From Variovorax davisae (lineage in GTDB: Bacteria; Pseudomonadota; Gammaproteobacteria; Burkholderiales; Burkholderiaceae_C): a stretch of DNA of 64,000 bases. Both the position numbers and the translations under genes were made by a program. The stretch spans positions 248,001 through 312,000 of the forward strand of contig NZ_JASZYS010000007.1 of assembly GCF_030316845.1 (NCBI RefSeq), given 5' to 3'. How positions within the stretch are numbered: the first letter of the stretch is position 1; each line of letters begins with the position of its first letter. The notes under the pieces were generated by a model, which was not told the origin of the DNA, ran no database searches, and saw only the letters and a program-made list of their open reading frames with translations. This document shows, in pieces, positions 1 through 64,000 of this stretch.

Positions 1-324
1 GGCCATCAGCAGCCCGTAGTCCGGTGCCAGCGCGCACAGCAGGTTGCCCAGCACGAAGAGGCAGGCCAGCGCCACCAGCGTGGCCTTGCGCGGCAGCCGC
101 GCCGTCGCCACCGCGAACACCGGGGCGCCCACCACCACGCCCATCGCGTAGCCGGTCACCAGCAGGCCGGCCTGAGACAGCGTGACGCCGAGGTCCAGGG
201 CCATGTCGGGCAGCAGGCCCATCACCACGAACTCGCTGGTGCCGATGGCGAAGGCCGCGGCGGCGAGGGCGAGCAGGGCCACGGGCATGCGCGACGCGGC
301 GCGCTGCGAGGAAGAAGCAGTCAT
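1..324 (-). CDS. MFS transporter, DHA1-like (partial, C-terminus outside window)
   Basis: This is the N-terminal 108 residues of a major facilitator superfamily permease; the rest lies beyond the window edge. Hydrophobic segments fill the visible part. The stretch FAIGTSEFVVMGLLP near residues 25-40 is typical of the AraJ/YdhP/PbuE group of DHA1 drug, sugar or nucleoside exporters, and a short basic loop (ARLPRK) follows the second helix pair as in MFS motif A. The ATG at 324-322 has no clear Shine-Dalgarno. It lies 15 bases behind the stop of another MFS gene on the same strand, so the two may be co-transcribed. A GGGTTAACCC palindrome sits 12 bases before the start. The substrate cannot be told from the sequence. 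Confidence 0.85.
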   Translation of the reverse strand, partial: MTASSSQRAASRMPVALLALAAAAFAIGTSEFVVMGLLPDMALDLGVTLSQAGLLVTGYAMGVVVGAPVFAVATARLPRKATLVALACLFVLGNLLCALAPDYGLLMA

Positions 325-336
325 CAGGGGAATCTA

Positions 337-346
337 GGGTTAACCC
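337..346. promoter_or_regulatory. GGGTTAACCC palindrome, copy 1 (putative operator)
   Basis: A perfect 10-bp palindrome lies just before the start of the edge MFS gene and contains the stop codon of the next one. An identical palindrome occurs at the front of that neighbouring MFS gene. On the minus strand both copies are followed by T, giving a shared 11-mer. A regulator-binding site is an inference; no regulator gene for it is visible in the window. Confidence 0.4.
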
Positions 347-1599
347 GTATTATCCGGAAGCGCTGCGGCGCGTGGCGGTGAAAGGGCATTGCGCCTGAAC
401 TCGGTGCCGTAATACAACAGGCCGGCCAGCCCGAAGCCGGCGCCCAGCGTGCACAGGGCGCCCCATCCGTGGAAGGTATAGAGCGCCGCCGCCAGCGCCG
501 AAGCCACCGCGGCGCAGAGGAAGATCGAGGTCAGGAACAGCCCGTTGAGCCGGCCGCGCAGTTCCGGCGCCAGCATGTAGAGGCTGCGCAGGCTCAGCAC
601 GTTGCACAGCTGGACCGCGCCGTCGAGCAGCACCGCGGCCGCCACCAGCGCCGCCAGCGAATGAAAGCGGAAGCCGACCGCGGCGACGCCGAACGAGAGC
701 AGCGCGACGCCGATGGCCGCGCCGGTGGCCGGCTGCGTGCGCCCCCGGTCGGCCAGCCGGCCGGCCCAGGGGGCGACCAGGGCCCCGGCGGCGCCGGCCA
801 GCGCAAACAACGCGATCCCGCCCTGGCCGAGGCCGAACTCATGCGCCAGCGCCAGCGGCACAGCGGTCCAGAAAGCCTGGAACCCCGAGAAGAGAAGGCC
901 CTGGTAGAGCGCGCGCCGGCGCAGCAGGGGTGTTCGCCGGACGATGCCCGGCAGCGACGCGAGGGTGCGCGCGTAGCCGATCGAGCCATGGGGCTGGCGC
1001 CGGGGCAGGGCCCGCCAGAGCACCCCCGCCAGCACGGCCATCAGCAGCGCCGAGACCGCGAACACCGCCCGCCAGCCGAAGGCCGAGGCCACCAGGCTGG
1101 AGAACGGGCGGGCCAGCATGATCCCGGCCAGCAGCCCGGCCATGATGTTGCCGACCACCTTGCCCCGCGTCGCGTCGGCCACCAGGTGCGAGGCCAGCGG
1201 CACCAGCACCTGGGCCGCGACGGCGCAGGTGCCGACAAGGAAGGAGGCCGCCAGGAAGGTGGCGGCCGAGTTCGACAGCGCGATCCCGACCAGGCCGGCG
1301 ACCGCGCCAGCCATCGCGGCCAGGATCAGCCGGCGGTTTTCCACCACGTCGGCCAGCGGCACCAGCAACAGCAGCCCGGCGCCGTAGCCGAGCTGGGTCA
1401 GCGTCATGATCAGCCCGGCCAGGCCAGCGTGCATCTGCAGCGTGGCCGCGATCGGGCCGATCAGCGGCTGGGCGAAGTAGATGTTGGCGACGCACAGCCC
1501 GCAGGCCACCGCGAACAGCAGCGTGAGGCCGGGCGAGAGTGCGGCAGGCACGGCGGGAGCCGGCCGCCCGGCGGGGCCGGGCGCTGGGGAAGATGGCAC
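340..1599 (-). CDS. MFS transporter
   Basis: This is a full-length major facilitator superfamily permease with about 12 hydrophobic segments. Typical blocks are the first helix (LLFAVACGLCVANIYFAQPL) and a motif-A-like loop (PLADVVENRRLI). The family exports small molecules across the inner membrane by proton antiport; the substrate is unknown here. The start is uncertain. The GTG at 1599 gives 419 residues and places the start just downstream of the GGGTTAACCC palindrome, as in the neighbouring MFS gene. An ATG at 1647 gives 435 residues with a Ser/Pro-rich leader. Neither has a good ribosome binding site. The gene ends 15 bases before the next MFS gene. Confidence 0.85.
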   Translation of the reverse strand: MPSSPAPGPAGRPAPAVPAALSPGLTLLFAVACGLCVANIYFAQPLIGPIAATLQMHAGLAGLIMTLTQLGYGAGLLLLVPLADVVENRRLILAAMAGAVAGLVGIALSNSAATFLAASFLVGTCAVAAQVLVPLASHLVADATRGKVVGNIMAGLLAGIMLARPFSSLVASAFGWRAVFAVSALLMAVLAGVLWRALPRRQPHGSIGYARTLASLPGIVRRTPLLRRRALYQGLLFSGFQAFWTAVPLALAHEFGLGQGGIALFALAGAAGALVAPWAGRLADRGRTQPATGAAIGVALLSFGVAAVGFRFHSLAALVAAAVLLDGAVQLCNVLSLRSLYMLAPELRGRLNGLFLTSIFLCAAVASALAAALYTFHGWGALCTLGAGFGLAGLLYYGTEFRRNALSPPRAAALPDNTG

Positions 1600-1618
1600 G
1601 GGGGAGGAGGAAAGTGAA

Positions 1619-1628
1619 GGGTTAACCC
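1619..1628. promoter_or_regulatory. GGGTTAACCC palindrome, copy 2 (putative operator)
   Basis: This is the same perfect 10-bp palindrome as the one before the edge MFS gene; here the dyad extends to 12 bp (AGGGTTAACCCT). It lies 19 bases before the GTG chosen as the start of the second MFS gene. Two copies of a partly AT-rich 10-mer within 1.3 kb of GC-rich DNA, both at MFS gene fronts, suggest a common regulator. Confidence 0.4.
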
Positions 1629-1764
1629 TGGTCCCGCACCTTAGCATTTCCGGCGCAGGCCTGCAGCGGGCCCTTCGGGCGCGCGGCATAGAGCGAATGG
1701 CGCATGGATTCCGCCCCCGCGGCGGACCAGACTGCTCGCCGGGCATCTCCAGAAAGGACGCAGC

Positions 1765-2916
1765 ATGGCGAAGAACATCGTTTTTTGTGCCGATGGCACC
1801 TGGAAGGGCCTGGGCCACGGCCAGGGCGACGGCGACGAGCTGCAGGCCGACGCCACCAACGTGCTGCGGCTGTTCGCGGCCCTCGCCGGCACGGTCACGC
1901 CCGACTCGCTGCGCAAGCAGGACGAGCAGGAAAAGATCGCGCTCGGCCCCGATGGCGGCGCCACCCAGGTGGCCAAGTACCTGCACGGCGTGGGCGATTC
2001 GGGCAATGCGATCCGCAAGATCCTGGGCGGCGTCTTCGGCGAGGGCTTCATCGAGCGCATCGTGCGCGGCTACACCTTCGTGTCGCGCAACTACCAGCCG
2101 GGCGACCGCATCTACCTGGCCGGCTTCAGCCGCGGTGCCTACACGGTGCGCGCCCTGGGCGGCATGATCGTCGCGATGGGCCTGCTGCCGCCGCAGGCGC
2201 TGCGTGCGGACGACGGCCGCTACGATGCCGCCCGGGCCTATGGCCTCGGCATCCACGTCTGGGCCGAGTACCGGCGGCGGGCGGGCAAGGCGAGCACGCT
2301 GCTGGGCTACCTGGAGGAATTCAAGTCGCGCCGCATCGACCCGGCGCAGCTGGTGCAGGGCGTCGGCATCGAGGCCATCGGCGTCTGGGACACGGTCGGC
2401 TCGCTGGGCGTGCCGCTGTACGACCCGGCCGACGCGAAGAAGATCGACGTCTTCGAGTTCGCCGACCGGGCGCTGTCGCCGAAGGTGCGCAGCGGCTTCC
2501 ATGCCATCGCCATCGACGAGCAGCGCGGCGATTTCGAACCGACCCTGTGGGACGCCAGGGACGGCGTCCACCAGCGCTGGTTCTGCGGCGCGCACTCGGA
2601 TGTGGGCGGCGGCTACCCGACCCAGGACCTGTCGGGTTTTGCGCTCGGCTGGATGATCGACCACTTCAAGGGCTGCGGCGTGGCGATCTCGCCGCAGTAC
2701 CAGGCGAGCCCCCCGGGGGACTTCGGGCCGGTCCACACGCCGTACAAGGATCCGCCTTTCCATTTGCTGCCGCACGGGCCGCGCACGGTGCCGGCGGATG
2801 CGCTGTTCCATCCCAGCGTGCAGCTGTACCTCGACCGGGTCGTGGACTACGCGCCCCAGGGACTGGCGGCGTTGCTGAAGAATCGGCGATTGGCCCAGGG
2901 ATCGCTGCAGGCTTAG
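1765..2916 (+). CDS. DUF2235 domain-containing alpha/beta hydrolase
   Basis: This 383-residue protein belongs to the DUF2235 family of alpha/beta hydrolases, which includes type VI secretion phospholipase effectors of the Tle1 type and also housekeeping members. It opens with the family's usual KNIVFCADGTW block and carries the nucleophile elbow GFSRG at residues 120-124 (Ser122), followed by AYTVRAL. A second family block, WFCGAHSDVGGGYP, probably holds the acid or histidine region. I see no signal peptide and no vgrG, PAAR or immunity-like gene beside it, so an effector role is not supported by context. An AAGGA sequence precedes the ATG. Confidence 0.85.
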   Translation: MAKNIVFCADGTWKGLGHGQGDGDELQADATNVLRLFAALAGTVTPDSLRKQDEQEKIALGPDGGATQVAKYLHGVGDSGNAIRKILGGVFGEGFIERIVRGYTFVSRNYQPGDRIYLAGFSRGAYTVRALGGMIVAMGLLPPQALRADDGRYDAARAYGLGIHVWAEYRRRAGKASTLLGYLEEFKSRRIDPAQLVQGVGIEAIGVWDTVGSLGVPLYDPADAKKIDVFEFADRALSPKVRSGFHAIAIDEQRGDFEPTLWDARDGVHQRWFCGAHSDVGGGYPTQDLSGFALGWMIDHFKGCGVAISPQYQASPPGDFGPVHTPYKDPPFHLLPHGPRTVPADALFHPSVQLYLDRVVDYAPQGLAALLKNRRLAQGSLQA

Positions 2917-3011
2917 CCTTGCGCCGCGGCGGCGGCGGGCCGCGGGGTGGCAGAATCCGGGACGCTCGCCCCTCGCGGGGCCCAGCTTCATTTCGAATCC
3001 AGGACCGCTCC

Positions 3012-3989
3012 TTGACTGCTCCGAAGATCCTGTCCGTCGCACCGATGATGGACTGGACCGACCGCCACTGCCGCTATTTCCATCGCCTGCTGACTCGCCG
3101 CGCCTTGCTCTACACCGAGATGGTGACCACCGGCGCGCTGATCCACGGCGACGTGCCGCGCCACCTGCGCTTCAACGCCGAGGAGCATCCGGTGGCGCTG
3201 CAGCTCGGCGGCAGCGAGCCCGCCGATCTCGCCCACTGCGCGAAGCTGGGCGAGGACTGGGGCTACGACGAGATCAACATCAACTGCGGCTGCCCGAGCG
3301 AGCGCGTGCAGCGCGGCGCCTTCGGGGCCTGCCTCATGAACGAGCCGCAGCTGGTCGCCGACTGCGTGAAGGCGATGGTCGACGTGGTCGACGTCCCGGT
3401 CACGGTCAAGCACCGCATCGGCATCGACAAGATCGAGAGCTACGAGTTCGTGCGCGACTTCGTCGGCCAGGTCAGCGAGGCCGGCTGCCGCACCTTCATC
3501 GTCCACGCCCGCAACGCCTGGCTCAAGGGCCTGTCGCCGAAGCAGAACCGCGAGGTGCCGCCGCTGCGCTACGAGCTGGTGCACCGGCTCAAGCACGACT
3601 TCCCGGCGCTCGCCTTCTCGATCAACGGCGGCTTCAGCGACACGGCGCAGATGCAGGCCCACCTGCGCCTGCTCGACGGCGTGATGATCGGCCGCGAGGC
3701 CTATCACAACCCCTGGAGCCTGTCCGAGTGGGACGCGGCGTTCTACGGCGAGCCGCCGTCGACTTTGACGCGCGAAGCGGTCGAGCTGCAGATGTGCGAC
3801 TACATGGCCCGCGAGGCTGCCGAGCACGGCACGCCCTGGTCCAACATCGCGCGCCATATGCTCGGCCTGCGCAACGGCCTGGCGGGCGCCCGCCGCTGGC
3901 GCCAGGTGTGGAGCGACCACAAGCTGAAGACGCTGCCGCCGCATGAGGTGATGGACCTCGCGCACGAACCGGTCGCCGCCACCTTGTGA
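3012..3989 (+). CDS. dusA: tRNA-dihydrouridine(20/20a) synthase DusA
   Basis: This flavoenzyme reduces uridine to dihydrouridine in the tRNA D-loop using NADPH and FMN. The N-terminal SVAPMMDWTDRHCRYF block is diagnostic of the DusA subfamily. The catalytic cysteine region reads INCGCPSERVQRGAFGACLM, followed by VTVKHRIGID and SINGGF of the FMN-binding TIM barrel. The start is read as TTG at 3012, because the conserved N-terminus begins directly after it and no ATG fits upstream in this short gap; this gives 325 residues, the usual family length. It is transcribed alone and converges with the GntR gene behind it. Confidence 0.92.
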   Translation: MTAPKILSVAPMMDWTDRHCRYFHRLLTRRALLYTEMVTTGALIHGDVPRHLRFNAEEHPVALQLGGSEPADLAHCAKLGEDWGYDEININCGCPSERVQRGAFGACLMNEPQLVADCVKAMVDVVDVPVTVKHRIGIDKIESYEFVRDFVGQVSEAGCRTFIVHARNAWLKGLSPKQNREVPPLRYELVHRLKHDFPALAFSINGGFSDTAQMQAHLRLLDGVMIGREAYHNPWSLSEWDAAFYGEPPSTLTREAVELQMCDYMAREAAEHGTPWSNIARHMLGLRNGLAGARRWRQVWSDHKLKTLPPHEVMDLAHEPVAATL

Positions 3990-4026
3990 CCCTCCGGCCG
4001 GCGCAGCCCGGCCGCGTTCGACGAAT

Positions 4027-4674
4027 TCAGTTCGCCGCCTGCAATCCGTTGCGGAAGTGTTCCTGCGTGCGGGCCATCGCCGCACCCGGGTCGCGCGCCT
4101 TGATCGCCGCCATGATCGCCCGGTGCTCGTTCAGCGATTCGTCGATGCGTCCCGCCTTCAGCAGCGAGTTGTGGCGGTTCAGCTTCATCACCTTGCGCAG
4201 GTCGGCCACCATCTGGTCGCGCCAGCGGTTGTTGGCGATCGCCAGCAGCCGCATGTGGAAGCGCTCGTTGAGGGCAAAGAAATTCTCGCGGTCGACGTGC
4301 CCGGGCTTGGCGGCCGCCTCCAGTTCGGCGTGCAGCCGCTCGAGTTCGGCCAGTTCGGCCTCGCTGGCGTGGCCGGCCACGACGCCGGCCGCATCGCTCT
4401 CGAGCAGGCTCAGCAGGTGGTAGACGTCCGCCAGGTCTTTCTCGGACACCTCGGTGACGTAGGCGCCGCGCCGCACCTTCATCGTCACCAGTCCCTCGGC
4501 GGCCAGCACCTTCAGCGCCTCGCGCAGCGGCGTCCTGCTGATGCCGTATTCCTCGGCCAGCCGGAGTTCGTCGATCCAGCTCCCGGGTTCGAGCTCGCGG
4601 CTGAAGATGCGCTGGCGCAGCAGCTCGGCCACCTCTTCATAGAGGGCGCGCGGGGTGAGGGTGACGGCGGACAT
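4027..4674 (-). CDS. GntR-family transcriptional regulator (FCD subfamily)
   Basis: This is a 215-residue repressor or activator of the FadR/VanR type. An N-terminal winged helix (ALYEEVAELLRQRI, then SRTPLREALKVLAAEGLV) is followed by an all-helical FCD ligand domain with the metal- and effector-binding pattern around ERFHMRLLAIANN and LNEHRAIMAAI. The ATG at 4674 is preferred over an in-frame TTG at 4692. It is divergent from the propionyl-CoA operon across a 128-bp AT-rich gap, so control of that operon and of itself is likely, with a propionate-derived acyl-CoA or organic acid as possible signal. This is an inference from context. Confidence 0.88.
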   Translation of the reverse strand: MSAVTLTPRALYEEVAELLRQRIFSRELEPGSWIDELRLAEEYGISRTPLREALKVLAAEGLVTMKVRRGAYVTEVSEKDLADVYHLLSLLESDAAGVVAGHASEAELAELERLHAELEAAAKPGHVDRENFFALNERFHMRLLAIANNRWRDQMVADLRKVMKLNRHNSLLKAGRIDESLNEHRAIMAAIKARDPGAAMARTQEHFRNGLQAAN

Positions 4675-4802
4675 GGCTGAAATGTACCGCAATCCGGCAG
4701 GTTGAATTAATAATTATGAATAAGGTACACTCGCTGGCGTTGTGCTGCGACTGCGCAGACACTCGTCCCCGAACCTTTTGCATGACCTCCTAAGCGGCGC
4801 CC
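4675..4802. promoter_or_regulatory. Divergent promoter/operator region between GntR gene and scpA
   Basis: This short gap holds the only clearly AT-rich patch nearby (TTGAATTAATAATTATGAAT, from 4702). It is flanked by an inverted pair of hexamers, TGTACC at 4683-4688 and GGTACA at 4724-4729. The patch could hold the -10/-35 elements of both genes. The hexamer pair is a candidate operator for the adjacent GntR protein. No cobalamin-riboswitch-like sequence is visible and the gap is too short for one. Confidence 0.45.
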
Positions 4803-6962
4803 ATGAGCAAAACCGACTACACCTTCTCGCCTGCGACCCTCGACGCCTGGACCAAGGCGGCCGCCAAGTCCGCCCCCGGCGGCAACCTCGAAGCGCTCAA
4901 CTGGGTCACGCCGGACGGCATCACGGTCAAGCCGCTCTACACCGCGGCCGATCTCCAGGGCCTGAAGTACACCGACACCTTGCCCGGCTTCGAGCCCTAC
5001 CTGCGCGGCCCCCAGGCCACCATGTACGCGGTGCGCCCGTGGACCATCCGCCAGTACGCCGGCTTCTCGACCGCCGAGGAATCGAATGCCTTCTACCGCA
5101 AGGCCCTGGCGGCGGGCGGGCAGGGCGTGTCGGTCGCCTTCGACCTCGCGACCCACCGCGGCTACGACAGCGACCATCCGCGGGTGACGGGCGACGTCGG
5201 CAAGGCCGGCGTGGCGATCGACTCGGTGGAGGACATGAAGATCCTGTTCGACCAGATACCGCTCGACAAGGTCAGCGTCTCGATGACCATGAACGGTGCC
5301 GTGCTGCCGGTGCTGGCGGGCTACGTGGTCGCGGCGGAAGAGCAGGGCGTCTCGCAGGACCAGCTGAGCGGAACCATCCAGAACGACATCCTCAAGGAGT
5401 TCATGGTCCGCAACACCTACATCTTTCCGCCGGCGCCGAGCATGCGGATCATCGGCGACATCATCGAGTACACGGCGCAGAAGATGCCGAAGTTCAACTC
5501 GATCTCGATCAGCGGCTACCACATGCAGGAGGCCGGCGCCAACCAGGCGCTGGAACTGGCCTTCACCCTGGCCGACGGCAAGGAATACGTGAAGACCGCG
5601 CTGGCCAAGGGCCTGGACGTCGACGGCTTCGCCGGGCGGCTGAGCTTCTTCTGGGCCATCGGCATGAACTTCTATCTCGAGGTCGCCAAGATGCGCGCGG
5701 CGCGCCTCTTGTGGTGCCGGATCATGAAGGCGTTCGAGCCCAAGAACCCCAAGAGCCTGATGCTGCGCACGCACTGCCAGACCTCGGGCTGGTCGCTGAC
5801 CGAGCAGGACCCCTACAACAACGTGGTGCGCACCACCATCGAGGCCATGGCCGCGGTGTTCGGCGGCACCCAGAGCCTGCACACCAACGCGCTCGACGAG
5901 GCGATCGCGCTGCCGACCGAGTTCAGCTCGCGCATCGCGCGCAACACCCAGCTCATCATCCAGGAAGAGACCCACATCACCAGCGTGATCGACCCCTGGG
6001 CCGGCAGCTACATGATGGAGAAGCTGACGCAGGACATGGCCGATGCGGCCTGGGCCATCATCGAGGAGGTCGAGGCCATGGGCGGCATGACCAGGGCCGT
6101 CGACAGCGGCTGGGCCAAGCTCAAGATCGAGGCCGCGGCGGCCGACAAGCAGGCGCGCATCGATTCGGGGCGCGACGTCATCGTCGGCGTCAACAAGTAC
6201 AAGCTCAAGACCGAAGACACGCACGACATCCTGCAGATCGACAACGTCAAGGTGCGCGACGGCCAGATCGCCAAGCTCAAGGCCATCCGCGAGCAGCGCG
6301 ACAGTGCCGCCGTGCAAGCCGCGCTGGACGCACTCACCGCTGCGGCGGAAAGCGGCGAGGGCAACCTGCTCGAACTGAGCATCAACGCGGTGCGCCTGCG
6401 CGCCACCGTCGGCGAGATCAGCGACGCGCTCGAGAAGGTCTACGGCCGCCACCGCGCCGACACCCAGAAGGTCACCGGCGTCTATGCCGCCGCCTACGAC
6501 TCGGCCGAAGGCTGGGAGGCGCTGCAGCACGAGATCGCGGCTTTCGCCGAGGCGCAGGGCCGGCGCCCGCGCGTGATGATCTCCAAGCTCGGCCAGGACG
6601 GCCACGACCGCGGCGCCAAGGTCGTCGCCACCGCCTTTGCCGACCTCGGCTTCGACGTCGACATGGGCCCGCTGTTCCAGACGCCCGAGGAATGCGCCCG
6701 CCAGGCGATCGAGAACGACGTTCACGCGGTGGGCGTCAGCACGCTCGCCGCCGGCCACAAGACCCTCGTGCCGGCGATCATCGCGGAGCTCAAGAAGCAG
6801 GGCGCCGACGACATCATCGTCTTCGTCGGCGGCGTGATTCCGCGCCAGGACTACGACTTCCTCTACGAGGCCGGCGTCAAGGGCATCTACGGCCCCGGCA
6901 CGCCGATCCCGGCGAGCGCGAAGGACGTGCTCGAGCAGATTCGCGCCGCGGTTGCAGCCTGA
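4803..6962 (+). CDS. scpA: Methylmalonyl-CoA mutase (single-chain, Sbm/ScpA type)
   Basis: This adenosylcobalamin enzyme interconverts (R)-methylmalonyl-CoA and succinyl-CoA. At 719 residues it has the size of the homodimeric E. coli Sbm type, with the substrate-binding TIM barrel first ([39 protein letters not shown]) and the B12-binding domain at the C-terminus. The DGHDRG motif supplies the lower cobalt ligand His601, followed by [11 protein letters not shown] and FVGGVIP. It is the first gene of a tight operon and is followed after two bases by its GTPase chaperone. It needs imported or locally made cobalamin; no cobalamin genes are seen here. Confidence 0.96.
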
Positions 6963-6964
6963 CG

Positions 6965-8026
6965 ATGCGGGCCGCCAAGTCACCGGTCACGGTGGACGCC
7001 CTGCTGGCCGGTGACGGCCCGCCGCAGCGCCGCGCGATCGCCAAGACCATCACGCTGCTCGAATCGACCCGCGCCGACCATCGCGCGCAGGCCGACGAAC
7101 TGCTCACGGCCCTGCTGCCGCACACCGGGAAATCGTTCCGGCTCGGCATCTCGGGCGTGCCGGGCGTCGGCAAGTCGACCTTCATCGAGACTCTCGGGCT
7201 GTTCCTGATCGGAGAGGGCCACCGCGTGGCCGTGCTCACCATCGATCCTTCGTCCACCGTCTCGGGTGGCTCGATCCTGGGCGACAAGACCCGCATGGAG
7301 CATCTGTCGGTGCACGAGCGCGCCTACATCCGGCCCAGCCCGTCGAGCGGCACCCTGGGCGGCGTGGCCGAGAAGACGCGCGAGGCGATGCTGGTCTGCG
7401 AAGCGGCCGGCTACGACATCGTGATCGTCGAGACCGTCGGCGTGGGGCAGAGCGAGACCGCGGTCTCGGGCATGACCGACATGTTCGTGCTGCTGCAGCT
7501 GCCCAACGCCGGCGACGACCTGCAGGCGATCAAGAAGGGCGTGATGGAACTGGCCGACCTGGTGGTGATCAACAAGGCCGATATCGACAAGGATGCGGCC
7601 ACCCGCGCCCAGGCCCAGATCACCTCGGCGCTGCGCCTGTTCGGCCACCACGGCAATCCGGCCCATGCGCAGGCCATGCACGCCGCCCACGCGACGCCCG
7701 GCTCGCCCGAGGCCGAAGTGCGCTTCTGGCTGCCCCGGGTGATCCAGCTCAGTGCCTTGCTGGGCACCGGCGTCGACGCCTTCTGGGCCGCCGTTCTGCA
7801 GTTCAAGTCGCTGCAGGCGGCCAACGGGCGCTTCGCCAGCCGGCGCGAGAAGCAGGCGCTCGCCTGGATGTGGGAGCGCATCGACGCCGGCCTCAAGCAG
7901 GCCTTCCGCCAGCATCCGCAAGTGCGCGAGATGCTTCCCCATGCGGTCGCCCAGGTGGCAGCCGGCAAGTTGCCGCCCTCGACCGCTGCGCGCCAATTGC
8001 TCGCGGCCCAGGCCGGACAGGCGTAG
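6965..8026 (+). CDS. meaB: Methylmalonyl-CoA mutase-associated GTPase MeaB
   Basis: This G3E-family P-loop GTPase protects and reloads methylmalonyl-CoA mutase with intact adenosylcobalamin. The Walker A motif GVPGVGKST lies at residues 64-72. Further family blocks are [30 protein letters not shown] and the guanine-specificity motif NKAD. Older annotations call this family ArgK. At 353 residues it has the usual length, including a C-terminal dimerisation extension. It starts two bases after the mutase stop, so translation is probably coupled, which matches its physical partnership with the mutase. Confidence 0.95.
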
Positions 8027-8072
8027 CCTCTGGCTGCGGCTTTCAAAAGATCAACTCCTACGACGGAACGTC

Positions 8073-9605
<1,533 letters not shown>

Positions 9606-9622
9606 GACCGGAGTACAAGAAC

Positions 9623-11671
<2,049 letters not shown>

Positions 11672-12699
11672 ATGGGGGCCAACGACCTGTCGACGGCCAA
11701 GGCCGTCATGCTGCATCGGCCTGCGCCGCCGCCTCCCGCGCCGGCCGGGCCATGGTCGGTGGAGGCCGTTCAGGCCCTGCTCGACAAGCCCTTCAACGAG
11801 CTGCTGTTCCAGGCCCAGACGGTGCACCGCGCGCATTTTCCCGAGGGCGACATCGAACTCGCCACGCTGCTGTCGGTGAAGACCGGCGGCTGTCCCGAGA
11901 ACTGCGGCTATTGCCCGCAGTCGGCCGAGTTCGACACCGGCGTCAAGGCGCAGAAGCTGATGGAGGTCGACGAGGTCCTGCGCGCCGCCCAGGCCGCCAG
12001 GGATGCCGGCGCCACGCGCTTCTGCATGGGTGCCGCCTGGCGCGCGCCGAAGGACCGCGACGTCGAGAAGATCGCGGTGCTGGTCGAGGCCGTCAAGGGC
12101 CTGGGCCTGCAGACCTGCGCCACGCTCGGCATGCTGGAGCCGCAGCATGCGCTGCAGCTCAAGGCGGCCGGGCTCGACTACTACAACCATAACCTCGACA
12201 CCGCGCCCGAGTACTACACCGACATCGTCGACACCCGCAGCTACCAGGACCGGCTCGATACGCTGGCCCACGTGCGCGCCGCCGGCATCAGCGTCTGCTG
12301 CGGCGGCATCGTCGGCATGGGCGAGGAACCGGTGCACCGGGCGGGGCTGATCGCCCAGCTCGCCAACCTCGATCCGTACCCGGAGTCGGTGCCGATCAAC
12401 AGCCTGGTGCGCGTGCCCGGCACGCCGCTGGCCGATTCGGAGCCGATCGATCCGCTGGACTTCGTCCGCATGATCGCCGTCGCCCGCATCACGATGCCGA
12501 AGGCACGCGTGCGCCTGTCCGCGGGCCGCCAGCAGCTCGGCGACGCGGTGCAGGCGCTGTGCTTCCTGGCCGGCGCCAATTCGATCTTCTACGGCGACAA
12601 GCTGCTGGTCACGGGCAACCCCGATGTCGAGGCCGACGTCCAGCTGCTGGCCAGGCTGGGGCTCAAGGCCCGTTCGACCACCGAACAAGGAGCATGCGC

Positions 12700-12703
<4 letters not shown>
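11672..12703 (+). CDS. bioB: Biotin synthase BioB
   Basis: This radical SAM enzyme inserts sulfur into dethiobiotin, the last step of biotin synthesis. The radical SAM cysteines are Cys74, Cys78 and Cys81 in [12 protein letters not shown]. Other BioB blocks are [19 protein letters not shown] and the conserved arginine of RLSAGRQQ, which bears on the auxiliary [2Fe-2S] cluster. The 343-residue chain has a somewhat Pro/Ala-rich first 27 residues. It begins on the base after the pccA stop and overlaps the VOC gene by ATGA. No bioA, bioD or bioF is beside it, so this copy seems tied to carboxylase demand. Confidence 0.96.
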
Positions 12704-13179
<476 letters not shown>

Positions 13180-13182
13180 GCC

Positions 13183-13815
13183 TCAGGCGCCGGGGCGGCG
13201 CCAGATGGCGAGCGTGGCGGCCAGCAGCCACATCCCCACCGCGCAGCCGCGGTTGAGCGCGCGCAGGCTGCGCTGCGAGAGCCAGCGCACGGCCTGGGTG
13301 CCGGCGGTGGCATAGCTCAGCATCACCAGCGTGTCGATGCAGACGAAGACGACGCCCAGCACCAGGTACTGGGGCCCCTGCGGATGGGCGATGTCGACGA
13401 ACTGCGGCAGGAAGGCGGCGAAGAACAGCAGCGACTTCGGATTCGACAGCGCCACCGCCAGGCTGCGCAGCAGCGCCAGCCGGCCGCGCAGCGGCTCCCC
13501 CGCGCCGGCCAGCGCCGCGCCGACGTCGGCCGGCGGCGTGCGCCAGAGCTTGACGCCGAGCCAGACCAGATACAGCACGCCGGCGACGCGAATCGCATTG
13601 AAGAGCCATTCGGACGCCGCCAGCAGCGAGCCGAGGCCGAGCGCCACCGTGGCGATCACGATGGAGCTGCCCAGCGACGCCCCGGCGATGCCCCAGGCCG
13701 CCGCTCGCATGCCGCCCGAGATGCCGTTGGAGAGCGCGAGCAGCATGGTCGGTCCCGGCGTGATCGCGAGCGCGAGCGAGGCCAGTGCGTAGAGCAGGAG
13801 GGTGTCGAGGCTCAT
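13183..13815 (-). CDS. LysE-family translocator
   Basis: This 210-residue inner-membrane protein has about six hydrophobic segments. The N-terminal ITPGPTMLLALSNG block is the signature of the LysE/RhtB amino-acid and metabolite exporter family, and SNPKSLLFFAAFLPQF is the second family block. The cargo cannot be told. It converges on the VOC gene with only a few bases between the stops, and its ATG overlaps the stop of the upstream ferredoxin gene by ATGA, so it is the last gene of a minus-strand unit with phaZ and the RnfB-like gene. Confidence 0.9.
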   Translation of the reverse strand: MSLDTLLLYALASLALAITPGPTMLLALSNGISGGMRAAAWGIAGASLGSSIVIATVALGLGSLLAASEWLFNAIRVAGVLYLVWLGVKLWRTPPADVGAALAGAGEPLRGRLALLRSLAVALSNPKSLLFFAAFLPQFVDIAHPQGPQYLVLGVVFVCIDTLVMLSYATAGTQAVRWLSQRSLRALNRGCAVGMWLLAATLAIWRRPGA

Positions 13816-14438
13816 GGTTGGTGGCGCTCCTTGGCGGCGGCACGGGCCCGTGCCAGCGCCGCTTCGATGATGGCGCGCTTGCGGTCGACCGCCTCGGGCG
13901 CCGCCGCCGGCGCCTCGCTCGGCGGCACGACCGCAGCCCCGCCCGGGGCCTGCCGGACGGCATGCAAGGCGTAGCGCGCGCGTGCGTGGTCGGCCTGCGC
14001 CTGCGACCAGGCCTGCCATCCGGTGCGGCCCGGCGTCACCGTCTCCAGCGAGATGCAGTCGACCGGGCAGGCGGGGATGCACAGCTCGCAGCCGGTGCAA
14101 TGGGCGTCGATCACGGTGTGCATGCGCTTGTGGATGCCGACGATGGCGTCGGTCGGGCAGGCATCGAGGCACAGGGTGCAGCCGATGCACCAGGCCTCGT
14201 CGATCACCGCCAGGCTGCGTGGCAGCTCGATGCCGAACTGCGGGTCGAGGGCCCGGGCGGGCCGGCCCGTCAGCCCGGACAGCCGCTGCACGCCCTCGGC
14301 GCCTCCGGGCGGGCATTGGTTGATGTCGGCCTCTCCGGCCGCCATGGCCTCGGCGTAGCCGGCGCAGTCAGGGTAGCCGCAACGGGTGCACTGCGTCTGC
14401 GGCAGGGCGTCCAGCAGGGCGGCAGCGCGCGGGTTCAC
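13812..14438 (-). CDS. rsxB: RnfB/RsxB-like iron-sulfur protein (soluble, orphan)
   Basis: This 208-residue protein carries an N-terminal four-cysteine Fe-S domain (Cys17, Cys20, Cys25, Cys42 in CTRCGYPDC and QCPPGG) followed by a 2[4Fe-4S] ferredoxin domain (WCIGCTLCLDACP and HCTGCELCIPACP). This is the layout of RnfB, the electron-relay subunit of Rnf/Rsx complexes, but the N-terminal membrane helix of classical RnfB is absent and no other rnf genes are nearby. The GTG start at 14438 has GAGG upstream and lies a few bases after the phaZ stop. The C-terminus is Ala/Pro-rich. It may serve as a soluble electron carrier. Confidence 0.85.
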   Translation of the reverse strand: MNPRAAALLDALPQTQCTRCGYPDCAGYAEAMAAGEADINQCPPGGAEGVQRLSGLTGRPARALDPQFGIELPRSLAVIDEAWCIGCTLCLDACPTDAIVGIHKRMHTVIDAHCTGCELCIPACPVDCISLETVTPGRTGWQAWSQAQADHARARYALHAVRQAPGGAAVVPPSEAPAAAPEAVDRKRAIIEAALARARAAAKERHQP

Positions 14439-14442
14439 GGCC

Positions 14443-15867
14443 TCAGGCGGGTTTGCGCGCCGCCGGCTTGGTCGTCCGTGTGGCGGGAGCCTTCTTGCGG
14501 GCGGCGGCGGTGGCGGGCGCGACGGCACGCGTCGCCTTCCTTGCCGCTGTCGGCGCCCGGACCATGTCCTCGGCAGCCAGCACCGGCGGCCCCGCGCGCT
14601 TTTGCGGCTTGTCGTGCTGGGCAATGAAGGCCTGGACTTCGGGGTAGACCAGTTCACGCCAGCGGCGGCCGCTGAAGATGCCATAGTGGCCGGCGCCCTT
14701 GACCTCGTAGTGGTGCTGCTCGCTGGCGACGACGCCGGTGCAGAGTTCGTGCGCCGCGCGCGTCTGGCCGGAGCCCGAGATGTCGTCGAGCTCGCCTTCG
14801 ATCGTCAGCAGGCCGATGCCGCGGATGTCCTGCGGCCGCACCAGTTCGCGTTCGCCCTGGGGGTTGGTCACCTGCCAGGTGCCGTTCACCAGGTCGAACT
14901 GCTGGAACACGGTTCGGATGGTGTCCAGGTAGTAGTCGGCGTCCATGTCGAGCACGGCGTTGTATTCGTCGTAGAACTTGCGGTGCGCCTCGGCGCTCGC
15001 GTCATCGCCCTTGATCAGGTTCTTGAAGTAGTCGTAGTGGCTGCTGGCATGGTTTTCCGGGTTCATCGCGACGAAGCCGGTGTGCTGCAGGAAGCCCGGG
15101 TAGACGCGCCGTCCCTCACCCGGGAAGCCGTCGGGCACCCGGTAGATCACGTTGTTCTCGAACCACTCGAAGCTCTTGTTCATCGCCAGGTTGTTGACCG
15201 CGGTGGGCGACTTGCGGGCGTCGATCGGTCCGCCCATCATGGTCATCGACAGCGGGATCTGCTCGCCGCGGCTGGCCATCAGCGACACCGCCGCCAACAC
15301 GGGCACCGTCGGCTGGCAAACGCTGATCACGTGGCAGTTGCCGTATTCGGTCTGCAGGTAGCGGATGAAGTCCTCGACGTAGTTGATGTAGTCGTCGAGA
15401 TGGAACTTGCCTTCGGACAGCGGCACCAGCCGGGCATTGGTCCAGTCGGTGATGTAGACCTTGTGGCCTTGCAGCAGGGCGCGCACCGTGTCGCGCAGCA
15501 AGGTTGCATAGTGGCCCGACAGCGGCGCCACCACCAGCACCACCGGCTGGCTCTTGAGGGTCTTCAGGGTTTCCGGCTGGTCGGTGAAGCGCTTGAAGCG
15601 GCGCAGCTTGCAGAACGGCTTCTCGAGCTCGACGCTTTCATGGATCACCACCTCGTGGCCGTCGACCTTGACGGTCTTGATGCCGAATTCCGGCTTCTCG
15701 TAGTCCTTGCCCAGGCGGTACAGGAGGTCGTAGCCGGCCGCGATGCGCTGCGCCAGCGGCGCCTGTCCGAATGCCGTGCCTTGGCCGTAGAGTTTGGAAG
15801 CGGCCTGTGCGAAGTCGGCGAACGGCTCCATGAGGGAGCGCTGCGCTTCGTAGAGTTGGTAGAGCAT
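14443..15867 (-). CDS. phaZ: Intracellular polyhydroxyalkanoate depolymerase with basic C-terminal tail
   Basis: This enzyme mobilises stored polyhydroxybutyrate inside the cell. The 474-residue chain matches the PhaZa-type depolymerases of Cupriavidus in having a cysteine nucleophile, Cys184 in VISVCQPTVPVL, instead of the lipase serine. YDLLYRLGKDYEKPEFGI and the C-terminal AGHYGIFSGRRWRE (probable catalytic histidine) are further family blocks. The last 45-50 residues are a Lys/Arg/Ala/Pro/Thr-rich tail (ATRTTKPAARKPA at the end) resembling histone-H1-like or PhaF/PhaM-type tails. The ATG at 15867 is preferred over a TTG at 15891. It heads a minus-strand unit with the RnfB-like and LysE genes. 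Confidence 0.93.
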   Translation of the reverse strand: MLYQLYEAQRSLMEPFADFAQAASKLYGQGTAFGQAPLAQRIAAGYDLLYRLGKDYEKPEFGIKTVKVDGHEVVIHESVELEKPFCKLRRFKRFTDQPETLKTLKSQPVVLVVAPLSGHYATLLRDTVRALLQGHKVYITDWTNARLVPLSEGKFHLDDYINYVEDFIRYLQTEYGNCHVISVCQPTVPVLAAVSLMASRGEQIPLSMTMMGGPIDARKSPTAVNNLAMNKSFEWFENNVIYRVPDGFPGEGRRVYPGFLQHTGFVAMNPENHASSHYDYFKNLIKGDDASAEAHRKFYDEYNAVLDMDADYYLDTIRTVFQQFDLVNGTWQVTNPQGERELVRPQDIRGIGLLTIEGELDDISGSGQTRAAHELCTGVVASEQHHYEVKGAGHYGIFSGRRWRELVYPEVQAFIAQHDKPQKRAGPPVLAAEDMVRAPTAARKATRAVAPATAAARKKAPATRTTKPAARKPA

Positions 15868-15885
15868 CGGGGATTCTGAGAGTTG

Positions 15886-15896
15886 TTGCAATGCAA
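15886..15896. promoter_or_regulatory. TTGC-AAT-GCAA dyad upstream of phaZ (putative operator)
   Basis: This is a perfect inverted repeat of four bases around a three-base centre, 19 bases before the phaZ start. PhaR repressors of PHA metabolism are known to bind TGC/GCA dyads of similar spacing, so this is a reasonable candidate PhaR site. This is an inference from a short motif; no phaR gene lies in the window. Confidence 0.35.
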
Positions 15897-15910
15897 TATA
15901 TCAGCAGCTT

Positions 15911-15949
15911 CCCCTCCAAAATAGAGGGGGCGCCCCACTTGGGGGCGCC
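15911..15949 (-). terminator. Two adjacent hairpins downstream of the aminotransferase gene
   Basis: Two perfect stems lie in the gap: CCCCTC/GAGGGG with a 7-base loop (15911-15929), and GGCGCCCC/GGGGCGCC with a 5-base loop (15929-15949). They could end minus-strand transcripts from the aminotransferase before phaZ. The T-run expected of a strong intrinsic terminator is missing, so efficiency is doubtful. Confidence 0.4.
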
Positions 15950-16007
15950 GGTCGTGACATCTTCACGCGGCGGCGCCGTAAGCGCCCCGCCAACGGCCCG
16001 AAAGCCG

Positions 16008-17204
16008 TCAGAGCACCTTGGCGATGCTCTGGCAGACGTGGTCGATGTTCTTGCTGTTGAGCGCCGCCACGCACATCCGGCCGGTGTCGGTGCCGTAGAC
16101 GCCGAACTCCTCGCGCAGGCGCACCATCTGGTCCTTGGTCAGGCCCGAATAGCTGAACATGCCGATCTGCGAGGTGATGAAGCTCATGTCCTGCTTCACG
16201 CCCGCGGCCTTCAGGCCGTCGACCAGCTTCTGGCGCATGGCCTTGATCCGGACCCGCATTTCGGCCAGTTCTTCTTCCCAGACGGCGCGCCGTGCCGGGT
16301 CGTTGAGGACGGCCGCCACCACCGCGCCGCCGTGGATCGGCGGGTTGCTGTAGTTGGTGCGGATGGCGATCTTGAGCTGCGACAGCACGCGGGCGGCCTC
16401 TTCCTTGTTCTCGCACAGCACCGACAGGGCGCCGACGCGCTCGCCGTACAGGCTGAAGCTCTTCGAGAAGGAGGTCGAGACGAAGAAGGTCAGGCCGGCT
16501 GCGACGAACTTGCCGATCACCGCGCCGTCTTCCTGGATGCCGTGGCCGAAGCCCTGGTAGGCCATGTCGAGGAAGGGGGTCAGCCCGCCGGCCTTGACCG
16601 CGGCGATGACCTGGTCCCACTGGGCTGCCGTGATGTCGTAGCCGGTCGGATTGTGGCAGCAGGCGTGCAGCACGACGATGGTGCCGGCCGGCGCCGCCTT
16701 CAGCGCCGCCAGCATGCCTTCGAAGTTGATGCCACGCTTGGCGGCGTCGTAGTAGGGGTAGCTCTCGACCGTGAAGCCGGCGTTGGTGAACAGCGCGCGG
16801 TGGTTTTCCCAGCTCGGGTCGCTGATCAGGACCTTGGCGTCGGGCGACAGTTTCTTCAGGAAGTCGGCGCCGACCTTCAGGCCGCCGGTACCGCCGATGG
16901 CCTGGATGGTGGCAACGCGGCCGGATTGGACCGGTTCGCTCGCGGGGCCGAAGACCAGGCTTTTGACCGCGTTGTCATAGGCGGCGATGCCGTCGATCGG
17001 CAGGTAGCCGCGGGCGCTGGGCGCCTTCATCATGTCTTCTTCCGCGGCCTGCACGCATTTCAGCAGTGGCAGCTTGCCGTTGTCGTCGTAGTACACGCCC
17101 ACGCCGAGGTTGACCTTTTTCGGATTGCCGTCGGCTGCATATTGCTCGTTGAGGCCCAGGATCGGGTCGCGAGGCGCCATTTCGACGGCGGTGAACATTG
17201 ACAT
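16008..17204 (-). CDS. tyrB: Aromatic amino acid / aspartate aminotransferase
   Basis: This is a PLP-dependent class I aminotransferase of subgroup I-alpha (AspC/TyrB). The 398-residue chain has the family's VNLGVGVYYDDNGK start, GGTGGL, the HACCHNPTGYD block (HACCHNPTG is typical of this subgroup) and the PLP lysine in STSFSKSFSLYGERVGAL. The substrate-binding arginine is in the C-terminal TDTGRMCVAAL. Aspartate and aromatic acids cannot be separated with certainty from sequence. The ATG at 17204 has AAAGGA six bases upstream; an internal ATG two codons later is less likely. It is divergent from uvrB. Confidence 0.9.
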   Translation of the reverse strand: MSMFTAVEMAPRDPILGLNEQYAADGNPKKVNLGVGVYYDDNGKLPLLKCVQAAEEDMMKAPSARGYLPIDGIAAYDNAVKSLVFGPASEPVQSGRVATIQAIGGTGGLKVGADFLKKLSPDAKVLISDPSWENHRALFTNAGFTVESYPYYDAAKRGINFEGMLAALKAAPAGTIVVLHACCHNPTGYDITAAQWDQVIAAVKAGGLTPFLDMAYQGFGHGIQEDGAVIGKFVAAGLTFFVSTSFSKSFSLYGERVGALSVLCENKEEAARVLSQLKIAIRTNYSNPPIHGGAVVAAVLNDPARRAVWEEELAEMRVRIKAMRQKLVDGLKAAGVKQDMSFITSQIGMFSYSGLTKDQMVRLREEFGVYGTDTGRMCVAALNSKNIDHVCQSIAKVL

Positions 17205-17310
17205 GGAAAGTCCTTTGGATGAGCGGTTCACGTGAAGCCGGGTCCTGCGTTACGCTGCCCGGTCAGCTTGAATTTTACCGGCCGCGGCACCAGCTTCAGC
17301 CGACCACCCC

Positions 17311-19419
17311 ATGCCAGAAACCTCAGAAGTCATTCCCGAACCGCAACACGCCGACCCGGTGGGGCCGCACCGGCAGGGCGAATTCGTCACGTTTCCCGGG
17401 TCGCCGTTCGAGCTTTTCCAGCCCTATCCGCCGGCCGGCGACCAGCCCAAGGCCATCGCGGGCCTGGTCGAGGGGGTCCAGGACGGCGAGGTGTTCCAGA
17501 CCCTGCTGGGCGTGACCGGATCCGGCAAGACCTTCACCATGGCCAACGTGATCGCCCGGCTGGGCCGGCCGGCGATCGTCTTCGCGCCCAACAAGACCCT
17601 GGCGGCGCAGCTCTACAGCGAATTTCGCGAGTTCTTCCCGAAGAACGCGGTCGAGTACTTCGTCAGCTACTACGACTACTACCAGCCCGAGGCCTACGTG
17701 CCGCAGCGCGACCTGTTCATCGAGAAGGACAGCTCGATCAACGAGCACATCGAGCAGATGCGGCTGTCGGCCACCAAGAGCGTGCTGGAGCGGCGCGACA
17801 CGGTCATCGTCGCCACCGTGAGCGCGATCTACGGCATCGGCACGCCCGAGGATTACACGCAGATGCGCTTCATCATGCGCCAGGGCGACAAGATCGGCCA
17901 ACGCGACGTGATCGGGCGGCTGATCCGCATGCAGTACACGCGCAACGAGCAGGACTTCTCGCGCGGCACCTTCCGCGTGCGCGGCGACACCATCGACGTC
18001 TTCCCGGCCGAGCACAGCGAGCTGGCGATCCGCATCGAGCTGTTCGACGACGAAATCGAGTCGCTGCAGCTGTTCGACCCGCTCACGGGCCGCATCCGGC
18101 AGAAGATTCCGCGCTTCACGGTCTACCCGTCGAGCCACTACGTGACGCCGCGCGACAAGGTGCTCAGCGCGGTCGAGACCATCAAGCTCGAACTCGACGA
18201 GCGGCTCAAGTTCTTCGTCGGCGAAGGCAAGCTGGTGGAGGCGCAGCGCATCGAGCAGCGCACCCGCTTCGACCTCGAGATGCTGGCCGAGATCGGCCAC
18301 TGCAAGGGCATCGAGAACTACACGCGGCATCTCTCGGGCGCGGCCCCGGGCCAGCCGCCGGCCACGCTGACCGACTACCTGCCGAAGGATGCCCTGATGT
18401 TCCTCGACGAGAGCCACCAGATGATCGGCCAGCTCAACGGCATGTACAGCGGCGACCGGGCGCGCAAGACCACGCTGGTCGAGTACGGCTTCCGGCTGCC
18501 GTCGGCGCTGGACAACCGGCCGCTCAAGTTCGAGGAGTTCGAGACCCGGATGCGCCAGTGCATCTTCGTCTCGGCCACCCCGGCGCAGTACGAGAAGGAC
18601 AACGCCGGCAACGTCGTGGAGCAGCTGGTGCGCCCCACCGGCCTGATCGATCCCGAGGTCGAGGTCCGGCCCGCCACTCACCAGGTCGACGACGTGCTCG
18701 GCGAGATCCGCCTGCGCGTGGACAAGGGCGAGCGGGTCCTGATCACCACCCTGACCAAGCGGATGGCCGAGCAGCTCACCGACTACCTGAGCGACAACGG
18801 TGTCAAGGTGCGCTACCTGCACAGCGACATCGACACGGTCGAGCGGGTCGAGATCCTGCGCGACCTGCGCCTGGGCAGCTTCGATGTGCTGGTCGGCATC
18901 AACCTGCTGCGCGAAGGCCTGGACATCCCCGAGGTCTCGCTGGTGGCGATCCTCGACGCCGACAAGGAAGGCTTCCTGCGCGCCGAGCGCTCGCTGATCC
19001 AGACCATCGGCCGCGCCGCCCGCAACCTGAACGGCAAGGCGATCCTCTACGCCGACCGGATGACGGATTCGATGAAGAAGGCGATCGACGAGACCGAGCG
19101 GCGCCGGGCCCGCCAGATCGCCCACAACGAGGCCCACGGCATCACGCCGCGCAGCATCGTGAAGCAGGTGCGCGACCTGATCGACGGCGTCTACAGCGAG
19201 AAATCGGGCAAGGAGGCGGCCAAGCGCGAGCTGGAGCGCGCCAAGGTCGAGGACATGTCCGAAAAGGACGTGGCGCGCGAGATCAAGCGGCTCGAGAAGC
19301 TCATGCTGGAGCATGCCCGGAACCTCGAATTCGAGAAGGCTGCCCGGGTGCGCGACCAGCTGGCCGAACTGCGCGAGCAGGCTTTCGGGGCCTCCGGGCA
19401 CGACAACATCCCGCTCTGA
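17311..19419 (+). CDS. uvrB: Excinuclease ABC subunit UvrB
   Basis: UvrB is the helicase-like damage-verification subunit of nucleotide excision repair, loaded by UvrA and partnered with UvrC. The 702-residue protein has Walker A GVTGSGKT at residues 67-74, the beta-hairpin region [12 protein letters not shown] used for damage probing, the Walker B-type FLDESHQ, helicase motifs SATPA and QTIGRAARN, and a C-terminal UVR domain ([14 protein letters not shown]) that contacts UvrC. The start ATG fits the family N-terminus after a variable leader of about 25 residues. I could not find a LexA box in the upstream gap. Confidence 0.97.
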
Positions 19420-19474
19420 GCGGCTTCGCAGCCGGCGCAATCGGGTTTACCCCAGCAAAGCCGAGGGGCTTCTG

Positions 19475-19501
19475 GTATACTTGAGCGAAATACTCAAGAA
19501 C
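19475..19501 (+). promoter_or_regulatory. isc promoter with overlapping IscR type 1 site
   Basis: An extended -10 element, TGGTATACT, begins at 19473. Its last bases run into the inverted repeat CTTGAGCGAAATACTCAAG, preceded by ATA, which fits the 25-bp IscR type 1 pattern (ATA..TGA centred on an AT-rich spacer) over 19477-19501. Such sites bind [2Fe-2S]-IscR, and an overlap with the -10 means repression when clusters are plentiful. About 140 bases of untranslated leader separate it from iscR; I see no gene in that leader. Confidence 0.8.
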
Positions 19502-19639
19502 AAAAGAACTTCGCGATGAAGGGCGACTCCAACCTTTCGGTTCACCGATCGGGACCCGGGTCGTGCAGGGCGGAGACGACGTCACCGCAGCCCAGGGGGT
19601 TCGGTGTCCTTTCCACGGTAAGCACTCAAGGAGCTTGCG

Positions 19640-20176
19640 ATGCGTCTCACTACCAAAGGCCGCTTTGCGGTTACGGCCATGATCGATCTGGCACTGCGCC
19701 AGAACACCGGTCCGGTCACGTTGGCCGCGATCAGCCAACGGCAGCAGATTTCGCTGTCCTATCTGGAGCAGTTGTTCGGCAAGCTGCGCCGCCATGAGCT
19801 GGTCGAGTCCACCCGCGGCCCGGGCGGCGGCTATTCGCTCGGCCGCAAGGCAGCCGACATCACGGTGGCCGACATCATCGTCTCGGTCGACGAGCCGATC
19901 GACGCCACCCAGTGCGGCGGCAAGGAAAACTGCCTCGGCGAGGCCGGACGCTGCATGACGCACGAGCTGTGGGCTTCGCTGAACCAGCGCATGGTCGAGT
20001 TCCTCGACTCCGTCACCTTGCAGAAGCTGGTCGACGACCAGATCGCCAAGGGCGTGCAGATCGAGAACAAGCCGGCCGTCAAGCGGGCGATCTCGGCCCA
20101 GCCGGTGGTCAAGCCGATCCGCGTCAATGCGCCGAACTCGGTGTTCGCACTGGGCAACGCCTTCGCCAAATCCTGA
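19640..20176 (+). CDS. iscR: Fe-S cluster regulator IscR
   Basis: This Rrf2-family winged-helix regulator senses cluster supply through a bound [2Fe-2S] centre and controls its own operon. The 178-residue chain starts with the family [19 protein letters not shown], has the recognition helix region [14 protein letters not shown], and carries the cluster cysteines Cys92, Cys98 and Cys105 with the nearby His108 ([18 protein letters not shown]). The last spacing is one residue longer than in E. coli. A sequence matching its type 1 site overlaps the promoter upstream. The next gene, iscS, follows after a 73-bp gap. Confidence 0.96.
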
Positions 20177-20249
20177 TCCGGCGGCGCCTTCGGGCGCCTC
20201 GGTTGAACATCACACACAAAGATCAACCCCACGCCAGCCTGAGCCAGCC

Positions 20250-21470
20250 ATGGACGTCACCCCCCATTTCCCCATCTACCTCGACTACGGCGCCACCACG
20301 CCGGTGGACCCGCGCGTCGTCGACGCGATGATTCCCTGGTTGCGCGAGCATTTCGGCAACCCGGCGTCACGCAGCCACGCATGGGGCTGGGAGGCCGAGG
20401 AGGCCGTCGAGAAGGCCCGTGTCGAGGTGGCCGACCTGATCGGCGCCGATCCGCGCGAGATCGTCTGGACATCCGGCGCCACCGAGTCGAACAACCTCGC
20501 CCTGAAGGGCGCGGCGCATTTCTACAAGGGCAAGGGCAAGCACCTCATCACGGTCAAGACCGAGCACAAGGCGGTGCTCGACACCATGCGCGAACTCGAG
20601 CGCCAGGGCTTCGAAGTGACCTACCTGGACGTCCAGGAAGACGGCCTGCTCGACCTCGAGGCGTTCAAGGCCGCGATCCGTCCCGACACCATCCTGGCGA
20701 GCGTGATGTTCGTCAACAACGAGATCGGCGTGATCCAGGACGTGGTCGCGTTGGGCAACATCTGCCGCGAGAAGGGCGTGATCTTCCACGTCGACGCGGC
20801 GCAGGCCACGGGCAAGGTCGAGATCGACGTCAAGACGCTGCCGATCGACCTCATGAGCCTGGCTTCGCACAAGACCTACGGCCCCAAGGGCATCGGCGCG
20901 CTGTACGTGCGGCGCAAGCCGCGCGTGCGGCTCGAGGCCCAGATGCACGGCGGCGGCCATGAGCGCGGCATGCGCTCGGGCACCCTGCCGACGCACCAGA
21001 TCGTCGGCATGGGCGAGGCCTTCCGCCTGGCCAAGCTCGAAATGAAGGACGACATCGCCAAGGCCACCGCGCTGCAGAAGCGACTGCTCGACGGCCTGAA
21101 GGACGTCGAGCAGGTCTTCATCAACGGCAACCTCGAACACCGGGTGCCGCACAACCTGAACATCAGCTTCAACTACGTCGAAGGCGAGTCGCTGATCATG
21201 GGCATCAAGGGCCTGGCGGTGTCCAGCGGCTCGGCCTGCACCTCGGCCAGCCTGGAGCCGAGCTACGTGCTGCGCGCGCTGGGCCGCAGCGACGAACTGG
21301 CCCACAGCAGCCTGCGCATGACCATCGGCCGTTTCACGACCGAAGAAGAAATCGACTACGCGATCTCGACCATCAAGCACAACGTCGCCAAGCTGCGCGA
21401 ACTCAGCCCGCTGTGGGAGATGTTCAAGGACGGCATCGACATCAGCACGATCCAGTGGTCGGCTCACTGA
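20250..21470 (+). CDS. iscS: Cysteine desulfurase IscS
   Basis: IscS is the PLP enzyme that takes sulfur from cysteine and delivers it as persulfide to IscU and other acceptors. The 406-residue chain has the usual [15 protein letters not shown] start, [21 protein letters not shown], the PLP lysine in [11 protein letters not shown], and the mobile-loop cysteine in [14 protein letters not shown]. The ATG at 20250 gives the family N-terminus; the frame is open further upstream but that part is the iscR-iscS spacer. It is second in the isc operon. Confidence 0.97.
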
Positions 21471-21492
21471 AAATTCAAAGAGGTACCCCACC

Positions 21493-21906
21493 ATGGCTTA
21501 TTCATCCAAGGTCATCGACCACTACGAAAATCCCCGCAACGTCGGCTCCTTCGAAAAGGGCGACGACTCGGTCGGTACCGGCATGGTCGGCGCGCCGGCC
21601 TGCGGCGACGTCATGAAGCTGCAGATCAAGGTCAACCCCGAAACCGGGGTGATCGAAGACGCGCGCTTCAAGACCTACGGCTGCGGCTCGGCGATCGCCT
21701 CGTCCTCGCTCGTGACCGAATGGGTCAAGGGCAAGACGCTCGACGAAGCGGCGGCGCTCAAGAATGCGCAGATCGCCGAGGAACTGGCGCTGCCGCCGGT
21801 CAAGATCCACTGCTCGATCCTGGCCGAAGACGCGATCAAGGCCGCCGTCAGCGACTACAAGGCCAAACACGGCGCCACGGCCGCGGCGGCCGAATCCGTT
21901 CACTGA
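21493..21906 (+). CDS. iscU: Fe-S cluster assembly scaffold IscU
   Basis: IscU is the scaffold on which [2Fe-2S] clusters are first built from IscS-derived sulfur. The 137-residue protein has the three ligand cysteines Cys37 (GAPACGD), Cys64 ([10 protein letters not shown]) and Cys107 ([11 protein letters not shown]), Asp39 beside the first cysteine, and the LPPVK motif at 100-104 that the chaperone HscA recognises. The short C-terminal Ala-rich extension is not conserved. It lies 22 bases behind iscS. Confidence 0.97.
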
Positions 21907-21907
21907 C

Positions 21908-22231
21908 ATGGCCGTGACCCTGACCGAATCGGCCGCGCGCCACGTCTCCCGCTACCTCGGCAAACGGGGCAAGGGCGTGGGCGTGCGGCTGGGCGTCAAG
22001 ACCACCGGCTGCTCGGGCCTGGCCTACAAGCTCGAGTACGTGGACGAGTTCGCGCCCGAAGACGTGGTGTTCGAGGACCATGGCATCAAGGTGCTGGTCG
22101 ACCCGAAGAGCCTGGCCTATATCGACGGCACGCAGCTCGACTTCGTGCGCGAAGGCCTCAACGAAGGCTTCAAGTTCAACAACCCGAACGAACGCGACCG
22201 TTGCGGCTGCGGCGAGAGTTTTCGCATCTGA
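21908..22231 (+). CDS. iscA: Iron-sulfur cluster assembly protein IscA
   Basis: IscA is an A-type carrier that hands clusters, chiefly [4Fe-4S], to target enzymes. The 107-residue protein has Cys35 in [14 protein letters not shown] and the C-terminal pair Cys99 and Cys101 in CGCGESF, the three residues required in this family. The ATG follows one base after the iscU stop. The usual HesB-like beta-rich body ([21 protein letters not shown]) is intact. It is followed by a terminator-like hairpin before hscB. Confidence 0.96.
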
Positions 22232-22254
22232 GCCCCTGCGTGCGATGCACCCGA

Positions 22255-22285
22255 GCCGCCCACACCATTGTGCCGGCGGCTTTTT
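22255..22285 (+). terminator. Terminator-like hairpin inside the isc operon
   Basis: GCCGCC-CACA-loop-TGTG-CC-GGCGGC is followed directly by TTTTT and lies in the 60-bp gap between iscA and hscB. Both stem segments pair, with a two-base bulge, which is the form of a rho-independent terminator. The downstream genes belong to the same pathway, so partial read-through that lowers hscBA-fdx output relative to iscRSUA is the likely meaning. Confidence 0.6.
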
Positions 22286-22291
22286 AACGTC

Positions 22292-22801
22292 ATGAACCTC
22301 AACGACACCGATTTCGTGCTTTTCGCCGTGCCGGCGACCTTCGCGCAGGACCGCGGCGCGCTCGACGCGCGCTGGAAGGAACTGCAGCGCGAGGCCCATC
22401 CCGACCGCTTCGCGGCGCAGGGCGGCGCGGCGCAGCGGCTGGCGATGCAGTGGTCGGTGCGCATCAACGAGGCCTACCAGCGGCTCAAGAACCCGATCAA
22501 GCGGGCCACCTACCTGTGCCAGCTGAACGGCTCGCCGATCCAGGCCGAGACCAACACGGCGATGCCGGCGGCCTTCCTGATGCAGCAGATGGCGTGGCGC
22601 GAGGAGCTCGACGACGCCCAGGACCCGGACGCGTTCGAGCAGCTGCGCGCCGAGGTCGAGGCGGCCCGCGCGCGCGCGCTGTCTTCGCTCGACTGGCTGA
22701 TCGACGAGAAGGGCGACTACGCCGAAGCGGCCCGGCAGGTGAGAGCCCTCATGTTCATCGAGCGCTTTGCCGAGGACATCGAGGCCAAGGTCGACCAATA
22801 G
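22292..22801 (+). CDS. hscB: Fe-S co-chaperone HscB
   Basis: HscB is a J-type co-chaperone that brings IscU to HscA and stimulates its ATPase. The 169-residue protein has an N-terminal J domain with the HPD motif at residues 36-38 and a C-terminal three-helix IscU-binding domain ([13 protein letters not shown] through [13 protein letters not shown]). Its ATG lies seven bases after the T-run of the terminator-like hairpin and has no evident Shine-Dalgarno, which may keep expression low. It is followed after 13 bases by hscA. Confidence 0.94.
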
Positions 22802-22814
22802 AGAAAATAGCGCG

Positions 22815-24671
<1,857 letters not shown>

Positions 24672-24674
24672 AAC

Positions 24675-25013
24675 ATGCCCACGATCAAGATCCTTCCCCA
24701 TTCCGAGTACTGCCCGCAAGGCGCCGAGATCACGGCGCCGGCTGGCACCTCGATCTGCGAGGCCATGCTGGAGAACGACATCCACATCGAGCATGCCTGC
24801 GAGATGAGCTGTGCCTGCACCACCTGCCACGTGATCGTCCGCCAGGGCATCGAGTCGCTGAACGAGGCGGAAGAGGGCGAGGAAGACCTGCTCGACCGCG
24901 CCTGGGGCCTGGAGCCGCAATCGCGCCTGAGCTGCCAGGCGATACTCGCCCAGACCGACCTGACGGTCGAGATTCCGAAGTACTCGATCAACCACGCCAA
25001 AGAAAACCACTGA
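24675..25013 (+). CDS. fdx: ISC-system [2Fe-2S] ferredoxin
   Basis: This adrenodoxin-type ferredoxin gives electrons for cluster assembly on IscU. The 112-residue protein has cluster ligands Cys42, Cys48, Cys51 and Cys87 (HACEMSCACTTCHV and RLSCQAI), with an extra cysteine at 46, as in E. coli Fdx. The acidic stretch NEAEEGEEDLLD is the usual partner-binding surface. It starts three bases after hscA and its stop shares one base with the dnaQ start. No iscX follows. Confidence 0.95.
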   Translation: MPTIKILPHSEYCPQGAEITAPAGTSICEAMLENDIHIEHACEMSCACTTCHVIVRQGIESLNEAEEGEEDLLDRAWGLEPQSRLSCQAILAQTDLTVEIPKYSINHAKENH

Positions 25014-25732
25014 TGTCCAGGCTCATCGTTCTAGACACCGAAACCACCGGCCTGTCGGCCGAGAACGGCGACCGCGTCATCGAGCTGGGATGCGTGGAGC
25101 TGTTCAATCGCAAGCTGACCGGCAACGACCTGCACATCTATTTCAACCCCGAGCGCGAGAGCCACGAGGACGCGCTCAAGGTGCACGGGCTGACCACCGA
25201 CTTCCTGCGCGACAAGCCGAAGTTCGCGACCCTGGCGCAGGACGTCGTCGACTACCTGCGCGATGCCGAGCTGATCATCCACAACGCGGCCTTCGACGTC
25301 GGCTTCCTCAACAAGGAGCTCGAGCTCGCCGGCCTGCCGCCGCTCGCCAGCTTCGTCGGCGAGGTGACCGACACGCTGGCCATGGCCAAGGCGGTCTATC
25401 CGGGCAAGCGCAACTCGCTCGATGCACTGTGCGACCGCTTCGGGGTCGACCGGTCGAACCGCACCTTCCACGGCGCCAAGCTCGACGCCCAGCTGCTGGC
25501 CGATGTCTACATCAACCTCACGCGCGGACAGGATGCGCTGCTGATCGACATCGCGTCGAACGAGCCCGCGCACGGAACGGTGGTGTCGATCGACCTGAGC
25601 GCCTTCGAGCTGCCGGTGCTGGTCGCGACCGAGCACGAACTCGCCGCCCACGAGGAAGTCCTGGTGCAACTCGACAAGTCCAGCAACGGCCGAACGCTTT
25701 TTCGCCAGGCGGCCGAAAAAGCTGTGGCATAA
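25013..25732 (+). CDS. dnaQ: DNA polymerase III epsilon subunit (3'-5' proofreading exonuclease)
   Basis: DnaQ is the DEDDh-type proofreading exonuclease of the replicative polymerase. The ExoI motif LDTETTG lies at residues 7-13, ExoII is HNAAFDVGFL, and ExoIII is in HGAKLDAQLLADVY, so the catalytic Asp, Glu, Asp, His and Asp are all present. The 239-residue length and the C-terminal tail that would bind the alpha subunit are normal. The TGATG junction with fdx couples it to the end of the isc operon. Confidence 0.95.
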   Translation: MSRLIVLDTETTGLSAENGDRVIELGCVELFNRKLTGNDLHIYFNPERESHEDALKVHGLTTDFLRDKPKFATLAQDVVDYLRDAELIIHNAAFDVGFLNKELELAGLPPLASFVGEVTDTLAMAKAVYPGKRNSLDALCDRFGVDRSNRTFHGAKLDAQLLADVYINLTRGQDALLIDIASNEPAHGTVVSIDLSAFELPVLVATEHELAAHEEVLVQLDKSSNGRTLFRQAAEKAVA

Positions 25733-25809
25733 TCGCAGGCTTCGCATCGCACGGTGCGAAAAACATCCAAAAGGTACGCGGCCAGATTCACTCTGACACC
25801 GTGTGCCGG

Positions 25810-25884
25810 GGGCGGTTAGCTCAGGGGTAGAGCACAGCATTCACACTGCTGGGGTCGGAGGTTCGAAGCCTCCACCGCCCACCA
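25810..25884 (+). tRNA. tRNA-Val (anticodon CAC)
   Basis: The cloverleaf folds completely. The acceptor stem is GGGCGGT/ACCGCCC, the D-arm GCTC/GAGC, the anticodon stem CAGCA/TGCTG with a seven-base loop whose centre reads CAC, and the T-arm GGAGG/CCTCC around TTCGAAG. The discriminator is A and the 3' CCA is encoded. It reads the valine codon GUG, a frequent codon in this GC-rich genome. It follows dnaQ by 77 bases; a CATAAT hexamer at 25728-25733 could be its -10. Confidence 0.97.
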
Positions 25885-25928
25885 ATCACTTTCTTCGTCG
25901 TCGAGATTCCGCACGCTAAGCTTGGCGT

Positions 25929-27026
25929 ATGGACGAATTCGATTGCGCCGTCATCGGCGCCGGCGTGGTGGGTCTGGCCGTGGCGCGCGCGCTGGCCCTG
26001 CGGGGACGCGAGGTCATCGTGCTCGAATCCGAGGGCGCGATCGGCACCGGCACCAGTTCGCGCAACAGCGAGGTCGTCCACGCCGGCATCTACTACCCTG
26101 AGGGTTCCCTGAAGGCGCAGCTGTGCGTCGAGGGCAAGCAGCGTCTGTACGCGTACGCCGAGGAACGCGGGCTGCCGCACCGGCGCTGCGGCAAGCTGAT
26201 CGTCGCCACCAGCGAGGCGCAGGTCGGGCAGCTCGAGGCGATCGCCGCCAAGGCGCGCGCCAACGGCGTCGACGACCTGGTGCGGCTGTCGCGCACGCAG
26301 GCCAGGGCGATGGAGCCGGCGCTCGAATGCCTGGCGGCCCTTCATTCGCCCAGCACCGGCATCGTCGACAGCCACGCGCTGATGCTGAGCCTGCAGGGCG
26401 ACCTCGAGCATGCCGGCGGCGTGCTGGCGCTGAAGTCCGGCGTCGTCGGCGCCGAATGCGGCAGCGCCGGCATCGTGCTGAAGTCCGCCGACGGCACGGC
26501 CCTGCGCTGCAACAGCGTGGTCAACGCGGCCGGTCTGGCCGCGCCGCTGCTGGCGCGGCAGTTCGACGGCCTGCCCGCGGCGGCGGTGCCGGGGGCCTGG
26601 TTCGCCAAGGGGAGCTATTTCACGCTGGCCGGCCGGGCGCCGTTCAGCCGCCTGATCTATCCGGTGCCCGAGGCCGCGGGGCTGGGCGTGCACCTGACCC
26701 TCGACCTGGGCGGCCAAGCCAAGTTCGGCCCGGACGTGCAGTGGGTGGCCTCGCCCGACGACCTGGTGGTGGACCCGGCGCGCGGCGAGGGCTTCTATGC
26801 CGAGGTTCGCAAGTACTGGCCGGCGCTGCCGGACGGCGCGCTGCTGGCGGGCTATGCCGGCATCCGGCCCAAGATCTCCGGCCCGGGCGACGCCGCGGCC
26901 GACTTCATGATCCAGGGCCCCGCGGCGCACGGCGTGCCCGGGCTGGTCAACCTGTTCGGGATCGAGTCGCCGGGGCTCACCAGCAGCCTGGCGATCGGCC
27001 GCTTCGTCGGGGATCTGCTGTCGTAG
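25929..27026 (+). CDS. FAD-dependent oxidoreductase, L-2-hydroxyglutarate dehydrogenase-like
   Basis: This 365-residue protein has a DAO-type FAD fold: the dinucleotide motif [15 protein letters not shown] at residues 9-23, then an acidic strand end (VLES). The block [22 protein letters not shown] closely matches the signature of L-2-hydroxyglutarate dehydrogenases/oxidases (LhgO, L2HGDH). The C-terminal [13 protein letters not shown] and [16 protein letters not shown] are also of that family. The exact substrate is inferred from family; related FAD enzymes for other 2-hydroxy or amino acids cannot be excluded. It is a single gene behind tRNA-Val. Confidence 0.82.
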
Positions 27027-27118
27027 AGCCGCGCGGGCATGTACCATGGAACGGCGTGCCGTTTGTCGGCGCGGTGTCGCCGGCGCGGTGCCGGCGTGAC
27101 TGAGGAGGACCTTTTTCG

Positions 27119-27427
27119 ATGACTGCTTCCACCAACCTCGAAGCCGCGGCCAACGCCGTGGCCGAAGACATCGCCAGCGACGTGCGCGGCGTGCTTGCCA
27201 GCAAGGACCTCGACGCCGTGCCGCACATCAAGGCACTGCGCCAGCGCATCGACAGCAAGCTGGCGATCGCGCGTGAGCTGGCGGCCGAGAAAAGCCGGAT
27301 CGCCGCCCAGAAGGCCCGCGAAGCCGCCAATACGGCCAATGCCTACGCGCATGACGAACCGTGGCAGATCGCCGGCGCTGCGCTGGCCGTGGGCGTGCTG
27401 GTGGGCCTGCTGCTTGGGCGCCGCTGA
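27119..27427 (+). CDS. DUF883 (YqjD/ElaB-like) membrane-anchored protein
   Basis: This 102-residue protein has a charged, helical N-terminal two-thirds and one C-terminal hydrophobic segment (IAGAALAVGVLVGLLLGRR), the layout of the YqjD/ElaB/YgaM family. In E. coli these tail-anchored proteins sit in the inner membrane and associate with ribosomes in stationary phase; that role is family knowledge, not shown here. A strong GAGGAGGA site precedes the ATG. The next gene is YqjE-like, as in the E. coli yqjD-yqjE-yqjK cluster. Confidence 0.88.
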   Translation: MTASTNLEAAANAVAEDIASDVRGVLASKDLDAVPHIKALRQRIDSKLAIARELAAEKSRIAAQKAREAANTANAYAHDEPWQIAGAALAVGVLVGLLLGRR

Positions 27428-27460
27428 CCAACGCCCCGGGGGCGCGGCGGAGCTCGCACG

Positions 27461-28144
27461 ATGAGCCTCAGCGCCCTGTTCGGCTTCAAGTCCCGCCTGC
27501 GGCGCCTGCGCATCCTGGCCGGTGAAGGGGCACTGGCCGCCGGGGATCGCGCCCAGCTGCTGCGGCTGGCCTGGGACGAAGAGAAGCAGCGCCTGCGCCT
27601 GATGCTCGGCCTCGGGGTCGCGGTCGCCGGGCTGACCACCGTCGTCATCGCGCTGCTGTCGGTGGCGATCGTGGTGCATTTCTGGGACACGCCCTATCGC
27701 GCCACGGTGGCCTGGGTGCTGGCGCTGGTGTGGGGCGGCCTCTGGATCGCGGCCGTGCTGCTGCTCATGGGCACGCTGCGCAAGTCCTCGGCCTTCGATT
27801 CGGCGCGCCTCACCTTCGAACGCGATCTGGACTGGATCCATCAGCGCTTCGGCGCCGAGGACGACGAAGACGACCCGCATACGCCCGTGCTCACCAGCGA
27901 GCAGCTGCTGGCCCGCATCGAGCGCCAGCGCGCGCGCATCGCCACGCTCGAGGCGGCCGCCAGCGGCGTCGGTGAAGCGCCGGAGCCGCCCGAAACCCTC
28001 TCGGCCACGGCCCTGCGCATCGCGCGCGAACATCCGATCGCCACCGGGGTCGCGACCGCCACCGTGATCGCCGTGCTGGGCCCGCGTCGCCTGGTCCGCT
28101 GGGCGACGGTGATCGCCCCGGTGATCTGGCGGATGCGCGGCTGA
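27461..28144 (+). CDS. YqjE-type phage-holin-family membrane protein with YqjK-like C-terminus
   Basis: This 227-residue protein has two predicted membrane helices (about 45-72 and 82-108) in a YqjE/holin_3-like N-terminal half. A charged linker with an acidic run (AEDDEDDPH) and a short coiled coil (LLARIERQRARIATLEAAA) follows. The C-terminal IAREHPIATGVATATVIAVLGPRRLVRWA resembles YqjK, a separate gene in E. coli. The gene therefore looks like a YqjE-YqjK fusion. Its function is unknown despite the holin label. It lies 33 bases behind the DUF883 gene. Confidence 0.78.
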   Translation: MSLSALFGFKSRLRRLRILAGEGALAAGDRAQLLRLAWDEEKQRLRLMLGLGVAVAGLTTVVIALLSVAIVVHFWDTPYRATVAWVLALVWGGLWIAAVLLLMGTLRKSSAFDSARLTFERDLDWIHQRFGAEDDEDDPHTPVLTSEQLLARIERQRARIATLEAAASGVGEAPEPPETLSATALRIAREHPIATGVATATVIAVLGPRRLVRWATVIAPVIWRMRG

Positions 28145-28148
28145 AGCT

Positions 28149-29213
28149 TCAGGCCTTCGCGCGCAGGGCCCGGGCAGCTTCGCGCACCAGCGCCGGGCCG
28201 CGGTAGATCAGGCCGGTGTAGATCTGCACGAGGTCGGCGCCGGCCTCGATCTTGGCCTGGGCGTCGCCCGCGCTGATCACGCCGCCCACGCCGATGATCG
28301 GGAATTCCCGCCCGAGCGTCGCGCGCAATTGGCCGATCACGCGGTTGCTCGCCTCCCGCACGGGGGCGCCCGAGAGGCCGCCGGCTTCCTCGGCATGGGG
28401 CAGGCCGGCGACAGCGTCGCGCGCCAGCGTGGTGTTGGTGGCGATCACGCCGTCCATCCGGTGGCGCAGCAGCGTCGCGGCGATCACTTCGACCTGCGCC
28501 TGGTCGAGGTCGGGCGCGATCTTGACGAACAGCGGCACCCGCTTGCCCTGGCGCGCCGCCAGCGCCTCGCGCTTGTCGGCCACGGCACCGAGCAGGCCAT
28601 CGAGCGCCTCGTCGCTTTGCAAGGAACGCAGGTTGGCGGTGTTGGGACTCGAGATGTTGATCGCGACATAGTCGGCGTGCGGATAGACGCCGTCGAGGCA
28701 GACCAGATAGTCGTCGACCGCGCGCTCGATCGGGGTGGCCGCGTTCTTGCCGATGTTGAGGCCCAGCAGCATCGGCGGCTTCGAGCTGTCGCGCCGGAAG
28801 CGGGCCCGCTGCACGTTGGCGATGAAGGTTTCGAGGCCGTCGTTGTTGAAGCCGAGCCGGTTGATCAGCGCGTCGCGCTGGGGCAGGCGAAAGATCCGCG
28901 GCTTGGCGTTGCCCGGTTGCGGCTTGGGCGTGACCGTTCCGACTTCGACGAAGCCGAAGCCCATGGCGCCGAAGGCGTCGATGCAGCGGGCGTTCTTGTC
29001 GAGGCCGGCCGCCAGGCCGACCCGGTTCGGGAACGACAGCCCCGCCAGGGTGATCCGGTCCGCCACGCGCGGTGCCGCGTAGGCACAGGCCAGCGGCGTG
29101 TTCTGGGTCCGCGCCAGCACGTCCAGGGTCAGTTCGTGGGCCCGTTCGGCGTCGAAGCCGAACAGGAAGGGGCGGGCAAGCCCGTAAAGAGAGGAGGGCA
29201 AGGGCAGGAGCAT
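28149..29213 (-). CDS. pyrD: Dihydroorotate dehydrogenase (quinone), class 2
   Basis: PyrD is the FMN enzyme of pyrimidine synthesis that oxidises dihydroorotate and reduces quinone at the inner membrane. The 354-residue protein has the class 2 N-terminal helix pair for membrane association ([27 protein letters not shown]), the [13 protein letters not shown] block, the catalytic serine in [11 protein letters not shown], and FMN-phosphate loops [14 protein letters not shown] and [11 protein letters not shown]. The ATG at 29213 is preferred over an upstream TTG at 29240. It is divergent from rpiA. Confidence 0.95.
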
Positions 29214-29260
29214 CGGATAATTCTCGGCTTCAGACTTCAATCAGCCCAGGATTCTCCCCG

Positions 29261-29962
29261 ATGACCTCCTCCGCCCCCGCTCCCGTCCTGACGCAGGACG
29301 AACTCAAGGCACTGGTCGGCCGTGCCGCGTTGGACTACGTGCCCAAGGGCGAGATCATCGGCGTCGGCACCGGTTCGACCGTGAACAAGTTCATCGAGGC
29401 GCTGGCCGGCATCAAGGACCAGATCCGGGGCGCGGTGTCGAGTTCGGTGGCCTCGACCGAGCGGCTGCGGGCGCTGGGCATCGAGGTGTTCGACAGCAAC
29501 GCCGTCGACGAACTGGCGGTCTACATCGACGGCGCCGACGAAATCGATGGCCGCGGCTACATGATCAAGGGCGGCGGCGCCGCGCTCACGCGCGAGAAGA
29601 TCGTGGCGGCGCAGTCGAAGCGCTTCGTCTGCATCGCCGATGCCTCCAAGCTGGTGAACACGCTGGGCGCCTTCCCGCTGCCGGTCGAGGTCGTCCCGAT
29701 GGCGGCCCGGCGCATCATGCGGCAGTTCTCGCGCCTGGGCGGCCTGGCGCAGGTGCGCGAGAAGGACGGCACCCCGCTGGTCACCGACAACGGCCAGCAC
29801 ATCGTCGACGTGACCGGCCTGCGGATCACCGATCCGCTCGGCTTCGAGAACGAGGTGAACCGGTGGCCCGGCGTGGTCGAGGTCGGCGTGTTTGCCCACC
29901 AGCGCGCCAGCGTCTGCCTGCTGGCGACGTCTTCGGGCGTGCGCACGATGACTTTCGGCTGA
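29261..29962 (+). CDS. rpiA: Ribose-5-phosphate isomerase A
   Basis: RpiA interconverts ribose 5-phosphate and ribulose 5-phosphate in the pentose phosphate pathway. The 233-residue chain has the phosphate-binding loop [15 protein letters not shown], the active-site block DGADEID with its two aspartates, [12 protein letters not shown] (catalytic glutamate and lysine) and a normal C-terminus. The ATG at 29261 gives the expected length. It converges with the glutaredoxin-like gene, 16 bases apart. Confidence 0.96.
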
Positions 29963-29978
29963 GGGAGGCCGAAGGCCG

Positions 29979-30611
29979 CTAGAACCGGATCCCGGCCGGG
30001 TTGCTCGGCGTCGGCCCGTTGGCCGCCGCGGGCACGTCGGCCGCCGGCGCCGGTGCCGGTGCGGCGGCGGCCGGGACGGGTGCTGCCGCGGGCTGCTGCG
30101 CCACCAGCGGCTGGGCCGGGCCGTTGCGCCAGCCGGCCGGCAGTTGCGAGCTCTTGGGATAGCCGGCCGCATCTAGGTACTGCGACCACTCGGCGTCGCC
30201 GAAGCCCTTGAGCTGTTGCGATCCGATCGTCAGCAGCGGCAGCGAGCTCTGGCCGCTCAGGCGCTGGAGCGCCGCCACGTCCTCGTTGGACTTGACCGTG
30301 CGTTCGTCGAACGGCACGCCGCGCGTGACCAGCAGCGAGCGGCCGGCGGCGCAAGGGCCGCAGTCCTCGCTGGCGTAGAGGGTGACCGGGTAGCGCTGGA
30401 CCACCTGCCGCAGCTCGTAGGGCAGGCCGCCGCCCGCGTTCGCCACGCTGTTGCCCGCCCGGGCCGGCGCCGCTGGCGCGCTGGCGCTCGGCGGCTGGTC
30501 TGAGAAGGTGACCTTGCCGTTCTTGTCGACGTTGCGGTAGACCGGCTGCGCCAGCGCGGCGCCGGCGACCAGGAACAGGGCGAGGCCCGCGAAGGCAGTC
30601 TGGAGTTTCAT
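29979..30611 (-). CDS. Secreted DUF4124/glutaredoxin-like protein
   Basis: This 210-residue protein starts with a clear signal peptide (FAGLALFLVAGAALA, cleavage about residue 21). A DUF4124 module (VYRNVDKNGKVTFSDQP) and a Pro/Ala linker come next, then a glutaredoxin-fold domain with a CGPC motif at Cys84-Cys87 (TLYASEDCGPCAAGRSLL). The C-terminus is a long Ala/Pro-rich tail. The location should be periplasmic, so it may act in thiol exchange or repair there; this is an inference. It lies just downstream of prlC on the same strand and could share its transcript. Confidence 0.82.
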   Translation of the reverse strand: MKLQTAFAGLALFLVAGAALAQPVYRNVDKNGKVTFSDQPPSASAPAAPARAGNSVANAGGGLPYELRQVVQRYPVTLYASEDCGPCAAGRSLLVTRGVPFDERTVKSNEDVAALQRLSGQSSLPLLTIGSQQLKGFGDAEWSQYLDAAGYPKSSQLPAGWRNGPAQPLVAQQPAAAPVPAAAAPAPAPAADVPAAANGPTPSNPAGIRF

Positions 30612-30645
30612 TGGTGCTTTCCGAATTCCAATGTAACGAAGTATG

Positions 30646-32694
30646 TCAGGCTGGCTGTGCCTCGGCCATGCCCTGGTGTCGCAACAGCGCATCGAGCTGG
30701 GGTTCGCGGCCCCGGAAAGCCTTGAAGGACTCCATCGCGCTGCGGCTGCCGCCGGCTTCGAGGATCGCTTCGCGGTACTTGCGCCCGGTTTCGACGCTCG
30801 GCTCGCCGTTGGCGCCGGCGGTCTCCTCGAAGGCGGCGTAGGCATCCGCACTCAGGACTTCGGCCCACTTGTAGCTGTAGTAGCCGGCCGCGTAGCCGCC
30901 CGAGAAGATGTGGCTGAAGGTGTTCGGCGTGCGGCTGAATTCGGGCGACGGCATCACCGCGACTTCCTTGCGCACCTCGGCCAGCAGCGCCATCACGTCG
31001 CCCGGCTGGGCGGTGGCGGCGTCGTAGCGGGTGTGGAGCAGCATGTCGAAGAGCGAGAACTCGATCTGGCGCAGGGTCTGCAGGCCGCTCTGGAAGTTCT
31101 TAGCCGCGGTCATCTTGTCGAACAGGGGGCGCGGCAGCGGTGCGCCGGTGTCGACATGCGAGGTCATGTGCGCGAGCACGTCCCATTCCCAGCAGAAGTT
31201 CTCCATGAACTGGCTCGGCAGTTCGACCGCGTCCCATTCGACGCCGCTGATGCCGGAGACGTCGCGCTCGTCGATGCGGGTCAGCATGTGGTGCAGGCCG
31301 TGGCCGAACTCGTGGAAGAGGGTGGTCACGTCGTCGTGCGTGAGCAGCGGCGGCTTGCCGTCGACGCCCTCGGCGAAGTTGCAGACCAGCTGTGCGACCG
31401 GCGTCTGCAGCGTGCCGGTGTCGGGCCGCAGCCAGCGCGCGCGGACGTCGTCCATCCAGGCACCGCCGCGCTTGGCGGCGCGGGCCGAGGGGTCGAGGTA
31501 GAACTGGCCGACCTTCTGGCCGGCGCGCTCGATGCGGTAGAACTCCACGCTCGGGTGCCAGACCGGCGCCTGGTCGCGCTGGATCGACACCTCGAACAGG
31601 GTCTCGACGATCTTGAACAGGCCCGCCATCACCTTGGGCGCGGTGAAGTACTGCTTGACCTCCTGCTCGCTGAAGGCGTAGCGCGCTTCCTTGAGCTTCT
31701 CGCCGACGTAGGTCCAGTCCCAGGGCTGCGGGTCGGCGAGGCCCAGGTGCTCGGCGGCGAAGGCGCGCAGGTCGGCCAGGTCGCGCTCGCCATAGGGCCT
31801 GGCCTTGGCGGCGAGGTCGCGCAGGAACTTGATCACCTGGTCGGCCGACTCGGCCATCTTCGGCACGATCGAGAGTTCGCCGAAGTTGGGGTAGCCGAGC
31901 AGCCTGGCTTCTTCCTGGCGCAGCGCGAGGATCTCGCGGATCAGCGCCGTGTTGTCGAAGGCCGGGTCGCCGAATTCGCTGGCCCGCGTGACGTAGGCGC
32001 GGTAGAGCCGCTCGCGCAGCGCGCTGCTGCGGGCGAACTGCATCACCGGCAGGTAGCAGGGCATCTTGAGCGTGAGCTTGTAGCCGTCCTTGCCTTCGGC
32101 CTCGGCGGCGGCGCGGGCGGCACTGACGACATCTTCAGGCACGCCGTCGAGGTCTTCGAGCACGGCATACCAGGCGAAGGCATCGGTGGCGTCGAGCGCG
32201 TTCTCGCTGAACTTCTGGCTCAACTCGGCCTGGCGCTCCTGGATCTCGGCGAAGCGGGCCTTGGCCGCGCCCTGCAGTTCGGCGCCGCCCAGCACGAAAT
32301 TGCGGATCGCGTTGCGGTGCGCCTGGCGCTGCTCGGGGTTCAAGGTCGCGGGGTCGATGGCCTTGTACTTGGCGTACAGGCGTTCGTCCGAGCCCAGACG
32401 GGTCCAGAAGGCGGTGACGCGCGGCATGGCCTCGTTGTAGGCGGCCCGCAGTTCGGGGGTGTCGGCCACGGCGTTGAGGTGGCCGACCGCGCCCCAGGCG
32501 CGGCTGAATCGCTCCGAGGCCACGTCCAGCACCTTCGCGATGGCCGTCCACTCGGCCGGAAAGGCGGGCTCGGTCACCGCCTGCAGGGCCGACTCGGCGC
32601 CGGCGAGCAGGGCGTCGACCGCCGGTGCGACATGTTCCGGCTTGATCTGGTCGAACAGCGGGAGGTCGTTGAAGTCGAGGAGCGGATTGGTCAT
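30646..32694 (-). CDS. prlC: Oligopeptidase A (M3 metallopeptidase)
   Basis: This cytosolic zinc peptidase degrades short peptides, including cleaved signal peptides. The 682-residue protein has the M3 zinc-binding motif HEFGH at 461-465 within TTLFHEFGHGLHHML, followed by the third-ligand region GVEWDAVELPSQFMENF with its glutamate. The N-terminal PLLDFNDLPLFDQIKPEHV is typical of the OpdA/PrlC branch rather than Dcp. It lies 34 bases downstream of folD on the same strand and 34 bases upstream of the glutaredoxin-like gene. Confidence 0.94.
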   Translation of the reverse strand: MTNPLLDFNDLPLFDQIKPEHVAPAVDALLAGAESALQAVTEPAFPAEWTAIAKVLDVASERFSRAWGAVGHLNAVADTPELRAAYNEAMPRVTAFWTRLGSDERLYAKYKAIDPATLNPEQRQAHRNAIRNFVLGGAELQGAAKARFAEIQERQAELSQKFSENALDATDAFAWYAVLEDLDGVPEDVVSAARAAAEAEGKDGYKLTLKMPCYLPVMQFARSSALRERLYRAYVTRASEFGDPAFDNTALIREILALRQEEARLLGYPNFGELSIVPKMAESADQVIKFLRDLAAKARPYGERDLADLRAFAAEHLGLADPQPWDWTYVGEKLKEARYAFSEQEVKQYFTAPKVMAGLFKIVETLFEVSIQRDQAPVWHPSVEFYRIERAGQKVGQFYLDPSARAAKRGGAWMDDVRARWLRPDTGTLQTPVAQLVCNFAEGVDGKPPLLTHDDVTTLFHEFGHGLHHMLTRIDERDVSGISGVEWDAVELPSQFMENFCWEWDVLAHMTSHVDTGAPLPRPLFDKMTAAKNFQSGLQTLRQIEFSLFDMLLHTRYDAATAQPGDVMALLAEVRKEVAVMPSPEFSRTPNTFSHIFSGGYAAGYYSYKWAEVLSADAYAAFEETAGANGEPSVETGRKYREAILEAGGSRSAMESFKAFRGREPQLDALLRHQGMAEAQPA

Positions 32695-32728
32695 GGTCTT
32701 GTTCAGATGGCGGACGGGGGGCGCGAGT

Positions 32729-33592
32729 TCAAGTGGCGCTGGCGGCGGCCGTGCGTTCGGCCGCCTCGATGGTGTTCACCAGCAGCATCGTGATGGTCAT
32801 CGGGCCGACGCCGCCGGGCACCGGCGTGATCCAGCCGGCCACCTCGCGCACGCCGGCGAAGTCGACGTCGCCGCAGAGCTTGCCTTCGTCGTTGCGGTTC
32901 ATGCCGACATCGATGACGACGGCGCCGGGCTTGACCATGTCGGCCGTGAGCACGTTGCGCTTGCCGACCGCGGCCACCACGACGTCGGCCTGGCGGGTCA
33001 TGGCGCCCAGGTCGGCGGTCGCGCTGTGGCAGATGGTGACGGTGGCGCTTTGGGCCAGCAGCATCAGGGCCATCGGCTTGCCGACGATGTTGCTGCGGCC
33101 GATGACCACCGCGTGCTTGCCGCGCAATTCGTAGCCGATCGACTCGAGCATCTTCATGCAGCCGTAGGGGGTGCAGGGCCAGAAGCCCGGCGAGCCGGTC
33201 ATCAAGGCCCCGGCGCTGGCGACGTGGAAGCCGTCGACGTCCTTGGCCGGCGCGATCGCCTCGATCACCTTCTGGGCGTCGATTTGGGCCGGCAGGGGGA
33301 GCTGGACCAGGATGCCGTGGATGGCCGGGTCGTTGTTGAGGGCCTCGACGCGGGCCAGCAGGTCGGCTTCGGAGAGCTCGGCCGGGTACTTCTCGAGCAC
33401 CGAGTGCAGGCCGCTGTCCTCGCAGGCCTTGACCTTGTTGCGAACGTAGACCTGGCTGGCCGGGTTCTCGCCGACCAGCACCACCGCCAGGCCGGGCACC
33501 ACGCCGCGGGCCTTGAGCGCCGCGGCGCGGGTGGCGACCTCGGCGCGCAGCGTCTTGGAGAGCGCGTTGCCGTCAATCAGTTGGGCTGTCAT
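32729..33592 (-). CDS. folD: Methylenetetrahydrofolate dehydrogenase / cyclohydrolase FolD
   Basis: FolD is a bifunctional enzyme that converts 5,10-methylene-THF to 10-formyl-THF with NADP. The 287-residue chain has [19 protein letters not shown] (active-site Tyr and Lys), [27 protein letters not shown], the nucleotide-binding [16 protein letters not shown] and the C-terminal [12 protein letters not shown]. All blocks of the family are present. The ATG at 33592 gives the usual N-terminus. A hairpin lies between it and the response regulator gene upstream on this strand. Confidence 0.97.
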
Positions 33593-33617
33593 CGTTTTTC
33601 GAACTTCAGAAATGGAA

Positions 33618-33637
33618 ACGCCCGCTTGCGCAGGCGT
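33618..33637 (-). terminator. Hairpin after the response regulator gene
   Basis: On the minus strand ACGCCTGC and GCGGGCGT pair around a GCAA loop with one mismatch, followed by TTTCCATTT. The stem plus T-rich tail fits a modest intrinsic terminator ending the two-component operon before folD. Confidence 0.4.
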
Positions 33638-33664
33638 GGAGTTGCAATCGGTGGCGGGAGGTCG

Positions 33665-34297
33665 CTAGGCCTTGGCGGGCGTGGCCGCCTGTCCCAGGGC
33701 GATCTTGAGCAGGTCGGCCACGGTGTTGGCGTTGAGCTTTTCCATGATGTTGGCGCGGTGCGCCTCCACCGTCTTGATGCTGATGCCGAGGTCGTCGGCG
33801 ATCTGCTTGTTGAGGCGTCCGGCGACGATGCGCTCGAGCACCTGGGCTTCGCGGCCGGTCAGCTTGGACAGCAGCGCGTCGCGGCTGGCCGACTGCTGGT
33901 GCTGCGCGAAGGCGCCGCGGGCATGGTCGAGCATGCGCTCGACCAGGGCCACCAGGGCCTCGTCGTTGAAGGGCTTCTGGATGAAGTCCATCGCGCCCTT
34001 CTTCATCGAGTCGACCGCCATCGGCACGTCGCCGTGGCCGGTGATGACCACGATCGGCAGCGGCGAGCGGCGCTCGATCAGGCGGTCTTGAAGCTCGATG
34101 CCCGACATGCCGCCCATGCGGATGTCGACGATCAGGCAGGCCACTTCGCGCGGGTCGTAGCGCGACAGGAAGGACTCGGCCGAGTCGAAGCAGCGGACGC
34201 GGTAGTCCTTGCCCTCGAGCAGCCATTGCAACGAATCACGAACCGCTTCGTCGTCGTCGACGACATAGACAGTGCCCTTCTTCGGAATCAAACTCAT
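33665..34297 (-). CDS. Two-component response regulator, FixJ/NarL type
   Basis: This is a 210-residue regulator. The receiver domain has the acidic pocket VVDDDEAV, phospho-acceptor Asp58 in LIVDIRMGG, and the conserved lysine Lys108 in FIQKPF. The output is a LuxR-type helix-turn-helix (LTGREAQVLERIVAGRLNKQIADDLGISIKTVEAHRANIMEKL), as in FixJ and TtrR. The ATG overlaps the stop of the sensor kinase gene by ATGA, so the two are translated together and very probably form a pair. Target genes are unknown; the divergent pyruvate dehydrogenase operon is a possible one. Confidence 0.93.
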   Translation of the reverse strand: MSLIPKKGTVYVVDDDEAVRDSLQWLLEGKDYRVRCFDSAESFLSRYDPREVACLIVDIRMGGMSGIELQDRLIERRSPLPIVVITGHGDVPMAVDSMKKGAMDFIQKPFNDEALVALVERMLDHARGAFAQHQQSASRDALLSKLTGREAQVLERIVAGRLNKQIADDLGISIKTVEAHRANIMEKLNANTVADLLKIALGQAATPAKA

Positions 34298-36831
34298 GCA
34301 GGTACTTTCGCCTCGTTGCTTGCTACGGAATCGATAGCGTCCAACACCGGTAACCAGAAGGAAAAACGGCATCCGACCACATCCGGCCCATTGTAGATGT
34401 TCTCTGCCTGCATCCGGCCGCGGTGCGACTCGACGATGGTGCGGCAAAGGTTGAGGCCGATCCCCATGCCTTCCGGCTTGGTCGAGAAAAAGGCCTCGTA
34501 GAGCCGGTCCATGACTTCGGGCGCCAGGCCCATGCCGGTGTCCTGGACCGAGAACTCGACCGCCGGCTGGCCGTCGATGTTCTTGGGCAGCACTCGCAGC
34601 TCGACGCTGCGGCGCGCCAGCGGCCGGTTGGCCAGGTCGATCGACTCGGCGGCGTTCTTCAGCAGGTTGACCATCACCTGCTCGATCAGGATCGGGTCGA
34701 CCCGCAGGATCGGCAGCCGGGCCGCCACGTAGTGGTTGAGCCGCACGTTGCGCCGGCGCAACTCGATGCCGGCCAGCTCGACCGCCTCGCTGACCATGGT
34801 CGAGACCTCGGCCGGGGTGCGGTTGGGCTCGCTGCGTTTCACGAAGGAGCGGATGCGCTGGATGATCTGGCCGGCGCGCTGGGCCTGCTTGGAGGTTTTC
34901 TCGAGCGCCGACAGCAGGGCCTCCGAATCGATCTGCTGGCCCTTGATGCGCGACACCATGCCGTTGCAGTAGTTGGTGATCGCAGTCAGCGGCTGGTTGA
35001 GTTCGTGGGCCACGCTGGAGGCCATCTCGCCCATGGTGATCAGGCGGCTGGCGGCATGGGCGCGGTCGGCCTGCGCCGCCGCCAGGTCCTCGGCGTCGCG
35101 CCGCGGCGTGATGTCGGTGGCGATCACCAGCTGCGCCAGCCGGCCGTCGACCCAGGTCAGGTAGCGCGAGCGCACTTCCAGCCACTTGCCCAGTTCGGGC
35201 ACGAAGATCTCGTTGTTGGCCGGCTGGGCGGTGGTCAGCTGGTCGATCGGCAGGCCGGCGAAGGAGTCGACGTCGTCCATCTCCTCGTCGCGCGCCTGCG
35301 TGGCCGGCACGCCGGCCTGCGCCACCATGCCCAGGTGGCCGACCGTGTTGGAGCCGAACCAGAGCCGGTAGAGCTTGTTGGCGAACAGCAGCTCCTCGCT
35401 GCCGAGCGGCGCCACCGACACCGAGGCGTCCAGCGCCTCCAGCACCGTCGTGAAGCGCTCGTACGAGGCCGACAGCTGCTCGCGGATCCGGGTCGGCTCG
35501 GTGATGTCGGTCATCGAGGTCATCCAGCCGGTCTGGTGGCCGCGGGCGTCGATCAGCGGCGAGACGTAGAGCCGGGCGTTGAAGACGCTGCCATTGCGGC
35601 GCTTGACCCGGACCTGGAAGCCGCCGGGCAGGGCGCGGCCGTGCAGCTCTTCCTCCAGCCGCTCGTTCATGACCTCGCGGTCGGACTCCAGCCAGTAGGG
35701 GAAGGGCGGCGTCTGGCCGACCAGTTCGTTCTCGCTCCAGCCGGTCATGGCGCAGAAGGCGGCGTTGACGTAGGTGATGCGGCCTTCGAGGTCGAGCACC
35801 CGCATGCCGGTCAGCATGGAGTTCTCCATGGCGCGGCGGAAGTTGGTCTCGGCCACCAGCGCCTGCTGGGCCTGCAGCCGCCGACGGGTGTGGCGCCAGG
35901 TACCGATCAGCATCCAGCTGGTGAGCACGCTGAGCGCGCCGACCAGCCAGAACAGGCCGTTGCCGACCACGCCCTGCGACGTCCGGTAGGCCTGCGCCCG
36001 CAGCAGCAGCGCGTTGCCGACCGGGGAGACCGGGACTTCGTATTCGTTGGTGCGCACCGTCCAGGGCAGCAGCCGGGTGCCGGCGCCGCGCGGGCTGGCG
36101 ACCGTGTTGCCGGCGATCAGCCCGCCCTTGGCGTCGAGCAGCGACACGGCATAGCGGGCCGAGACCTCGGAGGGCATGCCGTAGCGCAAGAGGCCGTCGA
36201 TCGAGAACTCGCCCATCAGCATGCCGGCGAACAGCCCCTGGTCAAACAGCGGGATGTACAGCCCCAGCATCGGCGGCGGGTCGCCGCCGGCCAGCGGCTG
36301 CGAGAACACCGGCTGGCGCAGCTCGCGCGCCAGTGCATAGTTGCTTTCGATGTCGCCCGGGCGCAGCACCTCGCCGACCGCATGCTGCAGCGCCGGGTGG
36401 ACGCTCGGCGCCGCGTAGTTGGCCTTGAAGCGCCGGCGGTCGTCGATCCAGCTGACCGACTGCAGTTCCGGGAACTGGCTCACCAGCGACTCCGCCCGGC
36501 TGGTGAACTCGGCCGCGTCGATCTCGCGGTTGGAGGCGTCGCGGGCCAGCCGCATCAACTGCTCCTGCCGTTCGAGCAACCGCAGCCGCACCCGCTGCTG
36601 GGCGTATTCGACGTCGCGCTTGACCGATTCCTGGACCCGCTCCACCTCCTCGGCCCGCAGGTACCAGAAGGCCGAGACGATGGCCGCGAGGAACAGCAGC
36701 ACCGCGGCCAGCGGCGCGAGCATCGCGACCGCGTCCTGCAGCACCGGCGTCTGGCGGCGCCACCAGCGGCGCAGCCAGGACAGCGGCGACGCGGCATTGC
36801 GCGCGACGGCGATCGGAGAGGAAAGGGGCAT
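34294..36831 (-). CDS. Membrane PAS-domain sensor histidine kinase
   Basis: This 845-residue kinase is the partner of the overlapping FixJ-type regulator. The first membrane helix is near residues 36-57 (AMLAPLAAVLLFLAAIVSAFWYL). A periplasmic region of about 225 residues follows, then a second helix (GLFWLVGALSVLTSWMLIG), a PAS/PAC module (NFRRAMENSMLTGMRVLD... through WMTSMTDIT), a second PAS-like module, then HisKA with His609 in SSVAHELNQPLTAI and a HATPase with the N-box NLLKNAAE (Asn726) and GMGIGLNLCRTIVESHRG. The kinase core is of the DctB/FixL type. The signal sensed is unknown. Confidence 0.92.
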   Translation of the reverse strand: MPLSSPIAVARNAASPLSWLRRWWRRQTPVLQDAVAMLAPLAAVLLFLAAIVSAFWYLRAEEVERVQESVKRDVEYAQQRVRLRLLERQEQLMRLARDASNREIDAAEFTSRAESLVSQFPELQSVSWIDDRRRFKANYAAPSVHPALQHAVGEVLRPGDIESNYALARELRQPVFSQPLAGGDPPPMLGLYIPLFDQGLFAGMLMGEFSIDGLLRYGMPSEVSARYAVSLLDAKGGLIAGNTVASPRGAGTRLLPWTVRTNEYEVPVSPVGNALLLRAQAYRTSQGVVGNGLFWLVGALSVLTSWMLIGTWRHTRRRLQAQQALVAETNFRRAMENSMLTGMRVLDLEGRITYVNAAFCAMTGWSENELVGQTPPFPYWLESDREVMNERLEEELHGRALPGGFQVRVKRRNGSVFNARLYVSPLIDARGHQTGWMTSMTDITEPTRIREQLSASYERFTTVLEALDASVSVAPLGSEELLFANKLYRLWFGSNTVGHLGMVAQAGVPATQARDEEMDDVDSFAGLPIDQLTTAQPANNEIFVPELGKWLEVRSRYLTWVDGRLAQLVIATDITPRRDAEDLAAAQADRAHAASRLITMGEMASSVAHELNQPLTAITNYCNGMVSRIKGQQIDSEALLSALEKTSKQAQRAGQIIQRIRSFVKRSEPNRTPAEVSTMVSEAVELAGIELRRRNVRLNHYVAARLPILRVDPILIEQVMVNLLKNAAESIDLANRPLARRSVELRVLPKNIDGQPAVEFSVQDTGMGLAPEVMDRLYEAFFSTKPEGMGIGLNLCRTIVESHRGRMQAENIYNGPDVVGCRFSFWLPVLDAIDSVASNEAKVPA

Positions 36832-37034
36832 CGTCCAAGTTTAGGTGATGCCCCGCGCCGAGGGAGGCCGCACCGCTAGTGCCGGGGACTCGGTTGCGGA
36901 TGCCTCGTGCGATGAATTTCATAATAAGAAATCAATAGGCACAATTTGAAATTCCAATAATTCTGTGCGAAACTCCCGCGCACTGCTGGATACGGCACTA
37001 AATTACGCCCACAACCCCTCACAAGGAGACAAGC
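36832..37034. promoter_or_regulatory. AT-rich divergent control region between the sensor kinase and aceE
   Basis: This 203-bp gap has a marked AT-rich core (36913-36963) containing two dyads: ATTTC/GAAAT around a 7-base centre (36916-36932) and AATTT-G-AAATT (36943-36953). Divergent promoters are expected here, but I cannot fix -10 or -35 elements with confidence. A strong AAGGAG site precedes the aceE start. The dyads are candidate sites for the adjacent response regulator or a pyruvate-responsive regulator. Confidence 0.45.
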
Positions 37035-39749
37035 ATGTCGGCAAATCCCGAGAACCATTTCGGCTCGGCTGCGAACGACCTGGACGCGCAGGAAACGCGT
37101 GAATGGATGGACGCCCTGTCCGCCGTGATCGAGAGCGAGGGGCCCGATCGCGCGCACTTCCTCCTCGAGCAGCTGCTCGAGCACGCGCGCCAGAACAGCA
37201 TCGACAAACCGTTCTCGGCCAACACCGCCTATGTCAACACCATCGAGGCCGACCAGGAAGAGCGTTCGCCGGGCAATGCCGAGATCGAAGAGCGCCTGCG
37301 CTCCTACATGCGCTGGAACGCCATGGCGATGGTGGTCAAGGCCAACCGCCACCACCCGGCCGAAGGCGGCGACCTCGGCGGCCACATCGGCTCCTTCGCC
37401 TCGCTGGCCAGCATGTTCGGCGCCGGCTTCAACCATTTCTGGCACGCCGAGAGCGAGAACCACGGCGGCGACTGCCTCTACATCCAGGGCCACGTGTCGC
37501 CCGGCATCTATGCCCGCGCCTACCTCGAAGGCCGGCTGACCGAAGAGCAACTGCTGAACTTCCGCCAGGAAGTCGACGGCAAGGGCCTGTCGAGCTACCC
37601 GCATCCCAAGCTGATGCCCGAGTTCTGGCAATTCCCGACGGTGTCGATGGGCCTGGGCCCGCTGATGGCGATCTACCAGGCGCGCTTTCTCAAGTACCTG
37701 CATGCGCGCGGGATCGCCAACACCGAGAACCGCAAGGTCTGGGTCTTCTGCGGCGACGGCGAGATGGACGAAGTCGAATCGCTGGGCGCCATCGGCCTGG
37801 CGGCGCGCGAGAAGCTCGACAACCTGGTCTTCGTCATCAACTGCAACCTGCAGCGGCTGGACGGCCCGGTGCGCGGCAACGGCAAGATCATCCAGGAGCT
37901 CGAAGGGGAGTTCCGCGGCTCCGGCTGGAATGTCATCAAGCTGATCTGGGGCAGCGGCTGGGATCCGCTGCTCGCGCGCGACAAGGAAGGTGCGCTGCGC
38001 AAGCTCATGATGGACACCAACGACGGCGACTACCAGTCGTTCAAGGCCAACGACGGCGCCTACGTGCGCAAGAATTTCTTCGGCCGCGATCCACGCACCC
38101 TGGAAATGGTCGCCAAGCTGAGCGACGACGACATCTGGAACCTGCGCCGCGGCGGCCATGATTCGCAAAAGGTCTATGCGGCCTTCGACGCCGCCGTCAA
38201 GCACCAGGGCCAGCCGACCGTGCTGCTGATCAAGACCGTCAAGGGCTTCGGCATGGGCAAGATCGGCGAAGGCAAGAACACCGTCCACCAGACCAAGAAG
38301 CTGGGGGACGAGGACATCAAGGCCTTCCGCGACCGCTTCAACATTCCGATTCCCGACAGCCAGCTGGCCGACCTGCCGTTCTACAAGCCGGCCGACGACA
38401 CGCCCGAGATGAAGTACCTGCACGAGCGCCGCAAGGCGCTGGGCGGCTACCTGCCGCACCGCCGCGTGAAGGCCGAAGAGAGCTTCACGGTGCCGGCGCT
38501 CGACACCTTCAAGGCGGTGCTCGAGCCGACCGCCGAAGGGCGCGAGATCTCGACCACGCAGGCCTACGTGCGCTTCCTGACGCAGCTGCTGCGCGACCAG
38601 GCGCTGGGCCCGCGCGTGGTGCCGATCCTGGTCGACGAGGCCCGCACCTTCGGCATGGAAGGCCTGTTCCGCCAGATCGGCATCTACAACCCCGCGGGGC
38701 AGCAGTACACGCCGGTCGACAAGGACCAGGTCATGTACTACCGCGAGGACAAGGCCGGCCAGATCCTGCAGGAGGGCATCAACGAGGCCGGCGGCATGTC
38801 GAGCTGGATCGCCGCGGCCACGTCGTACAGCACCAACAACCGGATCATGGTGCCGTTCTACGTCTACTACTCGATGTTCGGCTTCCAGCGCATCGGCGAC
38901 CTGGCCTGGGCGGCCGGCGACATGCAGGCGCGCGGCTTCCTGCTCGGCGGCACGTCGGGGCGCACCACGCTGAACGGCGAAGGCCTGCAGCACGAGGACG
39001 GCCACAGCCACATCCTGGCCAACACGATCCCCAACTGCGTCAGCTACGACCCGACCTTCGCGCATGAAGTCGGCGTGATCCTCCACCATGGCCTGAAGCG
39101 CATGGTCGAGAAGCAGGACAACGTCTACTACTACATCACGCTGCTGAACGAGAACTACCCGATGCCCGGCCTGCAGCCCGGCACCGAGGAGCAGATCATC
39201 AAGGGCATGTACCTGTGCAAGCAGGCGCCGGCGCTCAAGGCCAAGTCGCCTTCGGTCCAGCTGCTGGGCAGCGGCACGATCCTGCGCGAGAGCTTCGCGG
39301 CCCAGGAGCTGCTCGAGAAGGACTGGGGCGTGTCGGCCGCGGTCTGGAGCTGCCCGAGCTTCAACGAGCTGACCCGCGACGGCCAGGAAGCCGACCGCTG
39401 GAACCTGCTGCACCCGACCGAGACGCCGCGCGTGTCCTTCGTCGAGCAGCAGCTGTCGGCGAGCACCGGCCCGGTGGTGGCCTCGACCGACTACATGAAG
39501 GCCTATGCCGAGCAGATCCGCCCCTTCGTCCCGAAGGGCCGCAACTACAAGGTGCTCGGCACCGACGGCTTCGGCCGCAGCGACTTCCGCAACAAGCTGC
39601 GCGAGCACTTCGAGGTCAACCGCCACTTCATCGTGGTGGCGGCACTGAAGGCGCTGGCCGAAGACGGCGCGGTGCCGGCGCAAAAGGTGGCAGATGCCAT
39701 CAAGAAGTACGGCATCAACGCCGAGAAGATCAACCCGCTCTACGCATAA
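37035..39749 (+). CDS. aceE: Pyruvate dehydrogenase E1 component (homodimeric)
   Basis: AceE is the thiamin-diphosphate E1 of the pyruvate dehydrogenase complex; it decarboxylates pyruvate and acetylates the lipoyl groups of E2. The 904-residue chain is of the single-chain AceE type. The ThDP motif runs from FCGDGEMDEVES to INCNLQRLDG. N-terminal RSYMRWNAMAMVVKANRHHP and the later YYREDKAGQILQEGINEAGG are family blocks. It is the first gene of an operon with E2, a proteasome-like hydrolase and E3. Confidence 0.97.
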   Translation: MSANPENHFGSAANDLDAQETREWMDALSAVIESEGPDRAHFLLEQLLEHARQNSIDKPFSANTAYVNTIEADQEERSPGNAEIEERLRSYMRWNAMAMVVKANRHHPAEGGDLGGHIGSFASLASMFGAGFNHFWHAESENHGGDCLYIQGHVSPGIYARAYLEGRLTEEQLLNFRQEVDGKGLSSYPHPKLMPEFWQFPTVSMGLGPLMAIYQARFLKYLHARGIANTENRKVWVFCGDGEMDEVESLGAIGLAAREKLDNLVFVINCNLQRLDGPVRGNGKIIQELEGEFRGSGWNVIKLIWGSGWDPLLARDKEGALRKLMMDTNDGDYQSFKANDGAYVRKNFFGRDPRTLEMVAKLSDDDIWNLRRGGHDSQKVYAAFDAAVKHQGQPTVLLIKTVKGFGMGKIGEGKNTVHQTKKLGDEDIKAFRDRFNIPIPDSQLADLPFYKPADDTPEMKYLHERRKALGGYLPHRRVKAEESFTVPALDTFKAVLEPTAEGREISTTQAYVRFLTQLLRDQALGPRVVPILVDEARTFGMEGLFRQIGIYNPAGQQYTPVDKDQVMYYREDKAGQILQEGINEAGGMSSWIAAATSYSTNNRIMVPFYVYYSMFGFQRIGDLAWAAGDMQARGFLLGGTSGRTTLNGEGLQHEDGHSHILANTIPNCVSYDPTFAHEVGVILHHGLKRMVEKQDNVYYYITLLNENYPMPGLQPGTEEQIIKGMYLCKQAPALKAKSPSVQLLGSGTILRESFAAQELLEKDWGVSAAVWSCPSFNELTRDGQEADRWNLLHPTETPRVSFVEQQLSASTGPVVASTDYMKAYAEQIRPFVPKGRNYKVLGTDGFGRSDFRNKLREHFEVNRHFIVVAALKALAEDGAVPAQKVADAIKKYGINAEKINPLYA

Positions 39750-39786
39750 CACCAATCAACGGCGCCCGTAGGGCGGGAGACACGAC

Positions 39787-41448
39787 ATGGCAACAGTGGA
39801 AATCAAGGTGCCGGACATCGGCGACTTCGACGAGGTCGCGGTGATCGAGGTGCTGGTGAAGGTCGGCGACTCGGTCAAGGCCGAGCAGTCCCTCATCACG
39901 GTGGAGTCGGACAAGGCCTCGATGGAGATCCCGTCGAGCCAGGCCGGCGTGGTGAAGGAACTCAAGGTCGAGGTCGGCAGCAAGGTCAAGGAAGGCTCGG
40001 TGGTGCTGGTGCTCGAAGGCGAAGGCGCGGCTGCGCCGGCGGCCTCAGCGCCCGCGGCAGCGGCTCCCGCGCCTGCCGCGGCGGCGGCACCGGCGCCTGC
40101 GGCCGCCGCCCCTGCACCGGCAGCGGCGGCCGGCCCGATCGACATCAAGGTGCCCGACATCGGCGACTTCAAGGACGTCGCGGTGATCGAGGTGCTGGTC
40201 AAGCCCGGCGACACCATCAAGGCCGAGCAGTCGCTGATCACGGTCGAGTCCGACAAGGCCTCGATGGAGATCCCTTCGTCGGCGGCGGGCGTGCTCAAGG
40301 AACTCAAGGTCAAGGTCGGCGACACGGTCAACATCGGCGACTTGATCGCGGTGATCGAAGGCACGTCCGGCACCGCCGCGCCGGCGGCTGCCGCGCCGGC
40401 GCCGGCCCAGGCCGCTGCGGCAGCGGCACCGGCCAGCGCGTCGGCACCGGCCCCTGCGGCGTCGGCACCGGCCGCCGCCCCGCCGGCGCACGACCCGACG
40501 GTCGCACCCAGCGGCAAGATGCCGCATGCCTCGCCCTCGGTGCGCAAGTTCGCGCGCGAACTCGGCGTGCCGCTGGAGGAGGTCAAGGGCAGCGGTCCCA
40601 AGGGCCGCATCACCCAGGAAGACGTCCAGAGCTTCACCCGGGCCGTGATGAGCGGCGCGGCCAGCACCAAGGCCGCCGGCGCCAAGGCGCCCGCGGGCGG
40701 CGGTGGCGGCGAGGCGCTCGGCCTGATCCCCTGGCCCAAGGTCGACTTCACCAAGTTTGGCACCGTGGAGCGCAAGGACCTGTCGCGCATCAAGAAGCTC
40801 AGCGGCGCCAACCTGCACCGCAACTGGGTGATGATCCCGCACGTCACCAACAACGACGAGGCCGACATCACCGAGCTCGAGGCCTTCCGGGTCGCGACCA
40901 ACAAGGAGAACGAGAAGTCGGGCGTCAAGGTGACGATGCTGGCCTTCGTGATCAAGGCCATGGTCTCGGCGCTGAAGAAGTTCCCCGACTTCAACACCAG
41001 CCTGGACGGCGATCAGCTGGTCTACAAGCAGTACTACAACATCGGCTTCGCGGCGGACACGCCGAACGGGCTGGTGGTGCCGGTGCTCAAGGACGCCGAC
41101 AAGAAGGGCGTGCTGCAGATCAGCCAGGAAATGGGCGATCTGGCCAAGAAGGCGCGCGACGGCAAGCTCGGCTCGGCCGACATGCAGGGCGGCTGCATCT
41201 CGATCAGCTCGCTGGGCGGCATCGGCGGCACGCATTTCACGCCGATCATCAACGCCCCCGAAGTTGCGATCCTGGGCCTGTCGAAGGGCCAGATGAAGCC
41301 GGTGTGGGACGGCAAGCAGTTCGTGCCGCGGCTGACGCTGCCGCTGTCGCTGTCCTATGACCACCGCGTGATCGACGGCGCTGCGGCGGCGCGATTCAAC
41401 GCCTACCTGGGCCAGGTGCTCGCGGACTTCAGACGCGTTCTCCTATGA
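39787..41448 (+). CDS. aceF: Dihydrolipoamide acetyltransferase (pyruvate dehydrogenase E2)
   Basis: AceF is the core of the pyruvate dehydrogenase complex. The 553-residue chain has two N-terminal lipoyl domains, each with [11 protein letters not shown] (lipoyl Lys43 and Lys157), separated by Ala/Pro-rich flexible linkers. The E1/E3-binding domain ([13 protein letters not shown] through GRITQEDV) and the catalytic acetyltransferase domain with His526 and Asp530 in SYDHRVIDG follow. It ends in ATGA, shared with the start of the proteasome-like gene. Its lipoyl domains are very close in DNA sequence to each other and to that of the lpdA two genes downstream. Confidence 0.97.
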
Positions 41449-42262
41449 CGACGGTGGTGGCCGTCCGCAAGGGCGGCCAGGTCGTGATGGCGGCGGATTC
41501 GCTCGTGACCTTCGGCGACACGCGCCTGTCGCACCGCGCCGAAGCCAACCAGAAGCTGTTCATGGTGAACGATGCGGGCGGGCAGAGCATCTTCGCGGTG
41601 GCCGGCGCGGCGGCGCACTTCCTGGTGCTCCAGCATGCGCTGGCGGCGCAGGCGCCCGAGGCGCTGCGCTTCGGCAGCAAGGACGAGATCTTCCGCACCT
41701 TCACGCTGCTGCATCCGGTGCTGAAGGACTCGTTCTTCCTGCAGACCAAGGAAGACGAGCACGAGCCCTACGAGTCGAGCCAGTTCACGATGCTGCTGGC
41801 CAATGCCAGCGGCATCTACGGCATCTACAGCTACCGCGAGGTGTTCGAGTTCAAGCAGTTCTGGAGCATCGGCTCGGGACGCAGCTTCGCACTCGGCGCC
41901 ATGCACGCGGTCTACGACAAGGCGCGCTCGGCGCGCGACGTCGCCGAGGCCGGCGTTGCCGCGGCCTGCGAATTCGATCGAAACTCGGCCGGACCGGTCG
42001 ACGTTCTTACACTCAAACTGAAGGTGTCCAAATGAGCGAAGTACAAGTCAAGGTGCCGGACATCGGCGATTTCGACGAAGTCGCGGTGATCGAGGTGCTG
42101 GTGAAGGCCGGTGACACGGTGAAGGCCGAGCAGTCGCTGATCACGGTGGAATCGGACAAGGCCTCGATGGAGATCCCGTCGTCCGCGGCCGGCGTGGTCA
42201 AGTCGGTGGCCGTGAAGGTCGGCGACAAGGTCAAGGAAGGCTCGGTGGTGCTGACGCTCGAT
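39790..42262 (+). repeat. Three near-identical lipoyl-domain coding cassettes
   Basis: Segments of about 230 bp coding for lipoyl domains occur at roughly 39790-40017 and 40135-40362 in aceF and 42035-42262 in lpdA. All three share the exact run GCCTCGATGGAGATCCC around the lipoyl lysine codon and GTCGCGGTGATCGAGGTGCT before it, and most differences are at third positions. Duplication with later sequence exchange is the likely origin. Confidence 0.7.
41445..42035 (+). CDS. Proteasome beta/HslV-like Ntn hydrolase (BPH-type)
   Basis: This 196-residue protein has the fold pattern of proteasome beta subunits and HslV. The second residue is threonine, which after Met removal would be the N-terminal nucleophile ([18 protein letters not shown]). 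Asp18 matches the conserved Asp17 of mature proteasome subunits, Lys37 in QKLFMV aligns with the KKLFQI lysine after a three-residue insertion, and IGSGRSF at 142-148 matches the HslV IGSGGPY serine loop. Betaproteobacteria are known to have such a homologue, called BPH. The gene overlaps aceF and lpdA by ATGA at both ends. No hslU-like ATPase is adjacent. Its place in the pyruvate dehydrogenase operon is striking; its substrate is unknown. Confidence 0.83.
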
Positions 42263-43846
42263 GCGGTCGAAGGCGCCGCCGCGGCACCGGCGGCGGCCCC
42301 CGCGCCGGCCGCCGCCGCATCGGCACCCAAGCCGGCCCCGGCCGCGGCGACCTCGGCACCGGCCGCGGCGTCGAGCTACGCCGGCGCGGTCGACTTCGAC
42401 TGCGACCTGCTGGTGCTCGGCGCCGGCCCCGGCGGCTATTCGGCCGCCTTCCGCGCCGCCGACCTCGGCCTCAAGGTGATCCTGGTCGAGCGCTACGCGA
42501 CGCTCGGCGGCGTCTGCCTCAATGTCGGCTGCATCCCGTCGAAGGCGCTGCTGCACGTGGCGGCGGTGATCGACGAGGTCAAGCACTTCGCCGACCTCGG
42601 CGTCAGCTACGGCGAACCGAAGATCGACCGCGCCAAGCTGCTCGGGCGCAAGAACAAGGTGGTGGGCAAGCTCACCGGCGGCCTGGCGGCGATGGCCAAG
42701 ATGCGCAAGGTCACGACCGTGCGCGGCATCGGCGAGTTCATCGACCCCTTCCATGTCAAGGTGCAGGAAACCAGCGGCGACGGCCAGGCCACCACCGGCA
42801 AGGCGCAGACGGTCAAGTTCCGCCACTGCGTGATCGCGGCCGGTTCGCAGGCCGTGCACCTGCCCTTCATGCCGAAGGACCCGCGCGTGGTCGACTCCAC
42901 CGGCGCGCTCGAACTCGGCATCGAACCGAAGCGCATGCTGATCCTCGGCGGCGGCATCATCGGCCTCGAGATGGGCTCGGTCTATTCGACGCTGGGCGCG
43001 CGGCTCGACGTCGTCGAGATGCTCGACGGCCTGATGCAGGGCGCCGACCGCGACCTGGTCAAGGTCTGGCAGAAGCTCAACGCGCCGCGCTTCGACAACA
43101 TCATGCTGAAGACCAAGACCGTGGGCGCCGAAGCCACCAAGGACGGCATCCGCGTCACCTTCGAGGGCGAGCAGGCGCCCAAGGAGCCGCAGCTGTACGA
43201 CCTGGTGCTGCAGGCCGTGGGCCGCAGCCCCAACGGCAAGAAGATCGGCGCCGAGAAGGCCGGCGTCGCGGTCAGCGACCGCGGCTTCATCCCGGTCGAC
43301 ATCCAGATGCGGACCAACGTGCCCCACATCTTCGCGGTCGGCGACATCGTCGGCCAGCCGATGCTGGAGCACAAGGCGGTGCACGAGGCGCACGTGGCGG
43401 CCGAAGTGATTGCCGGCGAGCAGAAGGGCGACAAGGAGCTGGCGAGCGCGGCGTTCAACGCCCGCGTGATTCCGAGCGTGGCCTACACCGACCCCGAGGT
43501 GGCCTGGGTCGGGCTGACCGAAGACCAGGCCAAGGCCGAGGGCGTGAAGATCGAGAAGGGCCTGTTTCCCTGGACGGCGTCGGGCCGGGCGATCGCCAAC
43601 GGCCGCGACGAGGGCTTCACCAAGCTGCTGTTCGATGCCGAGTCGCACCGCATCGTCGGCGGCGGCATCGTCGGCACGCACGCCGGCGACATGATCGGCG
43701 AGATCGCGCTGGCGATCGAGATGGGGGCGGACGCCTACGACATCGGCAAGACCATCCATCCCCATCCGACGCTGGGCGAAAGCATCGGGCTGGCGGCGGA
43801 GGCAGTCCATGGCCACTGCACCGACCTGCCGCCGGTGAAGCGCTGA
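42032..43846 (+). CDS. lpdA: Dihydrolipoyl dehydrogenase (pyruvate dehydrogenase E3) with lipoyl domain
   Basis: This E3 reoxidises dihydrolipoyl groups of AceF with FAD and NAD. The 604-residue chain is longer than ordinary E3 because of an N-terminal lipoyl domain (Lys43 in [11 protein letters not shown]) and an Ala/Pro linker. The flavoprotein follows: [20 protein letters not shown], redox cysteines in [12 protein letters not shown], the NAD-binding [16 protein letters not shown], and the C-terminal HPHPTLGES with the catalytic histidine. The start overlaps the proteasome-like gene by ATGA. A strong intrinsic terminator follows. E3 enzymes with a lipoyl domain are known in Cupriavidus and Neisseria. 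Confidence 0.96.
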
Positions 43847-43864
43847 AACGCCGGGTTGCCCCAT

Positions 43865-43896
43865 GAAAAAATCCCGCCTGGCGCGGGATTTTTTTC
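43865..43896. terminator. Bidirectional rho-independent terminator after lpdA
   Basis: AAAAAATCCCGC and GCGGGATTTTTTT form a stem of at least seven pairs, ATCCCGC/GCGGGAT, around a CTGGC loop, with an A-run before and a T-run after. It should end the aceE operon on the plus strand and the convergent NlpC/P60 gene on the minus strand. Confidence 0.9.
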
Positions 43897-43914
43897 GTCC
43901 GGAGCAGGGCGGCG

Positions 43915-44475
43915 TCAGTCGCCCGAGGCCTTGACCTCGTCCTGCGCCGCGGCGACCCGGCGAGCGCCGCTGAAACGGCGCTGCCAGTAGCTGCCGCTCA
44001 TGTCTTCGACCCGCACCTGCGCGCCGGGCTTGGGGGAATGGATGAACTTGCCCTCGCCGACATAGATGCCGACATGGCTGAAGGCGCGGCGCATGGTGTT
44101 GAAGAACACCAGGTCGCCGGGCTTGAGTTCGCTGCGGTCGATCTTCTGGGTGGCGGCGGCCTGTTCTTCGGCGCGGCGCGGCAGCAGGTGGCCGACGGTC
44201 TGCGTGTACATGGCGCGGACGAAGCCGCTGCAGTCGAAACCGGTCTCGGCCGTGTTGCCGCCGCGGCGGTAGGGCACGCCGAGGAAGCCGATGGCGGTCA
44301 CCACGAGGTCGGAGGTGCGGTCGGCGACCGTCTGGCGAACCTGGTGGAATTGCCCCATCAGGGTCTTCTCGACGACCAGGGCGCCCGTGTGCGGGTCGTC
44401 GGTCGGGTCCAGCTGCGGCGCGGCGTGTGCGTGGAGGGCGAGCAGCAGGCTGGCGGTGAGGAGAAAAAGTCGCAT
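43915..44475 (-). CDS. NlpC/P60-family cell-wall peptidase (C40)
   Basis: This is a secreted 186-residue cysteine peptidase of the NlpC/P60 type, which cuts gamma-D-Glu-diaminopimelate bonds in peptidoglycan. It has a signal peptide (LFLLTASLLLALHAHA, cleavage near residue 18), catalytic Cys82 in TGFDCSGFVRAMY, His134 in FSHVGIYVG and a third polar residue, probably His146 in KFIHSPK. GDLVFFNT is another family block. The ATG at 44475 starts directly at the signal peptide. It is divergent from the sugar dehydrogenase gene and converges with lpdA at a shared terminator. Confidence 0.9.
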   Translation of the reverse strand: MRLFLLTASLLLALHAHAAPQLDPTDDPHTGALVVEKTLMGQFHQVRQTVADRTSDLVVTAIGFLGVPYRRGGNTAETGFDCSGFVRAMYTQTVGHLLPRRAEEQAAATQKIDRSELKPGDLVFFNTMRRAFSHVGIYVGEGKFIHSPKPGAQVRVEDMSGSYWQRRFSGARRVAAAQDEVKASGD

Positions 44476-44698
44476 GGCGCGTAGGATATGGACGACACCT
44501 GAGGGTGTCAATTTCATGCGGATTCGGGATTCTGCACGTAAACAGTTGTCCGACAAAGGAATTTTTCCATTTCTCACATACCCAAATGTAAAAGTCACCG
44601 TTATGGGCCATAAGTTCTTTGCGGGATGTAATGCAAAAGATTTGCAATTCGGGTTGAAATGGCACCGGTCCGGAAATCCGCCGGCGGCAAGGAAATAC

Positions 44699-45829
44699 AT
44701 GAAATCGTGGTCGCACCCGCGGGTCCGCCCGGGCCTCGCGCGTTTCCTCTTCGCGTTCCTGGCAAGCATCGGCGTCGCACAGGCCGCGCCGCGGCCGGAG
44801 GTCGTCACGGCCGGCCTCGAGAACCCCTGGGGCGTCGCCTTTCTTCCGGATGGGCGCTTTCTGGTGACCGAGCGACCCGGTCGCCTGCGGGTGGTGGCGG
44901 CCGACGGCCAGCTCGGCGCGCCGCTGGCCGGGCTGCCGCCGATCGCTGCGGGCGGGCAGGGCGGCCTGCTCGACGTGCTGGCCGATTCCGCCTTCGCCCG
45001 CAACCGGACGCTGTACTTCTGTTTTTCCGAACCGGAGGCGGGCGGCCCGGCCAACGGCACGGCGCTGGCGCGCGCCCGGCTGTCGGCCGACGGCAGCCGC
45101 CTCGAGGATGTCACCGTGATCTTCGGCCAGCGGCCCAAGGTGGCGAGCCGCAACCATTTCGGCTGCCGCATCGTCGACGCCGGGGACGGGACGCTGTTCC
45201 TCACCCTGGGCGATCGCTTCAGCCGCAAGGAAGACGCGCAGAAGCTCGACAACCACTTGGGCAAGATCGTGCGCATCGGCAAGGACGGCGCGGTGCCCAG
45301 GGACAATCCCTTCGTCGGCCAGGCGGGCGCGCTGCCCGAGATCTGGAGTTATGGCCACCGCAACGGCCAGGGCGCCACGCTGGGGCCCGATGGCAGGCTG
45401 TGGATGCACGAGCACGGGCCGCAGGGCGGCGACGAGATCAACGTCCCGCAGGCCGGCCGCAACCACGGCTGGCCGGTGATCACCTACGGCGAGAACTACG
45501 GCGGCGGCAAGATTGGCGACGGCATCACGCGCAAGGAAGGCATGGAGCAGCCTCTGCACTACTGGGTGCCGTCGATCGCCCCGTCGGGCATGGCCTTCCT
45601 GACCAGCGACCGCTATGGCCCCGCCTGGAAGGGCAACCTCTTCGTGGGCTCGCTCAAGTTCGGCTACCTGGACCGGATCGTCCTCCGGGACGGCAAGGTC
45701 GCGGCCGAGGAGAAACTGCTCGAAGGCGGCAGGGCGCGCATCCGCGACGTCAAGCAGGGGCCCGACGGCCTGCTCTACATCCTGACCGACGAGTCGAACG
45801 GCAAGCTGATCAGGCTGCGGCCCGACTGA
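44699..45829 (+). CDS. PQQ-dependent sugar dehydrogenase family protein (YliI/Asd-like)
   Basis: This exported 376-residue beta-propeller belongs to the soluble PQQ-dependent glucose/sorbosone dehydrogenase family. A basic start and hydrophobic core (RFLFAFLASIGVAQA) form the signal peptide. Family blocks include LENPWGVAFLPDGRFLVTER, GGQGGLLDV, the catalytic-histidine-like ASRNHFGCRI, GHRNGQG, WMHEHGPQGGDEIN and GRNHGWPVITYGENYGG. The start is taken at 44699 because AAGGAA lies just upstream and the signal peptide follows; the frame stays open to an earlier ATG at 44603. Activity with aldose sugars is a family property, not shown. Confidence 0.9.
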   Translation: MKSWSHPRVRPGLARFLFAFLASIGVAQAAPRPEVVTAGLENPWGVAFLPDGRFLVTERPGRLRVVAADGQLGAPLAGLPPIAAGGQGGLLDVLADSAFARNRTLYFCFSEPEAGGPANGTALARARLSADGSRLEDVTVIFGQRPKVASRNHFGCRIVDAGDGTLFLTLGDRFSRKEDAQKLDNHLGKIVRIGKDGAVPRDNPFVGQAGALPEIWSYGHRNGQGATLGPDGRLWMHEHGPQGGDEINVPQAGRNHGWPVITYGENYGGGKIGDGITRKEGMEQPLHYWVPSIAPSGMAFLTSDRYGPAWKGNLFVGSLKFGYLDRIVLRDGKVAAEEKLLEGGRARIRDVKQGPDGLLYILTDESNGKLIRLRPD

Positions 45830-45911
45830 GCGCCGGACCACCCGCAGGCCGCAAAGGCCGCGTCCATCGGTGGTACGGTCGAGCATCACACCGTATTCGC
45901 GAAAGACTCCC

Positions 45912-46511
45912 ATGCTGCTCGATGCTTCCCAATCCCAACTGGTCCTGGTCGACTACCAGGCGCGCCTGATGCCGGCCATCTTCGAGGCCGAGGCCGTTGC
46001 GAAGAACGCGGTCCGGCTGGGCGAGATGGCCCGGCTGGTGGAGGTCCCGATCTGGGGCACCGAGCAGAATCCGTCCAAGCTGGGCGAGAACCTGCCCGAG
46101 ATCCGCGCGCTGTGCCAGCGCACGCTGGCCAAGATGCACTTCAGCGGCGCCGAAGAGGGCCTGGGCGAATGGCTGCGGGTGCCCGCGAAGGCGCCCCAAG
46201 GCAACGCCCGCAGCCTGCCGAAGCACCTGCAGAAGCCCGCGGCGGCCGAGGAGCGCAACACGATCGTGATCGCCGGCTGCGAGGCCCACGTGTGCCTGCT
46301 GCAGACGGCGCTCGACCTGCTCGAGGACGAGTTCGAGGTCTGGGTCGTGACCGACGCCTGCAGCTCGCGCACCGAGCGCAACCGCGACGCGGCCTTCGAC
46401 CGGCTGGCCGGCGCGGGGGCCGAACTGGTGACCACCGAGATGGTCGGCTTCGAATGGCTGCGCACGGCCGAGCATCCGCGCTTCAGGGATCTCCAGGCCC
46501 TGATTCGCTGA
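45912..46511 (+). CDS. Isochorismatase-family cysteine hydrolase
   Basis: This 199-residue protein of the isochorismatase-like fold has the catalytic triad pattern Asp14 (LVLVDYQ), Lys74 (TLAKMHFSG) and Cys128 (AGCEAHVCLLQT), all in place, so a working hydrolase is likely. Related enzymes are nicotinamidases, N-carbamoyl hydrolases and YcaC-like proteins; the substrate cannot be told here. It is a single gene between the sugar dehydrogenase and a convergent small membrane protein. Confidence 0.88.
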   Translation: MLLDASQSQLVLVDYQARLMPAIFEAEAVAKNAVRLGEMARLVEVPIWGTEQNPSKLGENLPEIRALCQRTLAKMHFSGAEEGLGEWLRVPAKAPQGNARSLPKHLQKPAAAEERNTIVIAGCEAHVCLLQTALDLLEDEFEVWVVTDACSSRTERNRDAAFDRLAGAGAELVTTEMVGFEWLRTAEHPRFRDLQALIR

Positions 46512-46536
46512 GGGTCGAAGCCTCGCCGCGGGCGCT

Positions 46537-46956
46537 TCAGGGCGGGGCGCCGCGGCGGGGCCGCCGCAGCCGCTTCAGATAGGCTTCGCGGACGATCAGC
46601 GCCATGGTTTCGACCGGCGTGAACACCAGCGAGGCGCTGCCGAGCACGGCCGAGGCGAAGTCGCCGAGCTGGGACATGGCCGGCCCGCCGTCGGGGGTCA
46701 GGAAATGGCTGATGACCAGGGCGTGAGACAAGAACAGCAGGAAGTTGGCCGCCAGCACCGCCTTCAGCAGCCGGCTGCTGAACATCGTGAGGCAGATGCC
46801 GGCCTGCACGGTGGACGCCGCCAGCAGCGACATGCCCAGCGGGTAGCCCGCGGCATAGCCTTGCAGCGCCATGGCGGCCAGCAGCAGGGAGATGGCCGCC
46901 AGCAGTGCCGACTTGCGGCGCACCGAGACGATGGCGGCGGAGCGATGGGGAGTCAC
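46537..46956 (-). CDS. Small hypothetical membrane protein
   Basis: I do not recognise this 139-residue protein. It has about three or four hydrophobic segments (SALLAAISLLLAAMALQGYA, LGMSLLAASTVQAGICLTMF, LKAVLAANFLLFLSHALVI, and a weaker one near residues 98-118) and a basic C-terminus (KRLRRPRRG), so it is probably an inner-membrane protein with a cytosolic tail. The start is a GTG at 46956 within GTGACTCCC. It lies 69 bases downstream of the GAF gene on the same strand. Confidence 0.6.
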   Translation of the reverse strand: MTPHRSAAIVSVRRKSALLAAISLLLAAMALQGYAAGYPLGMSLLAASTVQAGICLTMFSSRLLKAVLAANFLLFLSHALVISHFLTPDGGPAMSQLGDFASAVLGSASLVFTPVETMALIVREAYLKRLRRPRRGAPP

Positions 46957-47025
46957 TGGCCCCAGTCTGGACGAGGCGCGTGCGGAAGTGAATCCGCCAT
47001 ATGGGGGATGGCCCGCGACGCGCTT

Positions 47026-47586
47026 CTAGTGGGCCATGACGAGCGGCGCGACGTCCCGCCCCTCGGCCTGGGCGATCAGCCGGGCCGTGGCGTGGGCGGC
47101 CATCTCCAGGCGCCGGACGTCGCGCTCGTCCAGATGGGGGCAGGCCGCGAAGCTGAAGCCGCACAGCATGCCGTACAGCGTGCCGTCCGACAGCCGCACC
47201 GGTACGCCGATATGGGCGCCGAGCGCCTCGTAGTAGAGGGGAAGTCCGTAGTCCGAACGGACACTGGCAACATCCGGCGTCAAGCAGGGCATCCGGCCGT
47301 CGACGATCCGCTGGCAGATGGTTTCGTCGAGGGCGTGGCCTTCCCCCGGCTTGATGACGGCGTCCTCGGTCCTCGAGGCGATGTGGCGGAACACGCGGGC
47401 GCCATCGATGAATTCGCCGATGAAGACCACCTCCAGCTTGAGCTGCTCGCGCACCACGCGCAGCAGGCTGCCGATCGAGACCTCGATCAGCACGCTGTCG
47501 CGCAGGTCGGCGTCGGCCGTCACGGCGGCCAGCCGCGTCGCCCAGTCGTCCGGCGCTTCCGGGCTGGTTTCGGGAATCGTTTTCAT
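47026..47586 (-). CDS. GAF-domain protein
   Basis: This 186-residue protein is built almost entirely of one GAF domain: LRVVREQLKLEVVFIGEFIDGARVFRHIAS, then GEGHALDETICQRIVDGRMPCLTPDV, and GVPVRLSDGTLYGMLCGFSF. GAF domains bind small ligands or tetrapyrroles; several cysteines (in ETICQRI, MPCLT, GMLCGF, AACPH) could be ligands or redox-active, but this is open. No output domain is present, so it may act on a partner protein. It follows the MerR/TPR gene by 43 bases on the same strand. Confidence 0.82.
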   Translation of the reverse strand: MKTIPETSPEAPDDWATRLAAVTADADLRDSVLIEVSIGSLLRVVREQLKLEVVFIGEFIDGARVFRHIASRTEDAVIKPGEGHALDETICQRIVDGRMPCLTPDVASVRSDYGLPLYYEALGAHIGVPVRLSDGTLYGMLCGFSFAACPHLDERDVRRLEMAAHATARLIAQAEGRDVAPLVMAH

Positions 47587-47629
47587 GGAATGCCGATTCT
47601 GACGCCAGACAGGAAAAGGTCGACGTCGT

Positions 47630-48472
47630 TCATTTGTCCTGGAGGCGTCGATAGGCGCTGAAGTGGCGGATGGCCTTCTTCGGGTCGCCCAGGTGATCGT
47701 GCAGGCGCGCGGCGTTGAAGTGGGCGTCGCCTATGCCGGGGTCGAGGGTGAGGCAGCGGTCGTAGGCCAGCAGTGCCTCGCGGTAGCGCTCCAGGTCTTC
47801 CAGCGCCACCGCGCGGTTGAAATGCAGCAGGGCGTCTTCGCGGCACCGGGCGAGCGCCGTGTCGTAGAGCGCCACGGCTTCCGCGCAGCGGCCCGATTCG
47901 CAGAGCAGGGCGCCGAGGTTCAGGTAGCCGTCGGCATGCGTCGGCGCGCTGTCGAGCAGCCGCCGGTAGCCGCGCTCCGCCGCTGCCGGGTCGCTGGCCT
48001 CGAGAGCCTCGGCCTGCGCGAACAGGGCCTCGGGCGACGACTGGATCAGGGCCGGCGCCTCGGCCGGGCCGCGCTCGACGAAAGCCACCGTGCCGCGCAT
48101 CGCCGCGACATCGAAATCCATCAGCAGTTGGCCCGATTCCGCCGCCCATCGGCTGCCCCTCTCGTGCACGGCGACCTCACTGCCGACGGCGGTGATCCGC
48201 AGCCCGCTCAGCGGCAGCTCCGCCGGCAGCGTGCCCTTGAGCCGCTGCAGCGCGCGCACGATCTTGCGCGTCGGGATGTCGGCCAGTTGCAGCTTGTGGG
48301 CCGTGCGCAGCAGGACGACGTCGCGAAACGAAAAGCGGTATTCGTTGCGCGGTCCGCGCGACGGGCTGACGAAGCCGTGGGCGATGAGTCTGGCGACCGC
48401 GCTGCGCGACAAACCCAGCATCTCCTGGATGCCGCGCAGGGTATGGGTCGCCGGTGGCGGCGACGGGTTCAC
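47630..48472 (-). CDS. MerR-type HTH / tetratricopeptide repeat fusion protein
   Basis: This 280-residue protein starts with a MerR/HTH_17-like winged helix (LRGIQEMLGLSRSAVARLIAHGFVSPSRG, then FSFRDVVLLRTAHKLQLADIP). A middle segment of unknown fold follows, and then about four TPR units (AERGYRRLLDSAPTHADGYLNLGALLCESG, AVALYDTALARCREDALLHFNRAV and two more). It could be a DNA-binding protein with a protein-interaction tail. The start is a GTG whose last bases are shared with the Ku stop (GTGA), so it is translationally coupled to ku. A role with Ku is an inference from this coupling. Confidence 0.78.
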   Translation of the reverse strand: MNPSPPPATHTLRGIQEMLGLSRSAVARLIAHGFVSPSRGPRNEYRFSFRDVVLLRTAHKLQLADIPTRKIVRALQRLKGTLPAELPLSGLRITAVGSEVAVHERGSRWAAESGQLLMDFDVAAMRGTVAFVERGPAEAPALIQSSPEALFAQAEALEASDPAAAERGYRRLLDSAPTHADGYLNLGALLCESGRCAEAVALYDTALARCREDALLHFNRAVALEDLERYREALLAYDRCLTLDPGIGDAHFNAARLHDHLGDPKKAIRHFSAYRRLQDK

Positions 48473-49392
48473 TTTCTCGATCGCGCGCGCGCCGGGGCCG
48501 GGGCGGCGACCTCGGGCGCCTTGGCGCTGGCCCGTTTCACGCCCTTGCGCTCCTTCGAGGCCAGCGGCGTGACCTTGTCGGCGGGCGCCCGCGCGGCGCG
48601 CTGGCCGGTCGTGCCGCCGCGCGCCAGGCTGGCGCGCAGCATCTCGGTGAGGTCGATGATCTGGCCGCCCGCTTCGGCATCGCGCGCCTCGGCCGCGACC
48701 ACCTGCTTGCCGGTGATCTTGGCGTCGATGGCGGCCAGGATGCGCTGTTTCTCTTCGTCGACGTACTGCGTCGGGTCGTAGCTGTCCTCGGCGATCTGGT
48801 CGATCAACTGGAGCGCGAGCTTCACTTCCGCGTCCGAGGGCTGGACCTGCTCGATGTCGAGCTCCTTCAGCGAGCGGACCTCGTCGGCGTAGAGCAATTG
48901 CTGCAGCACCAGCCCGTCTTCGGCGGCGCGCACCTGGACCACGTACTGCTTGCCCTTCCAGGCCCATTTCGCGAGGGCGCAGCGGCCGCTTTCCTGCATG
49001 GCGGCGCGCAGCAGCGAATAGGACTTGGCGCCGCGCTTGTCGGGGGCGAGGTAGTAGGCCTTGTCGTAGTAGATCGGGTCGACCGCCTGCTCCGGGATGA
49101 AGCTCACGATGTCGATCGCATGGCTCGCGCTTTCCTCGACCGCCTTGAGTTCATCGGGCGTGAACAGCACGTAGCGATCCTTCTCGAATTCGTAGCCCTT
49201 GACCATCTCGGTGCGCGCCACGACGGTGCCCGGGTCCTTCTCGGACACGTACTGCTGCTTCACGCGGGAGCCGTCCCGGGTCAGCAGATTGAACCTGACC
49301 GCGCTGCTGCTCTCGGTTGCGGAATACAGCTTGACCGGGATCGAGACCAGGCCGAAACCCAGGGAGAGTGAAGCGATCGAGCGAGCTGCCAT
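48469..49392 (-). CDS. ku: Ku protein, non-homologous end joining
   Basis: Bacterial Ku is a homodimeric ring that binds DNA ends and recruits LigD. The 307-residue protein has the family start IASLSLGFGLVSIPVKLYSATE, then VKGYEFEKDRYVLFTPDEL, FIPEQAVDPIYYDKAYYLAPDK and the C-terminal core DEVRSLKELDIEQVQPSDAEVKLALQLID. After about residue 250 it carries a basic Ala/Lys/Arg tail (KERKGVKRASAKA... RARSRK), a feature known to help bacterial Ku bind or thread on DNA. No ligD is in the window. It overlaps the MerR/TPR gene and follows a DUF3606 gene. Confidence 0.94.
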   Translation of the reverse strand: MAARSIASLSLGFGLVSIPVKLYSATESSSAVRFNLLTRDGSRVKQQYVSEKDPGTVVARTEMVKGYEFEKDRYVLFTPDELKAVEESASHAIDIVSFIPEQAVDPIYYDKAYYLAPDKRGAKSYSLLRAAMQESGRCALAKWAWKGKQYVVQVRAAEDGLVLQQLLYADEVRSLKELDIEQVQPSDAEVKLALQLIDQIAEDSYDPTQYVDEEKQRILAAIDAKITGKQVVAAEARDAEAGGQIIDLTEMLRASLARGGTTGQRAARAPADKVTPLASKERKGVKRASAKAPEVAAPAPARARSRK

Positions 49393-49462
49393 GCGACCTC
49401 CAAGAACGGTGCGACGTGCACCCAGGGTGCGCAGGATGCCACTTTCCAGCGGCTTCGAACAG

Positions 49463-49621
49463 TCATTGCTTGCCCAGATGCACCGCGACCTGCTCGGCCC
49501 GGGGGCCGACGTCCGCCACCGCCTGGCGCAGGGCCTGTTCGCTGACGCCGAGCCGGTCGCACCAGTACTGGATCTCGTGCGTCTGGGTGACATCGATGGG
49601 GTCGTGGACTTCGTCGGACAT
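49463..49621 (-). CDS. DUF3606-family small protein
   Basis: This 52-residue protein fits the DUF3606 family: a short start, then DVTQTHEIQYWCDRLGVSEQALRQAVADVG, which looks like a small helix-turn-helix-like helical unit, and a C-terminal HLGK. AAGGAG precedes the ATG by nine bases. It lies 70 bases upstream of ku on the same strand and could be the first gene of that unit. The function of the family is unknown. Confidence 0.75.
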   Translation of the reverse strand: MSDEVHDPIDVTQTHEIQYWCDRLGVSEQALRQAVADVGPRAEQVAVHLGKQ

Positions 49622-49853
49622 GGCGCTGTTCTCCTTTTCGGCAGGCAGCCATCGTGGCCGACGGCGCAGCCCTGGCGTGGCGGAAAAGGCTGCGTTCGCG
49701 TGCAGGACGACGCCGATGTCCGCAAGTTTCTGCGCGCGAGCGTGAAATCAGACCGCCGACAAACGTGCGCAAGTTCACGGCGCCTGTTCGATGGCGCCTG
49801 CCGCAGCGTGGCCGAAGCATGCAGACTCGCGTCATCTCACAACGAAGGGGTCG

Positions 49854-50030
49854 ATGATGGAATTCGTTCACTGGCTTTGCATTGGCGCCGGCACCACGGT
49901 GGTGGCGGCCGCCTGGCTGCTGCGCCGCCACCGGGCGCGCCCGGACGAGCGGAGCGCGCGGCGGGCGAAGGAATGCTCGACGGCGACGGGTCATGGCACG
50001 GCGTTCGCGCGCCTGTCCACGATTCGCTGA
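49854..50030 (+). CDS. Small hypothetical membrane protein
   Basis: This 58-residue reading frame starts at one of two adjacent ATG codons with GAAGGGG upstream. It has a single hydrophobic segment near the N-terminus (FVHWLCIGAGTTVVAAAWLL) and a basic, Arg-rich remainder. I do not recognise it. The membrane segment and ribosome binding site argue for a real gene, but at this length in GC-rich DNA it could be chance. The 232 bases before it, up to the DUF3606 start, hold nothing that I can identify. Confidence 0.4.
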   Translation: MMEFVHWLCIGAGTTVVAAAWLLRRHRARPDERSARRAKECSTATGHGTAFARLSTIR

Positions 50031-50101
50031 GCGCCCGGCGGGGCCGGCCGTCCGGGCCGCTCGCAGGGGGCTTGAGAAAGTGTCATCGTGCCGTCAAATC
50101 C

Positions 50102-50130
50102 TTGACGTGGCACAATGCGAGAGTACTCAG
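50102..50130 (+). promoter_or_regulatory. Possible promoter upstream of sucA
   Basis: TTGACG at 50102-50107 is a good -35 match; about 16 bases later TACTCA is only a weak -10. It lies about 105 bases before the sucA start, in the gap after a small open frame. This is a tentative call. Confidence 0.3.
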
Positions 50131-50234
50131 GCCCTTCCCCAGCCACAGTCGCATCCGCCAATCGGTCCAGCCGTGTCGCGGAAGGTTTCTTAACCAGCTA
50201 GTGCTTCCTCCAGGGAAGCGAAGGTCAGCGGAAT

Positions 50235-53117
50235 ATGAGCGATTCCTCGTCGACGGGTTCTTCCGTCTACAGCGCCTACCAAGGCAACACCTACCTCTTC
50301 GGCGGCAATGCGCCCTATGTCGAAGAGATGTACGAAAACTACCTCTCCAATCCCGGCAGCGTGCCCGACAACTGGCGCTCGTACTTCGACGCGCTCCAGA
50401 ACGTGCCCGCCACCGACGGCAGCAATGCCAAGGACGTGCCCCACCTGCCGGTGGTCAACGCCTTCGCCGAGCGTGCCAAGCAGGGCACCACCAAGGTGGT
50501 GGTGGCCAGCGGCGCCGACTCGGAGCTCGGCCGCAAGCGCACCGCGGTCCAGCAGCTGATCGCCGCCTACCGCAACGTCGGCGCCCGCTGGGCCGACCTC
50601 GACCCGCTCAAGCGCACCGAGCGTCCCGCCATTCCCGAGCTCGAGCCTTCGTTCTACGGCTTCGCCGATGCCGACCTCGAAACGGTCTTCAACACCAGCA
50701 ACACCTTCTTCGGCAAGGAGACGATGTCGCTGCGCGACCTGCTGAACGCACTGCGCGAGACCTACTGCGGCACCATCGGCGCCGAGTACATGTACATGAC
50801 CGACCAGGGCCAGAAGCGCTGGTGGCAGCAGAAGCTCGAAAGCGCCCGCACCAACCCGCAGCTGGGCGCCGAGCAGAAGAAGCGCGTGCTGGAGCGGCTC
50901 ACGGCCGCCGAAGGCCTCGAGCGCTTCCTGCACACCAAGTACGTCGGCCAGAAGCGCTTCTCGCTCGAAGGCGGCGAGAGCTTCATCGTCGCGATGGACG
51001 AGCTGATCAACCAGGCCGGCATCAAGGGCGTGCAGGAGATCGTGATCGGCATGGCCCACCGCGGCCGCCTCAACGTGCTGGTCAATTCGCTCGGCAAGCT
51101 GCCGGCCGACCTGTTCGCCGAGTTCGACCACACGGCCCCCGAAGACCTGCCCAGCGGCGACGTCAAGTACCACCAGGGCTTCAGCTCCGACGTGACCACG
51201 GGCGGCGGCCCGGTCCACCTGAGCCTGGCTTTCAACCCCTCGCACCTCGAGATCGTGAACCCGGTGGTCGAAGGTTCGGTGCGCGCGCGCATGGACCGCC
51301 GCGCCGACCCGCTCGGCAAGCAGGTGCTGCCGGTGATCGTGCACGGCGACGCCGCCTTCGCAGGCCAGGGCGTGGTGATGGAAACGCTGGCGCTGGCCGA
51401 AACCCGCGGCTACTCCACGGGCGGCACGGTCCACATCGTGATCAACAACCAGATCGGCTTCACCACCAGCGACCCGCGCGACAGCCGCTCGACGCTGTAT
51501 TGCACCGACATCGTCAAGATGATCGAGGCGCCGGTGCTGCACGTGAACGGCGACGACCCCGAAGCCGTGGTGCTGGCCACCCAGCTCGCCCTCGAGTTCC
51601 GCATGGAATTCCAGAAGGACGTGGTGGTCGACATCATCTGCTTCCGCAAGCTCGGCCACAACGAGCAGGACACGCCGGCGCTGACCCAGCCGCTGATGTA
51701 CAAGAAGATCGCGCAGCATCCCGGCACGCGCAAGCTGTACGCCGACAAGCTGGCGGCCCAGGGCCTGGGCGCCACGCTCGGCGACGACATGGTCAAGGCC
51801 CAGCGCGCCGCCTTCGACGCCGGCAAGAACACCTCCGACCCGGTGCTGACCAACTTCAAGAGCAAGTACGCGGTCGACTGGAGCCCCTTCCTCAACAAGA
51901 AGTGGACCGACGCCGGCGACACCGCGATCCCGACCGCCGAATGGAAGCGGCTGGCCGAGCGCATCACGAAGGCACCCGAAGGCTTCACGGTGCATCCGCT
52001 GGTCAAGAAGGTGCTCGACGACCGCGCCGCGATGGGTCGCGGCGACGTCAACGTCGACTGGGGCATGGGCGAGCACATGGCCTTCGCCTCGCTGGTGGCG
52101 AGCGGCTACCCGGTGCGCCTCTCGGGCGAGGACAGCGGGCGCGGCACTTTCACGCACCGCCATGCCGTGCTGCACGACCAGAACCGCGAGAAGTTCGATG
52201 AAGGCACCTACGTGCCGCTGCAGAACGTGGCCGACAACCAGGCGCCGTTCGTCGTCATCGACTCGATCCTGTCGGAAGAGGCGGTGCTGGCCTTCGAGTA
52301 CGGCTACGCTTCGAACGACCCCAACACGCTGGTGATCTGGGAAGCGCAGTTCGGCGACTTCGTCAACGGCGCGCAGGTCGTGATCGACCAGTTCATCGCC
52401 TCGGGCGAGGTCAAGTGGGGCCGCGTCAACGGCATCACGCTGATGCTGCCGCACGGCTACGAAGGCCAGGGCCCGGAGCACAGCTCGGCGCGCCTCGAGC
52501 GCTTCATGCAGCTGGCGGCCGACACCAACATGCAGGTGGTGCAGCCGACCACGGCGAGCCAGATCTTCCACGTGCTGCGCCGCCAGATGGTGCGCAACCT
52601 GCGCAAGCCGCTGATCATCATGACGCCGAAGTCGCTGCTGCGGAACAAGGACGCGACCTCGCCGCTGTCCGAGTTCACCAAGGGCGCCTTCCAGACCGTC
52701 ATTCCCGACAGCAAGGACCTGAAGGCCGAGAAGGTCAAGCGCGTGATCGCCTGCTCGGGCAAGGTCTACTACGACCTGGCCAAGAAGCGCGAGGAGAAGG
52801 GCGCCGACGACGTGGCGATCATCCGCGTCGAGCAGCTCTATCCGTTCCCGCACAAGGCCTTCGCCACCGAGCTGAAGAAGTACCCGAACCTGGTGGACGT
52901 GGTCTGGTCGCAGGACGAGCCGCAGAACCAGGGCGCCTGGTTCTTCGTGCAGCACTACATCCACGAGAACATGCAGGAAGGCCAGAAGCTCGGCTACTCC
53001 GGCCGTGCCGCCTCGGCATCGCCGGCGGTCGGCTACTCGCACCTGCACCAGGAACAGCAGAAGGCGCTGGTCGACGGCGCGTTCGGCAAGCTCAAAGGCT
53101 TCGTGCTGACCAAGTAA
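50235..53117 (+). CDS. sucA: 2-oxoglutarate dehydrogenase E1 component
   Basis: SucA is the thiamin-diphosphate E1 of the 2-oxoglutarate dehydrogenase complex of the citric acid cycle. The 960-residue protein has the N-terminal E2-binding segment (NAPYVEEMYENYLSNPGSVPDNWRSYFDAL), RFSLEGGESFIVAMD, IGMAHRGRLNVL, the ThDP region HGDAAFAGQGVVMETLAL with NNQIGFTT, and the C-terminal LPHGYEGQGPEHSSARLERFMQL block. It opens the operon sucA-sucB-lpd-zapE. A hairpin follows it before sucB. Confidence 0.97.
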   Translation: MSDSSSTGSSVYSAYQGNTYLFGGNAPYVEEMYENYLSNPGSVPDNWRSYFDALQNVPATDGSNAKDVPHLPVVNAFAERAKQGTTKVVVASGADSELGRKRTAVQQLIAAYRNVGARWADLDPLKRTERPAIPELEPSFYGFADADLETVFNTSNTFFGKETMSLRDLLNALRETYCGTIGAEYMYMTDQGQKRWWQQKLESARTNPQLGAEQKKRVLERLTAAEGLERFLHTKYVGQKRFSLEGGESFIVAMDELINQAGIKGVQEIVIGMAHRGRLNVLVNSLGKLPADLFAEFDHTAPEDLPSGDVKYHQGFSSDVTTGGGPVHLSLAFNPSHLEIVNPVVEGSVRARMDRRADPLGKQVLPVIVHGDAAFAGQGVVMETLALAETRGYSTGGTVHIVINNQIGFTTSDPRDSRSTLYCTDIVKMIEAPVLHVNGDDPEAVVLATQLALEFRMEFQKDVVVDIICFRKLGHNEQDTPALTQPLMYKKIAQHPGTRKLYADKLAAQGLGATLGDDMVKAQRAAFDAGKNTSDPVLTNFKSKYAVDWSPFLNKKWTDAGDTAIPTAEWKRLAERITKAPEGFTVHPLVKKVLDDRAAMGRGDVNVDWGMGEHMAFASLVASGYPVRLSGEDSGRGTFTHRHAVLHDQNREKFDEGTYVPLQNVADNQAPFVVIDSILSEEAVLAFEYGYASNDPNTLVIWEAQFGDFVNGAQVVIDQFIASGEVKWGRVNGITLMLPHGYEGQGPEHSSARLERFMQLAADTNMQVVQPTTASQIFHVLRRQMVRNLRKPLIIMTPKSLLRNKDATSPLSEFTKGAFQTVIPDSKDLKAEKVKRVIACSGKVYYDLAKKREEKGADDVAIIRVEQLYPFPHKAFATELKKYPNLVDVVWSQDEPQNQGAWFFVQHYIHENMQEGQKLGYSGRAASASPAVGYSHLHQEQQKALVDGAFGKLKGFVLTK

Positions 53118-53123
53118 GAAAAA

Positions 53124-53142
53124 GGAGCGCCGAGGGCGCTCC
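53124..53142 (+). other. Perfect hairpin between sucA and sucB
   Basis: GGAGCGCC-GAG-GGCGCTCC forms an eight-pair stem with a three-base loop, seven bases after the sucA stop. No T-run follows, so it is probably not a terminator. It may protect the upstream mRNA from 3' exonucleases or partly attenuate, setting the E1:E2 ratio. This is an inference. Confidence 0.5.
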
Positions 53143-53180
53143 GACCCCATTCCAAAGAAACACGAAGCGAGCACATAGAA

Positions 53181-54461
53181 ATGTCCATCGTAGAAGTCAA
53201 GGTTCCCCAGTTGTCCGAGTCCGTGGCCGAAGCCACCATGCTGCAGTGGAAGAAGAAGGCCGGCGATGCCGTCGCCATCGATGAAATCCTGATCGAGATC
53301 GAGACCGACAAGGTCGTGCTCGAAGTGCCGGCCCCCGCGGCGGGCGTGCTGGCCGAGATCGTCCAGGGCGACGGCGCCACCGTGGTGGCCGAACAGTTGA
53401 TCGCCCGGATCGACACCGAAGGCAAGGCCGGCGCCGCCGCGCCTGCCGCTGCCGCACCGGCGGCCGCGCCGGCCGCAGCCGCCGCACCGGCTGCCGCCGC
53501 CGCCGCAGCCGCTGCCACCGGCGGCTCGAAGTCCGACGTCGCGATGCCGGCGGCCGCCAAGCTGCTGGCGGACAACAAGCTGGGCGTCGGCGACGTCGCC
53601 GGCACCGGCCGCGATGGCCGCGTCACCAAGGGCGACGTGCTCGGCGCCGTGGCGGCCGGCACCAGCGCGAAGGTGGCGGCACCCGTGCCCGTGCCGACCG
53701 GCGCGCCCAAGGCGGCGCTGCCGCAGGTCGCCGCGCCGACCCGCGCGCCCGACCTGGGCGACCGTCCGGAAGAACGCGTGCCGATGAGCCGCCTGCGCGC
53801 GCGCATTGCCGAGCGCCTGCTGCAATCGCAGTCGAGCAACGCCATCCTGACCACCTTCAATGAAGTCAACATGGCCCCGGTCATGGAGATGCGCAAGAAG
53901 TTCCAGGACGCGTTCACCAAGGAACACGGCGTCAAGATCGGCTTCATGAGCTTCTTCGTGAAGGCCGCGGTGCATGCGCTCAAGAAGTACCCGGTGATCA
54001 ACGCCTCGGTCGACGGCAACGACATCGTCTACCACGGCTACTTCGACATCGGCATCGCGGTCGGATCGCCGCGCGGCCTGGTGGTGCCGATCCTGCGCAA
54101 CGCCGACCAGATGAGCTTTGCCGACATCGAGAAGAAGATCGCCGAGTTCGGCCAGAAGGCCAAGGACGGCAAGCTGGGCATCGAAGAGATGACCGGCGGC
54201 ACGTTCTCGATCTCGAATGGCGGCACCTTCGGCTCGATGCTGTCGACCCCGATCATCAACCCGCCGCAGTCGGCCATCCTGGGCGTGCATGCGACCAAGG
54301 ATCGCGCGGTGGTCGAGAACGGCCAGGTCGTCGTTCGCCCGATGAACTACCTCGCGATGAGCTACGACCACCGCATCATCGACGGCCGCGAAGCCGTGCT
54401 GGGCCTGGTCGCCATGAAGGAAGCGCTCGAAGATCCGTCGCGTCTCCTGTTCGACATCTAA
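53181..54461 (+). CDS. sucB: Dihydrolipoamide succinyltransferase (2-oxoglutarate dehydrogenase E2)
   Basis: SucB is the E2 core of the 2-oxoglutarate dehydrogenase complex. The 426-residue chain has one lipoyl domain with Lys44 in [10 protein letters not shown], an Ala-rich linker, the E1/E3-binding domain ([14 protein letters not shown] through [11 protein letters not shown]), and the catalytic domain with the succinyltransferase pattern [10 protein letters not shown] and [13 protein letters not shown] (catalytic His and Asp). The KVV context of the lipoyl lysine fits SucB and differs from the KAS context of AceF. It is followed after 11 bases by its own E3 gene. Confidence 0.97.
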
Positions 54462-54472
54462 GGAGCAATTGG

Positions 54473-55903
<1,431 letters not shown>

Positions 55904-55907
55904 GGTC

Positions 55908-57008
55908 GTGACTACCGTCAGGCAGGCGTACGACGCGGAGCTGGCGGCGCGGGGTTACCAAAGCGACCCCGCGCAGCTGCGCGCCGTGGAAGCCCTCGAC
56001 CGCTGCGCGCGCGAATGGGGCGAGTACAAGGCGCAGCGCTCGAACGCCTTCAAGAAGCTGATCAACCGGCCGGAGATCCCGCGCGGGGTCTACATGTACG
56101 GCGGCGTCGGGCGCGGCAAGAGCTTTCTGATGGATTGCTTCTACAACGCGGTCCCGCTCAGGCGCAAGACGCGGCTGCACTTCCACGAGTTCATGCGCGA
56201 GGTGCACCGCGAGCTGGCCGAGCTGCAGGGCACGGTCAACCCGCTGGACGAGCTGGGCCTGCGGATTTCCAAGCGCTACAAGCTGATCTGCTTCGACGAG
56301 TTCCATGTCGCCGACATCACCGATGCGATGATCCTGCACCGGCTGCTGGCGGCGTTGTTCGAGAACGGCGTGGGCTTCGTCACCACCTCCAACTTCAAGC
56401 CGGACGACCTGTACCCGGGCGGCCTGCACCGCGACCGGATCCTGCCCGCGATCGCGCTGCTCAACCAGCGGCTGGAGGTGCTCAGCGTCGACAACGGCAC
56501 CGACTACCGGCGCCGCACGCTGGAGCAGGTGCGGCTCTACCTGACGCCCAACGGCGCCGCGGCCGACAAGGAGATGCGCAAGGCCTTCGAGCGGCTGGCC
56601 GAGAGCGCCGACGAGAACCCGGTGCTGCACATCGAGTCGCGCGAGATCCATGCCCGGCGCAAGGCGGGGGGCGTGGTCTGGTTCGACTTCAAGACGCTGT
56701 GCGGCGGTCCGCGCTCGCAGAACGACTACCTCGAGATCGCGACCCAGTTCCACACGGTGCTGCTGTCCGACGTGCCGTACATGCCGGTGCGGATGGCCTC
56801 TGAAGCACGTCGTTTCACATGGCTGGTCGACGTGTTCTACGATCGGCGCGTGAAACTGATCATGTCCGCCGAGGTCCCGCCCGAGGCGTTGTATACCGAA
56901 GGGCCTCTGGCCCATGAATTTCCCCGCACGGTGTCGCGGCTCAACGAGATGCAGTCGACGGAGTTCCTGGCACTGGAGCGGCGCACCGTCGACACCCGCC
57001 TCACATGA
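55908..57008 (+). CDS. zapE: Cell division ATPase ZapE (AFG1-like)
   Basis: This 366-residue AAA+-like P-loop ATPase of the ZapE/AFG1 family acts with FtsZ at constriction in E. coli; AFG1 relatives act in membrane protein quality control. Walker A is GGVGRGKS at residues 65-72, Walker B is LICFDEFHV, sensor-like VTTSNFKPDDLYPGGLHRDRILP follows, and the C-terminus has FTWLVDVFYDRRVKLIMSA. The start is a GTG at 55908 with GAGG overlapping the previous stop. Its place at the end of the sucAB-lpd operon is common in Burkholderiales. It overlaps the next gene by ATGA. Confidence 0.93.
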   Translation: MTTVRQAYDAELAARGYQSDPAQLRAVEALDRCAREWGEYKAQRSNAFKKLINRPEIPRGVYMYGGVGRGKSFLMDCFYNAVPLRRKTRLHFHEFMREVHRELAELQGTVNPLDELGLRISKRYKLICFDEFHVADITDAMILHRLLAALFENGVGFVTTSNFKPDDLYPGGLHRDRILPAIALLNQRLEVLSVDNGTDYRRRTLEQVRLYLTPNGAAADKEMRKAFERLAESADENPVLHIESREIHARRKAGGVVWFDFKTLCGGPRSQNDYLEIATQFHTVLLSDVPYMPVRMASEARRFTWLVDVFYDRRVKLIMSAEVPPEALYTEGPLAHEFPRTVSRLNEMQSTEFLALERRTVDTRLT

Positions 57009-57685
57009 AGAACATCGTCCTTGCCTTGCTGTTGGGTCTTGCCGCGGCGCCGCTGTGGGCGCAGTCCAGCGCCACCGCCGGCGGCGCCGACCTCGACGCC
57101 GAGCGCGCCCGCCTGGCCGGGGAGCGCACGGCGATCAGTGCCCGCTACGACGCCGACCGGGCCGCCTGCTACAAGAAGTTCGCGGTCGAGGGCTGCCTGC
57201 AGGAAAGCCGGCAGCGCCGCCGCCTGGCCACCGACGACGTCAAGCGCCAGGAAGCGGAGATCAACGACCTGGAGCGCAAGCGCCGTGGCGCGGCGGCCCT
57301 CGACAAGCTCGACGAAAAGGGCAGCGCCGCGCGCGCCAAGGAAGACGATGCGAAGCGCGAGCAGTCGCTGAAGTCGCAGCAGGATCGCGAGCAGCGCGCC
57401 GCCGACCATGCGGCCGGCCGCACCCAGGCGGCCATCGAGGCGGCCGAGAAGCAGCGCCAGTTCGACGACAAGCAGCGTGCCCATGCCGAGGAGCAGGCGA
57501 AGGCGGCGCGCCGCCGCGCCGAAGCGCCGGCCGCGCGCCAGGCCTACGACGACAAGATGCAGAAGGCCGAGCAGCACCGCGCGGACAACCAGAAGCGAAA
57601 CGCCGACAAGACCAAGCCGCGTTCGGCCCCCTTGCCCGATCCGGGGACCTCGGCCGCCCCGGCCGCGACGCCTACTCGTCCTTAG
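57005..57685 (+). CDS. Secreted coiled-coil hypothetical protein
   Basis: I do not recognise a named family for this 226-residue protein. It has a signal peptide (LALLLGLAAAPLWA, cleavage near residue 19), then a long, highly charged helical region rich in Glu, Arg, Lys and Ala that should form a coiled coil. Two cysteines early on (RAACYKKFAVEGCLQES) could form a periplasmic disulfide. The C-terminus is basic and Pro/Ala-rich. The start overlaps zapE by ATGA, so co-expression is likely. Its 3' end overlaps the convergent PP2C gene by 14 bases. Confidence 0.72.
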   Translation: MKNIVLALLLGLAAAPLWAQSSATAGGADLDAERARLAGERTAISARYDADRAACYKKFAVEGCLQESRQRRRLATDDVKRQEAEINDLERKRRGAAALDKLDEKGSAARAKEDDAKREQSLKSQQDREQRAADHAAGRTQAAIEAAEKQRQFDDKQRAHAEEQAKAARRRAEAPAARQAYDDKMQKAEQHRADNQKRNADKTKPRSAPLPDPGTSAAPAATPTRP

Positions 57686-58442
57686 GCAGGTCTTCGAGCT
57701 TCACGACGACGATCGAGATGTTGTCGCCGCCGCCGCGGGCACGCCGGCGGGCCTCGGCGACCAGCAGCTCGACGGCTTCGCGCGGCGGCTTCTCGGCCAG
57801 CAGTTCGCCCATCTCGATCGGGCTGAAGTAGTGCCACAGCCCGTCGCTGCAGGCCATCAGCACGTCGCCGGTCTTCAGGCGCGGGATCAGGTGGACGTCG
57901 ACCGGGGGCGGGGTCGACTTCATGCCGAGGCAGCCGAGCAGGATGTTGCTCTGGGGATGGACGCTGGCCTCGTCCTCGTCGATCTCGCCGCGGTCCACCA
58001 GCACCTGCACGTAGGAGTGGTCCTTGGTGCGCTTGACCAGCCGGCCGTCGTGGAAGTGGTAGATGCGGGAGTCGCCGGCGTGGATCCAGGCGCAGTCGCC
58101 CTCCGGGTTCATGAGGAAGGCCGCCAGCGTGCTGTGCGGCTCCTGCTCGCTGGACACGGCCGTGAGCTTGATCACGGTGTGGGCGTCCTCGAGCAGCTGG
58201 CGCAGCATGCCGACCGGTTCGTCGCGCCCGGGCTTGTAGCGGGAGAACAGCTGGCGCGCGGTCAGCAGCACCTGGTCGGAGGCCTTGCGCCCGCCGCTGC
58301 GCCCGCCCATGCCGTCGGCCACGACCGCGAGCACGCAGCCCGGCACGCGGGGGTGGGTGTCGACCAGGACCTGGTCCTGCTGGTAGGGGCGGTCCCCCTT
58401 GTGGAGGCCGGTGGCGGCGGCGAGTCGAAAGCCTCGGGTCAT
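57672..58442 (-). CDS. PP2C-family serine/threonine protein phosphatase
   Basis: This 256-residue PPM/PP2C phosphatase has the metal-binding aspartates in place: YQQDQVLV near the N-terminus, VVADGMGGRSGG, AGDSRIYHF, ACSDGLWHY and GGGDNISIVVV, so it should be active with Mn or Mg ions. Bacterial members act opposite Hanks-type kinases, for example in type VI secretion or stress control; no kinase is adjacent. The ATG at 58442 gives a typical N-terminus. It is divergent from the DUF465 gene. Confidence 0.92.
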   Translation of the reverse strand: MTRGFRLAAATGLHKGDRPYQQDQVLVDTHPRVPGCVLAVVADGMGGRSGGRKASDQVLLTARQLFSRYKPGRDEPVGMLRQLLEDAHTVIKLTAVSSEQEPHSTLAAFLMNPEGDCAWIHAGDSRIYHFHDGRLVKRTKDHSYVQVLVDRGEIDEDEASVHPQSNILLGCLGMKSTPPPVDVHLIPRLKTGDVLMACSDGLWHYFSPIEMGELLAEKPPREAVELLVAEARRRARGGGDNISIVVVKLEDLPKDE

Positions 58443-58566
58443 GTGGCGCTGCTGCGCCGATGGCGCGGTTCTTGTTGTGAGGGTGCGAACGGGACGAAGA
58501 CGTATTATCGAGCGAACCCACGCGCCGGCCGGACCGTCGCGGCTTCGCTTTTTTGACTGCGCGCCC

Positions 58567-58770
58567 TTGGACTCCAATCTTCACTCATTTTCCCGCCAGC
58601 TGATCGAGCTGCGGATCGAGCATGCCGACCTCGATGCCACCATCGACCGGCTGGGCGACGTCGTGCCGCAGGACGAGCTGCTGCTGCGGCGCCTGAAGAA
58701 GAGGCGCCTGGCCCTGCGCGACCAGATCGCGCGCCTGGTCGACCTGCTCGACCCCCAAGAGCCCGCCTGA
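58567..58770 (+). CDS. DUF465 (YdcH-like) small protein
   Basis: This 67-residue, all-helical charged protein matches the YdcH/DUF465 pattern (FSRQLIELRIEHADLDATIDRL, then LLLRRLKKRRLALRDQIARLV), likely a helical hairpin. No ATG fits; the best start is a TTG at 58567, directly before the conserved part. The function is unknown. Its stop TGA shares one base with the ATG of the helicase gene, so the two are translationally coupled. Confidence 0.72.
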   Translation: MDSNLHSFSRQLIELRIEHADLDATIDRLGDVVPQDELLLRRLKKRRLALRDQIARLVDLLDPQEPA

Positions 58771-60791
58771 TGCCGCTCGAACAAGAAGTGCGCGAGGTCT
58801 TCGCGCAGGGCGGGGTGCTCTCGCATGCCGCCGACCAGTTCCGGGAGCGCGAAGGCCAGACCCAGATGGCGCTGGCCGTGGCGCGCACCATCGAGCACGG
58901 CGGCGTGCTGGTGGTCGAGGCCGGCACCGGCGTCGGCAAGACCTTTTCATACCTGGTGCCGGCGCTGCTGAGCGGCGAGCGGGTGCTGCTGTCGACCGCC
59001 ACCAAGACGCTGCAGGACCAGCTCTTCGGCCGCGATCTGCCGCGGCTGGTCACGGCGCTGGGCCTGCCGGTGCGCACCGCGCTGCTCAAGGGCCGGGCCA
59101 GCTACCTCTGCCTGCACCGGCTCGACCTCGCGCGCCACGACGCCTCGCTGCCGGAGCGCGGCTCGCTGCGCACGCTGGCCAAGATCGAGCAGTGGTCCAA
59201 GGCCACCCGCACCGGGGACCTGGCGGAGCTGCCGGGGCTCGACGAGCGCTCGCCGCTGATCCCGCTGGTCACCTCGACGCGCGACAACTGCCTCGGTGCG
59301 CAGTGTCCGCAGTTCAAGCCCTGCCATGTCAACCTGGCGCGGCGCGAGGCGATGGCGGCCGACGTGGTGGTCATCAACCACCATCTGTTCTTCGCCGATC
59401 TGGCGGTGCGTGAATCGGGCATGGCCGAACTGCTGCCCAGCGTGCGCGTGGTGGTGTTCGACGAGGCACACCAGCTCAACGAAACCGGCGTGCAGTTCCT
59501 CGGCGTCCAGCTCGGCACCGGGCAGGCGCTCGATTTCGCCCGCGACATGCTGGCCGCCGGGCTGCAGCAGGCGCGCGGCCTGGTCGACTGGCAGCAACTG
59601 GTGGCGGCGGTCGAGCGCGGCGCCCGCGACCTGCGGCTGGCGGTCGGCAAGCAGTGGCCCGGCGCCAAGCTGCGCTGGGCCGGCGCTGCGCCGGAAGGCA
59701 TTTCCGCGCCGGCCTGGCAGGAGGCGCTGGGCGCCTTGCAGCAGGCCTTCGCCGACGCGGCGCGGGGCCTGGACACGGTCAGCGAGCTGGCGCCCGATTT
59801 CGTCCGGCTGCACGATCGGGCGCAGCAGCTCGCGCAGCGCGCCGAGCGCTTCGCCGAGGACTGCGCGCCCGGATCGGTGCGCTGGGTCGACGTCGGTACG
59901 CAGCTGCGGCTGGTCGAATCGCCGCTCGACATCGCCGAGGCGGTGCGGTCCCGCGTGCTCAAGACCCGTGCGGCCGACGCCGACGAGGCCGAGGACGACG
60001 ACGACGCCCAAGGGCGGGCCTGGGTGTTCACCTCGGCGACCCTGGGCGACGACCCGAGGCTGCGCTGGTTCACCGAACCCTGCGGCCTGGAGGACGCCGA
60101 GGTGCTCCGGGTCCAGAGTCCCTTCGACTATGCCAGCCAGGCTGCGCTGTTCGTGCCGCGTGCCTTTCCGAAACCGAACGATCCGGCCCACAGCCAGCAG
60201 GTGGCGCTGCTGGCGGCACGCGGCGCCGCGGCCCTGGGCGGACGCACGCTGGTTCTCACGACCACACTGCGCGCGCTGCGCACCATCGGCGACGCGATGA
60301 AGGCGCAGTTCGAGCGCCTCGAGGCCGGGCAGCGGCCCGAGGTGCTGGTGCAGGGCGAGCTACCCAAGCGGGTGCTGATGGACCGCTTCCGCGAAGGGGC
60401 CAGCGAGGGGCGCGCGGGCTGCGTGCTGGTCGCGTCGGCCTCGTTCTGGGAGGGCTTCGATGCGCCGGGCGATGCGCTGCAGCTGGTGGTGATCGACAAG
60501 CTGCCGTTCCCGCCGCCCAACGACCCGCTGGTCGAGGCGCGCTCGCAGCGGCTCGAATCACAGGGTCGCAGCGCCTTCGGGGAGTATTCGTTGCCGGAGG
60601 CCGCGGTGTCGCTCAAGCAGGGCGCCGGGCGCCTGATACGGCGCGAATCCGACCAGGGCGTGCTGGTGATCTGCGACACCCGCCTGGTCGCGATGGGCTA
60701 CGGCAAGCGCCTGCTGGCCGCGCTGCCGCCGATGCGCAGAATCGAGGGCGAGGCCGAACTCGACGCCGAGCTCGCCGCGCTCAGGAAATGA
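58770..60791 (+). CDS. ATP-dependent DNA helicase, DinG/YoaA family
   Basis: This 673-residue XPD-like superfamily 2 helicase has Walker A AGTGVGKT at 51-58 and the DEAH box at 231-234. Four cysteines in the usual arrangement for a [4Fe-4S] cluster lie between them (Cys114, Cys174, Cys179, Cys185 in YLCLHRL and NCLGAQCPQFKPC). C-terminal motifs include FTSATL, ASASFWEGFDAPG and QGAGRLIRR. The family unwinds DNA with 5'-3' polarity and helps with replication blocks and R-loops. YoaA fits the architecture better than E. coli DinG, but this is uncertain. The cluster would come from the ISC system. Confidence 0.92.
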   Translation: MPLEQEVREVFAQGGVLSHAADQFREREGQTQMALAVARTIEHGGVLVVEAGTGVGKTFSYLVPALLSGERVLLSTATKTLQDQLFGRDLPRLVTALGLPVRTALLKGRASYLCLHRLDLARHDASLPERGSLRTLAKIEQWSKATRTGDLAELPGLDERSPLIPLVTSTRDNCLGAQCPQFKPCHVNLARREAMAADVVVINHHLFFADLAVRESGMAELLPSVRVVVFDEAHQLNETGVQFLGVQLGTGQALDFARDMLAAGLQQARGLVDWQQLVAAVERGARDLRLAVGKQWPGAKLRWAGAAPEGISAPAWQEALGALQQAFADAARGLDTVSELAPDFVRLHDRAQQLAQRAERFAEDCAPGSVRWVDVGTQLRLVESPLDIAEAVRSRVLKTRAADADEAEDDDDAQGRAWVFTSATLGDDPRLRWFTEPCGLEDAEVLRVQSPFDYASQAALFVPRAFPKPNDPAHSQQVALLAARGAAALGGRTLVLTTTLRALRTIGDAMKAQFERLEAGQRPEVLVQGELPKRVLMDRFREGASEGRAGCVLVASASFWEGFDAPGDALQLVVIDKLPFPPPNDPLVEARSQRLESQGRSAFGEYSLPEAAVSLKQGAGRLIRRESDQGVLVICDTRLVAMGYGKRLLAALPPMRRIEGEAELDAELAALRK

Positions 60792-60807
60792 CGAGCAGGT
60801 AGCCGGC

Positions 60808-61617
60808 CTACCAGAGCTTCCACCAGGGATCGTCCTTGGACCGGAAGCCGCGCGAGAGGTATTCGCTCTGCGGGTAGTTCTTGGTCAGGACGCGCTGGGC
60901 GTCGTCGCGCAGGTCGTTCATGCCGAGCTTGTCGTAGGACAGGTACATGATGTACAGGGCCTCTTCGAGCGCCGGCACCTCGCGGTAGTCGGCCAGCGCC
61001 AGCTGGGCGCGGTTGATCGCCGCCAGGTAGGCGCCGCGGGTGTAGTAGTAGCGCGCCACGTGCACTTCGTACTGCGCCAGCGAATTGACGATGTAGTTCA
61101 TGCGCTGCCGCGCGTCGGGCGTGTAGCGCGACTCGGGGAAGCGGGTGATCAGCTCCTTGAACGACTCGAAGGATTCCTTGGCCGCCTTCTGGTCGCGCTC
61201 GGACAGGTCCTGGCGGGTCATCCACGAGAACAGCCCGAGGTCGTCGTTGAAGTTGATCACGCCCTTGAGGTAGAGCGCGTAGTCGATCGCCGGGCTGGCC
61301 GGGTGCAGCTTCATGAAGCGGTCGAGGGTGGCGATCGCCGGCACCTTGTCGCCGGACTTCCATTGGGCGTAGGCCTTGTCGAGCTGGGCCTGCTGCGCGA
61401 GCGGCGTGCCGGCGGCGCGGCCTTCGAGCTTCTCGAACAGCGGAACGGCCTTGTCGTAGGCGCCGGAGCTCGATTCATCCTTGGCTTCGGAGTAGATCCG
61501 GTTGGGGCTCCAGTTCGCGGTCTTGTCGGCTTCGGTCGTCGAGCAGCCGGCCACCAGCCACGCTGCGGCGCACAGGGCCAGCCAGCCGGGGACGACCGAT
61601 AATTTGGCGCGAAACAT
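60808..61617 (-). CDS. bamD: Outer membrane protein assembly factor BamD
   Basis: BamD is an essential lipoprotein of the BAM complex that folds beta-barrel proteins into the outer membrane. The 269-residue protein has a lipoprotein signal with lipobox LVAGC (Cys25), followed by tetratricopeptide-like helices (YSEAKDESSSGAYDKAVPLFEKLEGR, AQLDKAYAQWKSGDKVPAIATLDRFMKLHP, and RDLSERDQKAAKESFESFKELITRFPES). It is divergent from rluD across 14 bases, an arrangement common in proteobacteria. Confidence 0.95.
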   Translation of the reverse strand: MFRAKLSVVPGWLALCAAAWLVAGCSTTEADKTANWSPNRIYSEAKDESSSGAYDKAVPLFEKLEGRAAGTPLAQQAQLDKAYAQWKSGDKVPAIATLDRFMKLHPASPAIDYALYLKGVINFNDDLGLFSWMTRQDLSERDQKAAKESFESFKELITRFPESRYTPDARQRMNYIVNSLAQYEVHVARYYYTRGAYLAAINRAQLALADYREVPALEEALYIMYLSYDKLGMNDLRDDAQRVLTKNYPQSEYLSRGFRSKDDPWWKLW

Positions 61618-61631
61618 CAGATAAGGCTTTC

Positions 61632-62657
61632 GTGAAACAGTTGCCCTCGATTATATCGACCGACCCCCTGGCGGACGCCCCGGAGGCGGGCGACCACGAC
61701 GAGGGCGTGGAGCTCTCCGCCGCCAGCGAAGTGCGCGCCTTCGTGATCGGCGCCGCCGAGCATGGCCTGCGCCTCGACCGCGCGCTCGCGGCGCTGGTGC
61801 CGGAGTTCTCCCGCAGCTACCTGCAGCAGCTGATCGAGGCCGGCATGGTCGAGCTTCAGGGCCGGGTGCTGACCAAGACCTCGGCGACCGTCCATGCCGG
61901 CGAGGCCGGGCAGATCGAGCTGCGGCCGACGCCGCAGAGCCAGGCCTTCAAGGCCGAGCCCATGGACCTGGCCGTGCTGTACGAGGACGATCACCTGCGC
62001 ATCGTCGACAAGCCGGTCGGCCTGGTGGTCCATCCGGCGCCGGGCCACTGGAGCGGCACGCTGCTCAACGGCCTGCTGGCGCTCGATCCCCGGGCGGCGC
62101 TGCTGCCGCGCGCCGGCATCGTGCACCGGCTCGACCGCGACACCAGCGGCCTCATGGTGGTGGCGCGCAGCCGCCAGGCGATGGACGCGCTGGTGGCGTC
62201 GATCGCGGCGCGCGACGTCAAGCGCCAGTACCTGGCGCTCGCCCACCGCAGCTGGCAGGGGGCCCGCGCGCGCCATGTCGACGCCCCGATCGGGCGCGAT
62301 CCGCGCAACCGGCTGCGCATGGCCGTGGTCGATCTCGAGCGCCACTCGGGCAAGACGGCCCGCACGCTGGTCGAACTGCTCGACGGCAACGAGCAGGGCT
62401 GCGCGGTGCGCTGCACGCTCGAAACCGGCCGCACCCACCAGATCCGGGTCCACATGGCGTCGATCGGTCATCCGCTGGTGGGCGACGCGCTCTACGGCGG
62501 TGCGCCCGCGGCCGGCCTGACGCGGCAGGCGCTGCATGCCTTCAGGCTCGAATTCGCGCATCCGGTCACGCGCGCGCCGATGGCGTTTCGCTCGCCGCCG
62601 CCGCCGGACCTGCTTCAGGGTTTCTCCGAGTGGGGGCTGGATTACAATCGCGCCTGA
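61632..62657 (+). CDS. rluD: 23S rRNA pseudouridine(1911/1915/1917) synthase RluD
   Basis: RluD modifies three uridines in helix 69 of 23S rRNA, which matters for ribosome assembly and termination. The 341-residue chain has an N-terminal S4 domain (LRLDRALAALVPEFSRSYLQQLIEAGMVELQGRV), the catalytic aspartate Asp168 in HRLDRDTSGLMVVAR, and C-terminal RTHQIRVHMASIGHPLVGDALYGG. The start is a GTG at 61632 with AAGG five bases upstream. An N-terminal acidic leader of about 35 residues precedes the S4 domain. It is divergent from bamD. Confidence 0.95.
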   Translation: MKQLPSIISTDPLADAPEAGDHDEGVELSAASEVRAFVIGAAEHGLRLDRALAALVPEFSRSYLQQLIEAGMVELQGRVLTKTSATVHAGEAGQIELRPTPQSQAFKAEPMDLAVLYEDDHLRIVDKPVGLVVHPAPGHWSGTLLNGLLALDPRAALLPRAGIVHRLDRDTSGLMVVARSRQAMDALVASIAARDVKRQYLALAHRSWQGARARHVDAPIGRDPRNRLRMAVVDLERHSGKTARTLVELLDGNEQGCAVRCTLETGRTHQIRVHMASIGHPLVGDALYGGAPAAGLTRQALHAFRLEFAHPVTRAPMAFRSPPPPDLLQGFSEWGLDYNRA

Positions 62658-62673
62658 CGGTCCCGAGGGCCGC

Positions 62674-62694
62674 GCCGGCCGCCTGATTGCCGGC
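62674..62694 (+). terminator. Possible terminator after rluD
   Basis: GCCGGC and GCCGGC pair around a nine-base loop, followed by TTTGCGTTGCTTTTC. The stem is short and the T-run broken, so this is a weak intrinsic terminator at best, in the 129-bp gap before scpB. Confidence 0.35.
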
Positions 62695-62786
62695 TTTGCG
62701 TTGCTTTTCGCCGCGTGCCGGCAGCGCCTCCTTCCATCCTTCTGAACTAGCGTCCTCGAGACGCCTTTTCCTGGATAACGCGAACC

Positions 62787-63539
62787 ATGAATACGGCGGA
62801 TGCCAAGCGCATTCTCGAAACCGCCTTGATCTGTTCGACCCAGCCGTTGCCGGTGCGCGAACTGCGCGTGCTGTTCGACGACGAACTGGGCGCCGACACG
62901 ATCAAGTCGCTGTTGCTTGAACTGCAGGAAGACTGGTCGCAGCGCGGCCTGGAGCTCGTGAGCGTGGGCAGCGGCTGGCGCTTCCAGAGCCGGCCCGAAC
63001 TGCGCGACCACCTCGATCGGCTGCACCCCGAGAAGCCGCCGCGCTACACCCGGGCGGTGCTCGAGACGCTGGCCATCATTGCCTACCGGCAACCGGTCAC
63101 GCGGGGCGACATGGAGGACATCCGGGGCGTCACGATCAACTCGCTGATCCTGAAGCAGCTCGAGGACCGCAACTGGGTCGAGGTGATCGGCCATCGCGAA
63201 ACCGTCGGCCGGCCCGCGCTCTATGCGACCACGCGCCAGTTCCTCGACGACCTGGGCCTGGCCTCGCTGGACCAGTTGCCGCTGATCGAGACGCCGGCCC
63301 AGCAGGGCGCGCTGATCGACGCGCTCGGCCAGGCAGCCGGCGGCGACGACCAGCCGGCGCTGCCGATCGAGGACCTGCCGGCGGAAACGCTGCTCCTGGC
63401 CGAGGTCGACATCGAGGCCGAAGCCGTCGCCGCGGCGGCCCCCGAGCCGGCCGAACCCCCCATTCCCTCGCCCGTCGACGCCGAAGCGGCGCCCGACGAG
63501 GCCGACACCACCGCCGCCCCTTCCGGAACCCGACCATGA
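62787..63539 (+). CDS. scpB: Segregation and condensation protein ScpB
   Basis: ScpB is the winged-helix kleisin-partner subunit of the SMC-ScpA-ScpB complex for chromosome compaction and segregation. The 250-residue protein has the two winged-helix domains ([23 protein letters not shown] and [32 protein letters not shown], with [25 protein letters not shown]). It ends in an acidic Ala/Pro/Glu-rich tail of about 70 residues not found in short homologues. Neither scpA (kleisin) nor smc is in the window. It overlaps the next gene by ATGA. Confidence 0.95.
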
Positions 63540-64000
63540 GCCCCATTGATCCTGATGATGCAGCCGCGCTGCCGGCCGACGCCGCTTCCGACGTGCCCGC
63601 GGTCGAGACGCCCGTAGCGGCCGCCGAAGGCGAAGCCGCGCCGCGCAAGCGCCGCCCCCGCAAGCCCAAGGCGGCCGTCGCGCAGCCGGTCGAGGCTCCC
63701 GCTGCCGACGCGGGCGCGGTCGAAGCGGCCGCACCGGCCGAGGCGATCGCGGCGCCGGAGCCCGTCGCCGAAGAGGTGCCGCCGCCTGCGCCGACGCCCG
63801 CACCGAGCATCGCCGCTGCTGCCCAGGACGAAGCGGACGAAGAGGAAGACGAGGAAGAGCCGGACGAGGAAGAAGACGACCTCGACCGCGCCCGCCGCGC
63901 CGCCGAGCGCGAGCAGCGCAACGCGCCGCCGCCCGAGCCGATCCGCTTCGCCGACGTGATCTCCGGCCAGTTCGACGCCGACGAGGAAAGCCCCGAGGTG
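63536..64000 (+). CDS. rluB: N-terminus of a pseudouridine synthase, probably RluB (partial)
   Basis: Only the first 155 residues are inside the window. They are low-complexity: an Ala/Pro/Glu stretch, a basic patch (RKRRPRKPK), then a strongly acidic run ([18 protein letters not shown]) and the segment [17 protein letters not shown]. In Burkholderiales the gene behind scpB is commonly rluB, and such proteins carry a long charged leader ending in a similar segment before the S4 domain. The S4 and catalytic domains are not visible, so the assignment rests on context. Confidence 0.65.

Follow-up and report, generated by a model that had tools for sequence, protein, structure and literature searches.

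A MerR-type HTH/TPR protein encoded beside one lineage of bacterial Ku, a possible partner in end joining

The window analyzed here, a stretch of 64,000 nucleotides from a contig of Variovorax davisae, contains a ku gene followed directly by a gene for a protein that combines a MerR-type helix-turn-helix (HTH) with TPRs (the HTH/TPR gene; Table 1). As an earlier note on this DNA had described, a DUF3606 gene precedes this pair and a GAF gene follows it, all on the same strand, and the sequence bears out the reported overlap, in which the ku stop TGA (48471-48469) lies inside the GTGA that also holds the GTG start of the HTH/TPR gene. The Ku protein scores 272.4 bits against TIGR02772 (cut-off, 150) over model positions 1 to 259 of 259, which places it in the curated bacterial Ku family over the full model length, and it also matches Pfam Ku (4.4e-48). 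Ku matches number three in the genome (7.18 Mb), one being partial; the four LigD-polymerase matches that exceed the cut-off are all on other contigs, and ligD therefore does not lie beside ku in the window.

Table 1. Features of the ku-HTH/TPR locus, in window coordinates
Feature	Position	Strand	Size or extent	Basis
DUF3606 gene	49463-49621	-	52 aa	PF12244, 3.3e-17
ku	48469-49392	-	307 aa	NCBIfam TIGR02772, Pfam Ku, tree placement
Ku C-terminal tail, K/R/A/P-rich	48472-48621	-	50 residues after core	cut at end of core-profile match (row L163, same gene)
RKGVKR, copy of the tail motif R[KR][PAGST][PAV][KR]R	48532-48549	-		
GTGA overlap, ku stop and HTH/TPR start	48469-48472	-		sequence
HTH/TPR gene	47630-48472	-	280 aa, GTG start	Pfam, AlphaFold model
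MerR-type winged helix-turn-helix	48215-48451	-	residues 8-86	Foldseek and VIA matches
Three-stranded beta element	48113-48214	-	residues 87-120	model strands 92-96, 99-104, 107-110
Four TPRs	47633-48040	-	residues 145-280	model helices, conservation
GAF gene (GAF_2)	47026-47586	-		PF13185, 7.7e-9

Several TPR families match the HTH/TPR protein over their Pfam cut-offs (best, 2.5e-15), and MerR_1 falls just under its own (5e-4; 20.6 bits against 21.6). An AlphaFold model based on 56 aligned sequences, picked from 66 nonredundant ones plus that of the window, has a mean pLDDT of 90.8 and a pTM of 0.57 and shows a MerR-type winged HTH followed by three short strands and then, after a linker of low confidence (residues 121 to 135), by four TPRs, whose eight helices at residues 147 to 279 are arranged as tandem 34-residue TPR pairs. 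For the front part, which modeled alone had a mean pLDDT of 75.9, Foldseek gave no match under 0.001, with MerR-type proteins (GlnR, TnrA, RacA, and others) in the top rows; VIA superimposed residues 1 to 86 on GlnR (4r4e_A; Z = 11.1; rmsd of 2.2 over 81 residues), and by these fold matches the region is a MerR-type winged HTH. MerR-type HTHs mostly regulate transcription; the fold neighbors include RacA, a named chromosome-anchoring protein, and CbpM, solved with a J-domain, neither of which is an ordinary regulator. The HTH/TPR protein shares with GlnR, TnrA, RacA, and CbpM the fold of residues 1 to 86, but where those have an effector domain or a long coiled coil, it carries the beta element and four TPRs: in the models, which are of monomers, the HTH ends in a helix at residues 68 to 81 followed by beta strands, with no long MerR dimerization coiled coil. 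The beta element region is also matched by profile in shorter, ParA-linked proteins (see below).

Over the 56 sequences, the median pI is 11.7 for the HTH and 5.3 for the TPR part. The repeats carry an Asn ladder (N185 in 96%, N219 and N253 in 100% of the 56 sequences) and an acid ladder (positions 158, 192, and 225 in 93%, 226 in 86%, and 259 in 75%), both with a spacing of 33 to 34 residues, i.e., one per repeat; going by the usual TPR layout, these residues would face the groove. Asn at the ladder position is common in TPRs in general, and the Asn ladder has a known role in OGT. The OGT-type superhelix provides the best Foldseek matches of the full model (26 to 27% identity over about 135 columns) and shares the Asn ladder, but the HTH/TPR protein has only four repeats and no catalytic domain.

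To survey the distribution of the gene, we scanned species genomes with a profile built from ten homologs, which confirmed at least 468 relatives, of which the best 80 were kept; the resulting locus set is therefore biased toward closer relatives and silent on the others. The earlier note had considered that the pair might occur only in this strain or that homologs might be unlinked to ku elsewhere. Instead, among the best 80 of at least 468 relatives, 79 have ku immediately upstream in the same orientation, and the sole exception (L099) is on a contig that starts about 235 bases before the frame; order and strand are thus kept in 79 of 79 testable loci from three phyla. These linked records come from beta- and gammaproteobacterial groups of Pseudomonadota, Anaeromyxobacter oryzae (Myxococcota), and two Acidobacteriota bins (L108 and L113), which are possibly misassigned, and the nearest named relatives among the 80 are from Variovorax. 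Across 61 genomes (that of the window plus 60 relatives), there are 30 long homologs, of which 29 follow ku and the other is at a contig end. A 4-base overlap of the GTGA type is possible at 30 of the 79 ku-linked loci (from the best 80 of at least 468), and dN/dS of the HTH/TPR gene is 0.16 and 0.13 against its two nearest relatives, showing that it is under purifying selection; on both counts, the arrangement is more than a product of chance.

In 379 genomes drawn evenly from the order Burkholderiales, a profile of the HTH-beta region found 20 copies in 19 genomes, all of them adjoining ku. Ku matches were present in 56 of the 379, one of them below the family cut-off; the HTH domain occurs in 19 of these 56 versus none of the 323 genomes without Ku (Fisher P = 8e-18, ignoring kinship), and the other 37 Ku genomes have no match to the profile. 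A draw of 321 genomes of the class included 21 with a profile match, 10 with Ku and 11 without. In the neighborhoods of 20 of these 21 (G986 left out), all nine strong matches (E < 1e-30) adjoin ku, 10 weak matches are in short frames, nine of which are followed by a ParA-like ATPase, and one further match is a BRCT fusion in a Ku cluster. In a phylum draw of 299 genomes, the listed matches that reach the HTH part were confined to the window's genome and G313, which has two HTH/TPR copies, both adjoining ku; the other listed matches are limited to the TPR part plus a short stretch ahead of it, starting at position 120 or later. The class and phylum draws therefore indicate that the HTH-beta head is common to another family and that the HTH-beta-TPR form, in the places examined, is found near Ku only.

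LigD relatives are present in 42 of the 80 loci (best 80 of at least 468), and 77 of the loci could be classified: LigD adjoins the pair on the same strand in 30 (27 with the order LigD-Ku-HTH/TPR and 3 with Ku-HTH/TPR-LigD), is elsewhere in the stretch in 9, and is absent within the flanks in 38, there being among the 80 loci 15 with little sequence before ku and 6 with little after HTH/TPR. Relatives of HTH/TPR were also found in 34 plasmid records, in one case incomplete, and in no viral contigs or phage records. In the four plasmid records that were opened, ku is directly upstream each time, and a LigD or LigD-module gene lies within 3 kb downstream in three, in one of them on the other strand. 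On a Cupriavidus metallidurans plasmid typed as conjugative (L271), ku, HTH/TPR, ligD, and genes for a NucS-domain protein, ImuA, and a Y-family polymerase are clustered.

The linkage follows one lineage of Ku. We computed a quick tree (LG+G4; SH-aLRT support only) of 203 distinct Ku cores from the linked loci and most unlinked Ku of the two samples, with four short pieces dropped and identical rows merged. One branch (support, 99), to which the Ku of the window belongs, comprises 109 rows, 108 of which are linked to HTH/TPR; the unlinked row (L238) ends at a contig start, and in its genome an HTH/TPR gene stands at the end of another contig. Outside this clade are 91 unlinked and 3 linked rows (3/94), some of the unlinked ones with long branches and uncertain positions. 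In the three linked rows outside the clade, all from Variovorax (L064, L066, and L069), an other-clade Ku precedes an intact HTH/TPR gene, and in a Pfam search each genome has two Ku, both of the other clade; the HTH/TPR gene can therefore outlive the linked-clade Ku, since these genomes keep the gene and no such Ku was found in them. The second, other-clade ku of these genomes is beside ligD (L309 to L311), and no HTH/TPR gene was found near it in the 8 kb fetched, so Ku-LigD pairs without HTH/TPR exist in HTH/TPR-bearing genomes. As relatives have both kinds of Ku around the gene, these three loci likely arose by loss of the linked-clade Ku with retention of its neighbor. Tandem Ku of two clades stand in one cluster in L251, L263, and L264, with the order Ku, HTH/TPR, other-clade Ku in the latter two. 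Ku and HTH/TPR distances correlate at 0.81 over 70 loci, which may reflect common descent only.

Linked-clade Ku proteins tend to share a basic motif in the C-terminal tail, R[KR][PAGST][PAV][KR]R. It is present in 76 of 107 linked-clade tails versus none of 91 other Ku tails, with 1.2 expected in shuffled linked-clade tails; these counts leave out tails of <20 residues, count kin separately, and are descriptive, because the motif was picked after the tails had been viewed and several forms had been tried. A narrow form occurs in 26 of 109 linked-clade tails and a looser one in 92 of 107 linked versus 17 of 91 other tails (20.7 and 21.5 expected in shuffles). Many of the linked tails without the strict motif have related forms (e.g., SKGAKRAP), and others have none. 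The motif is also missing from the Ku tails beside HTH/TPR in L064, L066, and L069.

A variant of the cluster was encountered in a genome of the window's class (L301), where Ku is followed by a 304-aa ATP-dependent ligase and then by a 355-aa BRCT-HTH-beta-TPR fusion, in which BRCT (26.8 bits against a cut-off of 21.3), MerR_1 (31.8 bits), and TPR are all over their Pfam cut-offs; the Ku tail here is without the basic motif. The 24 genomes examined from its family, which are the same 24 as those from its order, contain one full-length copy of the fusion and three short matches to the BRCT part in frames of 604 to 697 aa, a length at which they are probably NAD-dependent ligases; no copy was found in plasmid records. 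Of the shorter HTH-beta proteins (L291 to L300; open frames of 164 to 244 aa), nine of the ten have the gene for a ParA-like ATPase behind their own. They match the HTH-beta profile (E of 6.6e-13 to 1.8e-18), but the three of the ten that were Pfam scanned have no TPR, and their ten genomes have no Ku match. The one ATPase that was Pfam scanned (L293) has a C-terminal AMPK1_CBM domain, and the set is possibly a partition-like or carbon-storage system without a name.

Taken together, linkage, co-occurrence, clade specificity, co-clustering with LigD, and the BRCT fusion make it quite likely that the HTH/TPR protein has a role in end joining, and the gene, standing beside ku, often with ligD, and linked across distant taxa, is a probable component of bacterial NHEJ clusters. 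The earlier note had suggested a regulator or accessory factor of end joining; linkage, LigD, and the BRCT fusion uphold the assignment to end joining, and of the two roles, that of an accessory partner of Ku appears the more probable. We thus prefer, at a probability of a little under one half (about 0.48), the reading that the protein is a dedicated partner of one Ku lineage that acts in end joining itself. It is based on the near-constant pairing with the Ku clade, the frequent presence of LigD, purifying selection, and the domain layout. Fold neighbors outside ordinary regulation (RacA and CbpM) and the weak dyad test described below also count in its favor. The mechanism, as suggested by charge and conservation, would have the basic C-terminal tail of Ku, presumed to be disordered, lie as an extended peptide in the acidic TPR groove, while the basic HTH-beta head, on its flexible linker, would bind DNA near the broken end and help Ku to load, to bridge, or to hand over to LigD. 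In loci with translational coupling, the protein would be kept in step with Ku. Against this reading stand the absence of the strict motif from 31 of 107 linked-clade tails and from the Ku beside the BRCT fusion, as well as the retention of the gene beside motif-free other-clade Ku in L064, L066, and L069, the Ku-LigD pairs that lack HTH/TPR in those genomes, and the 37 of 56 Ku genomes of the order draw with no profile match. Moreover, by analogy with other species, the function of the tail may be no more than binding to LigD or DNA: in PMC9638933, the tails of Mycobacterium tuberculosis and Bacillus subtilis Ku are reported to do so, and the extended C terminus of M. tuberculosis Ku is described as varying between species and helping to recruit LigD. 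The M. tuberculosis data would fit a lineage-specific tail partner and equally a role of the tail with LigD only.

The main rival to a dedicated Ku partner is an autoregulator, i.e., a transcription factor of the NHEJ genes whose HTH would bind the ku/ligD promoter and be switched by Ku or another peptide bound in the TPR groove, giving feedback on the Ku level. The MerR-type winged HTH with its conserved basic residues and the location of the gene immediately after ku, frequently with an overlap, agree with such a role, retention beside other-clade Ku would fit it, and TPR sensors fused to HTHs exist in the RNPP proteins. Yet no dyad was clearly common to 73 upstream regions of loci from the best 80 of at least 468, although this is a weak test and an operator may exist. 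In this set, the best outlier, CCGA-N5-TCGG, occurs in 9 of 73 regions versus 0.6 expected, but 5 of the 9 are in the close-kin groups L065/L068/L070 and L104/L111, at varying distances from the start, and with each kin group counted once, 6 remain, which we did not consider a clear signal given the roughly 4,350 dyads tried; the commonest dyad, GCGC-N7-GCGC, was found 11 times versus 4.5 expected, with a maximum of 10 for any dyad in 30 shuffles. The lack of a long dimerization coiled coil in the monomer models may also speak against a regulator, the BRCT fusion fits repair better, and a regulator would not need such strict adjacency to its target; we consider this explanation unlikely.

Rather improbable is a stability or assembly factor, whose TPRs would shield the basic tail of free Ku from DNA or proteolysis until a break occurs: the acidic TPRs, the basic tail, and the frequent translational overlap suit it, but the basic HTH head and the BRCT fusion would be left unexplained. 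A hitchhiking gene, carried along with ku on plasmids or islands without any part in end joining, is very improbable, as its presence beside ku on plasmids is outweighed by the constancy of order and strand across three phyla, by purifying selection, and by the failure of the GAF and DUF3606 neighbors to be kept.

The window's Ku belongs to the same curated family as that of two-component (Ku plus LigD) NHEJ, and LigD adjoins many of the related pairs; the system differs in having a conserved HTH/TPR gene behind the Ku of this clade. As a tentative extension of the dedicated-partner reading, bacterial end joining might exist in two forms, Ku-LigD and Ku-LigD-HTH/TPR, the latter with a third protein that would read the Ku-tail motif and hold DNA, as a functional counterpart, of independent origin, of the eukaryotic accessory NHEJ factors. 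These include XRCC4, XLF, and PAXX, which the HTH/TPR protein would resemble in the proposed bridging of Ku and ligase, a likeness of role. In the available text of six papers (PMC7719229, PMC1378119, PMC11936186, PMC9638933, PMC5862659, and PMC9226535), the bacterial machinery is given as Ku and LigD and the HTH/TPR gene is not named; one of them adds Sir2 as a regulator in Mycobacterium and refers to 20 extra domains in Ku and LigD in its supplement. A literature search, with subscription papers outside its reach, found no paper on the ku-HTH/TPR pair. Accounts of bacterial NHEJ usually give the pathway two proteins, and HTH/TPR may be an overlooked third part; a gene that tracks a whole Ku clade on chromosomes and large plasmids in three phyla would go some way to account for the differences in Ku tails among lineages. 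If this is true, the protein would offer a defined factor, easy to test, through which ends are bridged or joining is controlled, and genome editing by end joining in Burkholderiales might require it in addition to Ku and LigD.

TPR-only pieces of 49 to 51 residues, with 49 to 65% identity to the TPR part of the window's protein, are found at G000:C13, G023:C39, and G023:C75, and in the 4- to 17-kb stretches fetched around them (L151, L307, and L308) there was neither an HTH front nor a Ku nearby; they may be remnants. One of them, L151, is in the window's own genome (C13:95386-95556 and 95670 onward), is broken, with one stop inside, and adjoins a LigD gene. Contig C23 of the same genome carries partial Ku and LigD pieces, which suggest decayed NHEJ clusters. 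Many weaker TPR-only matches from the 61-genome and phylum searches were classed together as general TPR proteins rather than inspected one at a time.

DUF3606 and GAF also flank the pair in the two nearest relatives (L258 and L251). In the wider set (best 80 of at least 468), GAF is found in none of the 80 loci and DUF3606 in one (L050) or two (L050 and L059), depending on the method, the first being at a second, other-clade Ku and the other >4 kb from the pair. Neither is kept beyond the nearest relatives, and we rejected both as parts of the system; they are passengers outside the conserved unit. L251 has the order DUF3606, other-clade Ku, linked-clade Ku, HTH/TPR, GAF, and because an other-clade Ku stands there between DUF3606 and the linked-clade Ku, the DUF3606 gene of the window may be a leftover of such an arrangement. 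Among Variovorax, DUF3606 is also close to ligD in L156 and to the other-clade ku in L050, which perhaps reflects a common stress regulon.
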